A stretch of 64,000 bases of DNA from Cyanidiococcus yangmingshanensis (Eukaryota; Rhodophyta; Bangiophyceae; Cyanidiales; Cyanidiaceae), in NCBI GenBank assembly GCA_013995675.1, contig VWRR01000007.1:310001-374000 (forward strand), given 5' to 3'. The stretch's first letter is position 1. The number at the start of each line of letters is the position of its first letter. Below the pieces are notes generated by a model. It made no database searches. It was not told the DNA's origin and saw only the letters and a list, made by a program, of their open reading frames with translations. The position numbers and the translations under genes are program-made. Shown here piece after piece: positions 1 to 64,000 of the stretch.

Positions 1-84
1 AGTCCAGCGTCTCTTCGGGTGATCTTGGTCGAGGCGTTGCATGCGTGTGGGTGTTTTGGCTCTTGGCGGGCAGACTTCGTTCCA

Positions 85-1668
85 TCAAGTGCGTCGGCGC
101 CACTGCACCAGGCATGGTGGTTTCGGACCTACCACCATCGCGTTATAATCGGGCGGAGGCAATGGTCCAAGCGGCTCAAGATCAAAGTCACGTAACAGGA
201 CACTCCAGATTGTCTTGATCTGTAGATAGGCGAATTGCTCTCCCATGCAGGCATGCCGACCGCCCCCGAATCCAATGTGACTGAAGGGCGCTCGCTTGTC
301 CTCCTCGCGCGGGGCAGCGTAGCGGTCCGGGTCGTAGCGATCGGGCTCCGCGAACACTTCTGCCAAACGCATCGATATCGGCGGCGATATGGCCACGATA
401 TCGTCCTTGGGGATCACGTATCCACGGTACGATCTCGGTTGCACTACTTGGCGCATAAGAAAGATGAGCGGCGGAAACATACGCAGCGCCTCTTTGATGC
501 ACCGATGTAAATTTTCCAGCCGCAAAAGCGCATCATAATCGATTCGAAAGCGGCCTGATTCATCATACAATATTTGTTTTTGTTCTGAGCGAACGCGGGC
601 AACAAGCTCAGGGTTTCGAAGCATTAGCAGACCGGTCCATGTTCCCGTGATGGTACTCGTATGCTGGCCTGCAAAGAGCACGGCAATCAAAAGCCCGGTA
701 ATCTGCTCGTCAGTGAGGCTCGTGCCATCCCGATACGTCGAATCCATGAACACCTGTAACACATCAACTTCCTTGGCCGCTTCAAGTGCCTGCTGCGGAT
801 CTTGTAGCATCCGCTGGGCCTGTTCGGCGATCTCTTGATAACGCTTCCTCCGATTGGCAATGATCCGCGCGAAGAGTTGACGCATTTCGTGATTGGCCCG
901 GTTTCGCTGCCAATGAGCTCTGCAAGGAAAGTTCGGCGCGAACACCGACAGCGGTTGCATTCCTTGATCCAGTTGATGATAGAGCGTGCTGACCTCTTCG
1001 AATAGTTGTTCGCGCACTTCCCGTCCCATGAGACATCGTGATGCGGTCAAGATAATCAACTCGGATAGGCTTTTCAGCAGATCTGCGTTCCCGCTACGCC
1101 CTTGCCAGTGCCGTTGAAAGTAGGTCTCTGCTTCAGCAACCATAAGAGGCACATATTCGCGTAGGCGGGCCGCTCGTAGTGCCGTTGAGACGAAGCGAAA
1201 CTGCTCCAGACGGACGGTTAGCGGCGCGTCGTACACGACCCCTCGTCCGAAGACGGGCACCGAAAAGGCGTAGACTGGTGCTTGATCAAGCTCATCGTCC
1301 GTTGCACGAAAGAAAACCTCGTGTGCACTCGGACCAACCAGAAACGTAAAGCGTTTCGGTCCTATCGCGATCGTGAACACATCCCCAAGCTGAGCGTAGG
1401 CGCGCTCGGCTAGTCGTAGCGGATTTCGAGCGAACGCGAACAAGTTGCCCACCAACGGGAGCCCCTCCTGGTACATGGGCGGCAGCTTCAGTCCTGTCCC
1501 GTCTCTCGTTTTCAACTGAACAAGAACGGCCGACAGAGACTGCACGAGACGCGTGACAAGCCAGAAAAGTAGCGATAGCGCGAACACCAACCATCCGATT
1601 GCTTCCGTGTCACCATCACGTGCTCGTGTCAGCAGTGATGCAACATGTCCCTGGATGGAATCGACCAT
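85..1668 (-). CDS. CYP51: Sterol 14-alpha-demethylase, cytochrome P450 family 51
   Basis: A 527-residue P450 that removes the 14-alpha-methyl group of sterol precursors (obtusifoliol/lanosterol type) at the ER membrane. Seen: an N-terminal hydrophobic anchor (about residues 25-50), then a proline-rich hinge; an I-helix with the CYP51-type AGQHTS signature; the K-helix EALR; and the haem loop FGGGRHACMG at residues 467-476 with Cys474 as axial ligand. Length is normal for the family. The start is an ATG just before the hydrophobic anchor. The stop lies 84 bases from the window edge, so downstream context is missing. A sterol 3-beta-HSD-type gene at 17.3 kb acts in the same part of sterol synthesis. 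Identification is very secure. Confidence 0.96.
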   Translation of the reverse strand: MVDSIQGHVASLLTRARDGDTEAIGWLVFALSLLFWLVTRLVQSLSAVLVQLKTRDGTGLKLPPMYQEGLPLVGNLFAFARNPLRLAERAYAQLGDVFTIAIGPKRFTFLVGPSAHEVFFRATDDELDQAPVYAFSVPVFGRGVVYDAPLTVRLEQFRFVSTALRAARLREYVPLMVAEAETYFQRHWQGRSGNADLLKSLSELIILTASRCLMGREVREQLFEEVSTLYHQLDQGMQPLSVFAPNFPCRAHWQRNRANHEMRQLFARIIANRRKRYQEIAEQAQRMLQDPQQALEAAKEVDVLQVFMDSTYRDGTSLTDEQITGLLIAVLFAGQHTSTITGTWTGLLMLRNPELVARVRSEQKQILYDESGRFRIDYDALLRLENLHRCIKEALRMFPPLIFLMRQVVQPRSYRGYVIPKDDIVAISPPISMRLAEVFAEPDRYDPDRYAAPREEDKRAPFSHIGFGGGRHACMGEQFAYLQIKTIWSVLLRDFDLEPLGPLPPPDYNAMVVGPKPPCLVQWRRRT

Positions 1669-2808
1669 GGATCGAGTCTCTGACGCTGTTGCTTACACCC
1701 TAGGCGGTTTAAAACTTGGTTTGTTGCGCCGTCCAGCACAAACCTACTCCGCTAGACTGGCCGACGTGACCGCACCCTGGTCCGCCGCTGGTCGTCCGCG
1801 CGTGTCCCTCGAATCGCTCTTGGCCTGCGCGTCGCGCGTCCAGGGTATTCGCTGCCGACTCGACGTGCATGATTCGATCGGTATGGGTCTCGGGGTTTGT
1901 AACCCATGATTCGCGTTCGATGGTCGAGGGAGCCGTTCCAGGGGACACAAAATCGGGGCTGATGCAACCATGAGGCATAGAGTCGTTGCGCTGTGACTTG
2001 GACTGGAGCGCGGGCTCACTGGCATCTCAGACCATGTGTTGTGGAAACGGTCGCGCGATGGATGCGCCGCTGAATGCATCTACGTGGCGTCGCAGTATGG
2101 GCAAGTTCGGGTTTCCGTCCGCAGCACCGACCTGATGGAGTCGTTGCGCGCTGAGGCCAGCGAGATGTGTTCCTGTTCTGGAGTTGTGTGTTTTAGGTGT
2201 CGATTCCAGGCCTGAAACCCTTTCGGAACGATGTTGGCTTTCAGATCGGGTCAGCTGGGATGGGTGCTCGTGGATGGAGTGGCTCGCTTGAATGCGTGTT
2301 GAGAACGGCGGCATAGCGTCTCGATTCCCGTCGCTAGATCGGTGTTGCGCATTTTGGTCAACGAGTCGTCAATACTCCGAGGATGATGGATGCTTTTTCG
2401 GTCTCAGAAGTGCATTGTGAGACCAGTGTTACGAATGGTTCTTCGACCCAGATCTCGACAACACAACGCACATGGTGTGCACACGGCCACGGAACTGGGA
2501 TCGGCATTGCGTGTTGCATCTCGTCCAAGACCTGGTCTTGGCGCACGTCGCTTCGAAACCGAAGTATCAACATGCTGGAGAGCATAGCGTTTGATACACG
2601 TTTGCAAGCGCTAGAAAAGCATTCCCGAGAGTGCTCGTCAGGAGTGTGCGCTCCATCGAAATGCGCTGGGCAAATCAACCGCCACATTCAGGTCGATAGT
2701 CGACTGAGATAAGCACAGTCCATGAGCGAAGGGTGGCGCTTGCAGACATTCGCATCCAGAGACCTTCCGTTTGGTTGGCTGGCCATTGAAGCGCGCTCAA
2801 TGAAAGTC
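1669..2808. other. Intergenic, CYP51 upstream region
   Basis: About 1.1 kb between the start of CYP51 and the end of the ITPK gene. Only short, unconvincing reading frames are present. I recognise no RNA gene or repeat. It should hold the CYP51 promoter and the ITPK 3' end. Confidence 0.6.
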
Positions 2809-4439
2809 CTAATTGTGCGGCGGTCGGCGACTGGCGTCCAGGTGACATTGGCGGAGATAATTCAGCAGCTGGACATGCGCGTCGGGCACATCCTTGAACG
2901 ACGGAAAGTAGTTCAGATCGACAATATACAGGGCGTCGTCCACTGCACTGCGAAGGACATCCAATCCGAAGAGAGTCACACGCAAGTACTTGATGACAAA
3001 GCGTGCTAAACGACAGGCATCATCCCTGGATGGAGGCTGCGGGTACCATAAAGCGCCAGCACGATCCGATGCGTCCGTCGGCTGGTCCGAAATAGCATCC
3101 TTGCCAAAGTCATAGGTGTTCAACAGTCGGTACCCGCGATCTGCTTCTCTTGGTATCGGCAACGTACTTCGCGCGTGCATGGAGACTTGGGACTCGCTAC
3201 CGATGACGTAAATTTTGAAAACTGCATGTCCGTGAGGAATGTATTCCTGGATGTAGATATCGTCGTGGGCGAAAGGGCTCGTCCGCGTCCCATCTCGACT
3301 TTGGTCGAAAGTAGATGGATCCGAGAGGAGCGCTTCGAGGCCCTCCATGTCGTAGACCAGCGCTAAATCGTGAGACGAGCGCGGCCCACAGGCCGTTCGC
3401 CGTTTGACAACCAATGGATAGCGCATTCCAGCCAGTTCACAAGCCAGCACCCACGGAATCGGTTGACCAAGTTCAAGCGTCCCCAGACTGGTCTCGGTGT
3501 CAACGAGGTTTTCGCGTAAAATGTCTCCGATCGTTCCGCGACGCGCATCCGCATTCCAAGTCTGTCGGCAGCAATCGAGTTCAGCAAACGCAGAGCCGTT
3601 TCTACACAATCCATCAGGACGAATGTACGCACCATCCCCAACCGAGATCGTGTTGCGCTGATAAGCAGCGATGGTCTCTCGACAGGCCAACGAAAACACC
3701 TGTGCTCCACAGTCAGCAGGGCCCGCGCACCATTTGGTCAAACGCACCACTGATGCGGGTGCTGGTGGGCCGCCCATGGCCTCTTGACCAGGGCCCGCAT
3801 CAAGCTTCCCCGAGGCGAGAAGTGCATCTAAGGTGCTGCTGAACTGCACGCGATCGGTAAGACAACTCACCGCCTCCAAGGGATCGATGATGGGAACTCG
3901 ACGACGACCGAGTCGCTCCTGTTCTCGCACAATGGCGAGGTCACGCTGAAAAATGGCCATTCTCTGTTGAGCATTTTTGTCATTTCGACGAGCCATGACC
4001 ATATCATCGGTGCGCTTGTGCAGAATTAGGTCCCAGTGCTTCGGCCGACGACTCAGCGAGGCTATCGAGGATCGTCGTCCTCTCTTGCTAGCATCTGCGT
4101 CTTCGCCCAGATCAATCTCAACCAAACGGATGGGACGACAACAACGCTCGGCGCTCAGGGCGGTCGTCGCGCCACAAGCTGTCATCGCGAAGCCGCGTAG
4201 CGTCCTCCGAGGCTACGTGCTCGAGGACGTCGAAAAACGGCTTTTGTTTCTTCGTATTACAAGTGTAGGCGACGACGATGGGCACAAAAGTACTTTCGTC
4301 CACACTGACACGCAGCGACTGCTTCTGGCAGGGGCTCGGCGCCCTCTTCCAGGTGTGCGCGCCCAGACGGGAACTCTTCCGGGCCACAACAGGACAGTGT
4401 TTGTCCTGCCGTGGCTCCTGGAAGCTGATTCGCTACCAT
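2809..4439 (-). CDS. Inositol-tetrakisphosphate 1-kinase / inositol 1,3,4-trisphosphate 5/6-kinase, apparent frame changes
   Basis: An ATP-grasp kinase of the ITPK family, which phosphorylates soluble inositol polyphosphates on the way to phytate. Seen: WDLILHKRTDD (family: D-IIHK-TD), IDPLEAV, the lysine/ATP-binding LVVKRR region, QEYIPHGHAVFKIYVIG, and the C-terminal metal-binding DLNYFPSFKDVPD, which is diagnostic. The main frame (2809-4185) lacks the N-terminal strand of the family. That strand (VPIVVAYTCNTKKQK) lies just upstream in a second frame, and the first ATG, at 4437-4439, lies in a third. One surplus base in the A4 run at 4286-4289 and another near 4132-4185 would account for both shifts. 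I therefore read this as one gene with likely sequence errors. Two short introns are the alternative. Confidence 0.85.
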
Positions 4440-5429
4440 GACCACGTTTCCGGAACGGTGATGATGCGTCCAGCCTAAATCAACGGGGGCTTCTGGACGC
4501 CTGTGTTGTGCCGTCGCTCGAACGCGAGGGTGCGTCGACCTCATCGAAGAGACCACGAGTTCGAGCCTGTCACAGCCAGTCGCTCGTACATACACCGCTA
4601 TCCAGACGTTTCAGCGTCGTTATCGTAAGATATTCTTTTAAGAAGACACCAGCATGACCACCTGCAATGACCCCGAAACGGGCGCTCTCCTGAACAAGCG
4701 TATAACGCACGCGTTATTCGACTGCCCCCACGAGAAGCGGGATACTTGGGAGCGCGAATCTAAGGCTCGGCGTCCGCCGGGAGACCGTCCCCTCCCTGTT
4801 CAACAACTTGTTCCCAGGCGAATCCTCTAAAACTCTTGACGCGTTTCCTTCATGTCGTATTCAAGGCAATGGAGGATAGCATCGTCAAGAGTCAAGTTTA
4901 TGGTTTCACTTTAGAATTCAGTGAAGGAGATTTTCTTTTTCTTACGATCTTATTCAAGGTGGCGCAGTGCTTGGTCGTTCCGAGAAGTCTATGCTTCCCA
5001 GCGGAATATATGTGGGTCCTGAATTGAATCGATATCGAAAACGTTTTCCATGACAGGCGCTGAACGATTCCAGAGACCCTCCGGCGACCGCTGGGAGCGG
5101 ATCAAACCAGCGCACCTCGGTTGCTGGGAGAGGCATTCAGTGGGAGTCAGAGTCCACTCAGTCGTCCATCAAGCGAGATTGCTGTCATGAAGAAGGCTGG
5201 AGAAGGCTCCACGTGATGCTCGAAGCGTTTTCCTGGACGCAAACACAAGGCATCGAAGCCTGCGGTGACCGTAGGGCTGGCACCAAACGAGGCACGTCCA
5301 ATGGATGCGGCGCACTGGAGACGCCGCTGGGAGACCCTGTCGCGTCTCGTTGACCGACGCTTCTCGGACGTGCCAACGAGCGAGACGAAGAAGGCACCAA
5401 GACGTCGTCTGCAGACTCGTCGGGGTATC
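4440..5429. other. Divergent intergenic region between ITPK and E2 genes
   Basis: Nearly 1 kb separating two divergently transcribed genes, so it should carry both promoters. Seen: a 10-bp inverted repeat (ACTCTTGACG at 4832-4841 and CGTCAAGAGT at 4883-4892), and a palindrome-like GAAAACGTTTTC at 5037-5048. No convincing gene. Confidence 0.55.
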
Positions 5430-6306
5430 ATGGAACGAACAGAGAATGGGAAGCGACCAGCCTTTTCTGCTTCAGCGAAGCGGATTATGCAGGAGCTCGC
5501 GGAACTAGCACGAGAGCCGTCGTCGCTGTTCCGAGTGCGCGCACTCGAGGATGACCTCTTCGAGGTGCACTTTACGATTCGGGGTCCCACAGACTCCGCG
5601 TTCGAAGAGGGTCTCTACCACGGCCGCATTCTGCTTCCTCCAGAGTATCCGTACAAACCGCCGGAAATTATGCTTCTGACGCCAAACGGACGCTTCGAAA
5701 CAGGAAAGCGGATCTGTCTAAGTGTGACGCAGCACCACACCGAGACCTGGCAGCCAAGCTGGGGAATTCGGACGATTTTGATTGCACTCATAGGGTTTAT
5801 GCCGAGCCGTGGCGACGGAGCGGTGGGTGCACTTGACTTTTCCGATGAGGAGCGCCGTCTACTAGCGCGTGCGTCCCAAGGGTGGTCCTGTGCGCGTTGC
5901 GGCATGAATCATGCGGCCTGGACGATTGAAGATACTACAGGTCACGAGAACGATATCGAGCCACGTACTGCCGTATCCGAGAGAGACGCACCCCCTTCGA
6001 GCGGGAGAGAGACGCCAGCTCGCGTCGAGACAGTCGCGCAGGAGATGCCGAGCGCCAGCGGTTCTGCAGATCACCCCGAAAACGCAGTCTCGACATCATC
6101 ACGTCATTTGGAAGATACGGAAACGAGTGCAAAGGATCGTGCTACAGGTCAGAGCATCAGAGCGTGTCCCTAACGGAACACAGCATAGCAGCACAGGGCA
6201 AGTCCGAGCCATATCTGACGTGACTGTATGGGAGCGTATGGACCGGTACCTCACCTACGTCATTGTGGTTGCGCTTTGCGCATTGACTGCAGTGTGGTTT
6301 GTTTGA
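5430..6306 (+). CDS. Ubiquitin-conjugating enzyme E2, UBC6/UBE2J type
   Basis: An ER-membrane E2 of the ERAD pathway. From the ATG at 5430 the UBC fold runs over about residues 15-150. The active-site Cys96 sits in GKRICLSVTQ, followed by TWQPSWGIRTILIALIGFM; this long insert after the cysteine and the missing HPN motif are typical of UBE2J/UBC6. A Ser/Glu/Arg-rich linker follows. That frame stops at 6173, but a perfect C-terminal tail anchor (YLTYVIVVALCALTAVWFV) lies in the next frame and ends at 6306. Either a 49-nt intron (6148-6196, with CTAAC at 6170-6174) or one surplus C in the run 6168-6170 joins them. An upstream ATG at 5265 exists in frame, but the added sequence looks unlike the family. 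Confidence 0.88.
6148..6196 (+). other. Possible 49-nt intron in the E2 gene (or single-base indel)
   Basis: Boundaries GT at 6148-6149 and AG at 6195-6196, phase 1, with a branch-like CTAAC at 6170-6174. Removal joins the UBC domain in frame to the C-terminal membrane anchor. The 5' site (GTCAGA) is not the strong GTAAGT seen in the V-ATPase A gene, and a one-base excess in CCC at 6168-6170 explains the data equally well. Confidence 0.35.
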
Positions 6307-7244
6307 TCCACTGTTGGTGAAATAGAGACCCTATTGGTCTGAAGGAAAACGCCTCCTCGGTGCAGTGGGCGCTGTTGGTTACGGCGCACGGTCGATAGGA
6401 CGGCCTTGAAAGTCGTCGAGGACCATACCCAATCGAATGGTCTCATGAAGCCGTGTCGCTTTCTTGTATCAAAGTTCGCACATGAACGGTTTCCACCAGC
6501 ACACCCTCATGATCTGTGGACGAAGCCAGTATTCGCATTAGAGGCGAGCACGAAAGCGAATCGATGCGAGAAACACTCTGTATGACTTGTGCTGAACAGT
6601 TCATAATCGGAACAAGAACCAAAGAATTCATGACCTCGAACTGTAAACGTTTTCACCATACGTCTTCTTTCAAAACGCTGTGATTATCGCTTCGCTGTCT
6701 TGGAAACGCAGGGACGCAATCGAGACCCGCGAAAAGCCAAGTGTCCAGTCCTAGGACGATCCGTGGCGCCCACTTGAAACGCATCACTTAGACACTATTG
6801 AAAACCCCTCGCGTACGAGTTTTCCCTCCGGAGACTCAATTCGCTCATAAAACAACCAAGGACCGGTATTTGGAGCCCTGCAAAGCCGAAAAAGCCTGAG
6901 AACGACGCGCTTACCATCCAAGCAAAGGAACGTTGAGTCGCGCCCGTCGAGCTCAACTAACTCGAGTCATCACTCGATCACGTCCAATGATTCGCACCCA
7001 AGTCGACAGAAAACGCCTCCTCGATCAAGTGTTAGGAACCTGTTCGAGCGGCTCTACCTGACGCTACAGCGAGACCACGCTGCGACCTTGGCCGCGACAG
7101 TGCAACGGTGGTTGCGTTCCGCCAAGCGACGGCTTATCGGGTGTGGTGGCCAACTCGCTCGTTGAAGCAACGTCTCGACGGGTCGTCTTCGTAAAACGAA
7201 GGAGCAGTGTTCGAAGCTGCCGCTTATGACGGGCGAGGAGTGAC
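6307..7244. other. Intergenic between E2 and DET1
   Basis: About 0.94 kb with no convincing gene. A 15-bp direct repeat, GAAAACGCCTCCTCG, occurs at 6345-6359 and 7009-7023. A GTAAACGTTTTCAC element lies at 6643-6656. Confidence 0.5.
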
Positions 7245-10200
7245 ATGTGCAGTAGAGACGAATCGAAAACCCCGAACTGGGCTGGTCGGTACCCCCGAGG
7301 GTTACCGACGAGCTCCGGTGACTTCTGGGCGGCCCAAAATGCGCTCGGGTCAGTTGAGCAGGTCGAATGGCGCGAATATGCTCCACGTGATGGTATGGGT
7401 CAGCAAGCTTTATGGAGAAGCCAGTTTGTCCGACGAAAGGGCTTCAGTTTGCACTCCTATGACGTCGCAACGCCGCCGTGCATCTTTCGTCGTTTCACCC
7501 CCGACGGACGGTTTCTACTGGCCTTGGACCGCTGCGGGACCGACTTGCTGCTTTTTCCCTATAAACGTTGGGCCTGTGAACTGAACAATGGCTCCAACTC
7601 GAAAATAGAGAAGCACTTGAGCCTGTCAGAGACTGGGAGCGCGTCGAGACCGACGGTGAACGACGGCCGAACCGGAACGTTTGGCGACTTTTTCGGACAC
7701 CCTCTGCGAATATCGGTTATCAATGCGTACACTGTTGGAGTTTTGGCTCAGCAACGAGCGCCCGCTTTACATACGGAGGCACACGGACGGGGTGGATGGA
7801 CGCTCTCGGCCACCTATCTCCGTGATCTTGTACTGTGCACCCCGAGTGCTCGCTTTGTAATCCTGGGCGCATGGAGCGCGCCGCAGACTCTTGCTCGAGA
7901 GGCGAATTCCGAAGAGCAGGTACAGCCTTTGTTGCCCGCCACAAATCCGAGTGAGCAATCGAACTCGAGGCACCAGGTCATAGGAGAAGGGCAGCGACAC
8001 GCGGAGGCACCACCAGACTTGGGGGCGCCTCAACCGACCGAGCGCCGAGCCATTGACATCGGTACAGCCGCTGCGTTGCCAGGATGTCCGCTTGTTCCTG
8101 CAGTGTACTTGTTTCTAGTTGACTTGGAGGTGCAGCGAGTGACGGACGTCTTCACGCTGAGGGATGACATGGTCAACTTTGATGGGCAAACGGGCGTCCA
8201 ACTCTTTGGCACAGACCTGCTCCTTGTGACATCACTTGCGCGTCAGACTGTACATTTGCTACGTATTCGCGAAACGTCTTGTGATCGGGGATATGTGGAA
8301 GGCGCTTTTCAACATTTGGCGTCATTCGGTCCACATTGCTACCCCGACGACGCGCTTCTGATCGCCAAGCAGTATCGCAGGGAGCGTGACTTTCGACGTC
8401 AAGGTCGACGCGTCTTTCCTTTCCAATTAAGTGATCTACAACAAGCGGAGGACTCGTGTCCAGACAGTGATTCTCTAGGCCACAATGAGTCGATGACATT
8501 CGGTTCCGCTGACCGAGCGTCAACCCCGGCACCAGCTGGCGATGAAGAGCCCACTCCAGGTATGACCTCCTCATCCGAGCCAGTCTCCACCGAGGGACTC
8601 AATGCAATACCAGAACAACGCGTTCCAAAACGGCGACGCTTTCGTCGCCGCGTATATGCTGGCTACGACTCTGAACGAGAATCATCTCCTTTTGTCATGC
8701 CGTGCACGACCGCAGCAGCGGTAGCAGGAACTGCAATGGCAGCCGCAGCGTTTCGTATGGCTTATCGTGCCCTGGCAAAGGAGTGCTTTTTCACTGGCAT
8801 CAAGCAACGCCTTCTGGCTTTCCTGTTTCGGAAGCATATACAGGGAAATATGCATCACTATGGCCGTTTCGCGTCATCGTTCGAAACGCTACGCATGTTG
8901 ATCATACAACGAGCTGCATTGATCGCTGAGGGACGAGTCCTTTTACGTATGGTTCCCGCACCGCATGTGCTGAGAGCATTCACTGGGTCAGTTGCAACGT
9001 CGCTTCTGCATCAGCCCTGGTACGTATCTGGGATCTCTGTCGCAGGCCTTGCGGACTCGGACTTGGCTCTTGTGCACGCTACGGAAGCGCGGATGAACGC
9101 CACTGCAGACACGCTATCTTCTTGGCCAGATTCCGTGCCGCCGAGTGCACAAGTAGCGGGTCCGCCGGTCTCAAAACGTCGAAGTGATCCAATGACTGAG
9201 TTGATTACTCAGTTGCGTGCGACCCTCTACGTCATTTATAACTACAAAAACTGCTCGGATTGAGGCAGCCTTTCCCCCCTGCTCCAAAGAGTTTCTTGCG
9301 CTCTGCGTGCATCATCCAGAATGGTTGGGTCTTCACTCAGGCATTCCAGCGCATCGAATTGAAAGTTCTCTGGATAGATTACGGGAGCGGATGCAAACCA
9401 GAGGGAGCGTCTATTGTCCGGTATGTCGTCGGCGACACCGGCATGAAACGACTCGTCAGGTTGGCGCGTTGCAAAAGGCGACTGCTGCCAATTCCGATCT
9501 GTTGACGGACTCGAGCACAACAGGCCATATGCATGCTTGGCCAATGGAGTTGTTGGCGGTATCCGAGAAGAACAAGACGCCGGGAGATGTCGTGAAACGA
9601 GGTGTGCATGCATCGAAAGCATCGGTGTTCTCTTCCGGTATCGCGACACACTCAACAAGACCAGGTGCACAGATCGTTTCAGGATCCACGCGCTCTGGAG
9701 AATTTTCAGAATCAAGCCCCATGGTCGACATTGCCAGTCTCTATAACGAGCCACTGCTGGCGACTTTTCTTCTGCTTCCGTTGCCGTGTCAGCCACAGAG
9801 CGCCTCGCCGTGGCTGAACCGTCGAATCTTCTCTTATGACGAGGCGAAGCTCTGGAGTCGCGATCTCCTGCACCCAGCCGTATGCAACGAGTATCCGACA
9901 GTTCGTGTCTTTTTACGACACAAGGGAACCTTATCGTGGCGCATTTACCCTGCCGAAGAGGACTCTGTGCCAATGCAGCGTCTCCAGATGCCACACCGAA
10001 CTGGAGACACAGAAACAGGGGGAACTGGGCTGCGGCCGGCTTTATCCACAACGCGTATGCGAGTCGAGGAACAGGACTTGTTGGCCACAAGCAACTTGCG
10101 CATGATACCGTCACCACGGAATGAGGATTCACCGCCACGTCAGTCCAGTCGACGGCGTTATGCGACGTATATTTTTCATCCCCATGACGCGTTCTGTCTG

Positions 10201-10257
10201 AGCATTCTCTGGTCATCTCGTCGCGCACCAGTGGTGAATCTCCATTTCGGTCCATGA
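7245..10257 (+). CDS. DET1: DET1 (de-etiolated 1) homologue, apparent frameshift
   Basis: DET1 is the substrate-adaptor/scaffold of the DDB1-DET1-COP10-type CUL4 ubiquitin ligase in the nucleus and represses light signalling in plants. Seen: PPCIFRRFTPDGRFLLAL near the N terminus (DET1: PPCFLRKFSPDGRYF); VYLFLVDLEVQRVTD; FGPHCYPDDALL; GIKQRLLAFLFRK; TLYVIYNY; then ARIEAAFPPCSKEFLALC, SLYNEPLLATFLL, and a closing RYATYIFHPHDAFCLSI...VVNLHFGP that matches the conserved C terminus. The frame changes inside the conserved VVYN region: removing one A from the run 9246-9250 gives an uninterrupted alignment. Ser/Thr/Glu-rich inserts (about residues 225-270 and 380-470) make it longer than the roughly 550-residue human protein. 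Start: ATG at 7245. Confidence 0.88.
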
Positions 10258-10472
10258 GTAGTGACCGTCTTCGGCGATGAACAAGCTCGTGCACCAAGTC
10301 GATCGCGAGGAGCCCCTCGACATCGAACGTTCGGTGCAGTGATCGGCGCGTCTCACCAGAGCCGCACGGCCGAGACCCATTCGCGGGTCGCGTCATGGCC
10401 TCGCCTATTCGTTTCATGCTCCCAAATGAATGGTCGAATGTCTTTTCTGGATGAGGAAGCAGGAAGCGGTCT

Positions 10473-11003
10473 TTACAGAGATTTGGTAGAGGAACGAGCG
10501 CTGCCGCCTTGTCCGTCCGGGGCTGGCCGTAGCACGTTCGTTTCCACCGCCAGCGATCGTACCACTGAATCAACTCGTTTGCGGAAGGTATCGCTCACGA
10601 TCGCGCTACCCAGGCGATACATAGGGTTCCGTACAGCGCACTCGACGTATGCTTCCTTGTAGATGCGCTGGAGCAGGCGGGTGAGGTCGCCGGCATTCGG
10701 CGAAGTGGTCAGTACGAACCGCAACCCGGTGCTGCTCTCGAAGTAGTGCAGCTGGTATTTGGCAGTGGTATAGTTGCGAAAGTTGGAGGGCCCCAGAGGC
10801 ATGTGGCGAGCACGGGTACCACGCGGAAGGGAGTCATCGTTCACGGGTGCGACGCTCACACAGAGCTGCTTGATAGCGAACAAGAGACCAACGAGGTTCT
10901 GTTGCTCCTGTTGCGAGTCTGTCCCAGCGCGTGAGCGCTGCCACTCTCGATAAAATAAACAGTTTCCATGTCGATTGAAGAGATAAAAGTTATAGATCTG
11001 CAT
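10473..11003 (-). CDS. Trafficking protein particle complex subunit 1 (TRAPPC1/Bet5)
   Basis: A 176-residue longin-fold subunit of the TRAPP complexes, which act as tethers and Rab1/Ypt1 GEF at the ER-Golgi step. Seen: the N-terminal MQIYNFYLFNRHGNCLFYREW strand-turn-strand; LVGLLFAIKQL; YQLHYFESSTGLRFVLTTSP, the family hallmark; and YKEAYVECAVRNPMY. The Ser/Thr-rich tail after VVRSL is non-conserved. Length is slightly above the usual 145-160 residues. It converges with DET1, with 215 bases between the stops. Start: ATG at 11001-11003, exactly where the family begins. Confidence 0.93.
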   Translation of the reverse strand: MQIYNFYLFNRHGNCLFYREWQRSRAGTDSQQEQQNLVGLLFAIKQLCVSVAPVNDDSLPRGTRARHMPLGPSNFRNYTTAKYQLHYFESSTGLRFVLTTSPNAGDLTRLLQRIYKEAYVECAVRNPMYRLGSAIVSDTFRKRVDSVVRSLAVETNVLRPAPDGQGGSARSSTKSL

Positions 11004-12224
11004 TCGTGTCCAACGGAAGGAGCGTACTCTTTTCGTGAATGCAGCGTGTCGCAGTGCCAGCTACAAGGTCCTCCTCTTGGTGTAGCTCGGTTGTTGTGGC
11101 GACTTCTGCTATGAAGAGCGGCAACGCTACGGTCCCGGTTTTCAGGTCCCGATCACTAAAATCAAAAGACTCGTATTGACAATCGCCCTAGAGGGCAAGG
11201 TGTCACAGAGCGGATAACGCTGCTTTCTGGACACTACAACGACAGGGGGCACCTCGAGCTTGCCGTTCGTGTGTTGCTCCGAGTCAGCGTTACCCAGACG
11301 TGGTTGCTAATCACCAAGTTAGAACCTCTCTCGTGCAGTCACTCGTCCAGTTGGACACTTCAAGTCAACGATCACGGGTATAATCTGGCCACTGTGTTGT
11401 AACAGCGAGGCACGTTCTCACGAACTACCATGGTTCGCACGTATCGCCTCCCCTGCTGACGCTGGCCGATGACTGGCTCTGTCCAGGGGCACAAAAGCGA
11501 AACCGAGCGAGACCTCGCAGAAGAGGCGGCTCTGCGCATGATTGTATATGGTTTATGGGAAACGTATCGAAAATGGGGTCATGCTTGAGCGTTCAGGTTG
11601 GCATTCTAGTTGCCGTGTGCTTTTTTCGACGATAGCGACTCGGGTTCTGCACCAATGATTCTGAATTCTTGTCCAGTTTCCGGAAACCGACCAAGGGCAC
11701 GGTCATTTCTATGAGCCAAGAAGGAAAAGATCTTTCCTTTCCCACGAGCAAGTGCCCGGTAGAAAGACTCCATTCCAGTACGACTGCCGGCGAAGATAGA
11801 CGCGAGACGACGACTGGCTCACGTTCTGCTCGACAGAAATATCACGCGCCTTGTTTGCTGCGTTATAGCCGGACCATTGATAAACTTCAACGCAGCCTAT
11901 CCGTCCCGAGGACTATCGATGAAACAGAAACCTATCGATGAGAGATATGCGCTCGTATCGGTCTACATCCAGAGCCCTGTTACGCATCATGATCGAGCAG
12001 CGTCTCGAGGGCGTAAGGCTCTTCGGAGCGTGCTGCGCTCATCTCATCCCTGCGCAGAAATGCTCCCGATCCGGACGAACTTGGTCACCAATGAATCTAT
12101 CTGGGTCTGTACATGACGATCTTGATGGTGCTTCCGAGACAGCGAAGCACGCCAAGAAACTGGTCGTACTGATCGTAGCCGTCAGCAGCGTCACTGGACG
12201 CGTACTGCTCGTCGTTCTAAGCGC
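11004..12224. other. Divergent intergenic region, TRAPPC1 / arogenate dehydrogenase
   Basis: About 1.2 kb between divergent genes. Reading frames here are short and without recognisable motifs. A small palindrome, GTTTCCGGAAAC, lies near 11677. I see no RNA gene. Confidence 0.5.
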
Positions 12225-13313
12225 ATGTTGGCAGCTTGGCTCGCCCTTCCACTCCATAACGCCGGTTCGCTCCAGAGAACGATAGGCAGGATCCTAGAAC
12301 TTCATAGGACGTGCTGGTTGCTTGATCATCGAGAACGCTTGGTCGAATCAGCGTGGCTTGGTCGAGGACGTTACAGAAGCGTTGGGTGGCCACGACCGCG
12401 TCGTACCCGGTGCACCGTCACCAACCAAGCACACGTTCTGTCGTTGTACCGTGGCGGTGAACCGTTTCGCACCGACTCCTCAGCGAAGCATTTCAAGGTT
12501 ATGGATCAAGATGGAGAGGTGAATCCGTTAACGATCGCCATTGTTGGTTTCGGCAACTTTGGCCAGTTCCTCGCGAAAGCCTTCATCGAGGCTGGCCACC
12601 GAGTCGTGGGCTTTTCGCGTAGCGACTATCACGCGGTGGCGAGCCAGCTAGGTTGTGTGTTCGAATCGAACGCAGACGAGTTGCTGGAGCGTCATCACCC
12701 CAGTGTGCTCGTGTTGGCGACATCGATTCTCTCCACAGAGCAGGTCTTGCGCCAGTTCCCAACGGAGAAGCTGGAGAACTGTCTCGTCGTTGACGTGCTG
12801 AGCGTCAAGGTGTACGCACGCGAGCTAATGCTGCGTTATCTCCCAGTCTCGTCCGATATCCTTGCAACGCATCCCATGTTCGGTCCAGAGTCGGGTCGAG
12901 ACTCCTGGCGAGGCCTCCCGTTCGTATTCGAGCGAGTTCGCATTCGCCGCTATGAACGCTGTGAGGCGTTTTTAGATATTTTTCGTTCTCGTGGATGCAC
13001 CCTGGTGGAGATGGCTTGTCAAGAACATGACCACTATGCAGCAAGCACCCAATTTATAACACACACAACTGGCCGCATGTTGGCGGAGCTCAAGATCACC
13101 TCGACGCCGATCAACACCCGAGGATTTGAGTCTTTGCTCGCCGTCGTCGAGACGACCGTGCGGGACTCTTTTGACCTGTACTACGGTCTTTATCGGTTCA
13201 ACCCCAATGCAAAAGAGGAGCTTAACAAGATGCAACGGGCTTTGGAACGCGTGCGATCCCGACTCGAAGAGTACGATCGATTGTACCAGGCGGCAGAGTC
13301 CAAGCGACAGTGA
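12225..13313 (+). CDS. Arogenate/prephenate dehydrogenase (TyrA family, plant type)
   Basis: Catalyses the NAD(P)-dependent oxidative decarboxylation of arogenate or prephenate in tyrosine synthesis, probably in the plastid. Seen: a Rossmann motif IAIVGFGNFGQFLA; LVLATSILSTEQVL; NCLVVDVLSVKVYARELM; the catalytic-region ILATHPMFGPESG; then HDHYAASTQFITHTTGRML, which is typical of plant arogenate dehydrogenases. Residues 1-92 before the dinucleotide fold are Arg/Leu-rich and acid-poor, consistent with a transit peptide. An alternative ATG at 12502 would remove it. The substrate (arogenate or prephenate) cannot be told from sequence alone; the plant-like SDILATHPMFGPESG context favours arogenate. 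Confidence 0.9.
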   Translation: MLAAWLALPLHNAGSLQRTIGRILELHRTCWLLDHRERLVESAWLGRGRYRSVGWPRPRRTRCTVTNQAHVLSLYRGGEPFRTDSSAKHFKVMDQDGEVNPLTIAIVGFGNFGQFLAKAFIEAGHRVVGFSRSDYHAVASQLGCVFESNADELLERHHPSVLVLATSILSTEQVLRQFPTEKLENCLVVDVLSVKVYARELMLRYLPVSSDILATHPMFGPESGRDSWRGLPFVFERVRIRRYERCEAFLDIFRSRGCTLVEMACQEHDHYAASTQFITHTTGRMLAELKITSTPINTRGFESLLAVVETTVRDSFDLYYGLYRFNPNAKEELNKMQRALERVRSRLEEYDRLYQAAESKRQ

Positions 13314-13376
13314 GTCGTGGTGGATCGCTGCATGTACCCGATTTCAAGTTGATTTTGGTATCCTCTCATTTGGATA

Positions 13377-13400
13377 CGCTATGCTCATAGAAGCATAGCG
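13377..13400 (+). other. Perfect 9-bp stem hairpin downstream of tyrA
   Basis: CGCTATGCT (13377-13385) pairs perfectly with AGCATAGCG (13392-13400) around a 6-nt loop. It lies 64 bases after the dehydrogenase stop codon, so it is likely in the 3' UTR or at the 3' processing region. The role is inferred. Confidence 0.55.
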
Positions 13401-14571
13401 CCTGCGTATAAAAGTACTCAAGTTCACTGGATTGAGATGGAGTACCAGTGGCGAAATGAAGCGCCACGGACGTCCCGTCATTGTGAACCGGGAGCGACCA
13501 TTCACTCGAGCGAGTCTCCGAACGTGCTGTTTGGGCTTCTTGAGCCCTGATCGAGAATCGGCTGGCCTCGAAGCTCATACGACGATAAGCAACATAAAGA
13601 GTTCTAGGGAAATATGCTAGTCTTGTTCATATCCGGGGTATCAGCGAATGTCTTGTGTTTGGCGTTGCAGCGTCGATGCGTTCTTCGACCGCCGCCTTCA
13701 TCGAGTCCGACTGTAGATAACAGTCCGCTCTCTCGTTCTGGTGAATGCATACTCCAGAGATGCTGCGAGGGCAGAGAATCGCGTCTCCCACGAACCGAAT
13801 ACCCAACACGGACTAGGCATTCTCGACCGGAGGTGTCCGCCTGAAGGCTTGCATCGAAGAGCGCGACAGTCACTGCCTCGGATTCAGACTTGGAAATCGC
13901 TATTGAACGAAGTTGTAGATGTCGATTATGAGCAGCATTTCATGCATCGGCATTCCGGTCATAGATTCGATCGGTATGTCTGTATCGCGGAGTCAAGCAG
14001 GAAGGAATCTAACGGGAGAACATAGCTTGGTGATTTTTCTCGGGATTCGAGTTAGAATTCGCTGTGCTTCTATCGAGGAACGAAGGTTTTTTTCAGCATC
14101 GTTCAAATCATGCGGTGTCCAGATTCGTGATAATGGAGCACAGCGAGGTGCGTACGCATCGTGAACCAGCAGTCCAATAGAACGTCCGTCTCACGAACGG
14201 GATCTTAGCTGATACGCTTGGTATGCCCCAGGAGAGGACGCCGATGACCTTCCGTATCCCTTTACATACCTTTCTTTACGTTGCAACCAAGGCGTCCATC
14301 CGACGGTGTCGTAGCTGACACGGACTGCTCGAGCGAGCAGATGAGCGCCTCGTTCACGGGCGTGACCTGCCTGCGCAACTTTCAACTCGCAGAGTATCTA
14401 GTGACGAGCGCGGCACACTGACCCTTCTTTGGAAGCTGTAGCGCGTCTTCAACCAAACACCTCATCCAAACGCAAGACATGGTTGGTTTGTATGCATTCG
14501 TCGATCGTGTGAGTGCATACCGCTTTCAAGACATTGCTTCTGTGTCAATGATCACGTTCGATTCGTCATGT
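13401..14571. other. Convergent intergenic region, tyrA / PDH E1-beta
   Basis: Nearly 1.2 kb between two convergent genes. Only short frames are present, and I recognise no gene, repeat or RNA. Confidence 0.5.
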
Positions 14572-15840
14572 TCATGCCGCCATTGCGGTGTTTTTTCCCC
14601 CGAGATTCAATCCAGGACGAGCACACTGACGACGCACCGCCCGTTTCACATCATCGACTGAGGGTAACGCCCGTGTCTCGAGGTTCTTTGCATAGGGCAT
14701 CACCACATCAGCACCAGTGATCCGTTCACAAGGAGCGTCCAGATAATCAAATGCTGCCGACTCTAGAATCCGGGCACAGATCTCTGCTCCAACACCGCTT
14801 TGAGGAAACCCTCCCTCTACGGTAACGCAGTGGTGAGTGCGCGTGACCGACTCGAGAATTGTTTGGTCGTCCATGGGTCGGATGGTGCGCAAGTTAATCA
14901 CCTCAACCTGAATGCCATCCTGCGCATGCAACTCCTCTGCAGCTTGAAGCGCAAGTCCTACATATCGTCCGATGGCCACGACCGTGCAATCGCTGCCTGG
15001 TCGAGCAATCTTGGCTTTTCCGATCGGTATCGTGAAACCAGGCTTCATGACCTCATCAGCGACGACAAAGCTCCGACCGTACATGATCTCGTCTTCGAGA
15101 ACACAGACCGGGTTGTCGTCCAAAATAGCTGCAGAGAGCAAGCCTTTGGCATCTTCGGCATCATACGGCATGACGACTTTGAGTCCTGGTATGTGACCGT
15201 ACCAAGCTGCGTAGCACTGAGAGTGCTGGCCGGCAACGCCAGCGGCAGCGCCATTCGGCCCTCGAAACACAATCGGCACGTTGATGCGACCGCCACTCAT
15301 GTAGTGAGTCTTCGCTGCGGAGTTTACAATCTGATCCATCGCCTGCATTGCAAAGTTCCAGGTCATAAACTCGACGACAGGACGCAAGGCGCCACCACGA
15401 GTCGGCGCTTTGCTCTTGGTGGCTGTGAACGAAGCCCCAATACCGAGTCCGGCAAAGCCGTGCTCCGTAATCGGTGTGTCGACGACCCGCTCTGGGCCAT
15501 ACTTCTCCAACAGACCTTTTGTCACTTTGTAGGCACCTTGGTATTGAGCAACCTCTTCACCCATGACGAACACGTGCGGATCGCGTTCCATCGCCTCATC
15601 GAGCGCAGCATTCAACGCCTCGCGAACAGTCACCTCTACGCCGCCGGCTGAACCATTCAAAAACCATCTTTGAGCATTGAAATTGAATCTCGGTCGCCCA
15701 TGAACTATTTCCGAGGTTAGAAGAACACGAGCCGCACGTTGCAGTACCTGCATCAGCGTTTCCGGCAGAGGTCGCTCACGTCGAGACCGAGAAGCTTGCC
15801 GTGGACTTGGCCACAGTGCCGTCGCCGTCATCGTCGGCAT
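14572..15840 (-). CDS. PDHB: Pyruvate dehydrogenase E1 component beta subunit, mitochondrial
   Basis: Forms the alpha2-beta2 thiamine-diphosphate E1 of the pyruvate dehydrogenase complex. Seen: [89 protein letters not shown], the regulatory-loop [24 protein letters not shown] and [26 protein letters not shown] and the mitochondrial-type presequence place it in the mitochondrial rather than the plastid clade. ATGs lie at 15840, 15831 and 15753. The last starts [17 protein letters not shown], an Arg/Leu amphipathic presequence, and may be the true start. It is divergent from the HEAT-repeat gene, with only 86-173 bases between start codons. Confidence 0.95.
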
Positions 15841-15926
15841 TGCTGTGTCAAATGCCTGCGGAGTTTGAAGAATTGGACTGTTCACACTGGCTTAAACGTA
15901 AGCGTTTATCGGGTACACTGGGAATC

Positions 15927-16928
15927 ATGTTTGTTTGTCCTGGGTGCGTTCGTTCGATTTCTAGTCATTTTCATAACGCAAGTGTGTCAGACTTCATTTT
16001 AAGAACGGGGTCGATTGAGTTGAGTAGGCGACCGCACAGGACGCAACGCAGTCGACTTGGAGCGGTTACACAACGGGCTCGTGGGTTCTCAGGGCTTCGG
16101 TCACTGAACTGCAGTTCGGAGCCGTCCGGTACACCGACTCCCTCCGACGATACCGGAGGCAACCCAGGAGGCGCATCACAGTCTCCAAAGTACCGCGTGG
16201 AGGAGTTATTGGCATGGTTGAATTCACCCGATCCGACGACGCGTCTGCGAGCGGTGATCGCGTGTCGACAGCTGAGCGCCGACGAGGCAGCCCCAGTGCT
16301 GGAGCGTGCTATACGCATGAACGATCCTGAAATCCAAAACCGGTCATTTGCTGCGATTGCATTGGGATATCTTCCGAACAAACGATCGTATGAGTTGTTG
16401 TCAGGTTTGCTGCGCAACGACACTGCCGGTGAGGTGCGTTCGAGTGCCGCGGCAGCACTGGGATATCTGGGGGAGCGGCGAGCCCTTCCAGAACTCCGAC
16501 TCGCTCTTCTCGAGGATATTCACTGGTCAACGCGAGTCTCGGCAGCTGTCTCTTTGGGCTTGCTGCAGGACGAGAGAGCATTCGATGTGCTCGTTGATGG
16601 GCTTCGTCTTTCACGGCGCTATAAAGGCGAAGAAGGTAACGCACTGAAGCGCGCCTGTTTGGGTTCACTGGGTGAGCTCGGCATGCCCCAAGCGGTGTCG
16701 CATCTGGTCTTCTATGCTCAAGAGCATGATTTTCTAACGAGGCAGGTGCTGGCAGAGGCGCTGGGACGACTGCTTCATCGAGCTCGACGGCTTGACAACG
16801 ATCGGACGACCCAGCGACAGTTGACGTTAGCTCGTGAGTGCCTGGAGTACCTTGCTCGCGACGATCATGCTAATGTTCGTCGAGCAGCTCAAATGGCACT
16901 TGCAAACCTCTCCCTGGTTGTCGAATAA
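15927..16928 (+). CDS. HEAT-repeat protein of the PBS-lyase/IaiH-like type
   Basis: A 333-residue protein. About 90 N-terminal residues are rich in Ser/Arg/Thr, like a plastid transit peptide. They are followed from about residue 92 by tandem HEAT-like helical pairs (KYRVEELLAWLNSPDPTTRLRAVIACRQL; NRSFAAIALGYLPNKRSYELLSGLLRND; VRSSAAAALGYLGERRALPELRLAL; TRVSAAVSLGLLQDERAFDVLVDGL). The A-ALGYLG-RRA-P-L repeat is that of cyanobacterial PBS-lyase HEAT-like proteins. I infer a plastid scaffold or chaperone role, perhaps in phycobilisome or photosystem maintenance; the exact partner is unknown. There is no catalytic motif. Start: ATG at 15927. Longer in-frame starts would run into the PDHB 5' end on the other strand. 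Confidence 0.78.
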   Translation: MFVCPGCVRSISSHFHNASVSDFILRTGSIELSRRPHRTQRSRLGAVTQRARGFSGLRSLNCSSEPSGTPTPSDDTGGNPGGASQSPKYRVEELLAWLNSPDPTTRLRAVIACRQLSADEAAPVLERAIRMNDPEIQNRSFAAIALGYLPNKRSYELLSGLLRNDTAGEVRSSAAAALGYLGERRALPELRLALLEDIHWSTRVSAAVSLGLLQDERAFDVLVDGLRLSRRYKGEEGNALKRACLGSLGELGMPQAVSHLVFYAQEHDFLTRQVLAEALGRLLHRARRLDNDRTTQRQLTLARECLEYLARDDHANVRRAAQMALANLSLVVE

Positions 16929-17298
16929 TTGTTTCTTGCGGTTGGCGGTGGTTGCGTCTTGCGTTCTCCGCAGGATTTGGATGCTTAGTTCTTAAATCGT
17001 CCCCAAGACAAGCTGAGTTGTTTTAACAGGTTTCCAGAAACCCAGCCTCTGAAGATAACGAGTGTTCCTTGTAATCATGATATTGACCGTAAAGAGAACA
17101 GTTCCAGCCGGGACTGGCCGTAGGGCTCAGACCGCTCCAGGAATAGCACCCCAGAGGATTTGGCGCTCACGTTCCAGTGTTGGACTGTCTCGATACTTTA
17201 GCGGCGTAGTGTTCCCAAACATCGACCAACGAGGCTCAACGAACAGCCCATAGAGCGAAAAGTCGACCTGATATCGGGTTCACGCTGGCGATGACCTG
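16929..17298. other. Intergenic between HEAT-repeat and HSD genes
   Basis: About 370 bases between genes on the same strand. A tight hairpin (GGTTTC-CA-GAAACC near 17030) is visible. No gene recognised. Confidence 0.5.
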
Positions 17299-18567
17299 AT
17301 GGAAGGCAGCGCCTACCGCAAAGAACCACGGGGTGAATACCAGCTCTCGAGAGCGTCTGGGTGGAGCGAAACAAAACCTAGTCGGTGTTGTCGTCGGTGG
17401 TGCTGGCTTCACGGGGCAGCACCTGGTGCGTCGACTCCTCTCGGGGCTGGAGCGACCCAAGTGCGAGGCCTATGCAGAGGTCAGGGTGGTTGATGTACAA
17501 CCACCAACGGCAGATCTACTTTGTGATCCACGGGTTCGTTTCGTTCTCTGTTCTGCTGGTGTCGACGCGAGCTCTGATGATAAGCCATCCTCAGCACTCC
17601 TGAGAGCGTTCTCAGGTGCATCGGTGTGTTTTTACGTGGCGTCTACAGACTCGCGTACGCTCTCTCGCCGACGTGCGTGGCAAACCAACGTTCTCGGTGC
17701 GGTGCAATGTCTCGAACTGGCTCAACAGCTTCACGTGAAAGCGTATGTTTACACCTCCACTCATAACGTCGTATGCGATTTCCGTTCACCGCTTCGTGAC
17801 GCCGATGAGGCCTCAACTCGAATACCGTCTCGGCACCGGGATATCTACTCAGCGAGCAAGGCTGCTGCAGAGCGAGTCCTTCTCACGAGAAGCGTTTCGG
17901 AAAGCTTTCCCGTCTGTGCGATTCGGCCAGTGGGCATCTACGGCCAGGAGAACGGGTCCATTTCAGCCGTCTCCTTCAACTATCCAGGTACTTGGGTATC
18001 CAAAAGATAGAGACTGTGCCGCATGACCCACATTGCATGGACTGGGTACATGTGGAATCCGTTGCAGAAGCAGAGATGCTTGCGGCAGCTGCGTTGATGG
18101 ATCCCGCCCGACATCATCTGGTCGCAGGGAAAGCATTCTTTGTAACCGATGATGGTGGTCCAACCAGCGTACAGCGAGTGTTTGATCCTGTGCTAGAGGC
18201 CGCTGGCGTTCGTATGCCGGACAAACGCATTCGAGTACATTGGCGTTTGCTCTATCTCTTGGCGGCGTTGTTCGAGCTCGTCGCGTGGGTTCTGGACGAC
18301 AAGCCTGTGCTGATGAGAATGGAGATCCTCAAGGCTCATGTAGCGCACACATTTCGAGCGGATGCCGCCCGTCGCATCCTCGGATACAGACCGCGCTACA
18401 CAACAGCTTATGGGATCCAAATGTGGGCCCAGCAGCTTCGCGAAACCCAAGGAGATCAACCCCTTGAGATCGATCCCGTGGAGATTCGACGTCTAGGTCG
18501 TCAACTGATTACGCCTGTTGCGGTAGGAGTTACTTTGGCAGCGCTTGCATACTCGCTCAAAGGCTGA
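17299..18567 (+). CDS. 3-beta-hydroxysteroid dehydrogenase / sterol-4-alpha-carboxylate 3-dehydrogenase family, apparent frameshifts
   Basis: An extended SDR of the NSDHL/ERG26 type, acting on the 3-beta-hydroxyl of sterol intermediates during C4 demethylation, or on a related steroid. Seen: NAD-binding VVVGGAGFTGQHLV, then NVLGAVQCLELA, YVYTSTHNVV, catalytic YSASKAAAE, IRPVGIYG, DWVHVESVAEAEMLA, and GKAFFVTDDGGPTS. A late hydrophobic stretch (LLYLLAALFELVAWVL) is a probable membrane anchor. Frames change twice. The only ATG-initiated N terminus (17299) reaches the Rossmann motif if one G of GGG at 17359-17361 is surplus. After IYG the protein continues (PGERVHFSRLLQ...) if one base is missing in GGCC at 17942-17945. 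I treat it as one gene, probably intact in the organism. Confidence 0.82.
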
Positions 18568-18882
18568 AAGCAACGGATCAAAAAGTAGAATGCCCTTTGA
18601 GAGCCGCCATAAAGCCTTTGGAGTTGACGATTCTTTCTAGGCTGGAAAGCCGGGGAGATGCGCCACGCTTTGTCTGTGCTGCATCATCAGTCATTTTAGC
18701 GACGGTGAAGATGTTTCCATGAAAGTCAACTCGGTTGCATCACCAAGAATGTTTGCTTCTTGATGGTTGACGGCGAATACATCATGACGTTTATGGGTGC
18801 CTCACAAGCGAACAACCACACCGGACGAGCGCCACACTGGGTCGTCATAGAACTCGGGCCAATCATCTTGGGATTCCTGCGT
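18568..18882. other. Short convergent spacer, HSD / HMA1
   Basis: 315 bases between convergent stop codons. It contains presumed 3' UTRs and nothing else that I recognise. Confidence 0.5.
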
Positions 18883-21639
18883 CTAGTCCATCAAGAGACG
18901 CAATCCGCTTAGACCGACCAATAAGGTGCCTCCTTCGTGTAAGACAACGGCAGCCCAGAGGGGGAGACCTCCCGTCACTGCACCGATGGCCGTGCTCACA
19001 ATCAGGGCTAGCGCAATGGCTACATTCTGATGGATCACTGTTTGAGTTTGACGGCTTTTCTTGAGATACCAGGCTAGGCGGCGAATTCCGTCAGGGTGTC
19101 CATCAACCAGCACTACATCAGCTGCAGAGACTGCCGTTGCACTGTGGAAACCGATTGCGACGCCAGTGTTTGCGAGAGCCAGCGCAGGAGCGTCGTTCAT
19201 ACCGTCTCCTACCATAACAAGCTCTTCAGACTGTCGCTTGATGTAGAGCATCTTATCCTCGGGTCGAAGGCCGTACCGCACGCATTCAGGGGGCATGCCG
19301 ACAGCCTCGGCGACAGCCATCGCAGACTCTTTCAAATCTCCAGTTAGAAGTTGCACACGGTAACCATTGGCGCAAAGTTCCGAAATGCAAGCTGGCGCCT
19401 CGGCCCGCATCTCGTCCCGGAAGACCAGCATTGCAATCGTGCCGTCCTCGCAGCAGAGCAACGCCGTCGAGCGCCCTTTGGATGACTGCTCGAGCTGATG
19501 CATCCGCACGGTCTCTCGCAGCTCACGATCGTCAGCTAGCGGGCCAAAAGTCGAGTTGGGCTCGTCCCACAGCGCGAACGCGTATTCGAAACGTCCTAAA
19601 CGGACGGTCGGGCTGCGCTTGGTCGCGGTTGAGACTCGATTTGGTCGTTCATCGCCATCGCGGCCGTTTTCTGAACAGCCTCTTCCATGATGACTTTCTA
19701 CGAGGCGTCCTTCCAGACCTGCACCGCTGCAGATCTTAATGTCCTGAATAGGATGCGGCTCCACAGATGCCGCTGCGGCTACTGCAGCAACCGCGCTCGC
19801 CAGAGGATGGACGACGTGGGTCTCCAGACCAGCTGCCAGTGCCAGTACTCGCCGACAACAAGTGTCCAGCGAGTTGTGACCACCAGCGACTCTCCCGGGC
19901 ATCCATACGTAGTGACTGGACGCGTTCTGATTATCGACGGCTTCCATGACCACATTATCTTTTGCGGTTGCGAGTTCCTTGCAATCACGGAAAATATGGA
20001 TCGCGAAAAGTTGAGGCTCGCCTCTAGTCAGCGTGCCGGTCTTGTCGAAAGCAACTTGACTACAATGCGCGGACGCTTCCAGTGTGCGAGCGCCTCCTTT
20101 CACCAAAACACCGCGACGCGCAAGGACACTGAGCGCGGAGGTGTAGGCGATCGGCGCACCGATAATCAATGCGCATGGCGATGCCACGACCAGAAAGCCA
20201 AGCGCTCGATCGACCGATTGCCTCCGGATACGCCATCGTACCGGCTGCTCATAACTCGGTGACGTGACGGCATTCGGGGAATATCTCGGGGCTCTATTCA
20301 GGGTAAAACTCGAGAACAGGAATACAAGCACCGCGCCGAGCAGGACCAGCCGCGAGTAAAGTTGACCGAAACGATCAATCCATCGCTCCAAGGTCGGCTT
20401 GTTTTGCTGAGCTTCAGTCACTAAGCGGGCGATTCGGGCGACAGCCGATTCGTGGACGGATCGGAGCACCCGCAGAATGATCGACCCATCAACTGCTCGA
20501 GCACCGGCCTGGACCAGATCTCCTTGCTGAACACGCCTCGGAATACTTTCTCCAGTGATGGGTTCAAAGCTCACATACACGTCACCACGGGATACTTGAC
20601 TATCGCAGGGGACAACCTCACCGACCTTGATAAGAATCAAATCATCCGGTTGAAGCTCTGCAACCGGAACTCGGGAAGCGTCGAGTTCAGCGCCGGTGCC
20701 ATTCTGACAGCTCTGCATGGGATCTAGCTCCGTGCGCTGTGTCACCGACAGTCGCCAGGCATACTCGGGTATACCGTCTCGCAACGCATCGAGATCACGC
20801 CGCGCGCGTGCCTGAATAGCACCTTCGGCGGCTCGAGAGAGCGAAAAGAGCACCATGAGCAGCGTCCCTTCCAGCACATGACCGACAGCAAGAAGCAGCA
20901 ACGCAGCGAGCGTCATCAATACGTCCACGGATAAAGAAGGTTTTTCCAAAAGAGATACAATCATATCCAGTAGTGAGGGCAAACCTGAAATCAATAACGA
21001 CGCCAGAATACTTGCACGCTTCACCAACAGCCAGCTTCCGTACAATACAGCTGTTTGTGGCTGCAACGGGAGCGCGTGCTCCACGAGCGTCAGTGCACAC
21101 GCCACCAGCCATAACCCCGCAGACCAACACTGGACTCGAAGCAGCTCACGCCAACCCAGCACTTGCTCTACGAACGGCGCCAATGGACCAAACACAGTCT
21201 CCGAGCGGGCACTCTGTGGCATCTCACCAGGCAGGGAAGCGCCACAACAGAGCGAGGCGCCAGAGCGCTCCGAACCAGCACCGGTCTGCCCTGGAAGCCT
21301 CCGCATGCCCAGAGACTCAGCTTGAAGAAATGGACGACCATCTGCAGGCTCACTGTGGCAACGGAGCCGTCGAAACAGACACGGTGCAAAGCGCTGCTCC
21401 GAACAGACCTTGCACGACTTTTGGTACCAGCGTTGCCTCCACCTGTGCCGTTGACCACAACTTCGACCGACACCATATTTCCGTGCACTCCAGACATGCG
21501 ACCTGTGACCAGTCCGTACCCATTTCACTTGGAAAGCAGGTTCTCCAACAAACATGAGCGCTAGGAGTCCGAGTCTCGAAGCGAACACAATCGCTTCTAA
21601 CTCGTTCGATGCACGCTTGAAGAAAACTGGCGCCGCCAT
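18883..21639 (-). CDS. P1B-type heavy-metal ATPase, HMA1-like
   Basis: A 918-residue metal-transporting P-type ATPase. In plants HMA1 sits in the chloroplast envelope and moves Cu, Zn or Ca. Seen: paired N-terminal membrane helices; LSVDVLMTLAALLLLAVGH; the actuator EPITGES; the transmembrane metal-site SPC in VVASPCALIIGAPIA (SPC, not CPC, is the HMA1 signature); the phosphorylation site FDKTGTLTRG; HVVHPLASAV; GDGMNDAPALALA; and a final HEGGTLLVGLSGLRLL, matching HMA1 C termini closely. The first roughly 150 residues are Arg/Cys/Ser-rich, consistent with a transit peptide or a local frame problem. No classical HMA domain or His-rich N terminus is evident. Start: ATG at 21637-21639. Confidence 0.9.
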   Translation of the reverse strand: MAAPVFFKRASNELEAIVFASRLGLLALMFVGEPAFQVKWVRTGHRSHVWSARKYGVGRSCGQRHRWRQRWYQKSCKVCSEQRFAPCLFRRLRCHSEPADGRPFLQAESLGMRRLPGQTGAGSERSGASLCCGASLPGEMPQSARSETVFGPLAPFVEQVLGWRELLRVQCWSAGLWLVACALTLVEHALPLQPQTAVLYGSWLLVKRASILASLLISGLPSLLDMIVSLLEKPSLSVDVLMTLAALLLLAVGHVLEGTLLMVLFSLSRAAEGAIQARARRDLDALRDGIPEYAWRLSVTQRTELDPMQSCQNGTGAELDASRVPVAELQPDDLILIKVGEVVPCDSQVSRGDVYVSFEPITGESIPRRVQQGDLVQAGARAVDGSIILRVLRSVHESAVARIARLVTEAQQNKPTLERWIDRFGQLYSRLVLLGAVLVFLFSSFTLNRAPRYSPNAVTSPSYEQPVRWRIRRQSVDRALGFLVVASPCALIIGAPIAYTSALSVLARRGVLVKGGARTLEASAHCSQVAFDKTGTLTRGEPQLFAIHIFRDCKELATAKDNVVMEAVDNQNASSHYVWMPGRVAGGHNSLDTCCRRVLALAAGLETHVVHPLASAVAAVAAAASVEPHPIQDIKICSGAGLEGRLVESHHGRGCSENGRDGDERPNRVSTATKRSPTVRLGRFEYAFALWDEPNSTFGPLADDRELRETVRMHQLEQSSKGRSTALLCCEDGTIAMLVFRDEMRAEAPACISELCANGYRVQLLTGDLKESAMAVAEAVGMPPECVRYGLRPEDKMLYIKRQSEELVMVGDGMNDAPALALANTGVAIGFHSATAVSAADVVLVDGHPDGIRRLAWYLKKSRQTQTVIHQNVAIALALIVSTAIGAVTGGLPLWAAVVLHEGGTLLVGLSGLRLLMD

Positions 21640-22286
21640 GCGTGTACGCCCACCGGAGGATCACAGTGTCCATGAAAAGCGATTCCTAGACTCGCTGCTA
21701 GAACGATGCACTCATGTGCGTCATGGACTCGAGATATGATTTCAGGTCGATGGGCACTGATATTGATGGAGAGGCATGTTCGGATATTTCATGGTAGGGC
21801 ACACGATTGTGAACGCTCGTCTTTTGAACGGGAGGCTCAGCGCTTCACTCGTTCATCTACCGATGGAAGCTGGGGTACAGACACGCTTGCAGATCGCACA
21901 AGTTCACGCTGGATTCACAAGGCGAGAGATGCAATATAGGTGCATTGAAATTCATGTAAAAATATGGAGTGTCAGTTGTTGGCCATGGGGTCACAAAGTC
22001 CATGGATAGTATGGTGAACGGCACAGGTGCGTGCATGACAGGAAACCGTCTGACAGGAACGGTGCAGCGGCCTGTCATGGTCACTGGGAGGGTCTCACAC
22101 CCTGGAAAGCCGCTGCATTCTCTACTCGGTCGCTTTTCCGGGGCCGGCGCGCGGATGTATGCTCTGTATCGTGCGCATTTGCTAGCATTGAACTGCGACT
22201 CGACCCAGCGTTGTTTCGAGAGAGCCCCCCTCTACGGATATGCGCAATGTCTCTGCATCATGATATGACGAGGCTGAGCGGTCATT
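21640..22286. other. Intergenic, HMA1 upstream region
   Basis: About 650 bases upstream of HMA1. No gene, repeat or RNA recognised. Confidence 0.45.
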
Positions 22287-22939
22287 TTACGGCAGCTCGA
22301 CATCACCATCCGCTGCTTGAAGAGAGCGCCCGTTCGAGTCGGTCATCGGGTGGGTCGCTTGGGAGATAGGTTGCGGCGCGACTGTTGACTGTGTCGATAA
22401 AGCGTCCACTGGGCGGCTTCCGCTGGACAAGTCCCTGATGCCGCCTGCCGAGGCTGCATTGACGCTCTGTGACTGCATTGCAAGATTGGGTCGTATCGGA
22501 GGCGACGCTCTCGTGAGCGCACAATTGCCATCGATCATCATCTCTTGATTGGAGGCGACGACAGCAGGTTGAGGTTTCGCCGCTCGCATCGAGTTCGGTA
22601 ATTGCATCACGGGCCCAATGGCGTGCTCCTTGGCTGTCGTTCTGTCGAAGGGCGTCTCCTGCGGTGACATCTCTCGGAGCGGTCGCCTTCTCGGTTGGCG
22701 TGTTCTTAGCCACCAGATGCCAGGGCCGTGGCTCGCTGCGATCCACCAGTGGCAACGAATGGGGATGCGTTTGCGTTGGTCACGCCCCTCAGTGCTTCCG
22801 GTGCCTATCGAGCACGGTGTATTCGTGAAGAACAAGCCCGGGCCACGAGAGGACGCAATCGACCAATATGGCCGCTTTGAGACACTTCAGTTCCACCTGA
22901 CAGCTCTCTGGTCCCGTTCCCTGGAGCACAGGCGCATGG
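22287..22939 (-). other. Possible C-terminal continuation of the RFTS gene
   Basis: Just past the RFTS-gene stop, the minus strand stays open in shifted frames. One runs about 57 codons beyond the stop (starting NGNVANDHAPVLQG). Another, 22287-22835, encodes a Ser/Gln/Pro/Ala-rich low-complexity tail (for example NLAMQSQSVNAASAGGIRD). In a window with many one-base excesses this may be the real protein end. Equally it may be chance open frame. No domain recognised. Confidence 0.25.
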
Positions 22940-25463
22940 TCATTGGCCACATTGCCGTTTGCCTATATGGTGATCCCATTTGATGAGAATCTTTGGGGGT
23001 ATAGCGGCGACACGTTCGCGGTTTTGTTGACGCATCCGCTGAGCCGCTCGTTGCTGTCGCCGCTGGAGACGCGCTCGTTCGCGCTGAGCTGCAGCCTCAA
23101 TTTCACGACGGAGGCGACGCATGAAGGCATTGTCGCGCATCTCTGGTCGATCCAGCATCTCTGCTTGTTGAACGAGGAACTGAGCTTCTTCGATAATTTC
23201 CTCAGGAGTATAACCTCGCATTTCGCCATAGGGCAAAGCAAGCAGTTTGCTGAGATTCCGGAAACTACATGCTTTGGAGTTTGGAAACGATGCACAGAGG
23301 ATACTGACTCGGATCGCGAGTTCAAACTTCCGCCTGGTGGTCACATAATGCGGTTCATGGGACGGATGCGGCGTGACCAACTTGTACCACGCCCGATCTG
23401 TCCGAATCCATATACACACCTCACCGTAGTCAATGCACCACTCGAGGATGCGACCCGTGCGAATCATGATTGGCCGTAGCTTCACACTACCTGCACCGGA
23501 GCCTGGTACCAAAAGTCCCTCTGCAACAAGCGAGCGAGCTGCCCCGGGCACGGGCGGTCGACGGGCTGCCACTTTCTGGGATGACTGTTCCAATTCCAGC
23601 GAATCGAGGCAAGCATGCTCCCCTGACTCTGCATCCATGATACGGAACCATGTGAGCACTCTGTATGGGAGCGATGCAGTCGCGTCGAGCTTCCCGGCAC
23701 CCTCATTTGCGACGCCATCCTCGACATAACCAGACAAGTTCATCTCGGGCGGAATGTCCTCCTCACAAGTCAGTGTGTTCTCGGCAGAAAGCGAACCAGT
23801 CGCCGAAGAAGCGGCGCGCTCTCCTTGCTCTGCTTCCGGTTGGGTTTCGTTCCGAGCCAGGACTCGTTCGTGCCGACTCTGACGAGCTTCCGCCTCTGCA
23901 CGCTCACGTTCCGCAGCACGAAGAGCCCGTTCAATCTCCAAACGCTGACGCTTGGCCAGGCGCTCTATCCTTTCCAATTCGCGCTGGCGTTCCTGCTTCT
24001 TCCCGCCGTCGCTGGCGCTCCAGTTCTCGCTCTTCCTCTTCGTGTTGCTTCCGAAGCTCCTCTTCCCGCTGCCGTGCGAGTTCCATCTCCTGAACCCTAG
24101 AAGACGTTCGTTTCGTCGCGAGCAAACGTTCAAGGCGTTCTCGCCGCCGACTTAAACGCTCGAGTTTTCGACCGTGCTCCTCCCAAGTCGGAAGGAGTTC
24201 TCGTTCGAGCCATTGACGAAGCGCACGCTCTGACGAGCGTGGACGAGCGTCGTCCAGCTCTTTCATGAGGTCTCGAAGCGACTCTGGTCCTTCGGCAGCT
24301 ACTACCCAACCATACTTGTGTTCCGGTTTTTCGGACTTTCGTCGATGGTTAGCGCTTTTTGCGGTTGGAGCACCTAGCTCCCCAAACCATTCTCTATAAA
24401 GGCGGCAGTTATCATCAAAATACCAGTAGAGTGCACCGTATCGATCCATACCGACCGGCAGAATGCGCAGATCATCATGGCGCAGTTGTCGCAGATCCTT
24501 CACGTACCTGTGATCCTCGTCTGGGTTGCAGAGTACGTACTCACAGAGCGCGTACAGCAATAGGAGCCGTTGGCTCGCACTCAGTTGCAGAAAAGCCTCC
24601 CAGCCACCAGACTCGAGAGTGCTCAACTCTGGAATATTGCCACTCGGGTTGCTGGCGCTGCTCTCCTCCGAGCAGAGCCCGAGAGCCACCATCTCGTCAA
24701 AGTGTTGTCGAAAGAAGCGAACAAAGAGCGGAAACCATATAGAATCCGCCCGCTGAACCCAGTCCGCTCGCTGAAGCGTAGCGGTCGTGCGGCTCGTTCC
24801 CTGCTCGACCTGATGCCCGCTGCTCGAACGAAAACCGACCAAACTTGCCATGATTTCGGCCAGAACTGGAGCAAACTGAGGTGCTTCTAGTGCATGTTCA
24901 AGTTCCATCGGCGTCAAATCCGGTATTCCCAAGCGCTTGGAGAAAACTTGTAACAGTCGCCAGGTCGCCGGTAGTTGCCACATGTCGACAGGTTGCAACT
25001 CCTGCACGCGCCGCCTATCCAAGCCTAAAGACGACACATTGGCCAACGCGCCATTTCCTGAGCATAAAGCCAGTCTCTGCCGCGGCTCCTCACGTTTCAA
25101 CTCCTTTGAGCGTCGTTGCTGGCGCTTGCTTGCCCAGGCAACGTCCTCTTCCGAGACTGCCTCCGAGCTCGATTCCTCACTCTCCGTAGAGAACTGACTC
25201 GAATTCGAACTCAAGGAAAGAGAATCCGCCGGCAAACGCCAGCGCGCCCTCCCGCTCACCACAGAAGTGCTTTCAGAACTCGAGCTGGAGTTGGCTTGTG
25301 TTCTCGAATCGGACAGCCGCTTTGCAGCCCGAGTACGCCGGCGTCGCAACGACTGCCGCTGATCGCTTCTTTCCTCCGTATCGCTCAGCACGTGGCCCTC
25401 GCCTTTCAGCACACCAGAGATGCTCTGCACTGCACGCCGGGCTGCTTTCCGACGAGGTCGCAT
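22940..25463 (-). CDS. Chromatin protein with DDT, WHIM and DNMT1-type RFTS domains, apparent frameshift
   Basis: From the ATG at 25461-25463. First comes a basic, Ser-rich region with acidic Ser/Glu clusters. Next is a DDT-like helical domain (about residues 160-260: MWQLPATWRLLQVFSKRLG...WFPLFVRFFRQHFDEM), then a WHIM-like segment (WEAFLQLSASQRLLLLYALCEYVL, then LPVGMDRYGALYWYFDDNCRLYREW), and a long Arg/Glu coiled coil. The frame then changes: one surplus base in CCC at 24002-24004 lets the coiled coil run on. Last comes an RFTS domain as in DNMT1 (about 23340-23670: LPYRVLTWFRIMDAESGEHACLDSLE, then ILEWCIDYGEVCIWIRTDRAWYKL, then its helical lobe ending EEAQFLVQQAEMLD). No methyltransferase domain follows. 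DDT/WHIM modules belong to ISWI-type remodeller partners; RFTS binds ubiquitylated histone H3 in DNMT1. The role here is inferred: a nuclear histone reader or remodeller subunit. Confidence 0.75.
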
Positions 25464-25650
25464 TTCGAAAAGAGACCGCAATCGTTATTCGAACCGAGGT
25501 TACTTGTAAGAATAGTAACGCTGTTCGCCCGCGCTTCGAAGGCCACCAGTGCACTGTCCAAGATGAGTGTGGCGCGATCCGAGTGGCCATTGGAGACGTC
25601 GATGGGCGCTGCGCGGATCCTGTCGCTGCCGCTGCCGCGAGCACTGTAAA

Positions 25651-25691
25651 AGTGATTATTCATAAATACACGATCAGTAACATCGATGGAT
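25651..25691 (+). repeat. 41-bp direct repeat, copy 1
   Basis: Begins AGTGATTATTCATAAATACA and ends ACATCGATGGAT. It is identical to copy 2 at 25741-25781, with a 90-base period. The spacers after each copy are only partly alike (both contain AGATCT), suggesting a decaying tandem duplication. Confidence 0.9.
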
Positions 25692-25740
25692 ACGTATGGC
25701 CTATTCGGTAATCGATACGAGATCTGAACGGGTCTGCACC

Positions 25741-25781
25741 AGTGATTATTCATAAATACACGATCAGTAACATCGATGGAT
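25741..25781 (+). repeat. 41-bp direct repeat, copy 2
   Basis: Perfect copy of 25651-25691. It lies in the AT-rich divergent promoter region of the RFTS and V-ATPase c'' genes and contains the palindrome ATCGAT. Confidence 0.9.
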
Positions 25782-26104
25782 CAGCGGTGTATCATACTGA
25801 ATCATTACCAGATCTAAAACAGAGTAACGACTTCCAAGGAATAATCTATATCAGATGTGCTACTATAAAAAACTCTGTGGAGCAATCGAGCTCTTTATAG
25901 CATGAACAAAAACGATTTTCGTGTTTCGATTCTTTTCATGACGCCTGAGACGAGTGCCACGCGGCCTCGACAGGCTGTGGAATCAGTGCCGCTCGTGCGA
26001 ATCCCTTGCTGGCCATTGGCCAAGTTGAATGGCACGGCCGTAGCGTCGCTCTCGCGCTTGCCTGCCAGTTGCCAGAACCTGTGCGTTGCATAGACCCTGG
26101 GTTT

Positions 26105-26683
26105 ATGGACGGTGTCGTGCCTGTGCACTGCCTCTGGCGATGGTTCCTTCCAGACTGCTTGGAACTGTTTGGGGATCTGTTTGGACAGATCTCGCCTTAC
26201 TGGTTTGCTTATGTAGGGGTGGCGTTCGCCATCGGTCTATCAGTGTTGGGCGCGGCTTGGGGAATTTTCGTCACCGGGTCATCGCTTGTAGGTGCCTCTA
26301 TTCACGCTCCGAGGATAACGTCGAAGAACCTGGTATCGGTTATTTTTTGTGAGGCGGTGGCCATCTATGGGATCATTGTAGCGATCGTCATGGCCACGCG
26401 AATCGGGTACAGTGCACACGCTGAGACGGATACGGTGACCAAGTACGGCGGCTATGCACTTTTCGCGGCGGGACTGGTGGTTGGCCTCAGCAACCTCTTC
26501 TGTGGTCTCAGTATTGGCGTCACTGGGAGTAGCTGTGCGCTTGCGGATGCCCAGGATGCGACGCTTTTCGTGAAACTGCTGATCGTCGAAATTTTCGCCT
26601 CGGCGCTTGGTTTATTTGGAGTGATCGCCGGGATTATTATCAGTTCCAAGGCAAGCCTGGGTGGCGGTGGCAGTAACGGCTAG
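26105..26683 (+). CDS. VMA16: V-type H+-ATPase proteolipid subunit c'' (VMA16/ATP6V0B)
   Basis: A proton-carrying rotor-ring subunit of the vacuolar ATPase V0 sector. Seen from ATG 26105: an N-terminal hydrophobic leader, then four membrane helices; PYWFAYVGVAFAIGLSVLGAAWGIFVTG; the first essential glutamate in VIFCEAVAIYGIIVAIVMA; LFAAGLVVGLSNLFCGLSIGVTG; and the second carboxylate helix KLLIVEIFASALGLFGVIAGIII. The c''-type order and the extra N-terminal helix separate it from subunit c. The upstream frame to 26006 is open, but the added 33 residues look unlike the family. The catalytic A subunit of the same pump lies 19.5 kb downstream. Confidence 0.93.
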   Translation: MDGVVPVHCLWRWFLPDCLELFGDLFGQISPYWFAYVGVAFAIGLSVLGAAWGIFVTGSSLVGASIHAPRITSKNLVSVIFCEAVAIYGIIVAIVMATRIGYSAHAETDTVTKYGGYALFAAGLVVGLSNLFCGLSIGVTGSSCALADAQDATLFVKLLIVEIFASALGLFGVIAGIIISSKASLGGGGSNG

Positions 26684-26987
26684 CGCTGGCGACTCCGTCC
26701 AGACCTGCCACCGATGCACACCCCGGAGACAGCCATTCGGGGCATCCATTCGTGATGGGATTCGAGCTCGTGGGTGCTTCAGTTGAACAACTCTAAATGC
26801 TTGCGTGTACGGCACTTTATGATGCTGAAAATTCTGATTTGCAAGATCGAACATCCTCGAACGCGAGACTGGCGCTTTGGTCTCTGGTTTCCCGTATGCG
26901 TCGAATGGGTCCGGCGAGCACCCGGGTCGAGCGTCGCACTCGAGAAACGGAAATGCGCTCCCAAGGATTCACGGCAGGACATGAAGG

Positions 26988-28520
26988 TCATCTGCTTGAC
27001 ATGCCTGCATCAGCAGCGCCGTTCATCTTTTGCGCGGTTGCACGCAAGATTTCCAATACCAAGATGGGGATTGTTTCGTCGAGAAGCAGCAGAAGCGCTG
27101 AGGGAAACGGGATGACCACTTCAGGTTCACCGAGCAGAATTCTTGAAACTGCGCACCTAGCGAGATCGGACAAAGAGTCCCGAGTCGGCGACGCGAATGC
27201 ACGAGCCGAGGGCGTCCCAGACGTCGACGCCACCGAGGACGTGTTCGACAGAGATGCAGCCGCTGAGGACCGCGTTGATTCAGTACTGGACCACGCCATC
27301 ATGCACTCTGTGAGTATGCTATCAGGCTCGATCGCGTACGCGGCTGGTACGGTGATGGACGAAATATGCTTGTGCATTGGACGCGCAACGCGGCGTTCAC
27401 TCAAGGCGTGTCTGCGGACCGCGCGCCAAGCATTCTCCAACCAAACCCACGGATGTAGAGGATAACCGATCCGTCTTGTTGTTCCTGTGACGTAGACGAC
27501 ATGGCCATGTTCTCCAATCAGCTCGCTGGCAACAGAGCCAGCGAGTATGATGCGGCGATAAGATATATCAGTGGCCATTCGAATGATATCAAAGCGCGAG
27601 CCATGATTAGACGAGGGAGACTGGATAACGCGAGCGCTCGACATCAAGTCTTTCGTCAGCAACGAGTCCGCTTGACTCTCCAACGCTGCTGCAATCACCA
27701 CCATGTCAAAAGCGCCGAGCTCTTCGCGCAGGGCCAATACGGACTGGCGAATCGTCGGGCTCTGCAGATCCAAATCAACGAGATGAAGCAGTCGGAAATG
27801 CACGTTGTCTGTGAGTGCGGTGCATGAAGCTCGAGCATCCTCAAGGGCATCCAGGCGAGTATCCACCCAGCCTATCTGAATGGCGGGTGAGCTCGTGTGG
27901 ATGTCGACTGTATTTGTCTTGCTCGCAGGCAAAGCGCCGGAACACATTTCTGCGGCGATTTGACGAAGCAACGGTGCATTTGCACCTCCTATGAAACAGA
28001 CTCGACGCGGCCAGCTGGGCTCTGCCCAAAGCGTTTGCTTTTTCCATCTTGGTAACAGACGAACAAATGCGTAGATAATGGGTGATAGGAGCGCTACAAG
28101 AATCAGCACCAGTAATCGCAAACCGATGGTCAACATAAACCAGGCATACTCTGTAAAGTATCGACGCAGCATGGGTCCGCGTAACGCGAACAACTCGCTC
28201 AGCAACGCCCGAGTGCGGCGCAGAAACAAGCGCGAACGGTGCTTGATCGTTGCCACCATACCATGAGCTCCTGCGGTGCTTTTTTGTGCAGAAGCATCAC
28301 GTTCTTGACCCTGACTTTCTTCTTGAGTGCTCTGTTCCTGTGTTGGCTCCGAGCTCGGCAACGACTGTGACGCTGATCGATCTCTCGGCTCGTCGTTGCA
28401 ACTCACCAGCCAACGACGACGCGCTCTCAACCAAGCTGCTCGAGCGAGATTCTCGTAACGCCAGCAAATCCCACCTGATGATCGCGATGCACCCTCCTTT
28501 TTTTGGAGTGGTCTTCGCAT
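26988..28520 (-). CDS. Membrane-anchored divergent short-chain dehydrogenase-like protein
   Basis: From the ATG at 28518-28520 (another is at 28257-28259). An Arg-rich N terminus is followed by a strong hydrophobic segment (WFMLTIGLRLLVLILVALLSPIIYAFV). Then comes a Rossmann-like unit: VCFIGGANAPLLRQIAAEM in place of TGxxxGIG, FDMVVIAAA in place of NNAG, IILAGSVASELIGEHGHVVYVTGT as the central strand, and ISSITVPAAYAIEPDSI where SDRs have V-PG-V-T. The catalytic YxxxK is not obvious (YPLHPWVW at that place). The C terminus has a second hydrophobic patch. The overall layout resembles ER 3-ketodihydrosphingosine reductase (TSC10/KDSR), but the motif decay makes activity uncertain. Ser-rich insert at about 27190-27260. 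Confidence 0.5.
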   Translation of the reverse strand: MRRPLQKKEGASRSSGGICWRYENLARAAWLRARRRWLVSCNDEPRDRSASQSLPSSEPTQEQSTQEESQGQERDASAQKSTAGAHGMVATIKHRSRLFLRRTRALLSELFALRGPMLRRYFTEYAWFMLTIGLRLLVLILVALLSPIIYAFVRLLPRWKKQTLWAEPSWPRRVCFIGGANAPLLRQIAAEMCSGALPASKTNTVDIHTSSPAIQIGWVDTRLDALEDARASCTALTDNVHFRLLHLVDLDLQSPTIRQSVLALREELGAFDMVVIAAALESQADSLLTKDLMSSARVIQSPSSNHGSRFDIIRMATDISYRRIILAGSVASELIGEHGHVVYVTGTTRRIGYPLHPWVWLENAWRAVRRHALSERRVARPMHKHISSITVPAAYAIEPDSILTECMMAWSSTESTRSSAAASLSNTSSVASTSGTPSARAFASPTRDSLSDLARCAVSRILLGEPEVVIPFPSALLLLLDETIPILVLEILRATAQKMNGAADAGMSSR

Positions 28521-28916
28521 CGCCGAAGGAGCATAGCGCTCGCGAGTTGGAGGACGCACCGAGGACCTCCGCCAACAGCATGCTAGCTGTGTTTGATTCG
28601 GCGGTCGATTCGAAAGACTCAGACACCTTGTCAGACTAGCAAACGATGTATCACCTGAACAACGATCTGTCTTTCGTAGTTTCAGTCTCCATGACTGGTC
28701 GCAAATGCACCCTCTGGCCGGGGGTACGCTCAAGACCCGACTCGCAAGACGGCACAGCACCAAGCGTTTCAACGCGAGACGAGCGGCCGTTTCGACAGTC
28801 TCAGTTGGCGCGCTTTAACGTTGGCCAGCAACCTTGAGCGCTTCTCTGCAGCACTTGAGTGGTGCTTTTGGTTTCTTTGATGAAACTGGCTCGAAGACGA
28901 GCTCATCAACGAATCA

Positions 28917-31900
28917 ATGATGAGGAGCAGCACCCGAATCTGGAGCTACAGCTTGCAGAGCCACCGATCTGCGGAGGCAGTGGAAGCCCAGCTTGTTGCG
29001 GTTTTGCTCAAGTTCTGGGAGAATCCTCTGCAAGGCGCCCTAGGAGAGACGAACGCGAACTTGAAAGCGTGGCACTCGAGTGATTTTGTCTGCGTACATC
29101 AATATCAGGACTACTGGCTTCGGCGTATTGAAAATGAGTGGATTGCATCGGTTCAGGCTGGTGCATCGCTTTGCGAGCGAGAAGGTTTCTGGCTTGGTTC
29201 GGTTCGTTCGCTGGAGCCAGGCTGTGCAGACTATGCCGATCGAGTCGTTCTGGAATGGGCCTTGTCGACAGATGCACCTGCCCAGCTAGACGCTTCTGAT
29301 GTGCTCTTTGTTTCGGTGATGACTGATGGAAAAGAGGGTACCAGTGCTCGTTGCGGTTTCCCAGCAGTGCGACTGACGCGAACGACGGAGCCGTCGCTCG
29401 CTCGGAACGTGGTCACATATGGTGCTTGGATTCCACACAAGGCGCTTGGTGAACGCATGTTGGCGACACCGCAATGCCGTCTATGGCGTGCATTTGTAGA
29501 CGAGCATGAGTGGCGAGCTGGATTAATGCCTTTTCAACGGCAGTTCATGGCAGTGACTCGACTAGGTCAGATCTATCGACCTCTGATGCATGTGCTGGTG
29601 CAGCCAGCGCAGTGTTTCAGTCGTCAACGATGCTTGCCCGATTATGCGAATACCGAGACCCAAGCTTTGAGTCGAATGTCGGTTGCGATCCCTCGGAGGG
29701 AATTGACTGTGTCGACTTGCGCTCGCCACGAGGATTCGCTCAGCGACGCACTGAATGCAAGTCAGTCCCGAGCCGTAACATGTATTCTTCGATCGCGTCC
29801 TGGAGATGTGACGCTGGTCGTGGGCCCACCGGGAACCGGAAAGACGAGCACCATTGTTGCAGCCCTGATTCGACTCGTCGATGAGGAGCCCACGCCGCGT
29901 ATACTGGTGTGCGCACCTTCGAACAATACGGTGCGGCTACTGTTGGCCGAATTTCGGCAACGCACAGCACTTTCGAGGACAGTGAAAGTTGCCTGGCTGC
30001 AAGCACAGAGCCAGCGACAGAGACCCACTGGTGCTGCGTCGAGAGAAGATGCAAAACGGCATGAGAACGCACATGTAGAAGAATCATCCGTGAAAGACGC
30101 GGAGATCGTCTTTGTGACGCTCAACAGCGCTGCAGGACTAGGCGTGCAAGGCACTGGCTTGATGAATGAGCGCGCGTTCCAATACATCATTGTCGATGAA
30201 GCATCCCAGGCCGTCGAGCCAGATACGCTGATTCCGCTGATTCTCTACTCACTGATTCCAGGAGATCGATGCCTACAAGGGTCCGCGGGAGCCAAGACCC
30301 GATCACCGGGGAGGCTGATTCTCGTTGGCGACGCACGACAACTACCGGCCACTGTGCGCTCTCGATGGAATCAGCTGGCTGGATACGAGAAATCGCTTTT
30401 CGAACGGCTTTGTGAGGCCGCAGAACGCACAAACTATGCTGGGCTCTGTTGGTTAGAGGAGCAGTATCGGATGCATCCTTCGATTGCAGCATTTCCGTCG
30501 CACTTTTTCTACGCCAATCGCTTACGAACTGCTCCCCAGGCGCAATTGTCTGCTCTCGCGGAGGAGTCGCCTGTGCACCTCATTGATCTCTCCGACGATG
30601 CGAGCCATCGGGAGATCCGCGTGGGAACAAGTCTGGCGAACCCGTACGAGGCGAATCGTCTCGTGGGATGGCTTGCGGAATACGCTGTCAAGCTCGCCAA
30701 CTCCGAAAAACCTCAATGGTCGGTTCTGCTTTTGACGCCATATCGGGCGCAAGTAAGCTATCTCGAGGATGGATTGCGACGTCGCAAGCTCATATCCGAG
30801 TCTGCGACTGAGTCGAACGGAATTCCAGACAAGATTGAGTACCGTGTTTCCACGATTGACGGCGCGCAGGGGGCGGAAGCGGATGTCGTCATTCTCAGTC
30901 CGGTTCGCAGCGCTCGTCGCGACAACTCCACCAACGGAGTTACCGGTCATGGGAACATAGGCTTTGTCGCCGATACGCGTCGGTTGAATGTGGCATTGAC
31001 GAGAGCGCGTTTCATGCTTGTGTTCGGCGGCGATCTGGCCACGCTGGCGAGCTGCTCTTGCCTCTACGCAGCCTGGTTCGCTTTCCTGTGTCGTCATGGG
31101 ATCGTTTCCGACAGCGAACGCTTTTGCAAACGGCTGAAGACCTTCTACCGTGAACTCGAATCCGACAGCGTCGCCGCAGTAGAAACGCCAAGCATCAGCG
31201 CATCACCGCGCGCTGGTGTACGCTCAGCGGATGACGCTGACGAGCATAGTCCCAAAAGGAGAGCGCGAACAAGTACCTACTCATGCCCCGTATGCCGGCT
31301 CGCATCTGCTCGTATCGCAGCCGCAATGGCTTACAAACGGCCGCTGGATCTCAGTCAGGGCATCTCGTCGTCGGGAACCAGCCCCACCGCGCGTCTTCCA
31401 GCAACCATCGCATCCAGCCAACAAGGGAGAATCAAACGCTCTCAGAAGGATGCTCGCGTGGCAGCGGCACGCGCAGAAGAGGCTGCATCGAGACTCGTTC
31501 AATCTGACAACGACGATGACGAATCCACGGATTCTCGGCATCTACTGAGAGGATTTCGATCATACGGAATTCGTCGGCAGCGTCACGACAAAAGTCGCCC
31601 GCATTGCAGCCACCTCTCGCGAGCATCTCTGAGGTATTCGACGCGAAGCGCCCCAGAACTGGATGCCCCCGGGCGAGCCCACGGCGGACACGTGTCCGTC
31701 CCGTCTCGTCTCCGCCAAGCGACGAACTGGAAAAGGGCGGGCCCGGCATTGCAGTCGCCGAACGATTCGAATAAGACGATCGATTCCTGGCGCCAACAAG
31801 GACGTGACTCGGCAAGCAGCACGTATCACGATGCACATCCACCTAGCTCAAGAGTCCGGATGCAGACGACAATGAACAGGTCGCAGGGCCCGAGGATGAA

Positions 31901-32186
31901 GCAGCTGGTGCTATCCGGGCCTCTGGACCGTTTTCGTGAACGTCGAGCACCGGCTCGTTCTGTTGCTCGGGAATCGACGGCTGTGCAACGTTTCGCTGCA
32001 AGATTCGAGAGCCAGGAAACCGGTGCTTCTGGTACGATGGGTGTGACGAGTGTATCGGAAATGCGTCGCATTCCTGGCGGTCCATTGAAAAGGCCCTTCA
32101 TGGCAGCGACGGACCTTTCCGATAAAGCGTATGGCATCGGGGATGTGTTCGGGCTGCAGTCACGAATGACTTCAAGGACGCCATGA
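28917..32186 (+). CDS. SEN1/UPF1-like superfamily 1 RNA-DNA helicase
   Basis: A 1089-residue SF1B helicase of the senataxin/MAA3 group, which resolves RNA-DNA hybrids and ends transcription. Seen in order: motif I GPPGTGKTST (about residue 303); Ia ILVCAPSNNTVRLLL; motif II DEASQAVEPDTLIPL (about 427); motif III LVGDARQLPATV; motif IV region EEQYRMHPSIAAFP; motif V VSTIDGAQGAEADVVILSPVRS (about 643); motif VI RRLNVALTRAR (about 688). Residues 1-300 form the 1B/stalk-type N-terminal part. From about 740 on the protein is Arg/Ser-rich and low in complexity, probably disordered and nucleic-acid-binding. Start: ATG at 28917. Subfamily assignment (SEN1 versus other UPF1-like) is by motif similarity only. 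Confidence 0.9.
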   Translation: MMRSSTRIWSYSLQSHRSAEAVEAQLVAVLLKFWENPLQGALGETNANLKAWHSSDFVCVHQYQDYWLRRIENEWIASVQAGASLCEREGFWLGSVRSLEPGCADYADRVVLEWALSTDAPAQLDASDVLFVSVMTDGKEGTSARCGFPAVRLTRTTEPSLARNVVTYGAWIPHKALGERMLATPQCRLWRAFVDEHEWRAGLMPFQRQFMAVTRLGQIYRPLMHVLVQPAQCFSRQRCLPDYANTETQALSRMSVAIPRRELTVSTCARHEDSLSDALNASQSRAVTCILRSRPGDVTLVVGPPGTGKTSTIVAALIRLVDEEPTPRILVCAPSNNTVRLLLAEFRQRTALSRTVKVAWLQAQSQRQRPTGAASREDAKRHENAHVEESSVKDAEIVFVTLNSAAGLGVQGTGLMNERAFQYIIVDEASQAVEPDTLIPLILYSLIPGDRCLQGSAGAKTRSPGRLILVGDARQLPATVRSRWNQLAGYEKSLFERLCEAAERTNYAGLCWLEEQYRMHPSIAAFPSHFFYANRLRTAPQAQLSALAEESPVHLIDLSDDASHREIRVGTSLANPYEANRLVGWLAEYAVKLANSEKPQWSVLLLTPYRAQVSYLEDGLRRRKLISESATESNGIPDKIEYRVSTIDGAQGAEADVVILSPVRSARRDNSTNGVTGHGNIGFVADTRRLNVALTRARFMLVFGGDLATLASCSCLYAAWFAFLCRHGIVSDSERFCKRLKTFYRELESDSVAAVETPSISASPRAGVRSADDADEHSPKRRARTSTYSCPVCRLASARIAAAMAYKRPLDLSQGISSSGTSPTARLPATIASSQQGRIKRSQKDARVAAARAEEAASRLVQSDNDDDESTDSRHLLRGFRSYGIRRQRHDKSRPHCSHLSRASLRYSTRSAPELDAPGRAHGGHVSVPSRLRQATNWKRAGPALQSPNDSNKTIDSWRQQGRDSASSTYHDAHPPSSRVRMQTTMNRSQGPRMKQLVLSGPLDRFRERRAPARSVARESTAVQRFAARFESQETGASGTMGVTSVSEMRRIPGGPLKRPFMAATDLSDKAYGIGDVFGLQSRMTSRTP

Positions 32187-32678
32187 CGGCAGCAAACCTT
32201 CGATGGCCATATGCAAGGAACTCTGTTTCGCAAGGGTGCCAACCGGTTTACTTTATCCTTTGTAAATGATATGTGCGAGGACTGGATTGCTCGACACGCT
32301 GGGGATGGCCGCTCGCTGTATGCGCGCATTCTTGCCTAGTGTGCCCACGAGATGTTGTCTGAACGATGATAACTGAGGCTGTTCTGGATCCTGATCGGAT
32401 GCCTCCCCATAGACACCATCCATGACTTCGCTGAGCGTGTGATCCCATCGCGCGTCGTTGAGAACATTGGGCGACGCTTTTGTTGATGAGGATCGTGACG
32501 TACCATCACCTCTCCCGTCTACGCCTCCAGCTGCGTTTCATCATGAACGCGAATCTATTCGCACCAGCTTACTGATCAAGAATCCTGGCCCACAAAGCAG
32601 CACAGCAAATAGGCAGGGCACCGTTGCTCCCTTCGATGGATGGATGAGGCTAGGAGGACGGTCGTGCCTAGCTGGGCC
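32187..32678. other. Convergent intergenic region, SEN1-like / ARMC8
   Basis: About 490 bases between two convergent stop codons. No gene, repeat or RNA recognised. Confidence 0.5.
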
Positions 32679-35302
32679 TCATGCTGCCTGGCCACCACAA
32701 GCGCGGAACCATTGCTGCGCGTTCCATAAAGCTATTCGCGCTCGTTCACGAACATCCGGGGCCGTATCATGCTGAGCGGTCTGACGCAGACGTACCAGAA
32801 CCCCTAGTTGTTGAAGCTGAACCCGAATCGCTTCCATGGCAAGCTTTGTTGCGTGGTCCGTCTCTGAGGTTGAGCCAAGCTCATTCCCAGGATCGTGATC
32901 GTCATGAGCGCTTTTGCGCTTGAAGCGAAGGATATCCTCAGCGTCGAGCGGATAGGGAACCAACCGAACAAGGTTCGCAAAACACCACGCAGCGAGGAAA
33001 CGTTCGAGCGCCTCTGCCGCGCCCAAACTCGATGCTAGACGTTCCAAAAGCTCTTCGTGCGACAACAGGTGGGCCCGTAATGGGATCGCTTCGGCAGCAG
33101 CGATCGTCGCTAGGCAACTAAGCGCGTGCACCCGGACATCCTGGTCTGTATGTTGTTCAAGCGCATCCTGAAAGAGCTGAAGAAGGTTCAGAGGGCTATA
33201 TAACACCAATCGTATGCATGCTTCGTGTTCAAGTCGGTCATCCGATGAGTAGAGCAGGTTATGAATCAGCGCCCACGCCTGGGCGCGGATGCACGCTGGT
33301 TGTTCGGGACTCGCTAGAGCGCCCAGCGTTCGCCAGTCCATCTCTTCCACCAGGACTTTTTTCTCTGAACTGGATGCCGACAAGGCCAAGGTGCGGACAA
33401 TTTTCAGCGCGCGAGCAACCAGCTGCGGCTCTGCATGCACGGCACCTCGAGCTGTCGGGGATGGAGTCGATCCTGAATGGACTCGTGCTGGTTTGTGTCC
33501 TGACGCCGTGCATACGAGTTGCTCGCCAGGCTCCGTTGCTTTCTACGCCCAGATTTGTGATCTGGTCACCTTGAGAAGCCTCCCATCCATGTATACAGCT
33601 TCGAAAAATGGGCATCAGCCGCGATATGCCCCGTTGCTGATCCAATAACACCGAGCGCAACGTGCATTTCGGCATGCTACACTGGACAAGCGCATCGCAA
33701 GCTGCGAAACGAACCGTCAACGGCGCGGAAGCATCCACCGCCAGAGCCAGGAGGTGCTCCACAAGCCCTGGATGAAGGCCTTTGCGACGCCGATTGTGCA
33801 CCGACGTCAAGAGGGAGGCGAGCACCCGCGCAGTCGCCTCTACAACACCAGACGTTGTCTCCTTGGGCGCTCTCCGTGCAGAATCCAATAACTCCATCAG
33901 TAGGTCGAGCAGCTCGTTGTCCACCAGGATGCGACGTGCTTGTTCTACGTCAGACGCGATAAAAGCCATCGCCCGTAGAACCGCCATGATGTGGCGCTGT
34001 GTACGATCTGAAATCTTTTCCGACGAGCCGGCAACACCCAGCACAGTCGTTGGCGTTGGTCGACGGTCCAGTCGCAGGCGCGAGCGCTTGTTCTCTTTGG
34101 TGAGTAGGGAACCCGGGCAAGCAAAGAGTACTTCGCGTGTATGCTGCAGTGCATTCACCAGCGCTGGTATTGCGTCCAGTTCAAAGGCCACACGTTGCAA
34201 AGGTGGAGAATTGTCTAGCAATTTCGCCAAGAGCTCTCCCGCTTCCTCGAGATGCGGACATTGTGGCGAGGCTCTTCGATCATGATAGATGCCGAAACGG
34301 GCCCAGGCCTCCTCATGCCATGAGAAGCATGACATCTGGAGCAGACCCAAAAGCACGGGAAGGACAGTCGTGGTGAGCTCGCGCTCCAAGTTCATCGCTT
34401 TCGATAGATGCAAGTGCACCAGTATTTTCGCACTAAAAAAGCGTCGTTGCGGACTTGTATCATGCAGGGCGGTTCGGAAGAGCTCTCCACAGGCTGGAAC
34501 AGTCTTCATGACACGGGCGAGAGGCGTGGCGGCCAATGGGGAATCCTCCAACAACGCGGCCAACGCCTCCAACACAACTACCGGAAACTGTCTTCTCAGT
34601 ATATTCCAAATGACACGACCGAGAACGGTCATACATTCCATCCCCATTCGCAAGCGACTCGCCGTGCAGACGGCTGAATAAATGCTGAATGACGACTGAC
34701 ATGGCATCGGCTTGTAGGAGCAGCGCTCGCCCCTGAGGATGCATTGCCCAACGGGCCATCGTCGCTAGCAATTCCCGCACAATCAATGGCTTGGCTCGTT
34801 GGGCGTTCTTGACCAGTGCACTCGTATCGGTCGTCGTCCATGGGAACGTGGCGTTCTCTCCATACGCGAGCCACCAACTCGTTACATAGCGTCTCACGGT
34901 ACGCAGTACAGTCAAAATCAAAGTGTCCGTTTCTGCGTTCTGCAGGCTTGTCGCCAAAAACTCATAGACATCTCTGTTGTTGAGTATCGCCTCCCCTGCC
35001 GGAGGACAGTCTCCGTTACAGAGCGTGCCGAGCACCGCCAGAAGCTCCTCTGCTGCAACCGGGTCCAGAACAGCACGCCCGTTACAAACCACGTTCAGCA
35101 GTTTCGATAACGCCCCGCTCTCAACAAACCAAAGCTTCCGTTCACTGTTGCCGACGAGAGTATTCTTGATTCGACGAAGAATGACATGAGAGCGAGAAAG
35201 CGTTCGACCCTGCTCCAGCTGGTGGAGCGCCGCAAGCAGCTCCTCCGTTCTAGTGTCCGAAAAACACATCGAGTTCAGGTTTGGTTGCGCTTCTTTTCCC
35301 AT
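32679..35302 (-). CDS. Armadillo repeat protein ARMC8/GID5-like, CTLH/GID ubiquitin ligase subunit, apparent frameshifts
   Basis: ARMC8 (yeast Vid28/Gid5) is the armadillo scaffold of the CTLH/GID E3 ligase. Three overlapping minus-strand frames read as one ARM-repeat protein of about 870 residues. N-terminal: SHVILRRIKNTLVGNSERKLWFVESGALSKLL, matching ARMC8's [23 protein letters not shown]. Middle: RRFFSAKILVHLHLSK; QRHIMAVLRAMAFI. C-terminal: DVRVHALSCLATIAAAE; LAAWCFANLVRL; LGVLVRLRQTAQHDTAPDVRERARIALW, the ARMC8 end. The first frame change fits one surplus base in C4 at 34642-34645. The second fits one surplus base in G4 at 33457-33460. Both joins restore continuous helices. Start: ATG at 35300-35302. 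Alternatives are two short introns or another ARM-repeat family. Confidence 0.75.
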
Positions 35303-36434
35303 TTTTTGCCTGTTTCAGGTCTGCTCACCACGGTTCTCTCAACACCAAGCTTCGAAAAAGGTCTCACGAGCACCGAAAGGAGCCGCGTGGATACGATTGG
35401 TAAGCGCGCGCCTGCGGACTCGCAGCCATCGTTGACTCGGCGAGCCATGGTCGCTACAATTTCTATGCCGACACGTGCTGTCTAGAAGCCGGTCTGGATA
35501 CGCTTGTCTATGGAGCCGATGGCGTTTCTCCGTAGCCGATGATCTGAGATCTCGGACAATTTGGAAGCAAAATTCGATTTCATGATTTTTATTCGAGGGC
35601 GAGACATGTTCGAGTCGTCATAAGTGATGCGATAGCGCTCATGGTTCACTGGAGCGCGCGCGTGGTTGTTATCGATCTCGCTCGGATCGCGCAACAGCGC
35701 CAGGAACAGAAACTTTCTGAACGTTTCGGTGCCCTCTGCTCTGACCCAGGAGTACCAATAACTGGCGGAGAAGATGAACGCTGATTTCTGACTGTTTAGA
35801 GCGCGAACACAGCCTTGGTTGCGAACTTGAGGCGCAAGCAAAAGTCTGCGGTATGTTCGTGGCCCGACAACGATTCGTTGCACATATTAGTGGGTTTTCA
35901 TCAGAGATGTTTTTATAGCCAGAGACATGTTGAGGAAAAAAGGGCAGAATTGGGGTTGAACTTGGTCTATGTTGAGCCGGCCTCGATCACGCAAGCCGGG
36001 GAGATGACGCTTTTCGGATCGGTGTACTTGGTTGCCGAGTTTGACTCCCTTTCGACACCAAATGAGTCGGTGCGAGCGGACCCAAGCAGTTCCAATGACG
36101 CGCCTACTGCATCGCTCAAGGCGCATGGACTGCTAACAAGAGCAAAAGGGTTCACGTCTCGATGCTTCCCTTCTCGGATCGAGGCACGCAAAAGCACGCC
36201 CATGAGCACGACTGAAAAACATCAAAGGCAGGGTACCTAGTCGGTTCCGCGAAAGCACAACTGCAGGTGCGGTAAACGAGCGCGTTTGAGACGGACTCGA
36301 GCCGTCGATGACCGTCGGCTGGTTATGTGCTCCAGCGGAAATGTCGCTTCGGCCAACATTAGGTCGAGACGCAACCATAAAAGCAGCCGAGTCCATCCCT
36401 CATAACGATGAGAGCACGAGGGAAATCGTCGTTT
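35303..36434. other. Intergenic, ARMC8 upstream / ADAT2 downstream
   Basis: About 1.1 kb with short frames on both strands (for example 35482-35883 minus, 133 codons; 35815-36240 plus, 141 codons), none with recognisable motifs or a convincing start. In view of the frequent one-base shifts in this window, a small unrecognised gene cannot be excluded. Confidence 0.4.
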
Positions 36435-37502
36435 TCATCGGAACAAACACCTTGGATGCTCGCGCTCCCAGTCGAGCAGAGACTCCGTTGGCTTCGTCGG
36501 ATGCTGTCGTCCGTCGCGCATCTCTGGAGAAGTTGAGATCAAATTTGCCTGGCCCTTCATTCGGGGTCGTTTCACTTTTCGTTTTTCTTCCGGAGCGAAC
36601 ATGTTCTCCATTTCATAGAAGCGATGCAGAAGCGCAATGGATTCGCGAGCAAAATGGCCGCCACTGACACGAAGCGGGTTACGACACAAAGGCAGACCGC
36701 AACTACCGTCGTGAACACAAAGCACGGTCCCGCAGCCGCCAAATCGTTCATTCCTACAGCCGAAATAGATATAACCGCCTATGCCGTTGGTGATTAGAGC
36801 AGCGGTGCACATAATACAGGGCTCGCACGTGACGTAAACGTCGCAGTTTGCTAACAGAGCGCCTCTCGCTTCAGCGTTCGGGTATCGAGATTGCACATCC
36901 GCCAAACTGACCAGTTCGGCGTGTTTGGTTGCATTTCGAAGTTCATTACATCGGTTGGCACCTTGACCAATGATGAAACCAGTGTATCGTTGCACCAAAA
37001 TGCATCCGACAGGCACTTCTGCGTGGTTCTCCATCGCTTGCTTTCCTATTTGTAGCGCCATAATCATATAACGTGGATCATAGGTAATATCCGTCGGATC
37101 TGCTTCCATTGAAGATGGACGAAAAGACTGTGTGTCTGTTCCGTCAGCGCCATCGGAAAGGTTCCCGTTCGAAAACGAAGCCAGCTTGGCTATGTTTCCG
37201 CACGCAGCGGTCAGCGCCGAATAACCACCCGAACTCGAATGCCCATTGCTGTCACATCGTTGCATCGTATCCATCCGCTCGTCTGATTCCATTTCTTGCG
37301 TCACTTTCTTCAACCTCGAGCCCGAGCTTGGCGAACGAGTACTCCAGCCTAGTCCCCGCTGCGCGTCGTTTGTCTGTCGTGGTCTCGCGTGAATCATACC
37401 GATTGAGTCGCTGCTCCGATCGCTCGAATTTTCATCGACGCAAAGTGCACTAGCAACGGAGCAGTGGACTTGGGAAGCTTCAAATGGCTGCAATGGGTCC
37501 AT
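36435..37502 (-). CDS. ADAT2: tRNA-specific adenosine deaminase subunit TAD2/ADAT2
   Basis: The catalytic subunit of the heterodimer that converts A34 to inosine in tRNA anticodons. Seen: DPRYMIMALQIGKQAMENHAEVPVGCILV, the zinc/catalytic HAE (His194-Glu196), PCIMC with Cys229 and Cys232, then IYFGCRNERFGGCGTVL and LHRFYEMENMFAPEEKR, which is typical of ADAT2. The deaminase domain covers about residues 140-300. The first roughly 135 residues are Ser/Asp-rich with no recognised domain and are unusual for this subunit. Internal ATGs (residues 71, 132) could give shorter forms, one of them near the family's usual length. Start used: ATG at 37500-37502. The catalytic identification is very secure. 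Confidence 0.93.
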   Translation of the reverse strand: MDPLQPFEASQVHCSVASALCVDENSSDRSSDSIGMIHARPRQTNDAQRGLGWSTRSPSSGSRLKKVTQEMESDERMDTMQRCDSNGHSSSGGYSALTAACGNIAKLASFSNGNLSDGADGTDTQSFRPSSMEADPTDITYDPRYMIMALQIGKQAMENHAEVPVGCILVQRYTGFIIGQGANRCNELRNATKHAELVSLADVQSRYPNAEARGALLANCDVYVTCEPCIMCTAALITNGIGGYIYFGCRNERFGGCGTVLCVHDGSCGLPLCRNPLRVSGGHFARESIALLHRFYEMENMFAPEEKRKVKRPRMKGQANLISTSPEMRDGRQHPTKPTESLLDWEREHPRCLFR

Positions 37503-37919
37503 CTCGCTTGAGCGCTCACGAGCAGTCGCGGCTCCGTTCGACGGTGAGCCGCCACTAGCAACCTAACCAAAGCGGTCACTCCTCAAACTGTGACCAAGAA
37601 ACGTTCCAGGCCGATCAAAAGACTAGAGCCGAGCGCTTGTTTCCTAGACCACGTAATGCTAGCGATCGTCTAAGCTTCTGGATTTTCTCCTCGTTCGTCT
37701 GTGCAAGGAACAACGCCGCAGCGATGACTGCAGCGAAGCGCACTGAACTTATTGGCTCGTCGGCCACGCCGCTGCGGAACCTCGCTGCCAGCGCTTGACA
37801 GCCGTGCAGTGTTTGCCGTCATGAACCGAAATCAGACTCGTCAACGTCCTGGTTCAGGTATCTACGGAAACAACTAGCGACGGTCATGAAATGCGTTCTT
37901 GTTCAAAACCGAGAATTCG
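37503..37919. other. Divergent spacer, ADAT2 / UVSSA-like
   Basis: About 420 bases between divergent start codons, so presumed to contain both promoters. No element can be assigned. Confidence 0.45.
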
Positions 37920-39810
37920 ATGAAAGTTTCTGGAAGTGTAACGGACAACGGACGCGAGGGAAAACGTCCTCGGTCGCTCCCTGGCGAGAGGCAAGCACAG
38001 TTGCGAACGGACTTGCCCCGTTTGGCGCGCCTCATAGAGCTTGGCGTTTGCACACAGATCCCTGCTGCTCGTGAGGAGGCCTACAACCGGTTACTGAAGT
38101 GGGTGGACCGTTTTAATGGTCGCAGCGAAGCGAGTGTGACTGTATGCGGCGTCGTTTTCCAACAGCTACAACAATGTCTGGTACCGTCCTCGTTGCGGAG
38201 CAAGGCGCGCTCGCGGATGAATAGCTTCCCAACGGAACAGGGGAAAGTGAACAGCAGAGTACTTGTGCACCTGCTGGTGCTGCTTGCGCGCCTTGTCAAT
38301 CACTTTACTCGACAGACAGACGAGGATGCAGGGCGCTTGGGCACAACTGGGTTTGCGAAGAGGCGTCTCGCGTTGCTTGAGTGGTTGGCGGCACGTATCT
38401 TTGCGCTCATTGATGCGATCATTATCAGTGGAGTCGAGCGGATCGCTTTAGCTTCTTTACCAGCACCCGAATCTTATGCCAAGGCTGCGCGCGATCGCCT
38501 CATCGCGCTCGTGTATTTGTGGCGGAGTCGGTTCTCGGACCTGGAGGATACATTTGAGCAGGCGTATATCTACACGTTTGACATGCTGCGCGTGCAGCTT
38601 CCAATCCATCCCGAGGCAATACTTCGACCGCGCTTTTACCAACAGCAGCGGGAACTGCAAGCTTCGTTGCAAGTCCAAATTCCAGCGCTCGTGGAGCGCT
38701 TGACGCGCGAGTACTACATCCACTGTGACGAAGGATTGCTGCAAAGCCTGTGGACGAGACTGAGTTCATGGCGCGAAATGAACGCCGAGACGAAACCGTC
38801 GGTGTCCTTGACGACAGCCCAGGATCTGCATCAACGGCCATACTGGTGGTTGACGCAACGAGCGCAACTGGAAGCGATCTCGCAATGGTTAATGATCAGT
38901 CGAGCACAGCTCCATCAGAAACGCCAACATTGGATGGCCTTAGCACTGCCAGCACCCAATGGGGCTCAAGAGTCGATAGAAACCCCCATGCGTGAGCTGG
39001 AGGCGCGATTGTCGACGTTGGAAACCAGAATGAGCGAGCTCTGGAGAAGGCGCTGAAGAACTCGGCTTAGAGACATGCGCCGATGGAGTTGCCGCTCGAG
39101 CCACGGCATCGGAGTCGGTTGTGCTGGAATGCACGGAGAATACGATCCCAAATGATGACGAGGAATACGCCGATGTTGACTTTGTTGTCGCGGAGGACTT
39201 GGATACGCGTTCAGAGACATCGCCGCCAGTGCCGACGGCACCAGGGCAGCCAACGACTGAGCCACCGCATGATCCTCATTCCACGACCATTGGGATGCCA
39301 CCAACAGCGCCGCTAGAGCATGATGCGCATGAGGTGAGGCATAGCATCTCCCTTGGACCGGTTCATGGATCATTTTCAAGGGCAGACAACGAGGTCGGAA
39401 CAGTGCATTTCACATTGTCAGAGCAGATCAATCGGCGAGGTGTTCGCGAACTCGAGCGCATGCTCGGCGAGCGCATCATCCCAACCAATCAAGACTCCAA
39501 TGAACATATCTTGCGAGCCCTTGAAGCTGTGCAAGTGCAACTACAGCAAAGCGGCGCCGATCCCCACGCCCAGCGCGATTGCGGCCCGAACGATGACCCT
39601 TTAGAAGGGTTCTGTCCGGTGGATTTAGAACAACGTCGTCGACGAAAGCGTTTCATGTTGCGTAGCAAAGTTGATGAGGGCAACTCGACCGACCAGTCGC
39701 GGAAACGCCTCGCAACACACCTTCGACAGCGCTTTGCCAGGGCGCAGCAGCGACGCATCCAGCGTGAGGAGGATGCATTTGAGCAACGTCGTCGCGATCG
39801 TCGAGCTTGA
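37920..39810 (+). CDS. UVSSA-like (VHS/ENTH-like N-terminal) protein, tentative; apparent frameshift
   Basis: Starts with the ATG at 37920 (MKVSGSVTDNG). The first 380 residues are helical: RLARLIELG...EEAYNRLLKWVDRF, RVLVHLLVLLARLVNHFTRQ, then PAPESYAKAARDRLIALVYLWRSRFSDLEDTFEQAYIYTFDML. The last stretch resembles the end of the UVSSA VHS-like domain (PPPREAAQRLR...AVEGWNEKFGEAY--LALGYHFL). That frame ends at 39056. The next frame continues, acidic (DDEEYADVDFVVAEDL, compare UVSSA's EDDEDFVEV) and then basic, to 39810. One surplus base between 39034 and 39056 would join them. UVSSA works with CSA/CSB and TFIIH in transcription-coupled repair. Its usual C-terminal zinc-containing region was not seen, so the name is tentative. 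Confidence 0.42.
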
Positions 39811-39941
39811 ACTTGTCACGCTCCTCGAGGTGTCCTCGTTCGATGGTTTCCACTGCCTGCTGTTCAGCACGCGCGATGCGAGGCATTTGTCGGACGCTTC
39901 AATGACAGCGACCTCTCTAACTGTCTGATACCTGCTGCCTT

Positions 39942-40838
39942 TCAATTCGTTTCAAGCTCTGGTTGGGTTTCAAAGACCTCACAAACGAGCTTTGGTTCTA
40001 AAATGTCGGCGGCAGATTGGACCAGGGCCAGCTCCGGTGGCACGCCCTGCTGAACCTGCTCGCCCAGCTCAAGCGTTCTCCGCAATACATGATATACGGT
40101 TGAGAACGCGTACTCAACTGCTTGTTCGAGGGAGTGCGTTCGCGCGCTCCAGCCAAGCAAGAGCGCAGCCGAGAGGTCGCCAGAACCGGTAAATGTTCCC
40201 GGAAGACGAGACGGAAGTCGAAACCATCTTTTGAATTTTCCGTACGCTTCAGATAGGTAGACGCATGGGCAGTGTTGGTTATCGGATTCGGCCCCGGTCA
40301 CGACGATAGAGTGCACTCCTCGATGTTTGTGTAGCCAGTCGCAAGCGCGCTCAGTATCGGTCTCTGGGTGCGCCAACAGACGAAGTTCAAAGGCATTCGG
40401 AGTAATGAGATGTGCTTTCGGTATGAGCACGTCTCGATACGCCTCCACCATCGCATCAGGCACATACAGGCGTCCGTTATCCCCGAGTACTGGGTCGCAA
40501 AGATACCAAAGCGAATCGTTTGTCGCGTTTTCGAGCGCAAGAAGATCAATCAGCTCCCGCACCGCCTCTAGAACATCTCGCGAGCGAATGTAACCTGTTA
40601 GAAGGTGCGTTATGCCCTTCAATAGACCGTTCGGCTGCAGTCCCTCCCGAATGAGTCGTCGTAGTTGGTCGCCCGTTAGACACTCACCAGCTACATGTCG
40701 GTAACCGGTATGGTTCGCAAAGTGCACCGTGTGGATGGTGTCCACATCCCAGCCCAGGAGCTGCAGTGGAAATGTCGCCGCCTTTTGGCCGACGTACCCG
40801 TGTACCACATGCGACTGTATACTCAGGACACGCGGCAT
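39942..40838 (-). CDS. Pyridoxal kinase
   Basis: A 298-residue ribokinase-fold enzyme that phosphorylates pyridoxal/pyridoxine in vitamin B6 salvage in the cytosol. Seen: RVLSIQSHVVHGYVGQKAATFPLQLLGWDVD, the family start; FANHTGY; GITHLLTGYIRS; YLCDPVLGDNGRLYVP; LITPNAFELRLLA; VVTGAES; and the catalytic anion-hole TFTGSGDLSAALLLGW, where the Asp of GSGD is the base. Full length, with no disruption. It converges with the UVSSA-like gene, with a 131-base gap. Start: ATG at 40836-40838. Confidence 0.95.
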   Translation of the reverse strand: MPRVLSIQSHVVHGYVGQKAATFPLQLLGWDVDTIHTVHFANHTGYRHVAGECLTGDQLRRLIREGLQPNGLLKGITHLLTGYIRSRDVLEAVRELIDLLALENATNDSLWYLCDPVLGDNGRLYVPDAMVEAYRDVLIPKAHLITPNAFELRLLAHPETDTERACDWLHKHRGVHSIVVTGAESDNQHCPCVYLSEAYGKFKRWFRLPSRLPGTFTGSGDLSAALLLGWSARTHSLEQAVEYAFSTVYHVLRRTLELGEQVQQGVPPELALVQSAADILEPKLVCEVFETQPELETN

Positions 40839-41611
40839 AGGGCCCGTTCACCCCAAAACCCGACTTTAGAGACGAACGCAAGCCTGTGCACCTCAGTCGG
40901 GACGGTTGCAAAACGAGCGATTCAGATACTAAACGCTGATGGCTCTCCACAGACTCGAAGACCTATGATACCTTGGGGAGAAACGCACAAGGCCGTCCAA
41001 CATAAGGCTCGCCCCATGGATGCATGCCGCCCATCAACATCCAGTGCTCGTCTAAACAGACGAACCAGATTGTCTCATTCGAGCACCGATCACCAAGGAC
41101 TCTTTCATCTGATACCGTCAAGACTACCATAAAAGCCTGCAAATGATCTTTAGCAAGCCTGCAAGAGATAGCTATGGCGCACCCCCGATGCGCGTCCATC
41201 CACAGCTGCATTGGACAAGCGAGGTCCTGCCAGAGAACGCATGCTCAAGTCCCTTTCGTTGCATGCACATGATGCCACCACAGTCCTCCTCAGCCTGCTC
41301 TAGTCAATAATCTGGTAGTAAGCCGAGTATCCTCTCTACCTTTCCAGCAAACGCTCCACTCCATGCATAAGCGTACACGGGACTGGACGCACGTCGAGCA
41401 CACCCCGCCCAGTGGCTGTCGCGGCCACATGACGCGCGCCTCATCGATCGATCGTCCAACGAGGCCTCTACCGAGTCTCTACTTCTCGTGGTGGTGATTC
41501 TTTTCATCATTTTTTTCGTGGCAAGCACTCAATAGATTTGGTGAATCAAATAGATTGAACGTGCATTTTATTCCGTTGAATCTTTAGCGGATCGCTTTTT
41601 TGGAAACCATC
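40839..41611. other. Divergent intergenic region, pyridoxal kinase / aminopeptidase
   Basis: About 770 bases between divergent genes. Only short frames without motifs; no RNA gene or repeat recognised. Confidence 0.5.
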
Positions 41612-44389
41612 ATGTCAGGACGTCAACTGCTACCGACCAACGTTCGACCGCTGGGGTACGATCTGACGCTGGAGCCCGAGCTCGAACCGCAGACGTCAGG
41701 TGAACGGCAACGTTCTGACGGCACCGCTGTTTCGGCGACCGATCCGACGACAACTATTCAAGATTGGTCTGAATCGGAGGGCGTTGTGGGCGAATCTCGA
41801 AGCAATGATGACGATGATGGAGCGTTTGTGTTTCGGGGTCACGAAACGATCGAGCTGGAGGTTGTCCAGGAAACCGAGGAGATAGTCTTGAACGCACTTG
41901 AACTCAAGATTCATACTGCGCGAGTTGGTGATCTGGAGGCGCGCGAAATTCGCTACGACGATGACGTTCAGACCGCCACGCTGGTTTTCGACCAACGCTT
42001 CCCAGCTGGGCGCAATATTCAACTCGAGCTTTCGTTTCAAGGCGTGTTGAACTCGAAAATGGTTGGGTTCTATCGAGCAAAGTATAAGGATCAGGTCAGC
42101 GGCTCCACAAAGTACATGGCTGTGACTCAGTTCGAGCCGACAGATGCGCGACAAGCGTTCCCTTGCTGGGATGAGCCGGCATTGAAAAGTCGCTTCCGCA
42201 TCACGTTGATCGTCCCAGGAGACCGGCAGGCGATCTCTAACATGCCTGTAGAGCAGGAAACTTGTCGGGAATCGGATGGGAAAAAGGTGGTTCGTTTCGC
42301 AGAGACGCCCCTAATGTCGACGTATTTGGTCGCGTTTGTTGTCGGCGAGTTAGATTATCTGGAGGCACACACTGCGGATGGCGTCAAGGTTCGCGTCTAC
42401 ACCCAGAAAGGTGCTGCACGTCAAGGATCATTCGCGCTGGACTGTGCGGTCCGAGTCTTGTCTTTTTTTACGGACTTTTTTGGGACGCCGTATCCTTTGC
42501 CCAAGGAGGATCTTATCGCGATTCCCGATTTTGCTGCTGGTGCTATGGAGAATTGGGGCTGCATTACTTTCCGGGAGACAGCCTTGTTGCTGGACCCGGA
42601 AAAGAGTGCTGCTAGCGCACGTTCGCGAGTTGCCGAAGTCGTTGCGCACGAGTTAGCGCACCAGTGGTTTGGCAACTTGGTCACCATGGAGTGGTGGACC
42701 CATTTGTGGCTGAATGAGGGGTTCGCAACTTGGGCTGCAGAGCTCGCCGTGGATCACATGTTTCCAACTTGGCAGCAGTGGATGCAGTTTGTATCGACGA
42801 CGTTTGCGGCGGCGCTGCGTTTGGATGCCCTGCGTTCTTCCCATCCGATCGAAGTCGAGGTAGCTCGAGCCCAGCAGGTGAATGAAATATTCGACGCGAT
42901 CTCGTACTGTAAGGGAGCGTCGGTGATACGCATGCTTGCCAATTACCTTGGACTGGAGGTGTTTCGTGATGGTTTGCGTCGCTACCTACGCAAATTTACC
43001 TATGGCAATGCGAGTACAGACGACCTGTGGCAAGCACTGGAGGAGGAGTCTGGCAAACCCATCGCCCATATGATGCGCTCATGGACGCGCCAGACAGGAT
43101 ACCCGGTCATCCATTTCGACGACACCAAGATGGTGGTGCATCAAGAACGCTTTCTTGCTGATGGCGGCTTCTCTGGAACAAAGTCGGCTTCGGAAAGTGC
43201 CGCTAACAAGTCCGACTCGGAGTCAGTGCACTGGATCGTGCCGCTGGGCATGATCAATAATGCTGGGCCCAGCGATGCCCGTTACTTGCTTCTGGATCAA
43301 CCGCAAGCTGAACTAAGTTCTTCAGGCGTTGTTCGTGCTGGTGATGAGTTGCGTTGGATCAAACTGAATCCACACCAGACGGGTACGTATCGGGTGAACT
43401 ACAGCCTCTCGATGTGGGCGAAGCTTGTGGAACCGATTCGGGACAAGACGCTCGGAGCAACGGACCGACTTGGTCTCGCCATGGATGCGTTTGCATTGAC
43501 CAAAGCCGGGCTCTTGCCGGCTTCGGTTGCGCTGCAAACGCTGGCAGCGTTCTCGAAGGAAGATGAGTACGCTTGCTGGTTGGATGTGGTTGGATCCCTG
43601 GGTGAACTGGGGGTTATCTTCGCTTCGGAGGAAGCAGATTTGCGTGGCCATTTTGATCGTTTTGCTTGTGATTTATTCCGTCATACTGCTGAACGACTCG
43701 GCTGGAGACCGAAACCAAACGAGGAGCATGTAACGGCGCTGCTGCGGTCCCTGCTGGTAGGGGCGTTGGTGAAGCATGGCGATAAAGCCGCTGTTTCAGA
43801 AGCGCGCCGTCTCTGGAAGGCCGAACACGAGGGTGCAGACCGCGTTCCAGCAGATCTTCGCCTTGCTGTCATGTCGGCTGTGGTACAACACGGCACCGGA
43901 ACGGACTTTGATGCAGTTCTGGAGGCCTACTCGAAAGCACCGATGGATGAGGAGCGCGTGCGCTGCATTCGCGCTCTGGGATGCACTCGGGACCGCAACA
44001 AAATCCAGTGGTTGCTTGACTGGGGTCTCGACCGCACCCAGGTCAAATCCCAGGACGCCATCTATGTATACTCGACGTTGGCGGCAAACACTGCCGAGGG
44101 ACGTCGCGCCACCTGGAGTTATCTTCGTGAGCACTGGACGACGTTTTACCAACGCTTCGGAAAGGGCAATTTCCTCCTCTCGAGCTTTGTTGCTTCGATA
44201 TTGCGGGATTTCTCAACCGAAGAGGTTGCCATCGAGGCCGAGAACTTCTTTCAGTCGATCCCCGCTAAGGAACGGGAGAGCATTCTCCGGACCATTCAAC
44301 AGAGCGTCGAACGCATTCGAGCGAATGCAGCTTGGCGACAGCGTGATGCCGTCGCAGTCCGCGAATGGCTCTCGAAACACGATCGCTGA
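41612..44389 (+). CDS. M1 family zinc aminopeptidase (puromycin-sensitive / APM1 type)
   Basis: A 925-residue gluzincin that removes N-terminal residues from peptides in the cytosol or endomembrane. From ATG 41612: LLPTNVRPLGYDLTLEPEL is the usual opening. Then come QFEPTDARQAFPCWDEPALKSRF; the exopeptidase motif GAMENWG (about residue 308); the zinc site HELAHQWFGNLVTMEWW with the third ligand in WLNEGFATW (about 345-370); KGASVIRMLANYLG; and an ERAP1-like C-terminal helical domain to the end. A Glu/Asp/Ser-rich insert interrupts the first beta-domain (about residues 25-70). All catalytic residues are present and the frame is unbroken. Confidence 0.95.
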   Translation: MSGRQLLPTNVRPLGYDLTLEPELEPQTSGERQRSDGTAVSATDPTTTIQDWSESEGVVGESRSNDDDDGAFVFRGHETIELEVVQETEEIVLNALELKIHTARVGDLEAREIRYDDDVQTATLVFDQRFPAGRNIQLELSFQGVLNSKMVGFYRAKYKDQVSGSTKYMAVTQFEPTDARQAFPCWDEPALKSRFRITLIVPGDRQAISNMPVEQETCRESDGKKVVRFAETPLMSTYLVAFVVGELDYLEAHTADGVKVRVYTQKGAARQGSFALDCAVRVLSFFTDFFGTPYPLPKEDLIAIPDFAAGAMENWGCITFRETALLLDPEKSAASARSRVAEVVAHELAHQWFGNLVTMEWWTHLWLNEGFATWAAELAVDHMFPTWQQWMQFVSTTFAAALRLDALRSSHPIEVEVARAQQVNEIFDAISYCKGASVIRMLANYLGLEVFRDGLRRYLRKFTYGNASTDDLWQALEEESGKPIAHMMRSWTRQTGYPVIHFDDTKMVVHQERFLADGGFSGTKSASESAANKSDSESVHWIVPLGMINNAGPSDARYLLLDQPQAELSSSGVVRAGDELRWIKLNPHQTGTYRVNYSLSMWAKLVEPIRDKTLGATDRLGLAMDAFALTKAGLLPASVALQTLAAFSKEDEYACWLDVVGSLGELGVIFASEEADLRGHFDRFACDLFRHTAERLGWRPKPNEEHVTALLRSLLVGALVKHGDKAAVSEARRLWKAEHEGADRVPADLRLAVMSAVVQHGTGTDFDAVLEAYSKAPMDEERVRCIRALGCTRDRNKIQWLLDWGLDRTQVKSQDAIYVYSTLAANTAEGRRATWSYLREHWTTFYQRFGKGNFLLSSFVASILRDFSTEEVAIEAENFFQSIPAKERESILRTIQQSVERIRANAAWRQRDAVAVREWLSKHDR

Positions 44390-45629
44390 CGCACAATGTG
44401 TATGCCCTCCAGTGGGTGCACAATAACGTACTCGAACGCTGGTAGGGTCGGGAATGGTCGTGGTACTGCTGGATCGACCACGAACACGGGACTCGCGTCG
44501 ATATCGTATGGAGGAGCCAGCGCCTGGGAACGAGCTCATCGAATCTGTGGACAGTTGGTAGCGAGAAGCTTCTGATCGAAAACGTTTATCCATACTGCTA
44601 CCATAAACTAATGAATGTATCCAACTGGACCTACCCACGATACCTCAAGTACAGATGGTGCGTGTTCGACGACACCGTGCAGTGCCCAGTCGAGACGACG
44701 ACGCCAACGTTGCCTTGCTTGGGCTATGACGACGAGTCCCTCTGACCTGGTGAATCCCATAACGTAGGTCTGTCACCAACCGATGACGTTTTTGAAACTG
44801 ATGGACGCTTTGGTAGGCACGGTCGAGCTACGCCAAGCACGCTTGTTGAGGACAAGGAGTGACATGGTCCTGGGACGCGCACTTGTCATGCTCGAATTCG
44901 CAGTGTGTCCTGGCCAGAGGGGCCATGAAAAGTGCTCCCGTCATATTCACGAATAAAGTCGCGAATGCTAGCCCAGGCCATGTTCAACTTTTGGATCAGC
45001 GTACTGAATTCTGCTAAAAACAACTTTATCATGCGCATACATCCACGCTATGTTTGGAGACTCTGTCTGCGCACACGCTCACGAACGAATAGGTGCGTGC
45101 AAGTCGGAACGTGTGAAAAAAGGCAGATAAGCACCAAGTTGATATCGCTCGACACGTCTCTGATGATCGCTACGAGTTCGCTCTAGTTTGAGTATCCACT
45201 AAGAAGGAAGAAACCCTGTCGTGCCGTTTCTTCTCAAACAAACCGGGAAAACAGGGCAAGTTCCGTTTCCCGGTCACCATCACGTGCGCGTGGACCAACG
45301 TCTTCATCGATAGGTCTCTCGCAAAAAGCTTGCACGTTACGCCTCAATGGATGAAGTGCGAAAGCTCCTCATCGACAAGGTCTCCTGATCCTGGACCATA
45401 TTCAAAATCAAAACACCATTCATCGTTCATCAGTACACTCCAGACGCTCTAATCGTCTATGGTTATAGGTCAGCGGCTACGGACTCGTTTTTAGCAGCGA
45501 CGCTTGGGCGTTCCCGTTCAGATGGGCCGGTGTGGTGGCCGCTGTTCAGTATCGCGCGGGGGATGATGTGTTCTCCGTAAACGCAGTCCCGGTTAAAAGA
45601 CTGTGGATTGAAAGGTCTTCTCGTTGGAT
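44390..45629. other. Intergenic, upstream of V-ATPase A
   Basis: About 1.24 kb between genes on the same strand. There is no convincing gene. A GAAAACGTTTATCC element lies at 44578-44591, with a sister element downstream of the V-ATPase gene near 48047-48060. The promoter of V-ATPase A is presumed to lie here. Confidence 0.5.
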
Positions 45630-47744
45630 ATGGTTACGTCGAATAAAGATCGAGGTGTCGTGCAAGCAGTTTCTGGTCCTGTGGTGGTTGCGCGTGACTG
45701 CCCTGCGTCCATGTACGAGCTTGTTCGGGTTGGCCACGAACGAATCGTTGGTGAAGTCATTCGACTGGAGGGCTCTTCGGTGACGATCCAGTGCTACGAA
45801 GCTACAGACGCGTTGGCTGTCGGTGATCCTGTGGAACGGACAGGTATGCCGCTGACAGTGGAGCTTGGCCCAGGGCTCATGTCGAGCATATTCGACGGAA
45901 TCTCCCGGCCACTGGAGAAGATTGCCGTTCTCTCTCAGAGCGTCTTCATTCCACGTGGCGTCGATGTTCCGTCCCTCGATCGAGAGCGTCAATGGTACTT
46001 TGAGCCAGATCCTTCGTTGACTGTTGGTCGTCTGGTAACGGCCGGAGACTGGATCGGAAGCGTCCAGGAGACGCCGCTCATTCTGCATCGCGTCATGGTC
46101 CCGCCTGGGACCATGGGTACCGTGAAATGGTTTGCGCCCGCTGGCTGGTACACCATCACCGACTGTGTGCTAGAGGTGACCCACCAGGGTGCTACAAAGC
46201 CGATCACGATGATGCAGCGATGGCCTGTTCGCCAACCGCGACCGATCGTTGAAAAGCTTGTGGCGAACACCCCTTTGATCACGGGCCAGCGCGTTCTAGA
46301 TACGCTCTTCCCCTGTGTACAGGGCGGCACGTGCGCCGTTCCCGGTGCTTTTGGTGTCGGCAAGACGGTCATTAGTCAGGCTCTGTCCAAATATTCGAAT
46401 TCGGACGGCATTGTGTATGTTGGTTGTGGCGAGCGTGGCAATGAGATGGCGGAAGTTTTGCGAGACTTCCCCGAGCTAACCATGTCGCTGCCGAATGGCG
46501 AACAGGTGTCGATCATGAACCGCACACTTCTGGTGGCCAACACCTCCAACATGCCTGTAGCAGCACGAGAAGCGTCAATTTACACGGGTATTACGATTGC
46601 TGAGTATTATCGCGACATGGGCTACCACATGTCGATGATGGCCGACAGCACCAGCCGCTGGGCGGAGGCGCTTCGTGAGATCAGTGGACGACTGGCGGAA
46701 ATGCCAGCAGACTCTGGATTTCCGGCTTATTTGGCGGCTCGGTTGGCGTCGTTTTACGAGCGTGCAGGACGAGTGAAATGCCTGGGTAATCCGGAGCGAA
46801 CCGGATCGGTGACAGTCGTGGGCGCTGTGTCACCTCCTGGAGGGTAAGTTTCCAAATCATGAACCTGATGATGGCATCGCGGTATCTCCCGCGGGTCAAG
46901 TACGTGCCTCGACTCTCGGGTCGTCATTCAGTGCGTCCACCATGGACGCTTGATGCTAGAACAAAAAGCGGTGGACAGTGATGTATCCCAGTCGGAATGG
47001 GTCATGCATCTATTCGAATGCTGTTTTGGATGCCTTTGAATGGAGCGTCCACCATACGCAACATCATGTATCGATAACAGAGACTAACCTCGTTGCAGTG
47101 ATTTTTCTGACCCGGTCACAACCGCGACCTTGTCGACAGTGAGTGTCTTCTGGGGCCTCGACAAGCGCCTCGCTAGTCGCAAATTCTTTCCGGCCGTCAA
47201 CACGAGCATTTCGTGGAGCAAGAATGTCCAAGCGTTGGAGCCTTGGTACGAAGCAAACTACCCTGACTTTCCGTCGATTCGTCAGATGGTGCGACAGATT
47301 CTGCAGATGGAGGAGGACCTGAGCGAGATTGTGGCCCTCGTTGGTCGAGACGCTCTGGCCGAAGGCGACAAAGTTATCCTCGCAGCGGCGAGCATGATTC
47401 GCGAAGACTGTCTCCAGCAAAACAGCTACACATCCTATGACGCCTTTTGTCCGTTTCTCAAAAGCATGCTCATGCTCCGGAATATCGTCTTGTGGTATAA
47501 GCTCGCTCAGAAAGCGATTTCAGAGACAGATCGCGACGGAGGTACTGGTACCACATCGGGGTTGTCGAGTCGTCTCACTTTTGCGGCTTTGCGTGATGAG
47601 CAAATGGACCTTTTGAATCGTTTATCGCGGATGAAATTCCTCGAACCCAATATGGGAGAGCATGAACTGCGTCAAAACCTTGATGCGCTCCGCGACGATA
47701 TCCTGAAGAGTTTTCGTGATCGGGACTGGGCAATTGTAGCGTAA
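45630..47744 (+). CDS. VMA1: V-type H+-ATPase catalytic subunit A, two exons
   Basis: ATP-hydrolysing subunit of the vacuolar ATPase V1 sector. Exon 1 is 45630-46843 and exon 2 is 47099-47744, giving 619 residues, the normal length. Seen: [13 protein letters not shown]; the non-homologous region [21 protein letters not shown]-loop [51 protein letters not shown]; and [17 protein letters not shown], which is only continuous once the intron is removed. Then [27 protein letters not shown] neighbouring V0 gene (c'') lies at 26 kb. The start is ATG 45630 (MVTSNKDRG). No intein is present, unlike in yeast VMA1. Confidence 0.96.
46844..47098 (+). other. Spliceosomal intron (255 nt) in V-ATPase A gene
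   Basis: 5' splice site GTAAGT at 46844-46849, branch-site consensus ACTAAC at 47083-47088, and 3' site TTGCAG ending at 47098. It is a phase-2 intron splitting a Gly codon between PPGG and DFSDPVT, a highly conserved stretch. Removal restores the exact family sequence. Confidence 0.95.
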
Positions 47745-48342
47745 AGCGGACGTTTGGCGAACTGCAGACCCTCTCTCTAACCCTTCATCGTTGTCTAGAA
47801 TACGCGAGACGGAGCCAGAAGAGGAAATGGATTGGGACTCGCTTTCCGGGCAAGTCACTGGCGGAGCAGTCCTCATTCGGGTGTTCAAAACGTGGTTCCT
47901 GTCGCCTGGATACGTCGTCCTAGGCCCGTGAATACGAACGGACATGGATGGAGCATTTCAGTGAGTCTCGCTCCGCTTTGCAACTCGATCAGGCGTACGC
48001 GCTCATAGAGCAAACGAATGCTTAGGTAACCACCGGGTATGACATCAAAAACGTTTATCCTTTTGAATGCACGCTGATCAGCTAGCGACCGCCTGTGCTG
48101 TCCTCTGACCTTCTTGAATCCGTCTTGCTGCGGGTTTATCGAACATTTCGCGAGTTCAATCGATTGAGATACACGACCACAACTTGTTGGTTTCGGGGTC
48201 TAGGTTTCGCTCCTCACCAGAACGAGCGCATCTGTGTTTGTTTGACCGCGGGACGCATGCGGCACGAGATAGCGTTTGAACGCGTACCTTCTCATGAGGA
48301 GCATGCCACCATGACTTTCGGTATGAAAACCTAAAAGCGCAA
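47745..48342. other. Convergent spacer, V-ATPase A / HSP110
   Basis: About 600 bases between convergent stops. It contains an AAAAACGTTTATCC element at 48047-48060, similar to the one upstream of the V-ATPase gene. No gene recognised. Confidence 0.5.
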
Positions 48343-51051
48343 TCATGAACGTATCGGTGTGTCTGCCGAGCGATCTTCCTGCATGGGTTCTGGAGCGACC
48401 TCATCAGCGTCTGAGACATCTGTTGGTGCTGGTTCTGAATTAACGGTTTTCGGGGCCGTCGAGTCGGTGCTCTCTTCCTTCGGTGATGATTTGCCACCTG
48501 TGTCTGTAGGGTTTGCAGTCGCCGGGCGATCCAGCAATTGTCGTCCATGTTGAACGAGCTCACGCTTGCGCTTTTCGATATCTTCTGCCGCCACGGGTGG
48601 GTTCTTGTGTTTGGGTGCTGCATCAACCTTGTGAAGCGCGCTCTCTAGCCACGCCATGGATGAGGCTATCTCGCGCTCGAGTTCCTGCACCTCTTCGGGA
48701 GAGATGTGGATTTTCTTGGGGTCCACCGAAGCACACTCCGCCTGGAGTGCAGCAGCTGCTCGACGAAATAGATGTGCTGCTTCAGCGACGTTTTCGTATG
48801 CCAGGGCCCGGGCTTTGACGGCCGCACCATACCGACGCTCTAGGTCCTGCAGTCGCTCCACCAGTTTCGACTTGGGTGCTGTCTCTGATCCTTCCTCGGA
48901 GTAAATCCAGTCCTCGGTTTCGTCGAGCAGACGGAGAAACGCACTCTGGGATGAGGCGTCCATGTAAACCGCCCATGGACCATCCGCGGACACGCGCGAA
49001 CGCATGTCGTACACATACGTCTCGAGTGCATTGAGTGCCTCGGCCCGCTCGACCCGATAACGGTCGGCGGCTTGCATCTGCTGCTCGATTTCAATCAGGG
49101 CATCCAGAGCGTACTGTTGGAGGTGCGTGCTCCGCAACTGACGCACAGGCAGTTCGGTTCGCACAATCTTGTGGGAGGCAGCGGCTGGTTGACCATTCGC
49201 TTGCTGGCGACTGTTTGCGCTTGCGGCGTCATTCGAGGTAGGGCCTCCAGCCGCCGCCTCCGGTTCTACCGCTGAGGGCGGAGCAGTCGCGTCGTCACGC
49301 GAAGCATGGTCAACGGCAGACGCAGTGGCATTGGATTCGGTTGCCACTTCGCGATTCTCTGCTGACGGGCCTTCCGTGATCGGAACCTCTTCCACAAGTT
49401 GTGCCCCGACGATGCTAACCATGCCGTTCGCGTCGAGACGCACCTTCACATGGACTCGCCCACCATTCGGACTCTTGTCTGGCAAGATGCCAATCTCCAC
49501 GAGCGCGATATCACGAATGCAGCCGCGAGGCACGGAGCAAGCGCTCCGATCGTGCGCTGTCTCTGAACTCTCATCGCCATAAAACAGGCGCACTTGGAAT
49601 GGTCGTCCAGTATAAGAGTACGTGACTCGTTTGAGCGAGGGCATTGTGCTTCTTGGGGCGAATACACACGCCTCTTTGACAGTCGATGCGTCAATTTTGG
49701 AAATGTAAACTGGAAACACCGTAAAATCGATTGCTTCATACGCTCGCACGCGATACCCAGGCGCTAAGATGGCCGCCTGCAGCGCGCAGCCCCTTGCGAT
49801 GCATTCGTCCGTATTCAGTGTCCGACGAACAGGCAGGCGAATCGTCTGCTCCAGCAGGCTTTGAATCAGGGGAACGCGAGAGCCGCCACCGATAAGCTCA
49901 ATTGACTGAACTGTCTGCGACTCGCTCGACCCGGCGGCAGCGCGCTGCACGACTTCGACGACGCGCTCTGCGAGGGGTCGCACCAGCTCCTCAAACTCAG
50001 AGCGCTGGATCATGGCCTCGACATCAATGTCGTTCACGAAGCAGTCGAGGTTGAGATGAGCCTGGGCATTGGCAGAGAGCACTTTTTTCACTTTCTCGCA
50101 CTGCTGGCGCAGCCGTGCTATCGCTTTCTTGTGGTCCCCGACCACAATACGGTATCTCTCCTGAAATATTCTCGCAAAGTGCTGGAAGAGCACTTCGTCA
50201 AAATCACGTCCCCCTAAATTGCGGTCGAACGCGACCGAGCGAACTTCGAGTCGCGTGCGCCAAAAAGCAACGCAAGCCGCAGTCGTCTGAGAATGACCCA
50301 CGTCGGCAATGACCACCTGTACAGGCGGCTTATCGTTCTCTGGTAGCTCGTTCGCCCGGTACAACCCGTATGAGAGCGCCGCTGCGAGATGCTCGTGCAT
50401 GAGCCGCAGCACACGCACATTCGCAATTGCCGCAGCATCCAAAAGCGCCGCTCGTTGCGCGTCTGTGTACCAGACCGGAATCGAGAGCACAACGTCGCGA
50501 GCGGCGACGCCATGATTTGCGGCTGCGACGGTTTCGTTCAGTTTGTGCAGCACCATCGCTGTTACGGACTCAACTGGCAATACGTGTACATCACTGGGTT
50601 TCCCGTTAACCGAGTGTTTTTGAATACGCGCGCGCTGCTCGGGTGGCAAGTGCCAGAGCTCCAAAGCGTCCGTGCCAAGCTGTTCGGCGGAATAATGAAT
50701 CTGTACAGCAGCGCGTCGAACACGATAGTCCGCTGACACTTCCGTGGAACCACCCTGTATGTACTCTTCAGCGATAGGGTATAATGAATGCGGAACTTCG
50801 ATGCACTGCACCTCTTCCTCGGCCAGGGAGCGGCCCAAGATTCGTTTCGATTCCGTTATACTCCGCTGGACGTTCTGCAAGTAACGAGTAAATGCAGCTT
50901 CACCAACGTATCGTTCGTTTCCTCCGCAAAACGTGACGACAGCAGGTGTTTGCCGTTGCGTCACCTCATTGGTTAGCACCTCGATGCCGCCACCTTTTGC
51001 TTGAGCGATCACGCAGTTCACGTTCCCGAGATCTATCCCGACCACAGACAT
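48343..51051 (-). CDS. HSP110/SSE-type Hsp70 family chaperone
   Basis: A 902-residue Hsp70 relative acting as nucleotide-exchange factor and holdase for Hsp70. Seen from ATG 51049-51051: MSVVGIDLGNVNCVIAQAKGGGIEVLTNE, with GIDLGN(V) in place of Hsp70's GIDLGTTYS, and RQTPAVVTF, both Hsp110-like. Then IADVGHSQTTAACVAFW, DRNLGGRDFDEVLFQHF, and IELIGGGSRVPLIQSLL. The substrate domain carries a Ser/Ala/Thr-rich acidic loop (about residues 560-640), and the long helical C terminus (ALDALIEIEQQMQAADRYRVERAEALNALE...) is Hsp110-specific. The tail is Pro/Ser/Glu-rich. No ER signal or retention motif is seen, so it is probably cytosolic. Confidence 0.93.
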   Translation of the reverse strand: MSVVGIDLGNVNCVIAQAKGGGIEVLTNEVTQRQTPAVVTFCGGNERYVGEAAFTRYLQNVQRSITESKRILGRSLAEEEVQCIEVPHSLYPIAEEYIQGGSTEVSADYRVRRAAVQIHYSAEQLGTDALELWHLPPEQRARIQKHSVNGKPSDVHVLPVESVTAMVLHKLNETVAAANHGVAARDVVLSIPVWYTDAQRAALLDAAAIANVRVLRLMHEHLAAALSYGLYRANELPENDKPPVQVVIADVGHSQTTAACVAFWRTRLEVRSVAFDRNLGGRDFDEVLFQHFARIFQERYRIVVGDHKKAIARLRQQCEKVKKVLSANAQAHLNLDCFVNDIDVEAMIQRSEFEELVRPLAERVVEVVQRAAAGSSESQTVQSIELIGGGSRVPLIQSLLEQTIRLPVRRTLNTDECIARGCALQAAILAPGYRVRAYEAIDFTVFPVYISKIDASTVKEACVFAPRSTMPSLKRVTYSYTGRPFQVRLFYGDESSETAHDRSACSVPRGCIRDIALVEIGILPDKSPNGGRVHVKVRLDANGMVSIVGAQLVEEVPITEGPSAENREVATESNATASAVDHASRDDATAPPSAVEPEAAAGGPTSNDAASANSRQQANGQPAAASHKIVRTELPVRQLRSTHLQQYALDALIEIEQQMQAADRYRVERAEALNALETYVYDMRSRVSADGPWAVYMDASSQSAFLRLLDETEDWIYSEEGSETAPKSKLVERLQDLERRYGAAVKARALAYENVAEAAHLFRRAAAALQAECASVDPKKIHISPEEVQELEREIASSMAWLESALHKVDAAPKHKNPPVAAEDIEKRKRELVQHGRQLLDRPATANPTDTGGKSSPKEESTDSTAPKTVNSEPAPTDVSDADEVAPEPMQEDRSADTPIRS

Positions 51052-51920
51052 GGTGACGTGTGCTTTTTGCAACACTATTTCGGTACTTGGCGGTTCGAAA
51101 GAACGAATCAATAAACGGCGATGGATACTCCACTCGTTCCTCGAAAAGGCACCAGACTATCGTTCAGTTCGTACACGCACACACGCTGAGACAATCAACT
51201 GGAGTCGGATCGTCGTCGACGGCGCCGCGTAGGCGAAACCTGGAGAAGCGACGGGGCTGTACGGCTTCGCGCACAGCCCTCTGCTGGGCGGCGGCGGGGA
51301 CCGCAGTTTGCCATCGCCGAGCAGCCTCGGTCCGGGGGATGCTGCACCGAGAAGCCTCTGGGCGATTCGGCGATGATCTGTCCCTCTGAATCCGATTCGC
51401 CGCACGCTGATGGAGCGACGGACGCTCCGCCATGCCGTCCAGTTCTGAGCCGCCTCTGCAGCGGTTGGCGGCATCGGATTCAGAAGGACAGATCGCGGGC
51501 GCTGCGGCCAGCGATCTCGATGCGCGTCGCTTTCGCGAACCTTCCGTGCCGATCCCTGGGGATGCGTCGTGTGCCAGCGGTTGAGGCAGCGTCGACAACA
51601 TCCCATCTTCGATGGAGCGCTGACAAAAACGACCGAGACGCTGTCCAGCAATGTAGAGTGATGAGACAAATCGCTCTTCCTTTTGATGCATGGAATATTC
51701 AGGGACGCGCGAAAGGCGCTCGATAGAGGTGGCGACCCAGATCGCGATTCAAGTTGTTGTCAGCAACACACGGATGAATTTTTTAGCAAAAGACCATACG
51801 AATATAGGGGTATGAGAATGATTGAGAATCGTCAAATTCTCATTGGCAATCGGTACAAACCACTTGCTTTGGCACTGAACCACGCAATGCCTTCGAACGA
51901 TTGGGGCAATTCGTTGGTGT
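51052..51920. other. Intergenic, HSP110 upstream / TsaD downstream
   Basis: About 870 bases. The part near 51230-51600 is markedly GC-rich and full of inverted repeats (listed separately). The remainder shows nothing recognisable. It should include the HSP110 promoter. Confidence 0.5.
51375..51494. repeat. 22-bp near-perfect inverted repeat with nested hairpins (possible structured RNA)
   Basis: 51375-51396 and 51473-51494 are reverse complements at 21 of 22 positions. Further inward, GCCGC (51399-51403) can pair with GCGGC (51468-51472), and a perfect GGAGCG/CGCTCC hairpin lies at 51412-51428. This gives a roughly 120-base branched structure. Strand and function are unknown. Confidence 0.6.
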
Positions 51921-53648
51921 TTACGCGCGAACATTCCCTTCTGCAGCGTCTGTAGCGAGACGCCGACCAATCGGCCAGCGAGCGACGACCTCTAACGAGT
52001 CCGGTTGTGGCTCACCAGCGGCGTCATCAAGTCGTTGCAAACGCTCAATGCCGGCCCACGCCACCATAACACCGTTATCCGTGCAGTAGCGCAACGGAGG
52101 GAAGATGATCGAGTCAGCCAGAGCATCCGAACCAGAATCCGGATTTGAGGTAGCATTCTTGAAGTGGTTGTTATCTTCATCCTGCAGCCGCCATCCGAGG
52201 TCATAAGCCAGCTCTCCGAATCGTCTTCGTAGCTCTAGATTGGCCGCAACGCCACCCGAGACTATGAGTGATCGTACGTTGGGCTCATGGGTGCGACACC
52301 AGTGTAGTGCGCGGCGAGTCCGCTCAAATAAATGCTCGAGGGACACGCGCTGGAAACTGGCGGCAATATCAGCCGCTGCCTGTCGATTCACTTGCAATAG
52401 ATTCGTCACCTCAATGCTCGCCCCATACTGTTTGACCTCGTGTTCGATGGCCATACGAACAGCGGTCTTGAGGCCAGCAAAGGAGAAATTACAATCCGGC
52501 CGCTTCTTGAGCGGGATGGGAAAATCAAAAGCAAACGGGCTGCCTTCACGGGCGAGTTGTTCCAGGGCAGGTCCACCGCCACCGCCGACATTCAGGCCTA
52601 AAAGTCGAGCGATTTTGTCAAACGCCTCGCCAACAGAATCGTCCAAGGTGCTTCCAAGCACGTCATATGCGCCGAGTTCTCGAGCCAAAAGCAACATACA
52701 GTGCCCGCCGCTGACCAATAACACCAAGAATGGGAATGCTGGTCGATAAAGACCAAAGAGGCGCGGCACCAGACAATGTGACTCGAGGTGATGCGTCGAA
52801 ATGAACGTTGGTCGAGGACTCGTCGCACCCGACGTGAGACGGGCCAACACGCGTCGAGCAGCGTGGAAGCCCACTCGGAGACAGATCTCGAGACCCGGTC
52901 CCATCGTTACGGCCACCGCGTCTAGACGATGTGCGCTTTGTATCCACACACCATCCGCTGAGCAAGCGAATGCTTCGCAGAGCACTCGCTCGATAAGCTC
53001 GTCGATCACCTGTTCATGTGCTTTGCGCGCCAAGCCCGGCACGACACCGCCGTAATGGGCGTGGATTCGATCCTGTTTCACCACAGCTTCCGCGAGGATA
53101 CGTCCTTCACTGGAGACAACAGCGACCGCAGTGTCGTCACAGGAGGTCTCAATGCCCAGCACCACATACGATCGAGCGCAACGGCTCGCTACACCCGCCG
53201 TCGAGGCCAGTCCCAGCGCGGCTTCAGTCAACTGTGCGGGCAGTGTCAAAGAAAGCCCGCGATGGGAAGGCAACGGCATCTTTAGCATTCGCTTCGACGC
53301 TTCCGTGCTTGTTTCCGTCGGCGGGTGAGCACTCGTTGTTTTGCGAATCCGCAACGCCTGCTCGCTTCGTGCATACTCGCCATAGTCGATGCCTTTCGGT
53401 TTCCCAATAAGCGAACGGTCCTGGCGCGGCGCTTCAGGGCTGGAACTCATTTCAATTCGGAAGCCACAGTTTCGTACCCTGATGCGAGCGCGACAACCCC
53501 ACTCCGCGTTACGTTGTAAGAGGTGTGTTGGCACCGATCGTAACCACTGCGGCGACCGCGGCCGCCAGCCCTGCGAAAGTTGTCGAAACAACGGGAACGG
53601 AACGAAAGCTATTGCTCGCGACTCGAGCTCTCCACCTAACGCAGGCAT
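51921..53648 (-). CDS. tRNA N6-threonylcarbamoyladenosine synthase TsaD family, organellar (Qri7/OSGEPL1 type)
   Basis: Transfers threonylcarbamoyl to A37 of ANN-decoding tRNAs. Seen: YVVLGIETSCDDTAVAVVSSEG; HAHYGGVVPGLARKAHEQ; MGPGLEICLRVGFHAAR; the metal-binding HHLESH; FPFLVLLVSGGHCML; GSTLDDSVGEAFDKIARLLGL; SFAGLKTAV; SLIVSGGVAANLELRRRFGELA; NGVMVAWAGIERL. The GGVVPGLARKAHEQ form and the long N-terminal extension (about 155 residues, Arg/Ser/Pro-rich) point to the mitochondrial/plastid bacterial-type enzyme, not cytosolic Kae1. ATGs lie at 53648 and further in; the upstream frame has only a GTG. The compartment is inferred. Confidence 0.93.
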   Translation of the reverse strand: MPALGGELESRAIAFVPFPLFRQLSQGWRPRSPQWLRSVPTHLLQRNAEWGCRARIRVRNCGFRIEMSSSPEAPRQDRSLIGKPKGIDYGEYARSEQALRIRKTTSAHPPTETSTEASKRMLKMPLPSHRGLSLTLPAQLTEAALGLASTAGVASRCARSYVVLGIETSCDDTAVAVVSSEGRILAEAVVKQDRIHAHYGGVVPGLARKAHEQVIDELIERVLCEAFACSADGVWIQSAHRLDAVAVTMGPGLEICLRVGFHAARRVLARLTSGATSPRPTFISTHHLESHCLVPRLFGLYRPAFPFLVLLVSGGHCMLLLARELGAYDVLGSTLDDSVGEAFDKIARLLGLNVGGGGGPALEQLAREGSPFAFDFPIPLKKRPDCNFSFAGLKTAVRMAIEHEVKQYGASIEVTNLLQVNRQAAADIAASFQRVSLEHLFERTRRALHWCRTHEPNVRSLIVSGGVAANLELRRRFGELAYDLGWRLQDEDNNHFKNATSNPDSGSDALADSIIFPPLRYCTDNGVMVAWAGIERLQRLDDAAGEPQPDSLEVVARWPIGRRLATDAAEGNVRA

Positions 53649-54639
53649 GCTAGCCTCGACACGGAGCAGCCAAGGATATGGAGACACCGTGTACTTGCTC
53701 AGAGGAGCCACTCAGTACTTACTTATCACCGTCCTGAAGACAAGCCCTGCCTCCCGACGCGTCGTCATCAACGTGCTGCGCTCGCCGGCAATGAGGCCTC
53801 AGCGCCGTGCCACCGCCGCCATGACGAACCACATTTTAGGGACGTTGGGTGCATCCCTCGTCCAAGTATGTTATAGCATCGACAGCCTGTTTACTGAGCG
53901 GGAATACTCCAGAATGGAGATGTTGACTCATACCGTTGGAGAGCGAATGCTGATCGCATCTAAACAGAGACGAGTGCCTGAACAGGATCGTCGGTATGGA
54001 CATCAATGACGGGCTTGCGATCCGCATAGAGGCACCGATAGCTCGACAGTGCATCCGAGCGATGGTTCGCGCGACGACCCTGGCTGAGGATTCGCCCTAT
54101 TTTCTCGTGGCATCATCATGATTGAACTGTAAAGTAAGATGCTTCGATGCAGAAATGCTTAACGGGGAACGAAGATTCTCTGCTCGCCGTCACGACAAGC
54201 TCGATGAACGATGCCGATTGGACACCTTGAAGGTATCGGTGGCTCCCTCATCCCCCAAACCAAATCGCTATGATCATTTCGAAATAACCACTTTGAGACT
54301 AGCGAAAGAGCAAAGCGTTCACCTGGCTTTATACGACGGAACTGCTTGTCGTGGCTTTGCTCTACAACAACTTGATGGGATCTCTCCGGAGTTATTTGCA
54401 TACGAGCGAGTCTCAGGGCTGGAGATATACCGGCCCGACCGCATTTGGGAACGTTCCGGGCGCCCCAGCGCGTCTCCCTGCCACGTGGCGCTCTGTTGTG
54501 GGGTGCGCTCTCCGAACCGTGCCTGGCCAAGTTCCGGCTGGTCAACCGTTTTCGCTCCTGTTCCAGACTTGTTTGGCTGTTGTGCTCATTGTTTCCATTA
54601 TCAGTAAGAGGACTGCAGTGTTTACCAGAGGGTGCCTTT
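53649..54639. other. Divergent intergenic region, TsaD / GCK kinase
   Basis: About 1 kb between divergent start codons. Short frames only; nothing recognised. Confidence 0.45.
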
Positions 54640-56289
54640 ATGACCACTAGCGCAGTAGAGATGCCCAGCAGCGGTATTTCGTCTGGGCCTACCCTGATCA
54701 ACGAGGAGACCTACTGTAGGGGCTTGGATGCCGAGGTCAGCGAAAGTGATGGGCTCGCTGACTTTGACACTGATCCTCGAGGACGTTACGCACCACTTGC
54801 ACCGATTGGGGAGGGCGCCTTTGGAATGGTATATCGCGCGCTTGATACCGAGACTCAAACGATCGTTGCGTTGAAAGTGATCAACCTCGACGAGTGTCAG
54901 GACGAGATTGAGTCGATTCAGCAAGAAGTTGCGGTGATGGCACAACTGAACACCGCACATGTGGCGCAATACCATCGCTCGTTTCTTATTGGTCCGGAGC
55001 TTTACATCGTGATGGAGTACGTCGATGGCGGCTCTGTCCGGGAACTTATGGAGTTTCTGGGCGGAACCATGCCAGAGGACTTGATTGCCGTTGTCGCGCG
55101 TGGCCTTGTCGAAGCGCTTGTTCACTTGCACGGCCAAAATAAATTGCATCGCGATATAAAAGCGGCGAACGTTCTGCTCACCTCGCAAGGCGAGGTGAAG
55201 TTGGCCGATTTTGGAGTCAGTGGAACGCTGACTTTGACGTTTCGCAAGCGCAACACCATGGTCGGCACGCCCTACTGGATGGCTCCGGAAGTCATTCGAG
55301 AGAGTGCTTATGACGAGAAGGCCGATATATGGTCTATGGGGATCGCTTGCTATGAAATGGCAACGGGTATGCCTCCATACGCAGACTTGCATCCGATGCG
55401 GGCGCTCTTCCTCATCCCAAAAAGCGAGCCGCCGAGACTCCCCGCCAATGGCCAGGAACTCTCCCAGTGGTCGGCAGATTTTCATGATTTTCTGGATTGT
55501 TGTCTTCAAAAGACACCAGCAGATCGAGCAACAGCCACTACGCTGCTCGATCACCCCTTTCTGCGATGCACCCCGCAAGCCAGAATGCGCTTGAGTGAGA
55601 CCATTCAGCGCAAGGTGAGGAGCCAGCATCGAATCCTGCCAGCGGCATTACCTTCGAGCCATCCAAACTGTGAACCTGGTCAATCCAAATCATCCTCGTC
55701 AGGTGCCTCTGTTGCCTATCATCCACCGGCCTCGAATCCGCCGACTGGGGAATCAGACCGGCCGGTAGCAAACGGAAACGAGTGGGTTGTGCAGGACGCT
55801 CAAGATTTCGACGGCTCGTTCATTGCCTCAGATCAATCGTCATTTCCAACTTCTTGGCGCTACTTGAATATTCCCCGCCCGAACACGATTGTGGCAGGTC
55901 GAGTGGCACCTTCTGTACCCCCAGACTTGCAGCAACAAACGCATACCGCCGAGGTTCAATCATGGACTTTCGATTCAAACGAGAGCGGTAGTGTGCTGAT
56001 TACGCCCCTTCGGGAGAATGAATCCCGAGAAAATATACCGGAACAAACGCTGGCGTCATCGCATCCAATGTTCCGTTATCTGCTGGGTCCGGCGATTGAG
56101 CGGCTCGTCACGAAGTATTCTAACGACGGACCTGAACAGAACGGGCCTGAGCTAGCTCAAATCCTCCAGAATATCCTCTCCGAATTCCAGCGTATGGAGT
56201 GTATTCGACCCGGTACAAGTTGCGCATTTATTAAGGAACTCATGGCAGCAGTGCAGCAATCACGTCTGCCAGACGGTGGCCACACTTAA
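54640..56289 (+). CDS. STE20-family protein kinase, germinal-centre kinase (MST/SIK1-like)
   Basis: A 549-residue Ser/Thr kinase. From ATG 54640 the kinase domain begins near residue 45: IGEGAFGMVYRALD (Gly loop), VALKVINLDECQDEIESIQQEV (Lys and the GCK-typical NLD segment), YIVMEYVDGGSVRELM, LHRDIKAANVLL (catalytic loop), LADFGVSGTLT, activation segment RNTMVGTPYWMAPEVI, and DIWSMGIACYEMATGMPPYADLHPMRALFLIP, with the Ste20 signature. The C-terminal half is Ser/Pro-rich with a helical end. The family controls polarity, cytokinesis and Hippo/SIN-like signalling; the specific pathway cannot be told. The upstream frame to 54445 is open, but the kinase-family start fits 54640 better. Confidence 0.92.
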   Translation: MTTSAVEMPSSGISSGPTLINEETYCRGLDAEVSESDGLADFDTDPRGRYAPLAPIGEGAFGMVYRALDTETQTIVALKVINLDECQDEIESIQQEVAVMAQLNTAHVAQYHRSFLIGPELYIVMEYVDGGSVRELMEFLGGTMPEDLIAVVARGLVEALVHLHGQNKLHRDIKAANVLLTSQGEVKLADFGVSGTLTLTFRKRNTMVGTPYWMAPEVIRESAYDEKADIWSMGIACYEMATGMPPYADLHPMRALFLIPKSEPPRLPANGQELSQWSADFHDFLDCCLQKTPADRATATTLLDHPFLRCTPQARMRLSETIQRKVRSQHRILPAALPSSHPNCEPGQSKSSSSGASVAYHPPASNPPTGESDRPVANGNEWVVQDAQDFDGSFIASDQSSFPTSWRYLNIPRPNTIVAGRVAPSVPPDLQQQTHTAEVQSWTFDSNESGSVLITPLRENESRENIPEQTLASSHPMFRYLLGPAIERLVTKYSNDGPEQNGPELAQILQNILSEFQRMECIRPGTSCAFIKELMAAVQQSRLPDGGHT

Positions 56290-56432
56290 CGGCGTCGAAG
56301 AATGGCGATCTTTGAGCGCCTGACCAGGTCGATGCCGTGCTCGGCAAGCACCTGGCAACACCCAGCTGGTGCAGGTGAGCGTGCATGAGCCTCGCTCATA
56401 CCTTTTGACTCTTATTGCATCCGAAATGCGAA

Positions 56433-59208
<2,776 letters not shown>

Positions 59209-59850
59209 ATGAACGGCGTCCGTAGTGAGCAGACGCCGATTGCCCTACGTGGCAGTACCGACACGGTTATCGAGTTTCTTCAGTTTGCGATCAACTCCAT
59301 CCTCTACCAGCGCGGACTGTACCCGCCGGATATGTTTCGGCGCGTCCCCAAGTATGGAACCAGCGTGTTGGTCACACAAGATGCTCAGCTTGAGGCATAT
59401 TTGGATCGTCTCTTACAACAACATCTTCGAATCTGGATTCTACGCGGGTCTGTGCATCGAATTGTGCTCGTTGTGGCGGCTGCCGCTGAACCGGAGCGTG
59501 TCCTAGAACGATGGCACTTTGATCTGCATCTGGTGCCTGCGGTCAGCGGCGAATCGATCGCTTCCCGTTCCGAGCCTGAAATCATGAAGGAAATTCAGGC
59601 CATCATTCGGCAGATCACTGCTTCAGTAACGTTTCTGCCCTTACTCGATGAACCGTGTTCTTTTGATCTTCTTGTTTATGCAGATCCAGCCTTAGATGCC
59701 GACGTGGACGAGTGGGAGGAGAGCGGGCCGAAGCTCATCACGGCCGAGCGTTGTGAGCAGGTCAAATTGCGCTCCTTTGCAACGAGCATCCATCGAGTCG
59801 AGACTGGAGTCGCGTATGCATGCAAAGAGCTCGCCAAAGCATCGCCCTAG
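59209..59850 (+). CDS. MAD2: Spindle checkpoint HORMA protein MAD2
   Basis: A 213-residue HORMA-domain protein that binds CDC20 and delays anaphase until kinetochores attach. Seen: IALRGSTDTVIEFLQFAINSILYQRGLYP, VPKYGTSVLVTQD, VLERWHFDLHLV, IRQITASVTFLPLL, CSFDLLVYAD, WEESGPKLI, and the C-terminal safety-belt VKLRSFATSIHRVETGVAYA. All stretches follow MAD2 (MAD2L1) rather than REV7. Full length and unbroken. Start: ATG at 59209. Confidence 0.96.
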   Translation: MNGVRSEQTPIALRGSTDTVIEFLQFAINSILYQRGLYPPDMFRRVPKYGTSVLVTQDAQLEAYLDRLLQQHLRIWILRGSVHRIVLVVAAAAEPERVLERWHFDLHLVPAVSGESIASRSEPEIMKEIQAIIRQITASVTFLPLLDEPCSFDLLVYADPALDADVDEWEESGPKLITAERCEQVKLRSFATSIHRVETGVAYACKELAKASP

Positions 59851-60548
59851 CCTTGAGACTGGAAGACCTTCTCTCACTGCAATATTTGTAAAGCCTGGTG
59901 CCGAACCTTCCAACCCTGATCGCTGCAAGGGCAAGCGTCCAAATGCCCAAGGAAGAAGGCCTTGGATCCAGTGCCTATCTGGCATATCGAGGACGAGATG
60001 TTTTCAGCCGGAGCGTTCGATCAATTCAGGGCATGATCGATGGATTTGCGAGCTCATGTTTGCAGTCTTTTCTGAGAGATTGAACTTATAGAGCATGGGC
60101 GACGATCCAAATATTCTTGTCAACTCGCGTCTCCGAAAAGTGATTCCGTAAGGGTAGGGGCCTGGATTGATTGCGCGCGGATGCGATCCAGGAACACGCC
60201 AGTTCACGTTCGGGCGATCGCAAACGCATCGCTCCAATGAAACAGCGCTGGTCACAAACAAGCATCAGGACACCTCTGTTGATGATGAGTATATGATCTT
60301 CGTTCGGGTGACTCTTTCGCAGCAAGTCACCTGTTTTTCATCGAATACTGGGTCCTAATTCGTGTTTCGTCCAGTTGGATGCTTCTGTGGTTCGGATTGC
60401 ATGCCACCACGATCCGTGCGCGAGGATAGGAGAGACCCACGTTGGGATAATCGCGCCAAGCTTGCCTCTTCGGCAACAAGAGAGACGCAAACCAACAGAA
60501 GTGATGTATCTGAGGGATACCCTGTCGCCGGAGATCCCGCCAGCTTCT
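59851..60548. other. Convergent spacer after MAD2
   Basis: About 700 bases between convergent stop codons; nothing recognised. Confidence 0.45.
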
Positions 60549-61881
60549 CTATAGATCTGGCAACTCAATGATGGGGCCAGACTGGCCAAAGAGCCAGGTC
60601 AATAAGACCAGTGCGCCAATAGCGCCAACCATCAGCGCAATCCAGTTCTGCGAATAGGGTAGAACCAACTCGGCTCGAACCTGGTCTCGCATCTTGGATG
60701 AGAGTTGACCACGCTCTTGGCGCAACTTGCGACGCAAGCGACGATCTCTTAGTTCCAGAATTCGAGCTGATATCCGCGGAACATAGCGCCGAATCACCAG
60801 AACAGAGCCATTGTCGCGTCTTTGGACGCTTGTTTCAAGACGAGAGAAAGCAGGCTCCAGTTCTTTCAGCTGGAACAGCATTGCCGGGTCAATATCGTCG
60901 GCGTCATTCGATGCAGGCGGCGATCGAACAACAGCCTGGTCGCTACCAAGACGACTCCGACCCAGGGCCTCCTCAACGCTCTCACCAGGGAGCATGGGTA
61001 CCTCCTCAGTAAGCTCCTGGAACTGCATGGAGACTCGATCGGATCGCTTGAGCTCCTGCAATAGACGTCGCCACTCAATCTCCTCCTCCAGCGCCGTCAT
61101 TTGGTCGTTCGTTTTTCGATCTGGAGCCCGGATCTTAAGACCGCCAGACAGGAACTTGCTTAGAAGGGATAATCTGGGGCGTTCGTGCTTGCGGATCTGA
61201 CCTAGGTCGTCTCGCCAGTTCATTCAGATCGAGCCAGTAGTCCTCGCCACGCTCACGCCCGCTTAGCGACTCACGCACCAGAGGAACCGACTCTAGTTGC
61301 TCGACATCAATGTCAGGCGGCAAACTACGCTCTGTTTCCAACGTTTCACGAAGCGTGCGCTGCTCCTGCGCGGCGACTTGCCTTCGTCGCATTTCTCGCA
61401 AGAGTCGACGACGTTCCGCAATCGTTCGAACGGGTTGGTTTCGTCGTCTTTCAAGCTCCGTCCGCATGAAGGACGGGTCTGCGGGTCGAACAAGTCCATC
61501 GTCTACATCTTCGGGGACTGCTGATCCAGACACTGCGTCCTTACCGAGCGACTGAGGCGGTGCTGACAACGTCGGCTTGCTGCTCTGCCCAGCTTCGCCG
61601 ACATCGCGTCTCACTTCCATACTTCCAGTCTGGTGATCTTTCGCAGCGCCCTGCAAGGCAGCTCCTTGTACCAGGGACGACGCGGGCGGCTGCAAGTGCT
61701 CTCCACTCGAGTTGGCATCGCGTTCAGAGTCACGCAGCCGAGCCCACCATCCGCCACGTTGGCGCCACCGAGTGTCCCGAGAGACACGTCGTGTACTTTT
61801 GTTGACCTGGTACCTGCGCTCCTTCAGGCCGAAACCAGTCCTTGACCAACCACATATGATGAACGCTTCGTAAACCGTCAT
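60549..61881 (-). CDS. Unrecognised coiled-coil protein with C-terminal membrane anchor, apparent frameshift
   Basis: Two overlapping minus-strand frames probably form one protein of about 440 residues. The first (ATG 61879-61881) is Arg/Ser/Gln-rich with a long charged helical stretch (RTELERRRNQPVRTIAERRR...RETLETERSLPPDIDVEQLE). It then reaches DYWLDLNELARR. The second continues LGQIRKHERPRLSLLSKFLSGGLKIR, then ALEEEIEWRRLLQELKRSD, LFQLKELEPAFSRLETSV, and RRLRRKLRQERGQLSSKMRDQVRAEL. It ends in a single hydrophobic helix (WIALMVGAIGALVLLTWLFG) 12 residues before the stop. One surplus base near 61201-61207 would join the frames. The layout suggests a tail-anchored membrane protein. No family or function recognised. 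Confidence 0.55.
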
Positions 61882-63549
61882 GGTTTCTCTGTGTCACAGG
61901 CCTAGAGCCTGAGGGCACTCCCAAAGCCACTGTTTGGAACAAACTCGTGCAAGCCCGGCTCCGTTGTGCTCGGCTCTCCAACCTGTTCCGCCTCGTTTCA
62001 CAGTAGTGTAGCCGTAAAGGTTTCTATGAAACAATACACCGCCTGGCGCTCGTACAACAAAGCCTGAACAAGAGCCAAGAATAGACGTACGTAAACTGGT
62101 CGCTGAAGTGTCCTTACTGGAAAGCGCTCTATCGCAGACTCACAGACACATCCCTGTCAATCGAGGTTCGCGCTTCAGGTGATCGCCTCGCGATGCAGGG
62201 GCCGCCGCACGTGCCGGCTCCATGCGACTGCCTGCGGCCTCGGGGTCCGCAGGACGCTTGTACGCTGGATCGGCCTAGAGGAACGCTGCCGTGCCTCTAC
62301 ATTTCCGTCATCTTTTGCGTTTTCCATCGTACCATGGATCGTATTCGGTATTGTCCATTTTCAAGAGGTTGCTATCATCGACGTGCTCTATTTCTCTGGA
62401 TACCCTGCCATGTGGGGAGCGTCGAACAGAGGCGTTCTCCGTCGAGATGTAGACTGGATTTTCGGCGGCTCGAAGCGATCTCGCCAGGATGCGAATATGT
62501 CCATTGGATGGTGTGGTCGTTGGGAGATTCGTAGAAGGTTCGAGGTGCCTCCGACTCGATGATCACGAGAGCCAACCATGATCCAGGAAAGCGAAAACGT
62601 TCATGACCCTGATTTATCGATTGCGAAGGCGAATCCCGTTCAGCCGCGCGATCGATCGCATCACGTTTGCGCCACGCCATGAGGAGTTATTGGCTGGCGC
62701 CGGTGCCAACTGTGGAGCCTCGCTCTGAAGACGAATCTATCTGGACATGACACTCTGGGAAAGGCCAGACTTGTTGCTGTGGTTACTTTGTTATGTAGGA
62801 TAAAGGAACGCCACGCGAACTCATCCGCTGATATAGAGATCAGCGTACGATCCATGTTCTATTCGAGAGACGCGTAACCCAGATCCGGATGTGTTCTCGT
62901 CTCGTCCTCGGCGTACTGGGGCTCGAGCTCGTTGTGTCCAGCACTCCAATCTCTGCATTCAAATAGACTCGACTAGATATCTAGATTTGGTTAGAGTCCA
63001 CAAACAAGATCCTGGTACGAAACCCGGTTCGTAGAGCTGCATCATGATCACGATCCCGTACGAGTCATGCTCTCCAACCGGACATGTCCATCCTCGTGCT
63101 CACCACTTTCTAGCCCTTGATCCAGTCGCTTCCATGAAAGCAAGAATCAAAGAACATCGTTCATCATCTTGATGCAGCGAACTGGTCGAATTGGTGCGAG
63201 CCCCAAACGCGCAGTGACTGGGCATAGCACGCCACATCTGTAACAAAACCCGATCGATCGAGTGCGTCGATTGCGCCCGACGAGAGGCGTCTCTGCCTTC
63301 AACGGGGATCTCGTTCGTCTCGAGGGCGCGATCGACGCACGGCAGCGCCTGAAGAAGCGGAACGGGTCGAGCCACCAAAATTGGCGATGAGCTTTCGGTG
63401 ACAATGTCAGCCTGCATCGAGTGGTGCAGACGAGTACGCGTCGTTTTTGTTCATCGTCTTGTCGTTGCAGCGCTGGTGCGGGACAAGAGTTTGCTTCGAT
63501 TTGTGACACGTTCGAAGGTGTAGCGTTTCTCTCTATATTTGATTCATTG
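61882..63549. other. Intergenic between the tail-anchored gene and the secreted-protein gene
   Basis: About 1.67 kb between divergent genes. It contains a CCTGCGG/CCGCAGG hairpin near 62231-62253 and a GCGAAAACGTT element near 62591. Frames are short and without motifs. Nothing else recognised. Confidence 0.4.
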
Positions 63550-64000
63550 ATGAACCGTTTTTATCCCGTCTTTGTGATTTTTCTTCTTCTGTCGCTCTTG
63601 AGTTGTCTGACGGGGACCGGGGCTGTGCCCCTTATTGAAATTGAGCCCGAATCGTTGCTGCGCTTGGCGACACCGGCGCCCTCTCTACCACCACTTCCGC
63701 CGGCGGTGCTAGCTGCGGTGGAGGCAGCCGAGCACAGCCACGGCAATATCACCGGTCCCCATATTAACGAGACGATAGCTGCAGCCCTGAACTACACACA
63801 GTTTCAGTATACCCTAGCGAACTCTCTTTTGTCGATCGATCCCCATATTTGCTTGAACGAAGCCCTAACCATGGGCGCCGGCGACGTGGCTGCAATGTTG
63901 ACCGAGTGTACGATTGCTCAAGTGAACAGCGATAACTGTAGCTACGCGAGCAAGTCTGTGATCGAGCCCATGTTTCGGAGCGTCGGTTGGGACAGTTCGG
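63550..64000 (+). CDS. Secreted or membrane glycoprotein, 5' part only (runs off the window)
   Basis: Open from ATG 63550 to the window edge, 150 codons without a stop. It begins with a classic signal peptide (MNRFYPVFVIFLLLSLLSCL, cleavage likely near TGTGA). A Pro-rich stretch follows (APSLPPLPPAV), then a Cys-containing region. Four N-glycosylation sequons are visible: NIT, NET, NYT and NCS. Cysteines are in HICLNEA, LTECTIA and DNCSY. The family is not recognised and the 3' end is outside the window. It probably enters the ER and is secreted, vacuolar or cell-surface. Confidence 0.75.
   Translation, partial: MNRFYPVFVIFLLLSLLSCLTGTGAVPLIEIEPESLLRLATPAPSLPPLPPAVLAAVEAAEHSHGNITGPHINETIAAALNYTQFQYTLANSLLSIDPHICLNEALTMGAGDVAAMLTECTIAQVNSDNCSYASKSVIEPMFRSVGWDSS

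Follow-up and report, generated by a model that had tools for sequence, protein, structure and literature searches.

RFTS domains, named for the targeting of replication foci, are regulatory domains of DNMT1-type methyltransferases, and those that read ubiquitin in the manner of DNMT1 carry an N-terminal zinc-binding cysteine cluster. The accessory subunits of ISWI with DDT and WHIM segments, among which we take ACF1/BAZ1A, WSTF/BAZ1B, Itc1, plant DDR, CECR2 and RSF1 to belong, form a second group with which the gene studied here can be compared. In DNMT1, residues W464 and W465 are reported to serve the binding of H3K9me3Ub2 (PMC8093215), a UIM is described in the N-lobe, with a UIM-like stretch at 368-383 in MET1 RFTS2 (PMC12474915), and the RFTS of DIM2 is reported to bind an H3K9me3 peptide despite a divergent sequence at the ubiquitin sites (PMC11315935). 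We found that a gene of the heat-loving red alga Cyanidiococcus yangmingshanensis, F1559_002822 (NCBI), encodes on the minus strand an RFTS domain behind an N-terminal half that appears to be related to such ISWI subunits.

The gene lies within the window, i.e., the whole stretch of 64,000 nucleotides that was analysed, positions 310001-374000 of contig C18, on two overlapping minus-strand open reading frames, one covering residues 1-510 (frame A) and the other a second part of 397 codons (frame B). The corresponding NCBI protein (821 aa, here P0003) is 99% identical to the frame-A ORF across 87% of that ORF. A search with the RFTS portion of P0003 retrieved four relatives, which together with the query gene are called the five orthologs below: P0004 (JGI, 972 aa, 74% overall identity to P0003), P0005 (JGI, 1083 aa, 62%), P0006 (ENA, 1000 aa, 49%), and P0007, which is CDCA06G1874 of Cyanidium caldarium (990 aa, 49%). 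A protein of Cyanidioschyzon merolae 10D was not among the five proteins returned by this query. The same architecture recurs in the four relatives, Cyanidium caldarium among them. The frame-A part (23997-25463, minus strand; matched in tblastn by P0004 at 25235-23997 and by P0005 at 25463-23997) comprises, in order, a low-complexity charged N-terminus, a putative helical DDT/WHIM1-like region, a WSD (WHIM2) beta-meander and the start of a linker. The frame-B part (22973-23992, minus strand) contributes the remainder of this charged helical linker, the RFTS and then a helical/basic stretch, tblastn placing P0005 residues 495-846 at 23992-22973 and P0004 residues 414-756 at 24001-22973. In the four relatives, the charged linker between the two halves is 117-124 residues long. 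Upstream of the gene start we observed a 48-nt direct repeat (25644-25691 and 25734-25781, 94% identical), which is not a dispersed element, since its 40-nt core occurs at these two genomic places only when up to 3 mismatches are allowed.

The RFTS domain is genuine. A profile search of the genome (assembly of 12.07 Mb in 20 contigs) places its core, the Pfam DNMT1-RFD family, at 23303-23488 on the minus strand (C18:333303-333488; E 3.6e-11, 46.2 bits), and this family (PF12047) exceeds its cut-off in all five orthologs (42.9-48.8 bits versus 22). In a structural model built from positions 22964-23779 of the window, residues 1-186 (23222-23779, minus strand) were matched by Foldseek and VIA-align to the RFTS domains of DNMT1, MET1 and DIM2. 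All 16 Foldseek matches at E<=0.001 are DNMT1, MET1 or DIM2, the best being the ubiquitin-bound structures 5WVO, 5YDR and 6PZV, and the best PDB sequence matches are DNMT1-type chains of 1507-1574 aa (9peb, 9pec, 9m5x, 9v4o), three of them named Arabidopsis MET1. The preliminary description had seen a C-terminal RFTS complete with the helical lobe of DNMT1; the domain itself stands, and the model shows the beta-barrel lobe together with some or all of the helical one. It had also described the protein as devoid of a methyltransferase, in agreement with which PF00145 has no match in P0003-P0007.

With respect to the residues that engage the ligand, the W464-W465 pair of DNMT1 corresponds to W656-C657 in P0003 and to WC in five of five orthologs, the Trp being invariant; this pairing comes from a phmmer alignment of P0006 to bovine 6pzv_C, and the human numbering presumes that chain 5wvo_C starts at residue 351. 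A zinc-type cysteine cluster was not found, C547 being the sole Cys within residues 541-596 of P0003. VIA alignments pair residue 1 of the model with MET1 368 and with DNMT1 370-378, and the UIM region therefore lies at the start of the model. At that position an E-x-x-[IV]PPE[ML]N motif is kept in all five orthologs and is followed by a variable loop, the residues of this region not being pairable with those of DNMT1; model confidence is low at residues 17-35, the loop after PPE[ML]N.

The N-terminal half is assigned less firmly than the RFTS: it is probably a divergent DDT/WHIM-type region, in which the WHIM/WSD part is the better supported. Its DDT/WHIM1-like helical domain (residues 164-312; 24528-24974, minus strand) is matched by KIAA2026_hel (Pfam PF23450, E 4.9e-6 on the window ORF), a family that has a match at E<=10 in four of the five orthologs and exceeds the cut-off in one; our search of the literature on KIAA2026 found nothing on the KIAA2026_hel domain. 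The WSD/WHIM2 (D-TOX E) motif follows at residues 333-421 (24201-24467, minus strand; Pfam PF15613, E 0.0012, 19.4 bits), and the genome-wide profile search matches the same place. The preliminary description had named both DDT and WHIM segments. For the latter, WSD is matched in all five orthologs (E 2.5e-5 to 1.4e-3) at scores below the cut-off of 25.4 throughout (best 24.8), with a weak WHIM1 match in two of the five; for the former, Pfam DDT has no match at E<=10 in any of the five orthologs and is found in the genome search on contig C14 only. The predicted secondary structure of this half consists of helices, four strands across the WSD stretch and then a long helix. We also searched a five-ortholog profile against three named ORFs and a set of 752 ORFs taken from the window and from fetched loci. 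Copies of the gene itself apart, the best match, at E 0.0028, was to the WSD portion of the canonical DDT+WSD gene that this genome also encodes; the next ORF followed at E 0.12. For the model of the N-terminal half, none of the Foldseek matches reached E<=0.001, and we recognised no DDT/WHIM structure among the 50 VIA-align matches listed, a result compatible with membership of the family; NCBIfam returned nothing useful for P0003, P0005 and P0007 (three of the five orthologs).

The two frames meet at 23995-24025 (minus strand), where the REE of frame A joins the QERQRELER of frame B as in P0004 REEQERQRELER. Close by, the NCBI model places a 58-nt intron (24048-24105, minus strand), which we read as coding on the basis of its counterparts in the relatives: translated in frame A it yields SSRVQEMELARQREEELRK, nearly identical in P0004 (SSRVQEMELARLREEELRK) and P0005 and more diverged in P0006 and P0007. 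Excising it would cost approximately 19 codons that four of four relatives match without a gap, and on this ground we rejected the intron. For the same reason, a single-base indel in the assembly is our preferred explanation of the frame break near 24.0 kb, and one such indel accounts for the REE/QERQRELER junction without loss of any sequence. Introns are very scarce in C. yangmingshanensis, 36 being reported for its whole genome (PMC9812998). A second frame break near 22.9 kb hides the predicted true end of the gene, about 22287. Past the frame-B stop (22940), tblastn matches P0004 784-899 at 22883-22548 (E 4.1e-25) and P0005 878-944 at 22877-22677, in a C-terminal tail that is again in frame A (22287-22883, minus strand; stop at 22287), with at least one further frame change between 22973 and 22883. 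The gene delimited earlier as 22940-25463 is real, but its open frame extends to 22287. By frame translation, a motif of the form W-x-[VI]-A-[AS]-S-x-GPG-[IL] occurs twice in the tail (YWSIASSRGPGLFF, HWWIAASHGPGIWW; 22710-22868, minus strand), as it does in P0004 and in P0005, and three times each in P0006 and P0007. The WSD stretch of each of the five orthologs has a W-x-VAA-x-G sequence that resembles this tail motif.

The two frame-change places in the window could be taken as a sign of two separate genes, or of one decayed gene, in this strain, a reading that we consider very improbable. Frame A is free of in-frame stops across 25463-23997, as is frame B across 23992-22973, and comparable frame changes affect 3 of the 14 SNF2 loci in this assembly (our own grouping of 18 profile matches), with gaps of 19, 23 and -8 nt that are too small to be introns. 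We rejected the two-gene reading on the grounds that both halves lie in one predicted protein in the protein entries of four of four relatives, which upholds the earlier proposal of a single fused product. The ISWI gene (locus L028 1030-4232, contig C16) spans three overlapping frames, suggesting that indel errors are frequent in this assembly.

Pfam RFD is found genome-wide at two places, this gene and an ORF of 513 aa on contig C19 (locus L002 1057-2598; RFD match at C19:632488-632649), which encodes an RFTS first and then a bromodomain (E 3.1e-9), without a methyltransferase domain in the ORF; a five-ortholog profile matches its RFTS with 71.7 bits (E 2.5e-21), the next unrelated ORF being at 0.26. 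DNA_methylase (PF00145) has a single match in the genome (C14:794516-794893, locus L003 874-3108), in an ORF that is DNMT3-like, its best PDB relatives being DNMT3A/B. We therefore rejected this sole match as a DNMT1 located elsewhere in the genome, and a DNMT1 gene was not found by the PF00145 profile search. The DNMT3-like match agrees with the DNMT3 reported for C. merolae and Galdieria sulphuraria (PMC9998398), and for C. merolae in a further report (PMC9861306). By eye, a Cys-rich region ahead of the methylase match appears ADD-like. No genome match was obtained for the SRA domain (UHRF1 type), an absence that is just suggested because the 14 controls are prokaryotic and none of them matched; the eukaryote-type families RFD, SLIDE and DDT were detected in this genome by the same profile search. 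Contig C16 carries a gene for an ISWI-type ATPase with SLIDE, and histone H3 keeps K9, K14, K18 and K23. The preliminary description had envisaged a link to nucleosome remodelling independent of DNA methylation and had called for a check of the genome for DNMT1 and an ISWI ATPase; the ATPase is present, and a DNMT1 match was not obtained, the only DNA_methylase match being DNMT3-like. The canonical DDT+WSD gene on contig C14 (locus L027 2762-5483), itself split over two overlapping frames, is a second candidate partner of ISWI.

We tentatively propose, belief and doubt being close to balance, that this single gene encodes a Cyanidiales chromatin protein that serves as an accessory subunit of the ISWI type and uses its RFTS to dock on a histone tail, that of H3 being the likeliest. 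The DDT/WHIM-type half would hold the remodelling ATPase, ISWI being present, and the helical linker would join it to the RFTS, with the GPG-repeat tail placed after the latter. The cleft of the RFTS would dock on the histone tail, substituting for a PHD finger or a bromodomain, and the accessory subunit would thereby tie the ATPase to nucleosomes by means of a reader borrowed from the DNMT1 family. Such a protein would bind both ISWI and H3, and would be used without maintenance DNA methylation; its coupling to remodelling we infer solely from the WHIM/WSD type.

The main rival holds that the RFTS is an autoinhibitory lid, which would fold back on the WHIM/DDT module or on the ATPase and be released by a chromatin signal. 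The RFTS is reported to be autoinhibitory in DNMT1 and in MET1 (RFTS2) (PMC12474915), and the charged linker could permit such folding, but the protein is without the partner surface of a methyltransferase and the RFTS of DIM2 is reported to aid DNA binding rather than to block it (PMC11315935); we regard the lid as unlikely. Close behind, and equally doubtful or slightly more so, comes the reading offered in the preliminary description, in which the RFTS, like that of DNMT1, would recognise H3 carrying two ubiquitins and thereby link this histone mark to remodelling. The proximity of the fold to ubiquitin-bound structures in Foldseek, the presence of K14, K18 and K23 in H3, the conserved E-x-x-[IV]PPE[ML]N near the UIM position and the reported binding of dual mono-ubiquitylated H3 by plant MET1 RFTS domains (PMC12474915) argue for it. 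Against it, the loop after PPE[ML]N differs among the five orthologs in a part of low model confidence, and a writer of the SRA/UHRF1 type was not found in a search whose prokaryotic controls were all without a match. Targeting of the protein to replicating chromatin (replication foci), for which the name of the domain and general knowledge of DNMT1 biology speak, seems improbable to us. Docking of the RFTS on the H3 tail remains the reading that we prefer.

The novelty lies in how known domains are combined, each domain being of a familiar kind; the gene has an NCBI entry, and UniRef already names the protein after its RFTS. Consistent with the initial impression of an undescribed fusion, no description of a WHIM/WSD-RFTS architecture was found among the matches listed for the literature searched, which covers few subscription journals. 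In a broader scenario, which we hold with more doubt than confidence, the Cyanidiales may have lost DNMT1 and UHRF1 and kept the RFTS, which would have been duplicated and put to a new use, reading histone tails as part of a WHIM-type remodeller subunit and of a bromodomain protein. The two proteins would read the state of H3 (methylation, or ubiquitylation by another writer) and act on nucleosomes independently of maintenance DNA methylation. With no DNMT1 found, and with its two detected RFTS domains both outside methyltransferases, this genome is a natural test of the RFTS alone, and docking on the H3 tail, if true, would represent a new type of reader on a remodeller-type subunit. A related strain, Cyanidioschyzon merolae 10D, is reported to be amenable to genetic work (PMC13353863).

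Compared to known systems, the protein shares with DNMT1 (human/bovine 5WVO, 6PZV), plant MET1 RFTS2 and fungal DIM2 the fold, the Pfam RFD family and the Trp paired with W464, whereas the BAH and methyltransferase domains of DNMT1-type proteins were not found in it. KIAA2026, presumably a bromodomain protein, provides through its family PF23450 the best-scoring model for the helical region, the match being confined to that region. The RFTS-bromodomain protein of the same genome has an RFTS of the same subfamily and likewise no methyltransferase domain, but it carries a bromodomain where the gene under study has WHIM/WSD, and the RFTS stands in reversed order. With the DDT/WHIM accessory subunits of ISWI, the predicted N-terminal half has in common a helical region, a WHIM1-like helix, a WSD with four predicted strands and a long helix thereafter, though Pfam DDT is undetected here and WSD stays below its cut-off; at the other end, the putative reader is an RFTS, as opposed to the PHD finger, bromodomain or zf-4CXXC of those subunits.
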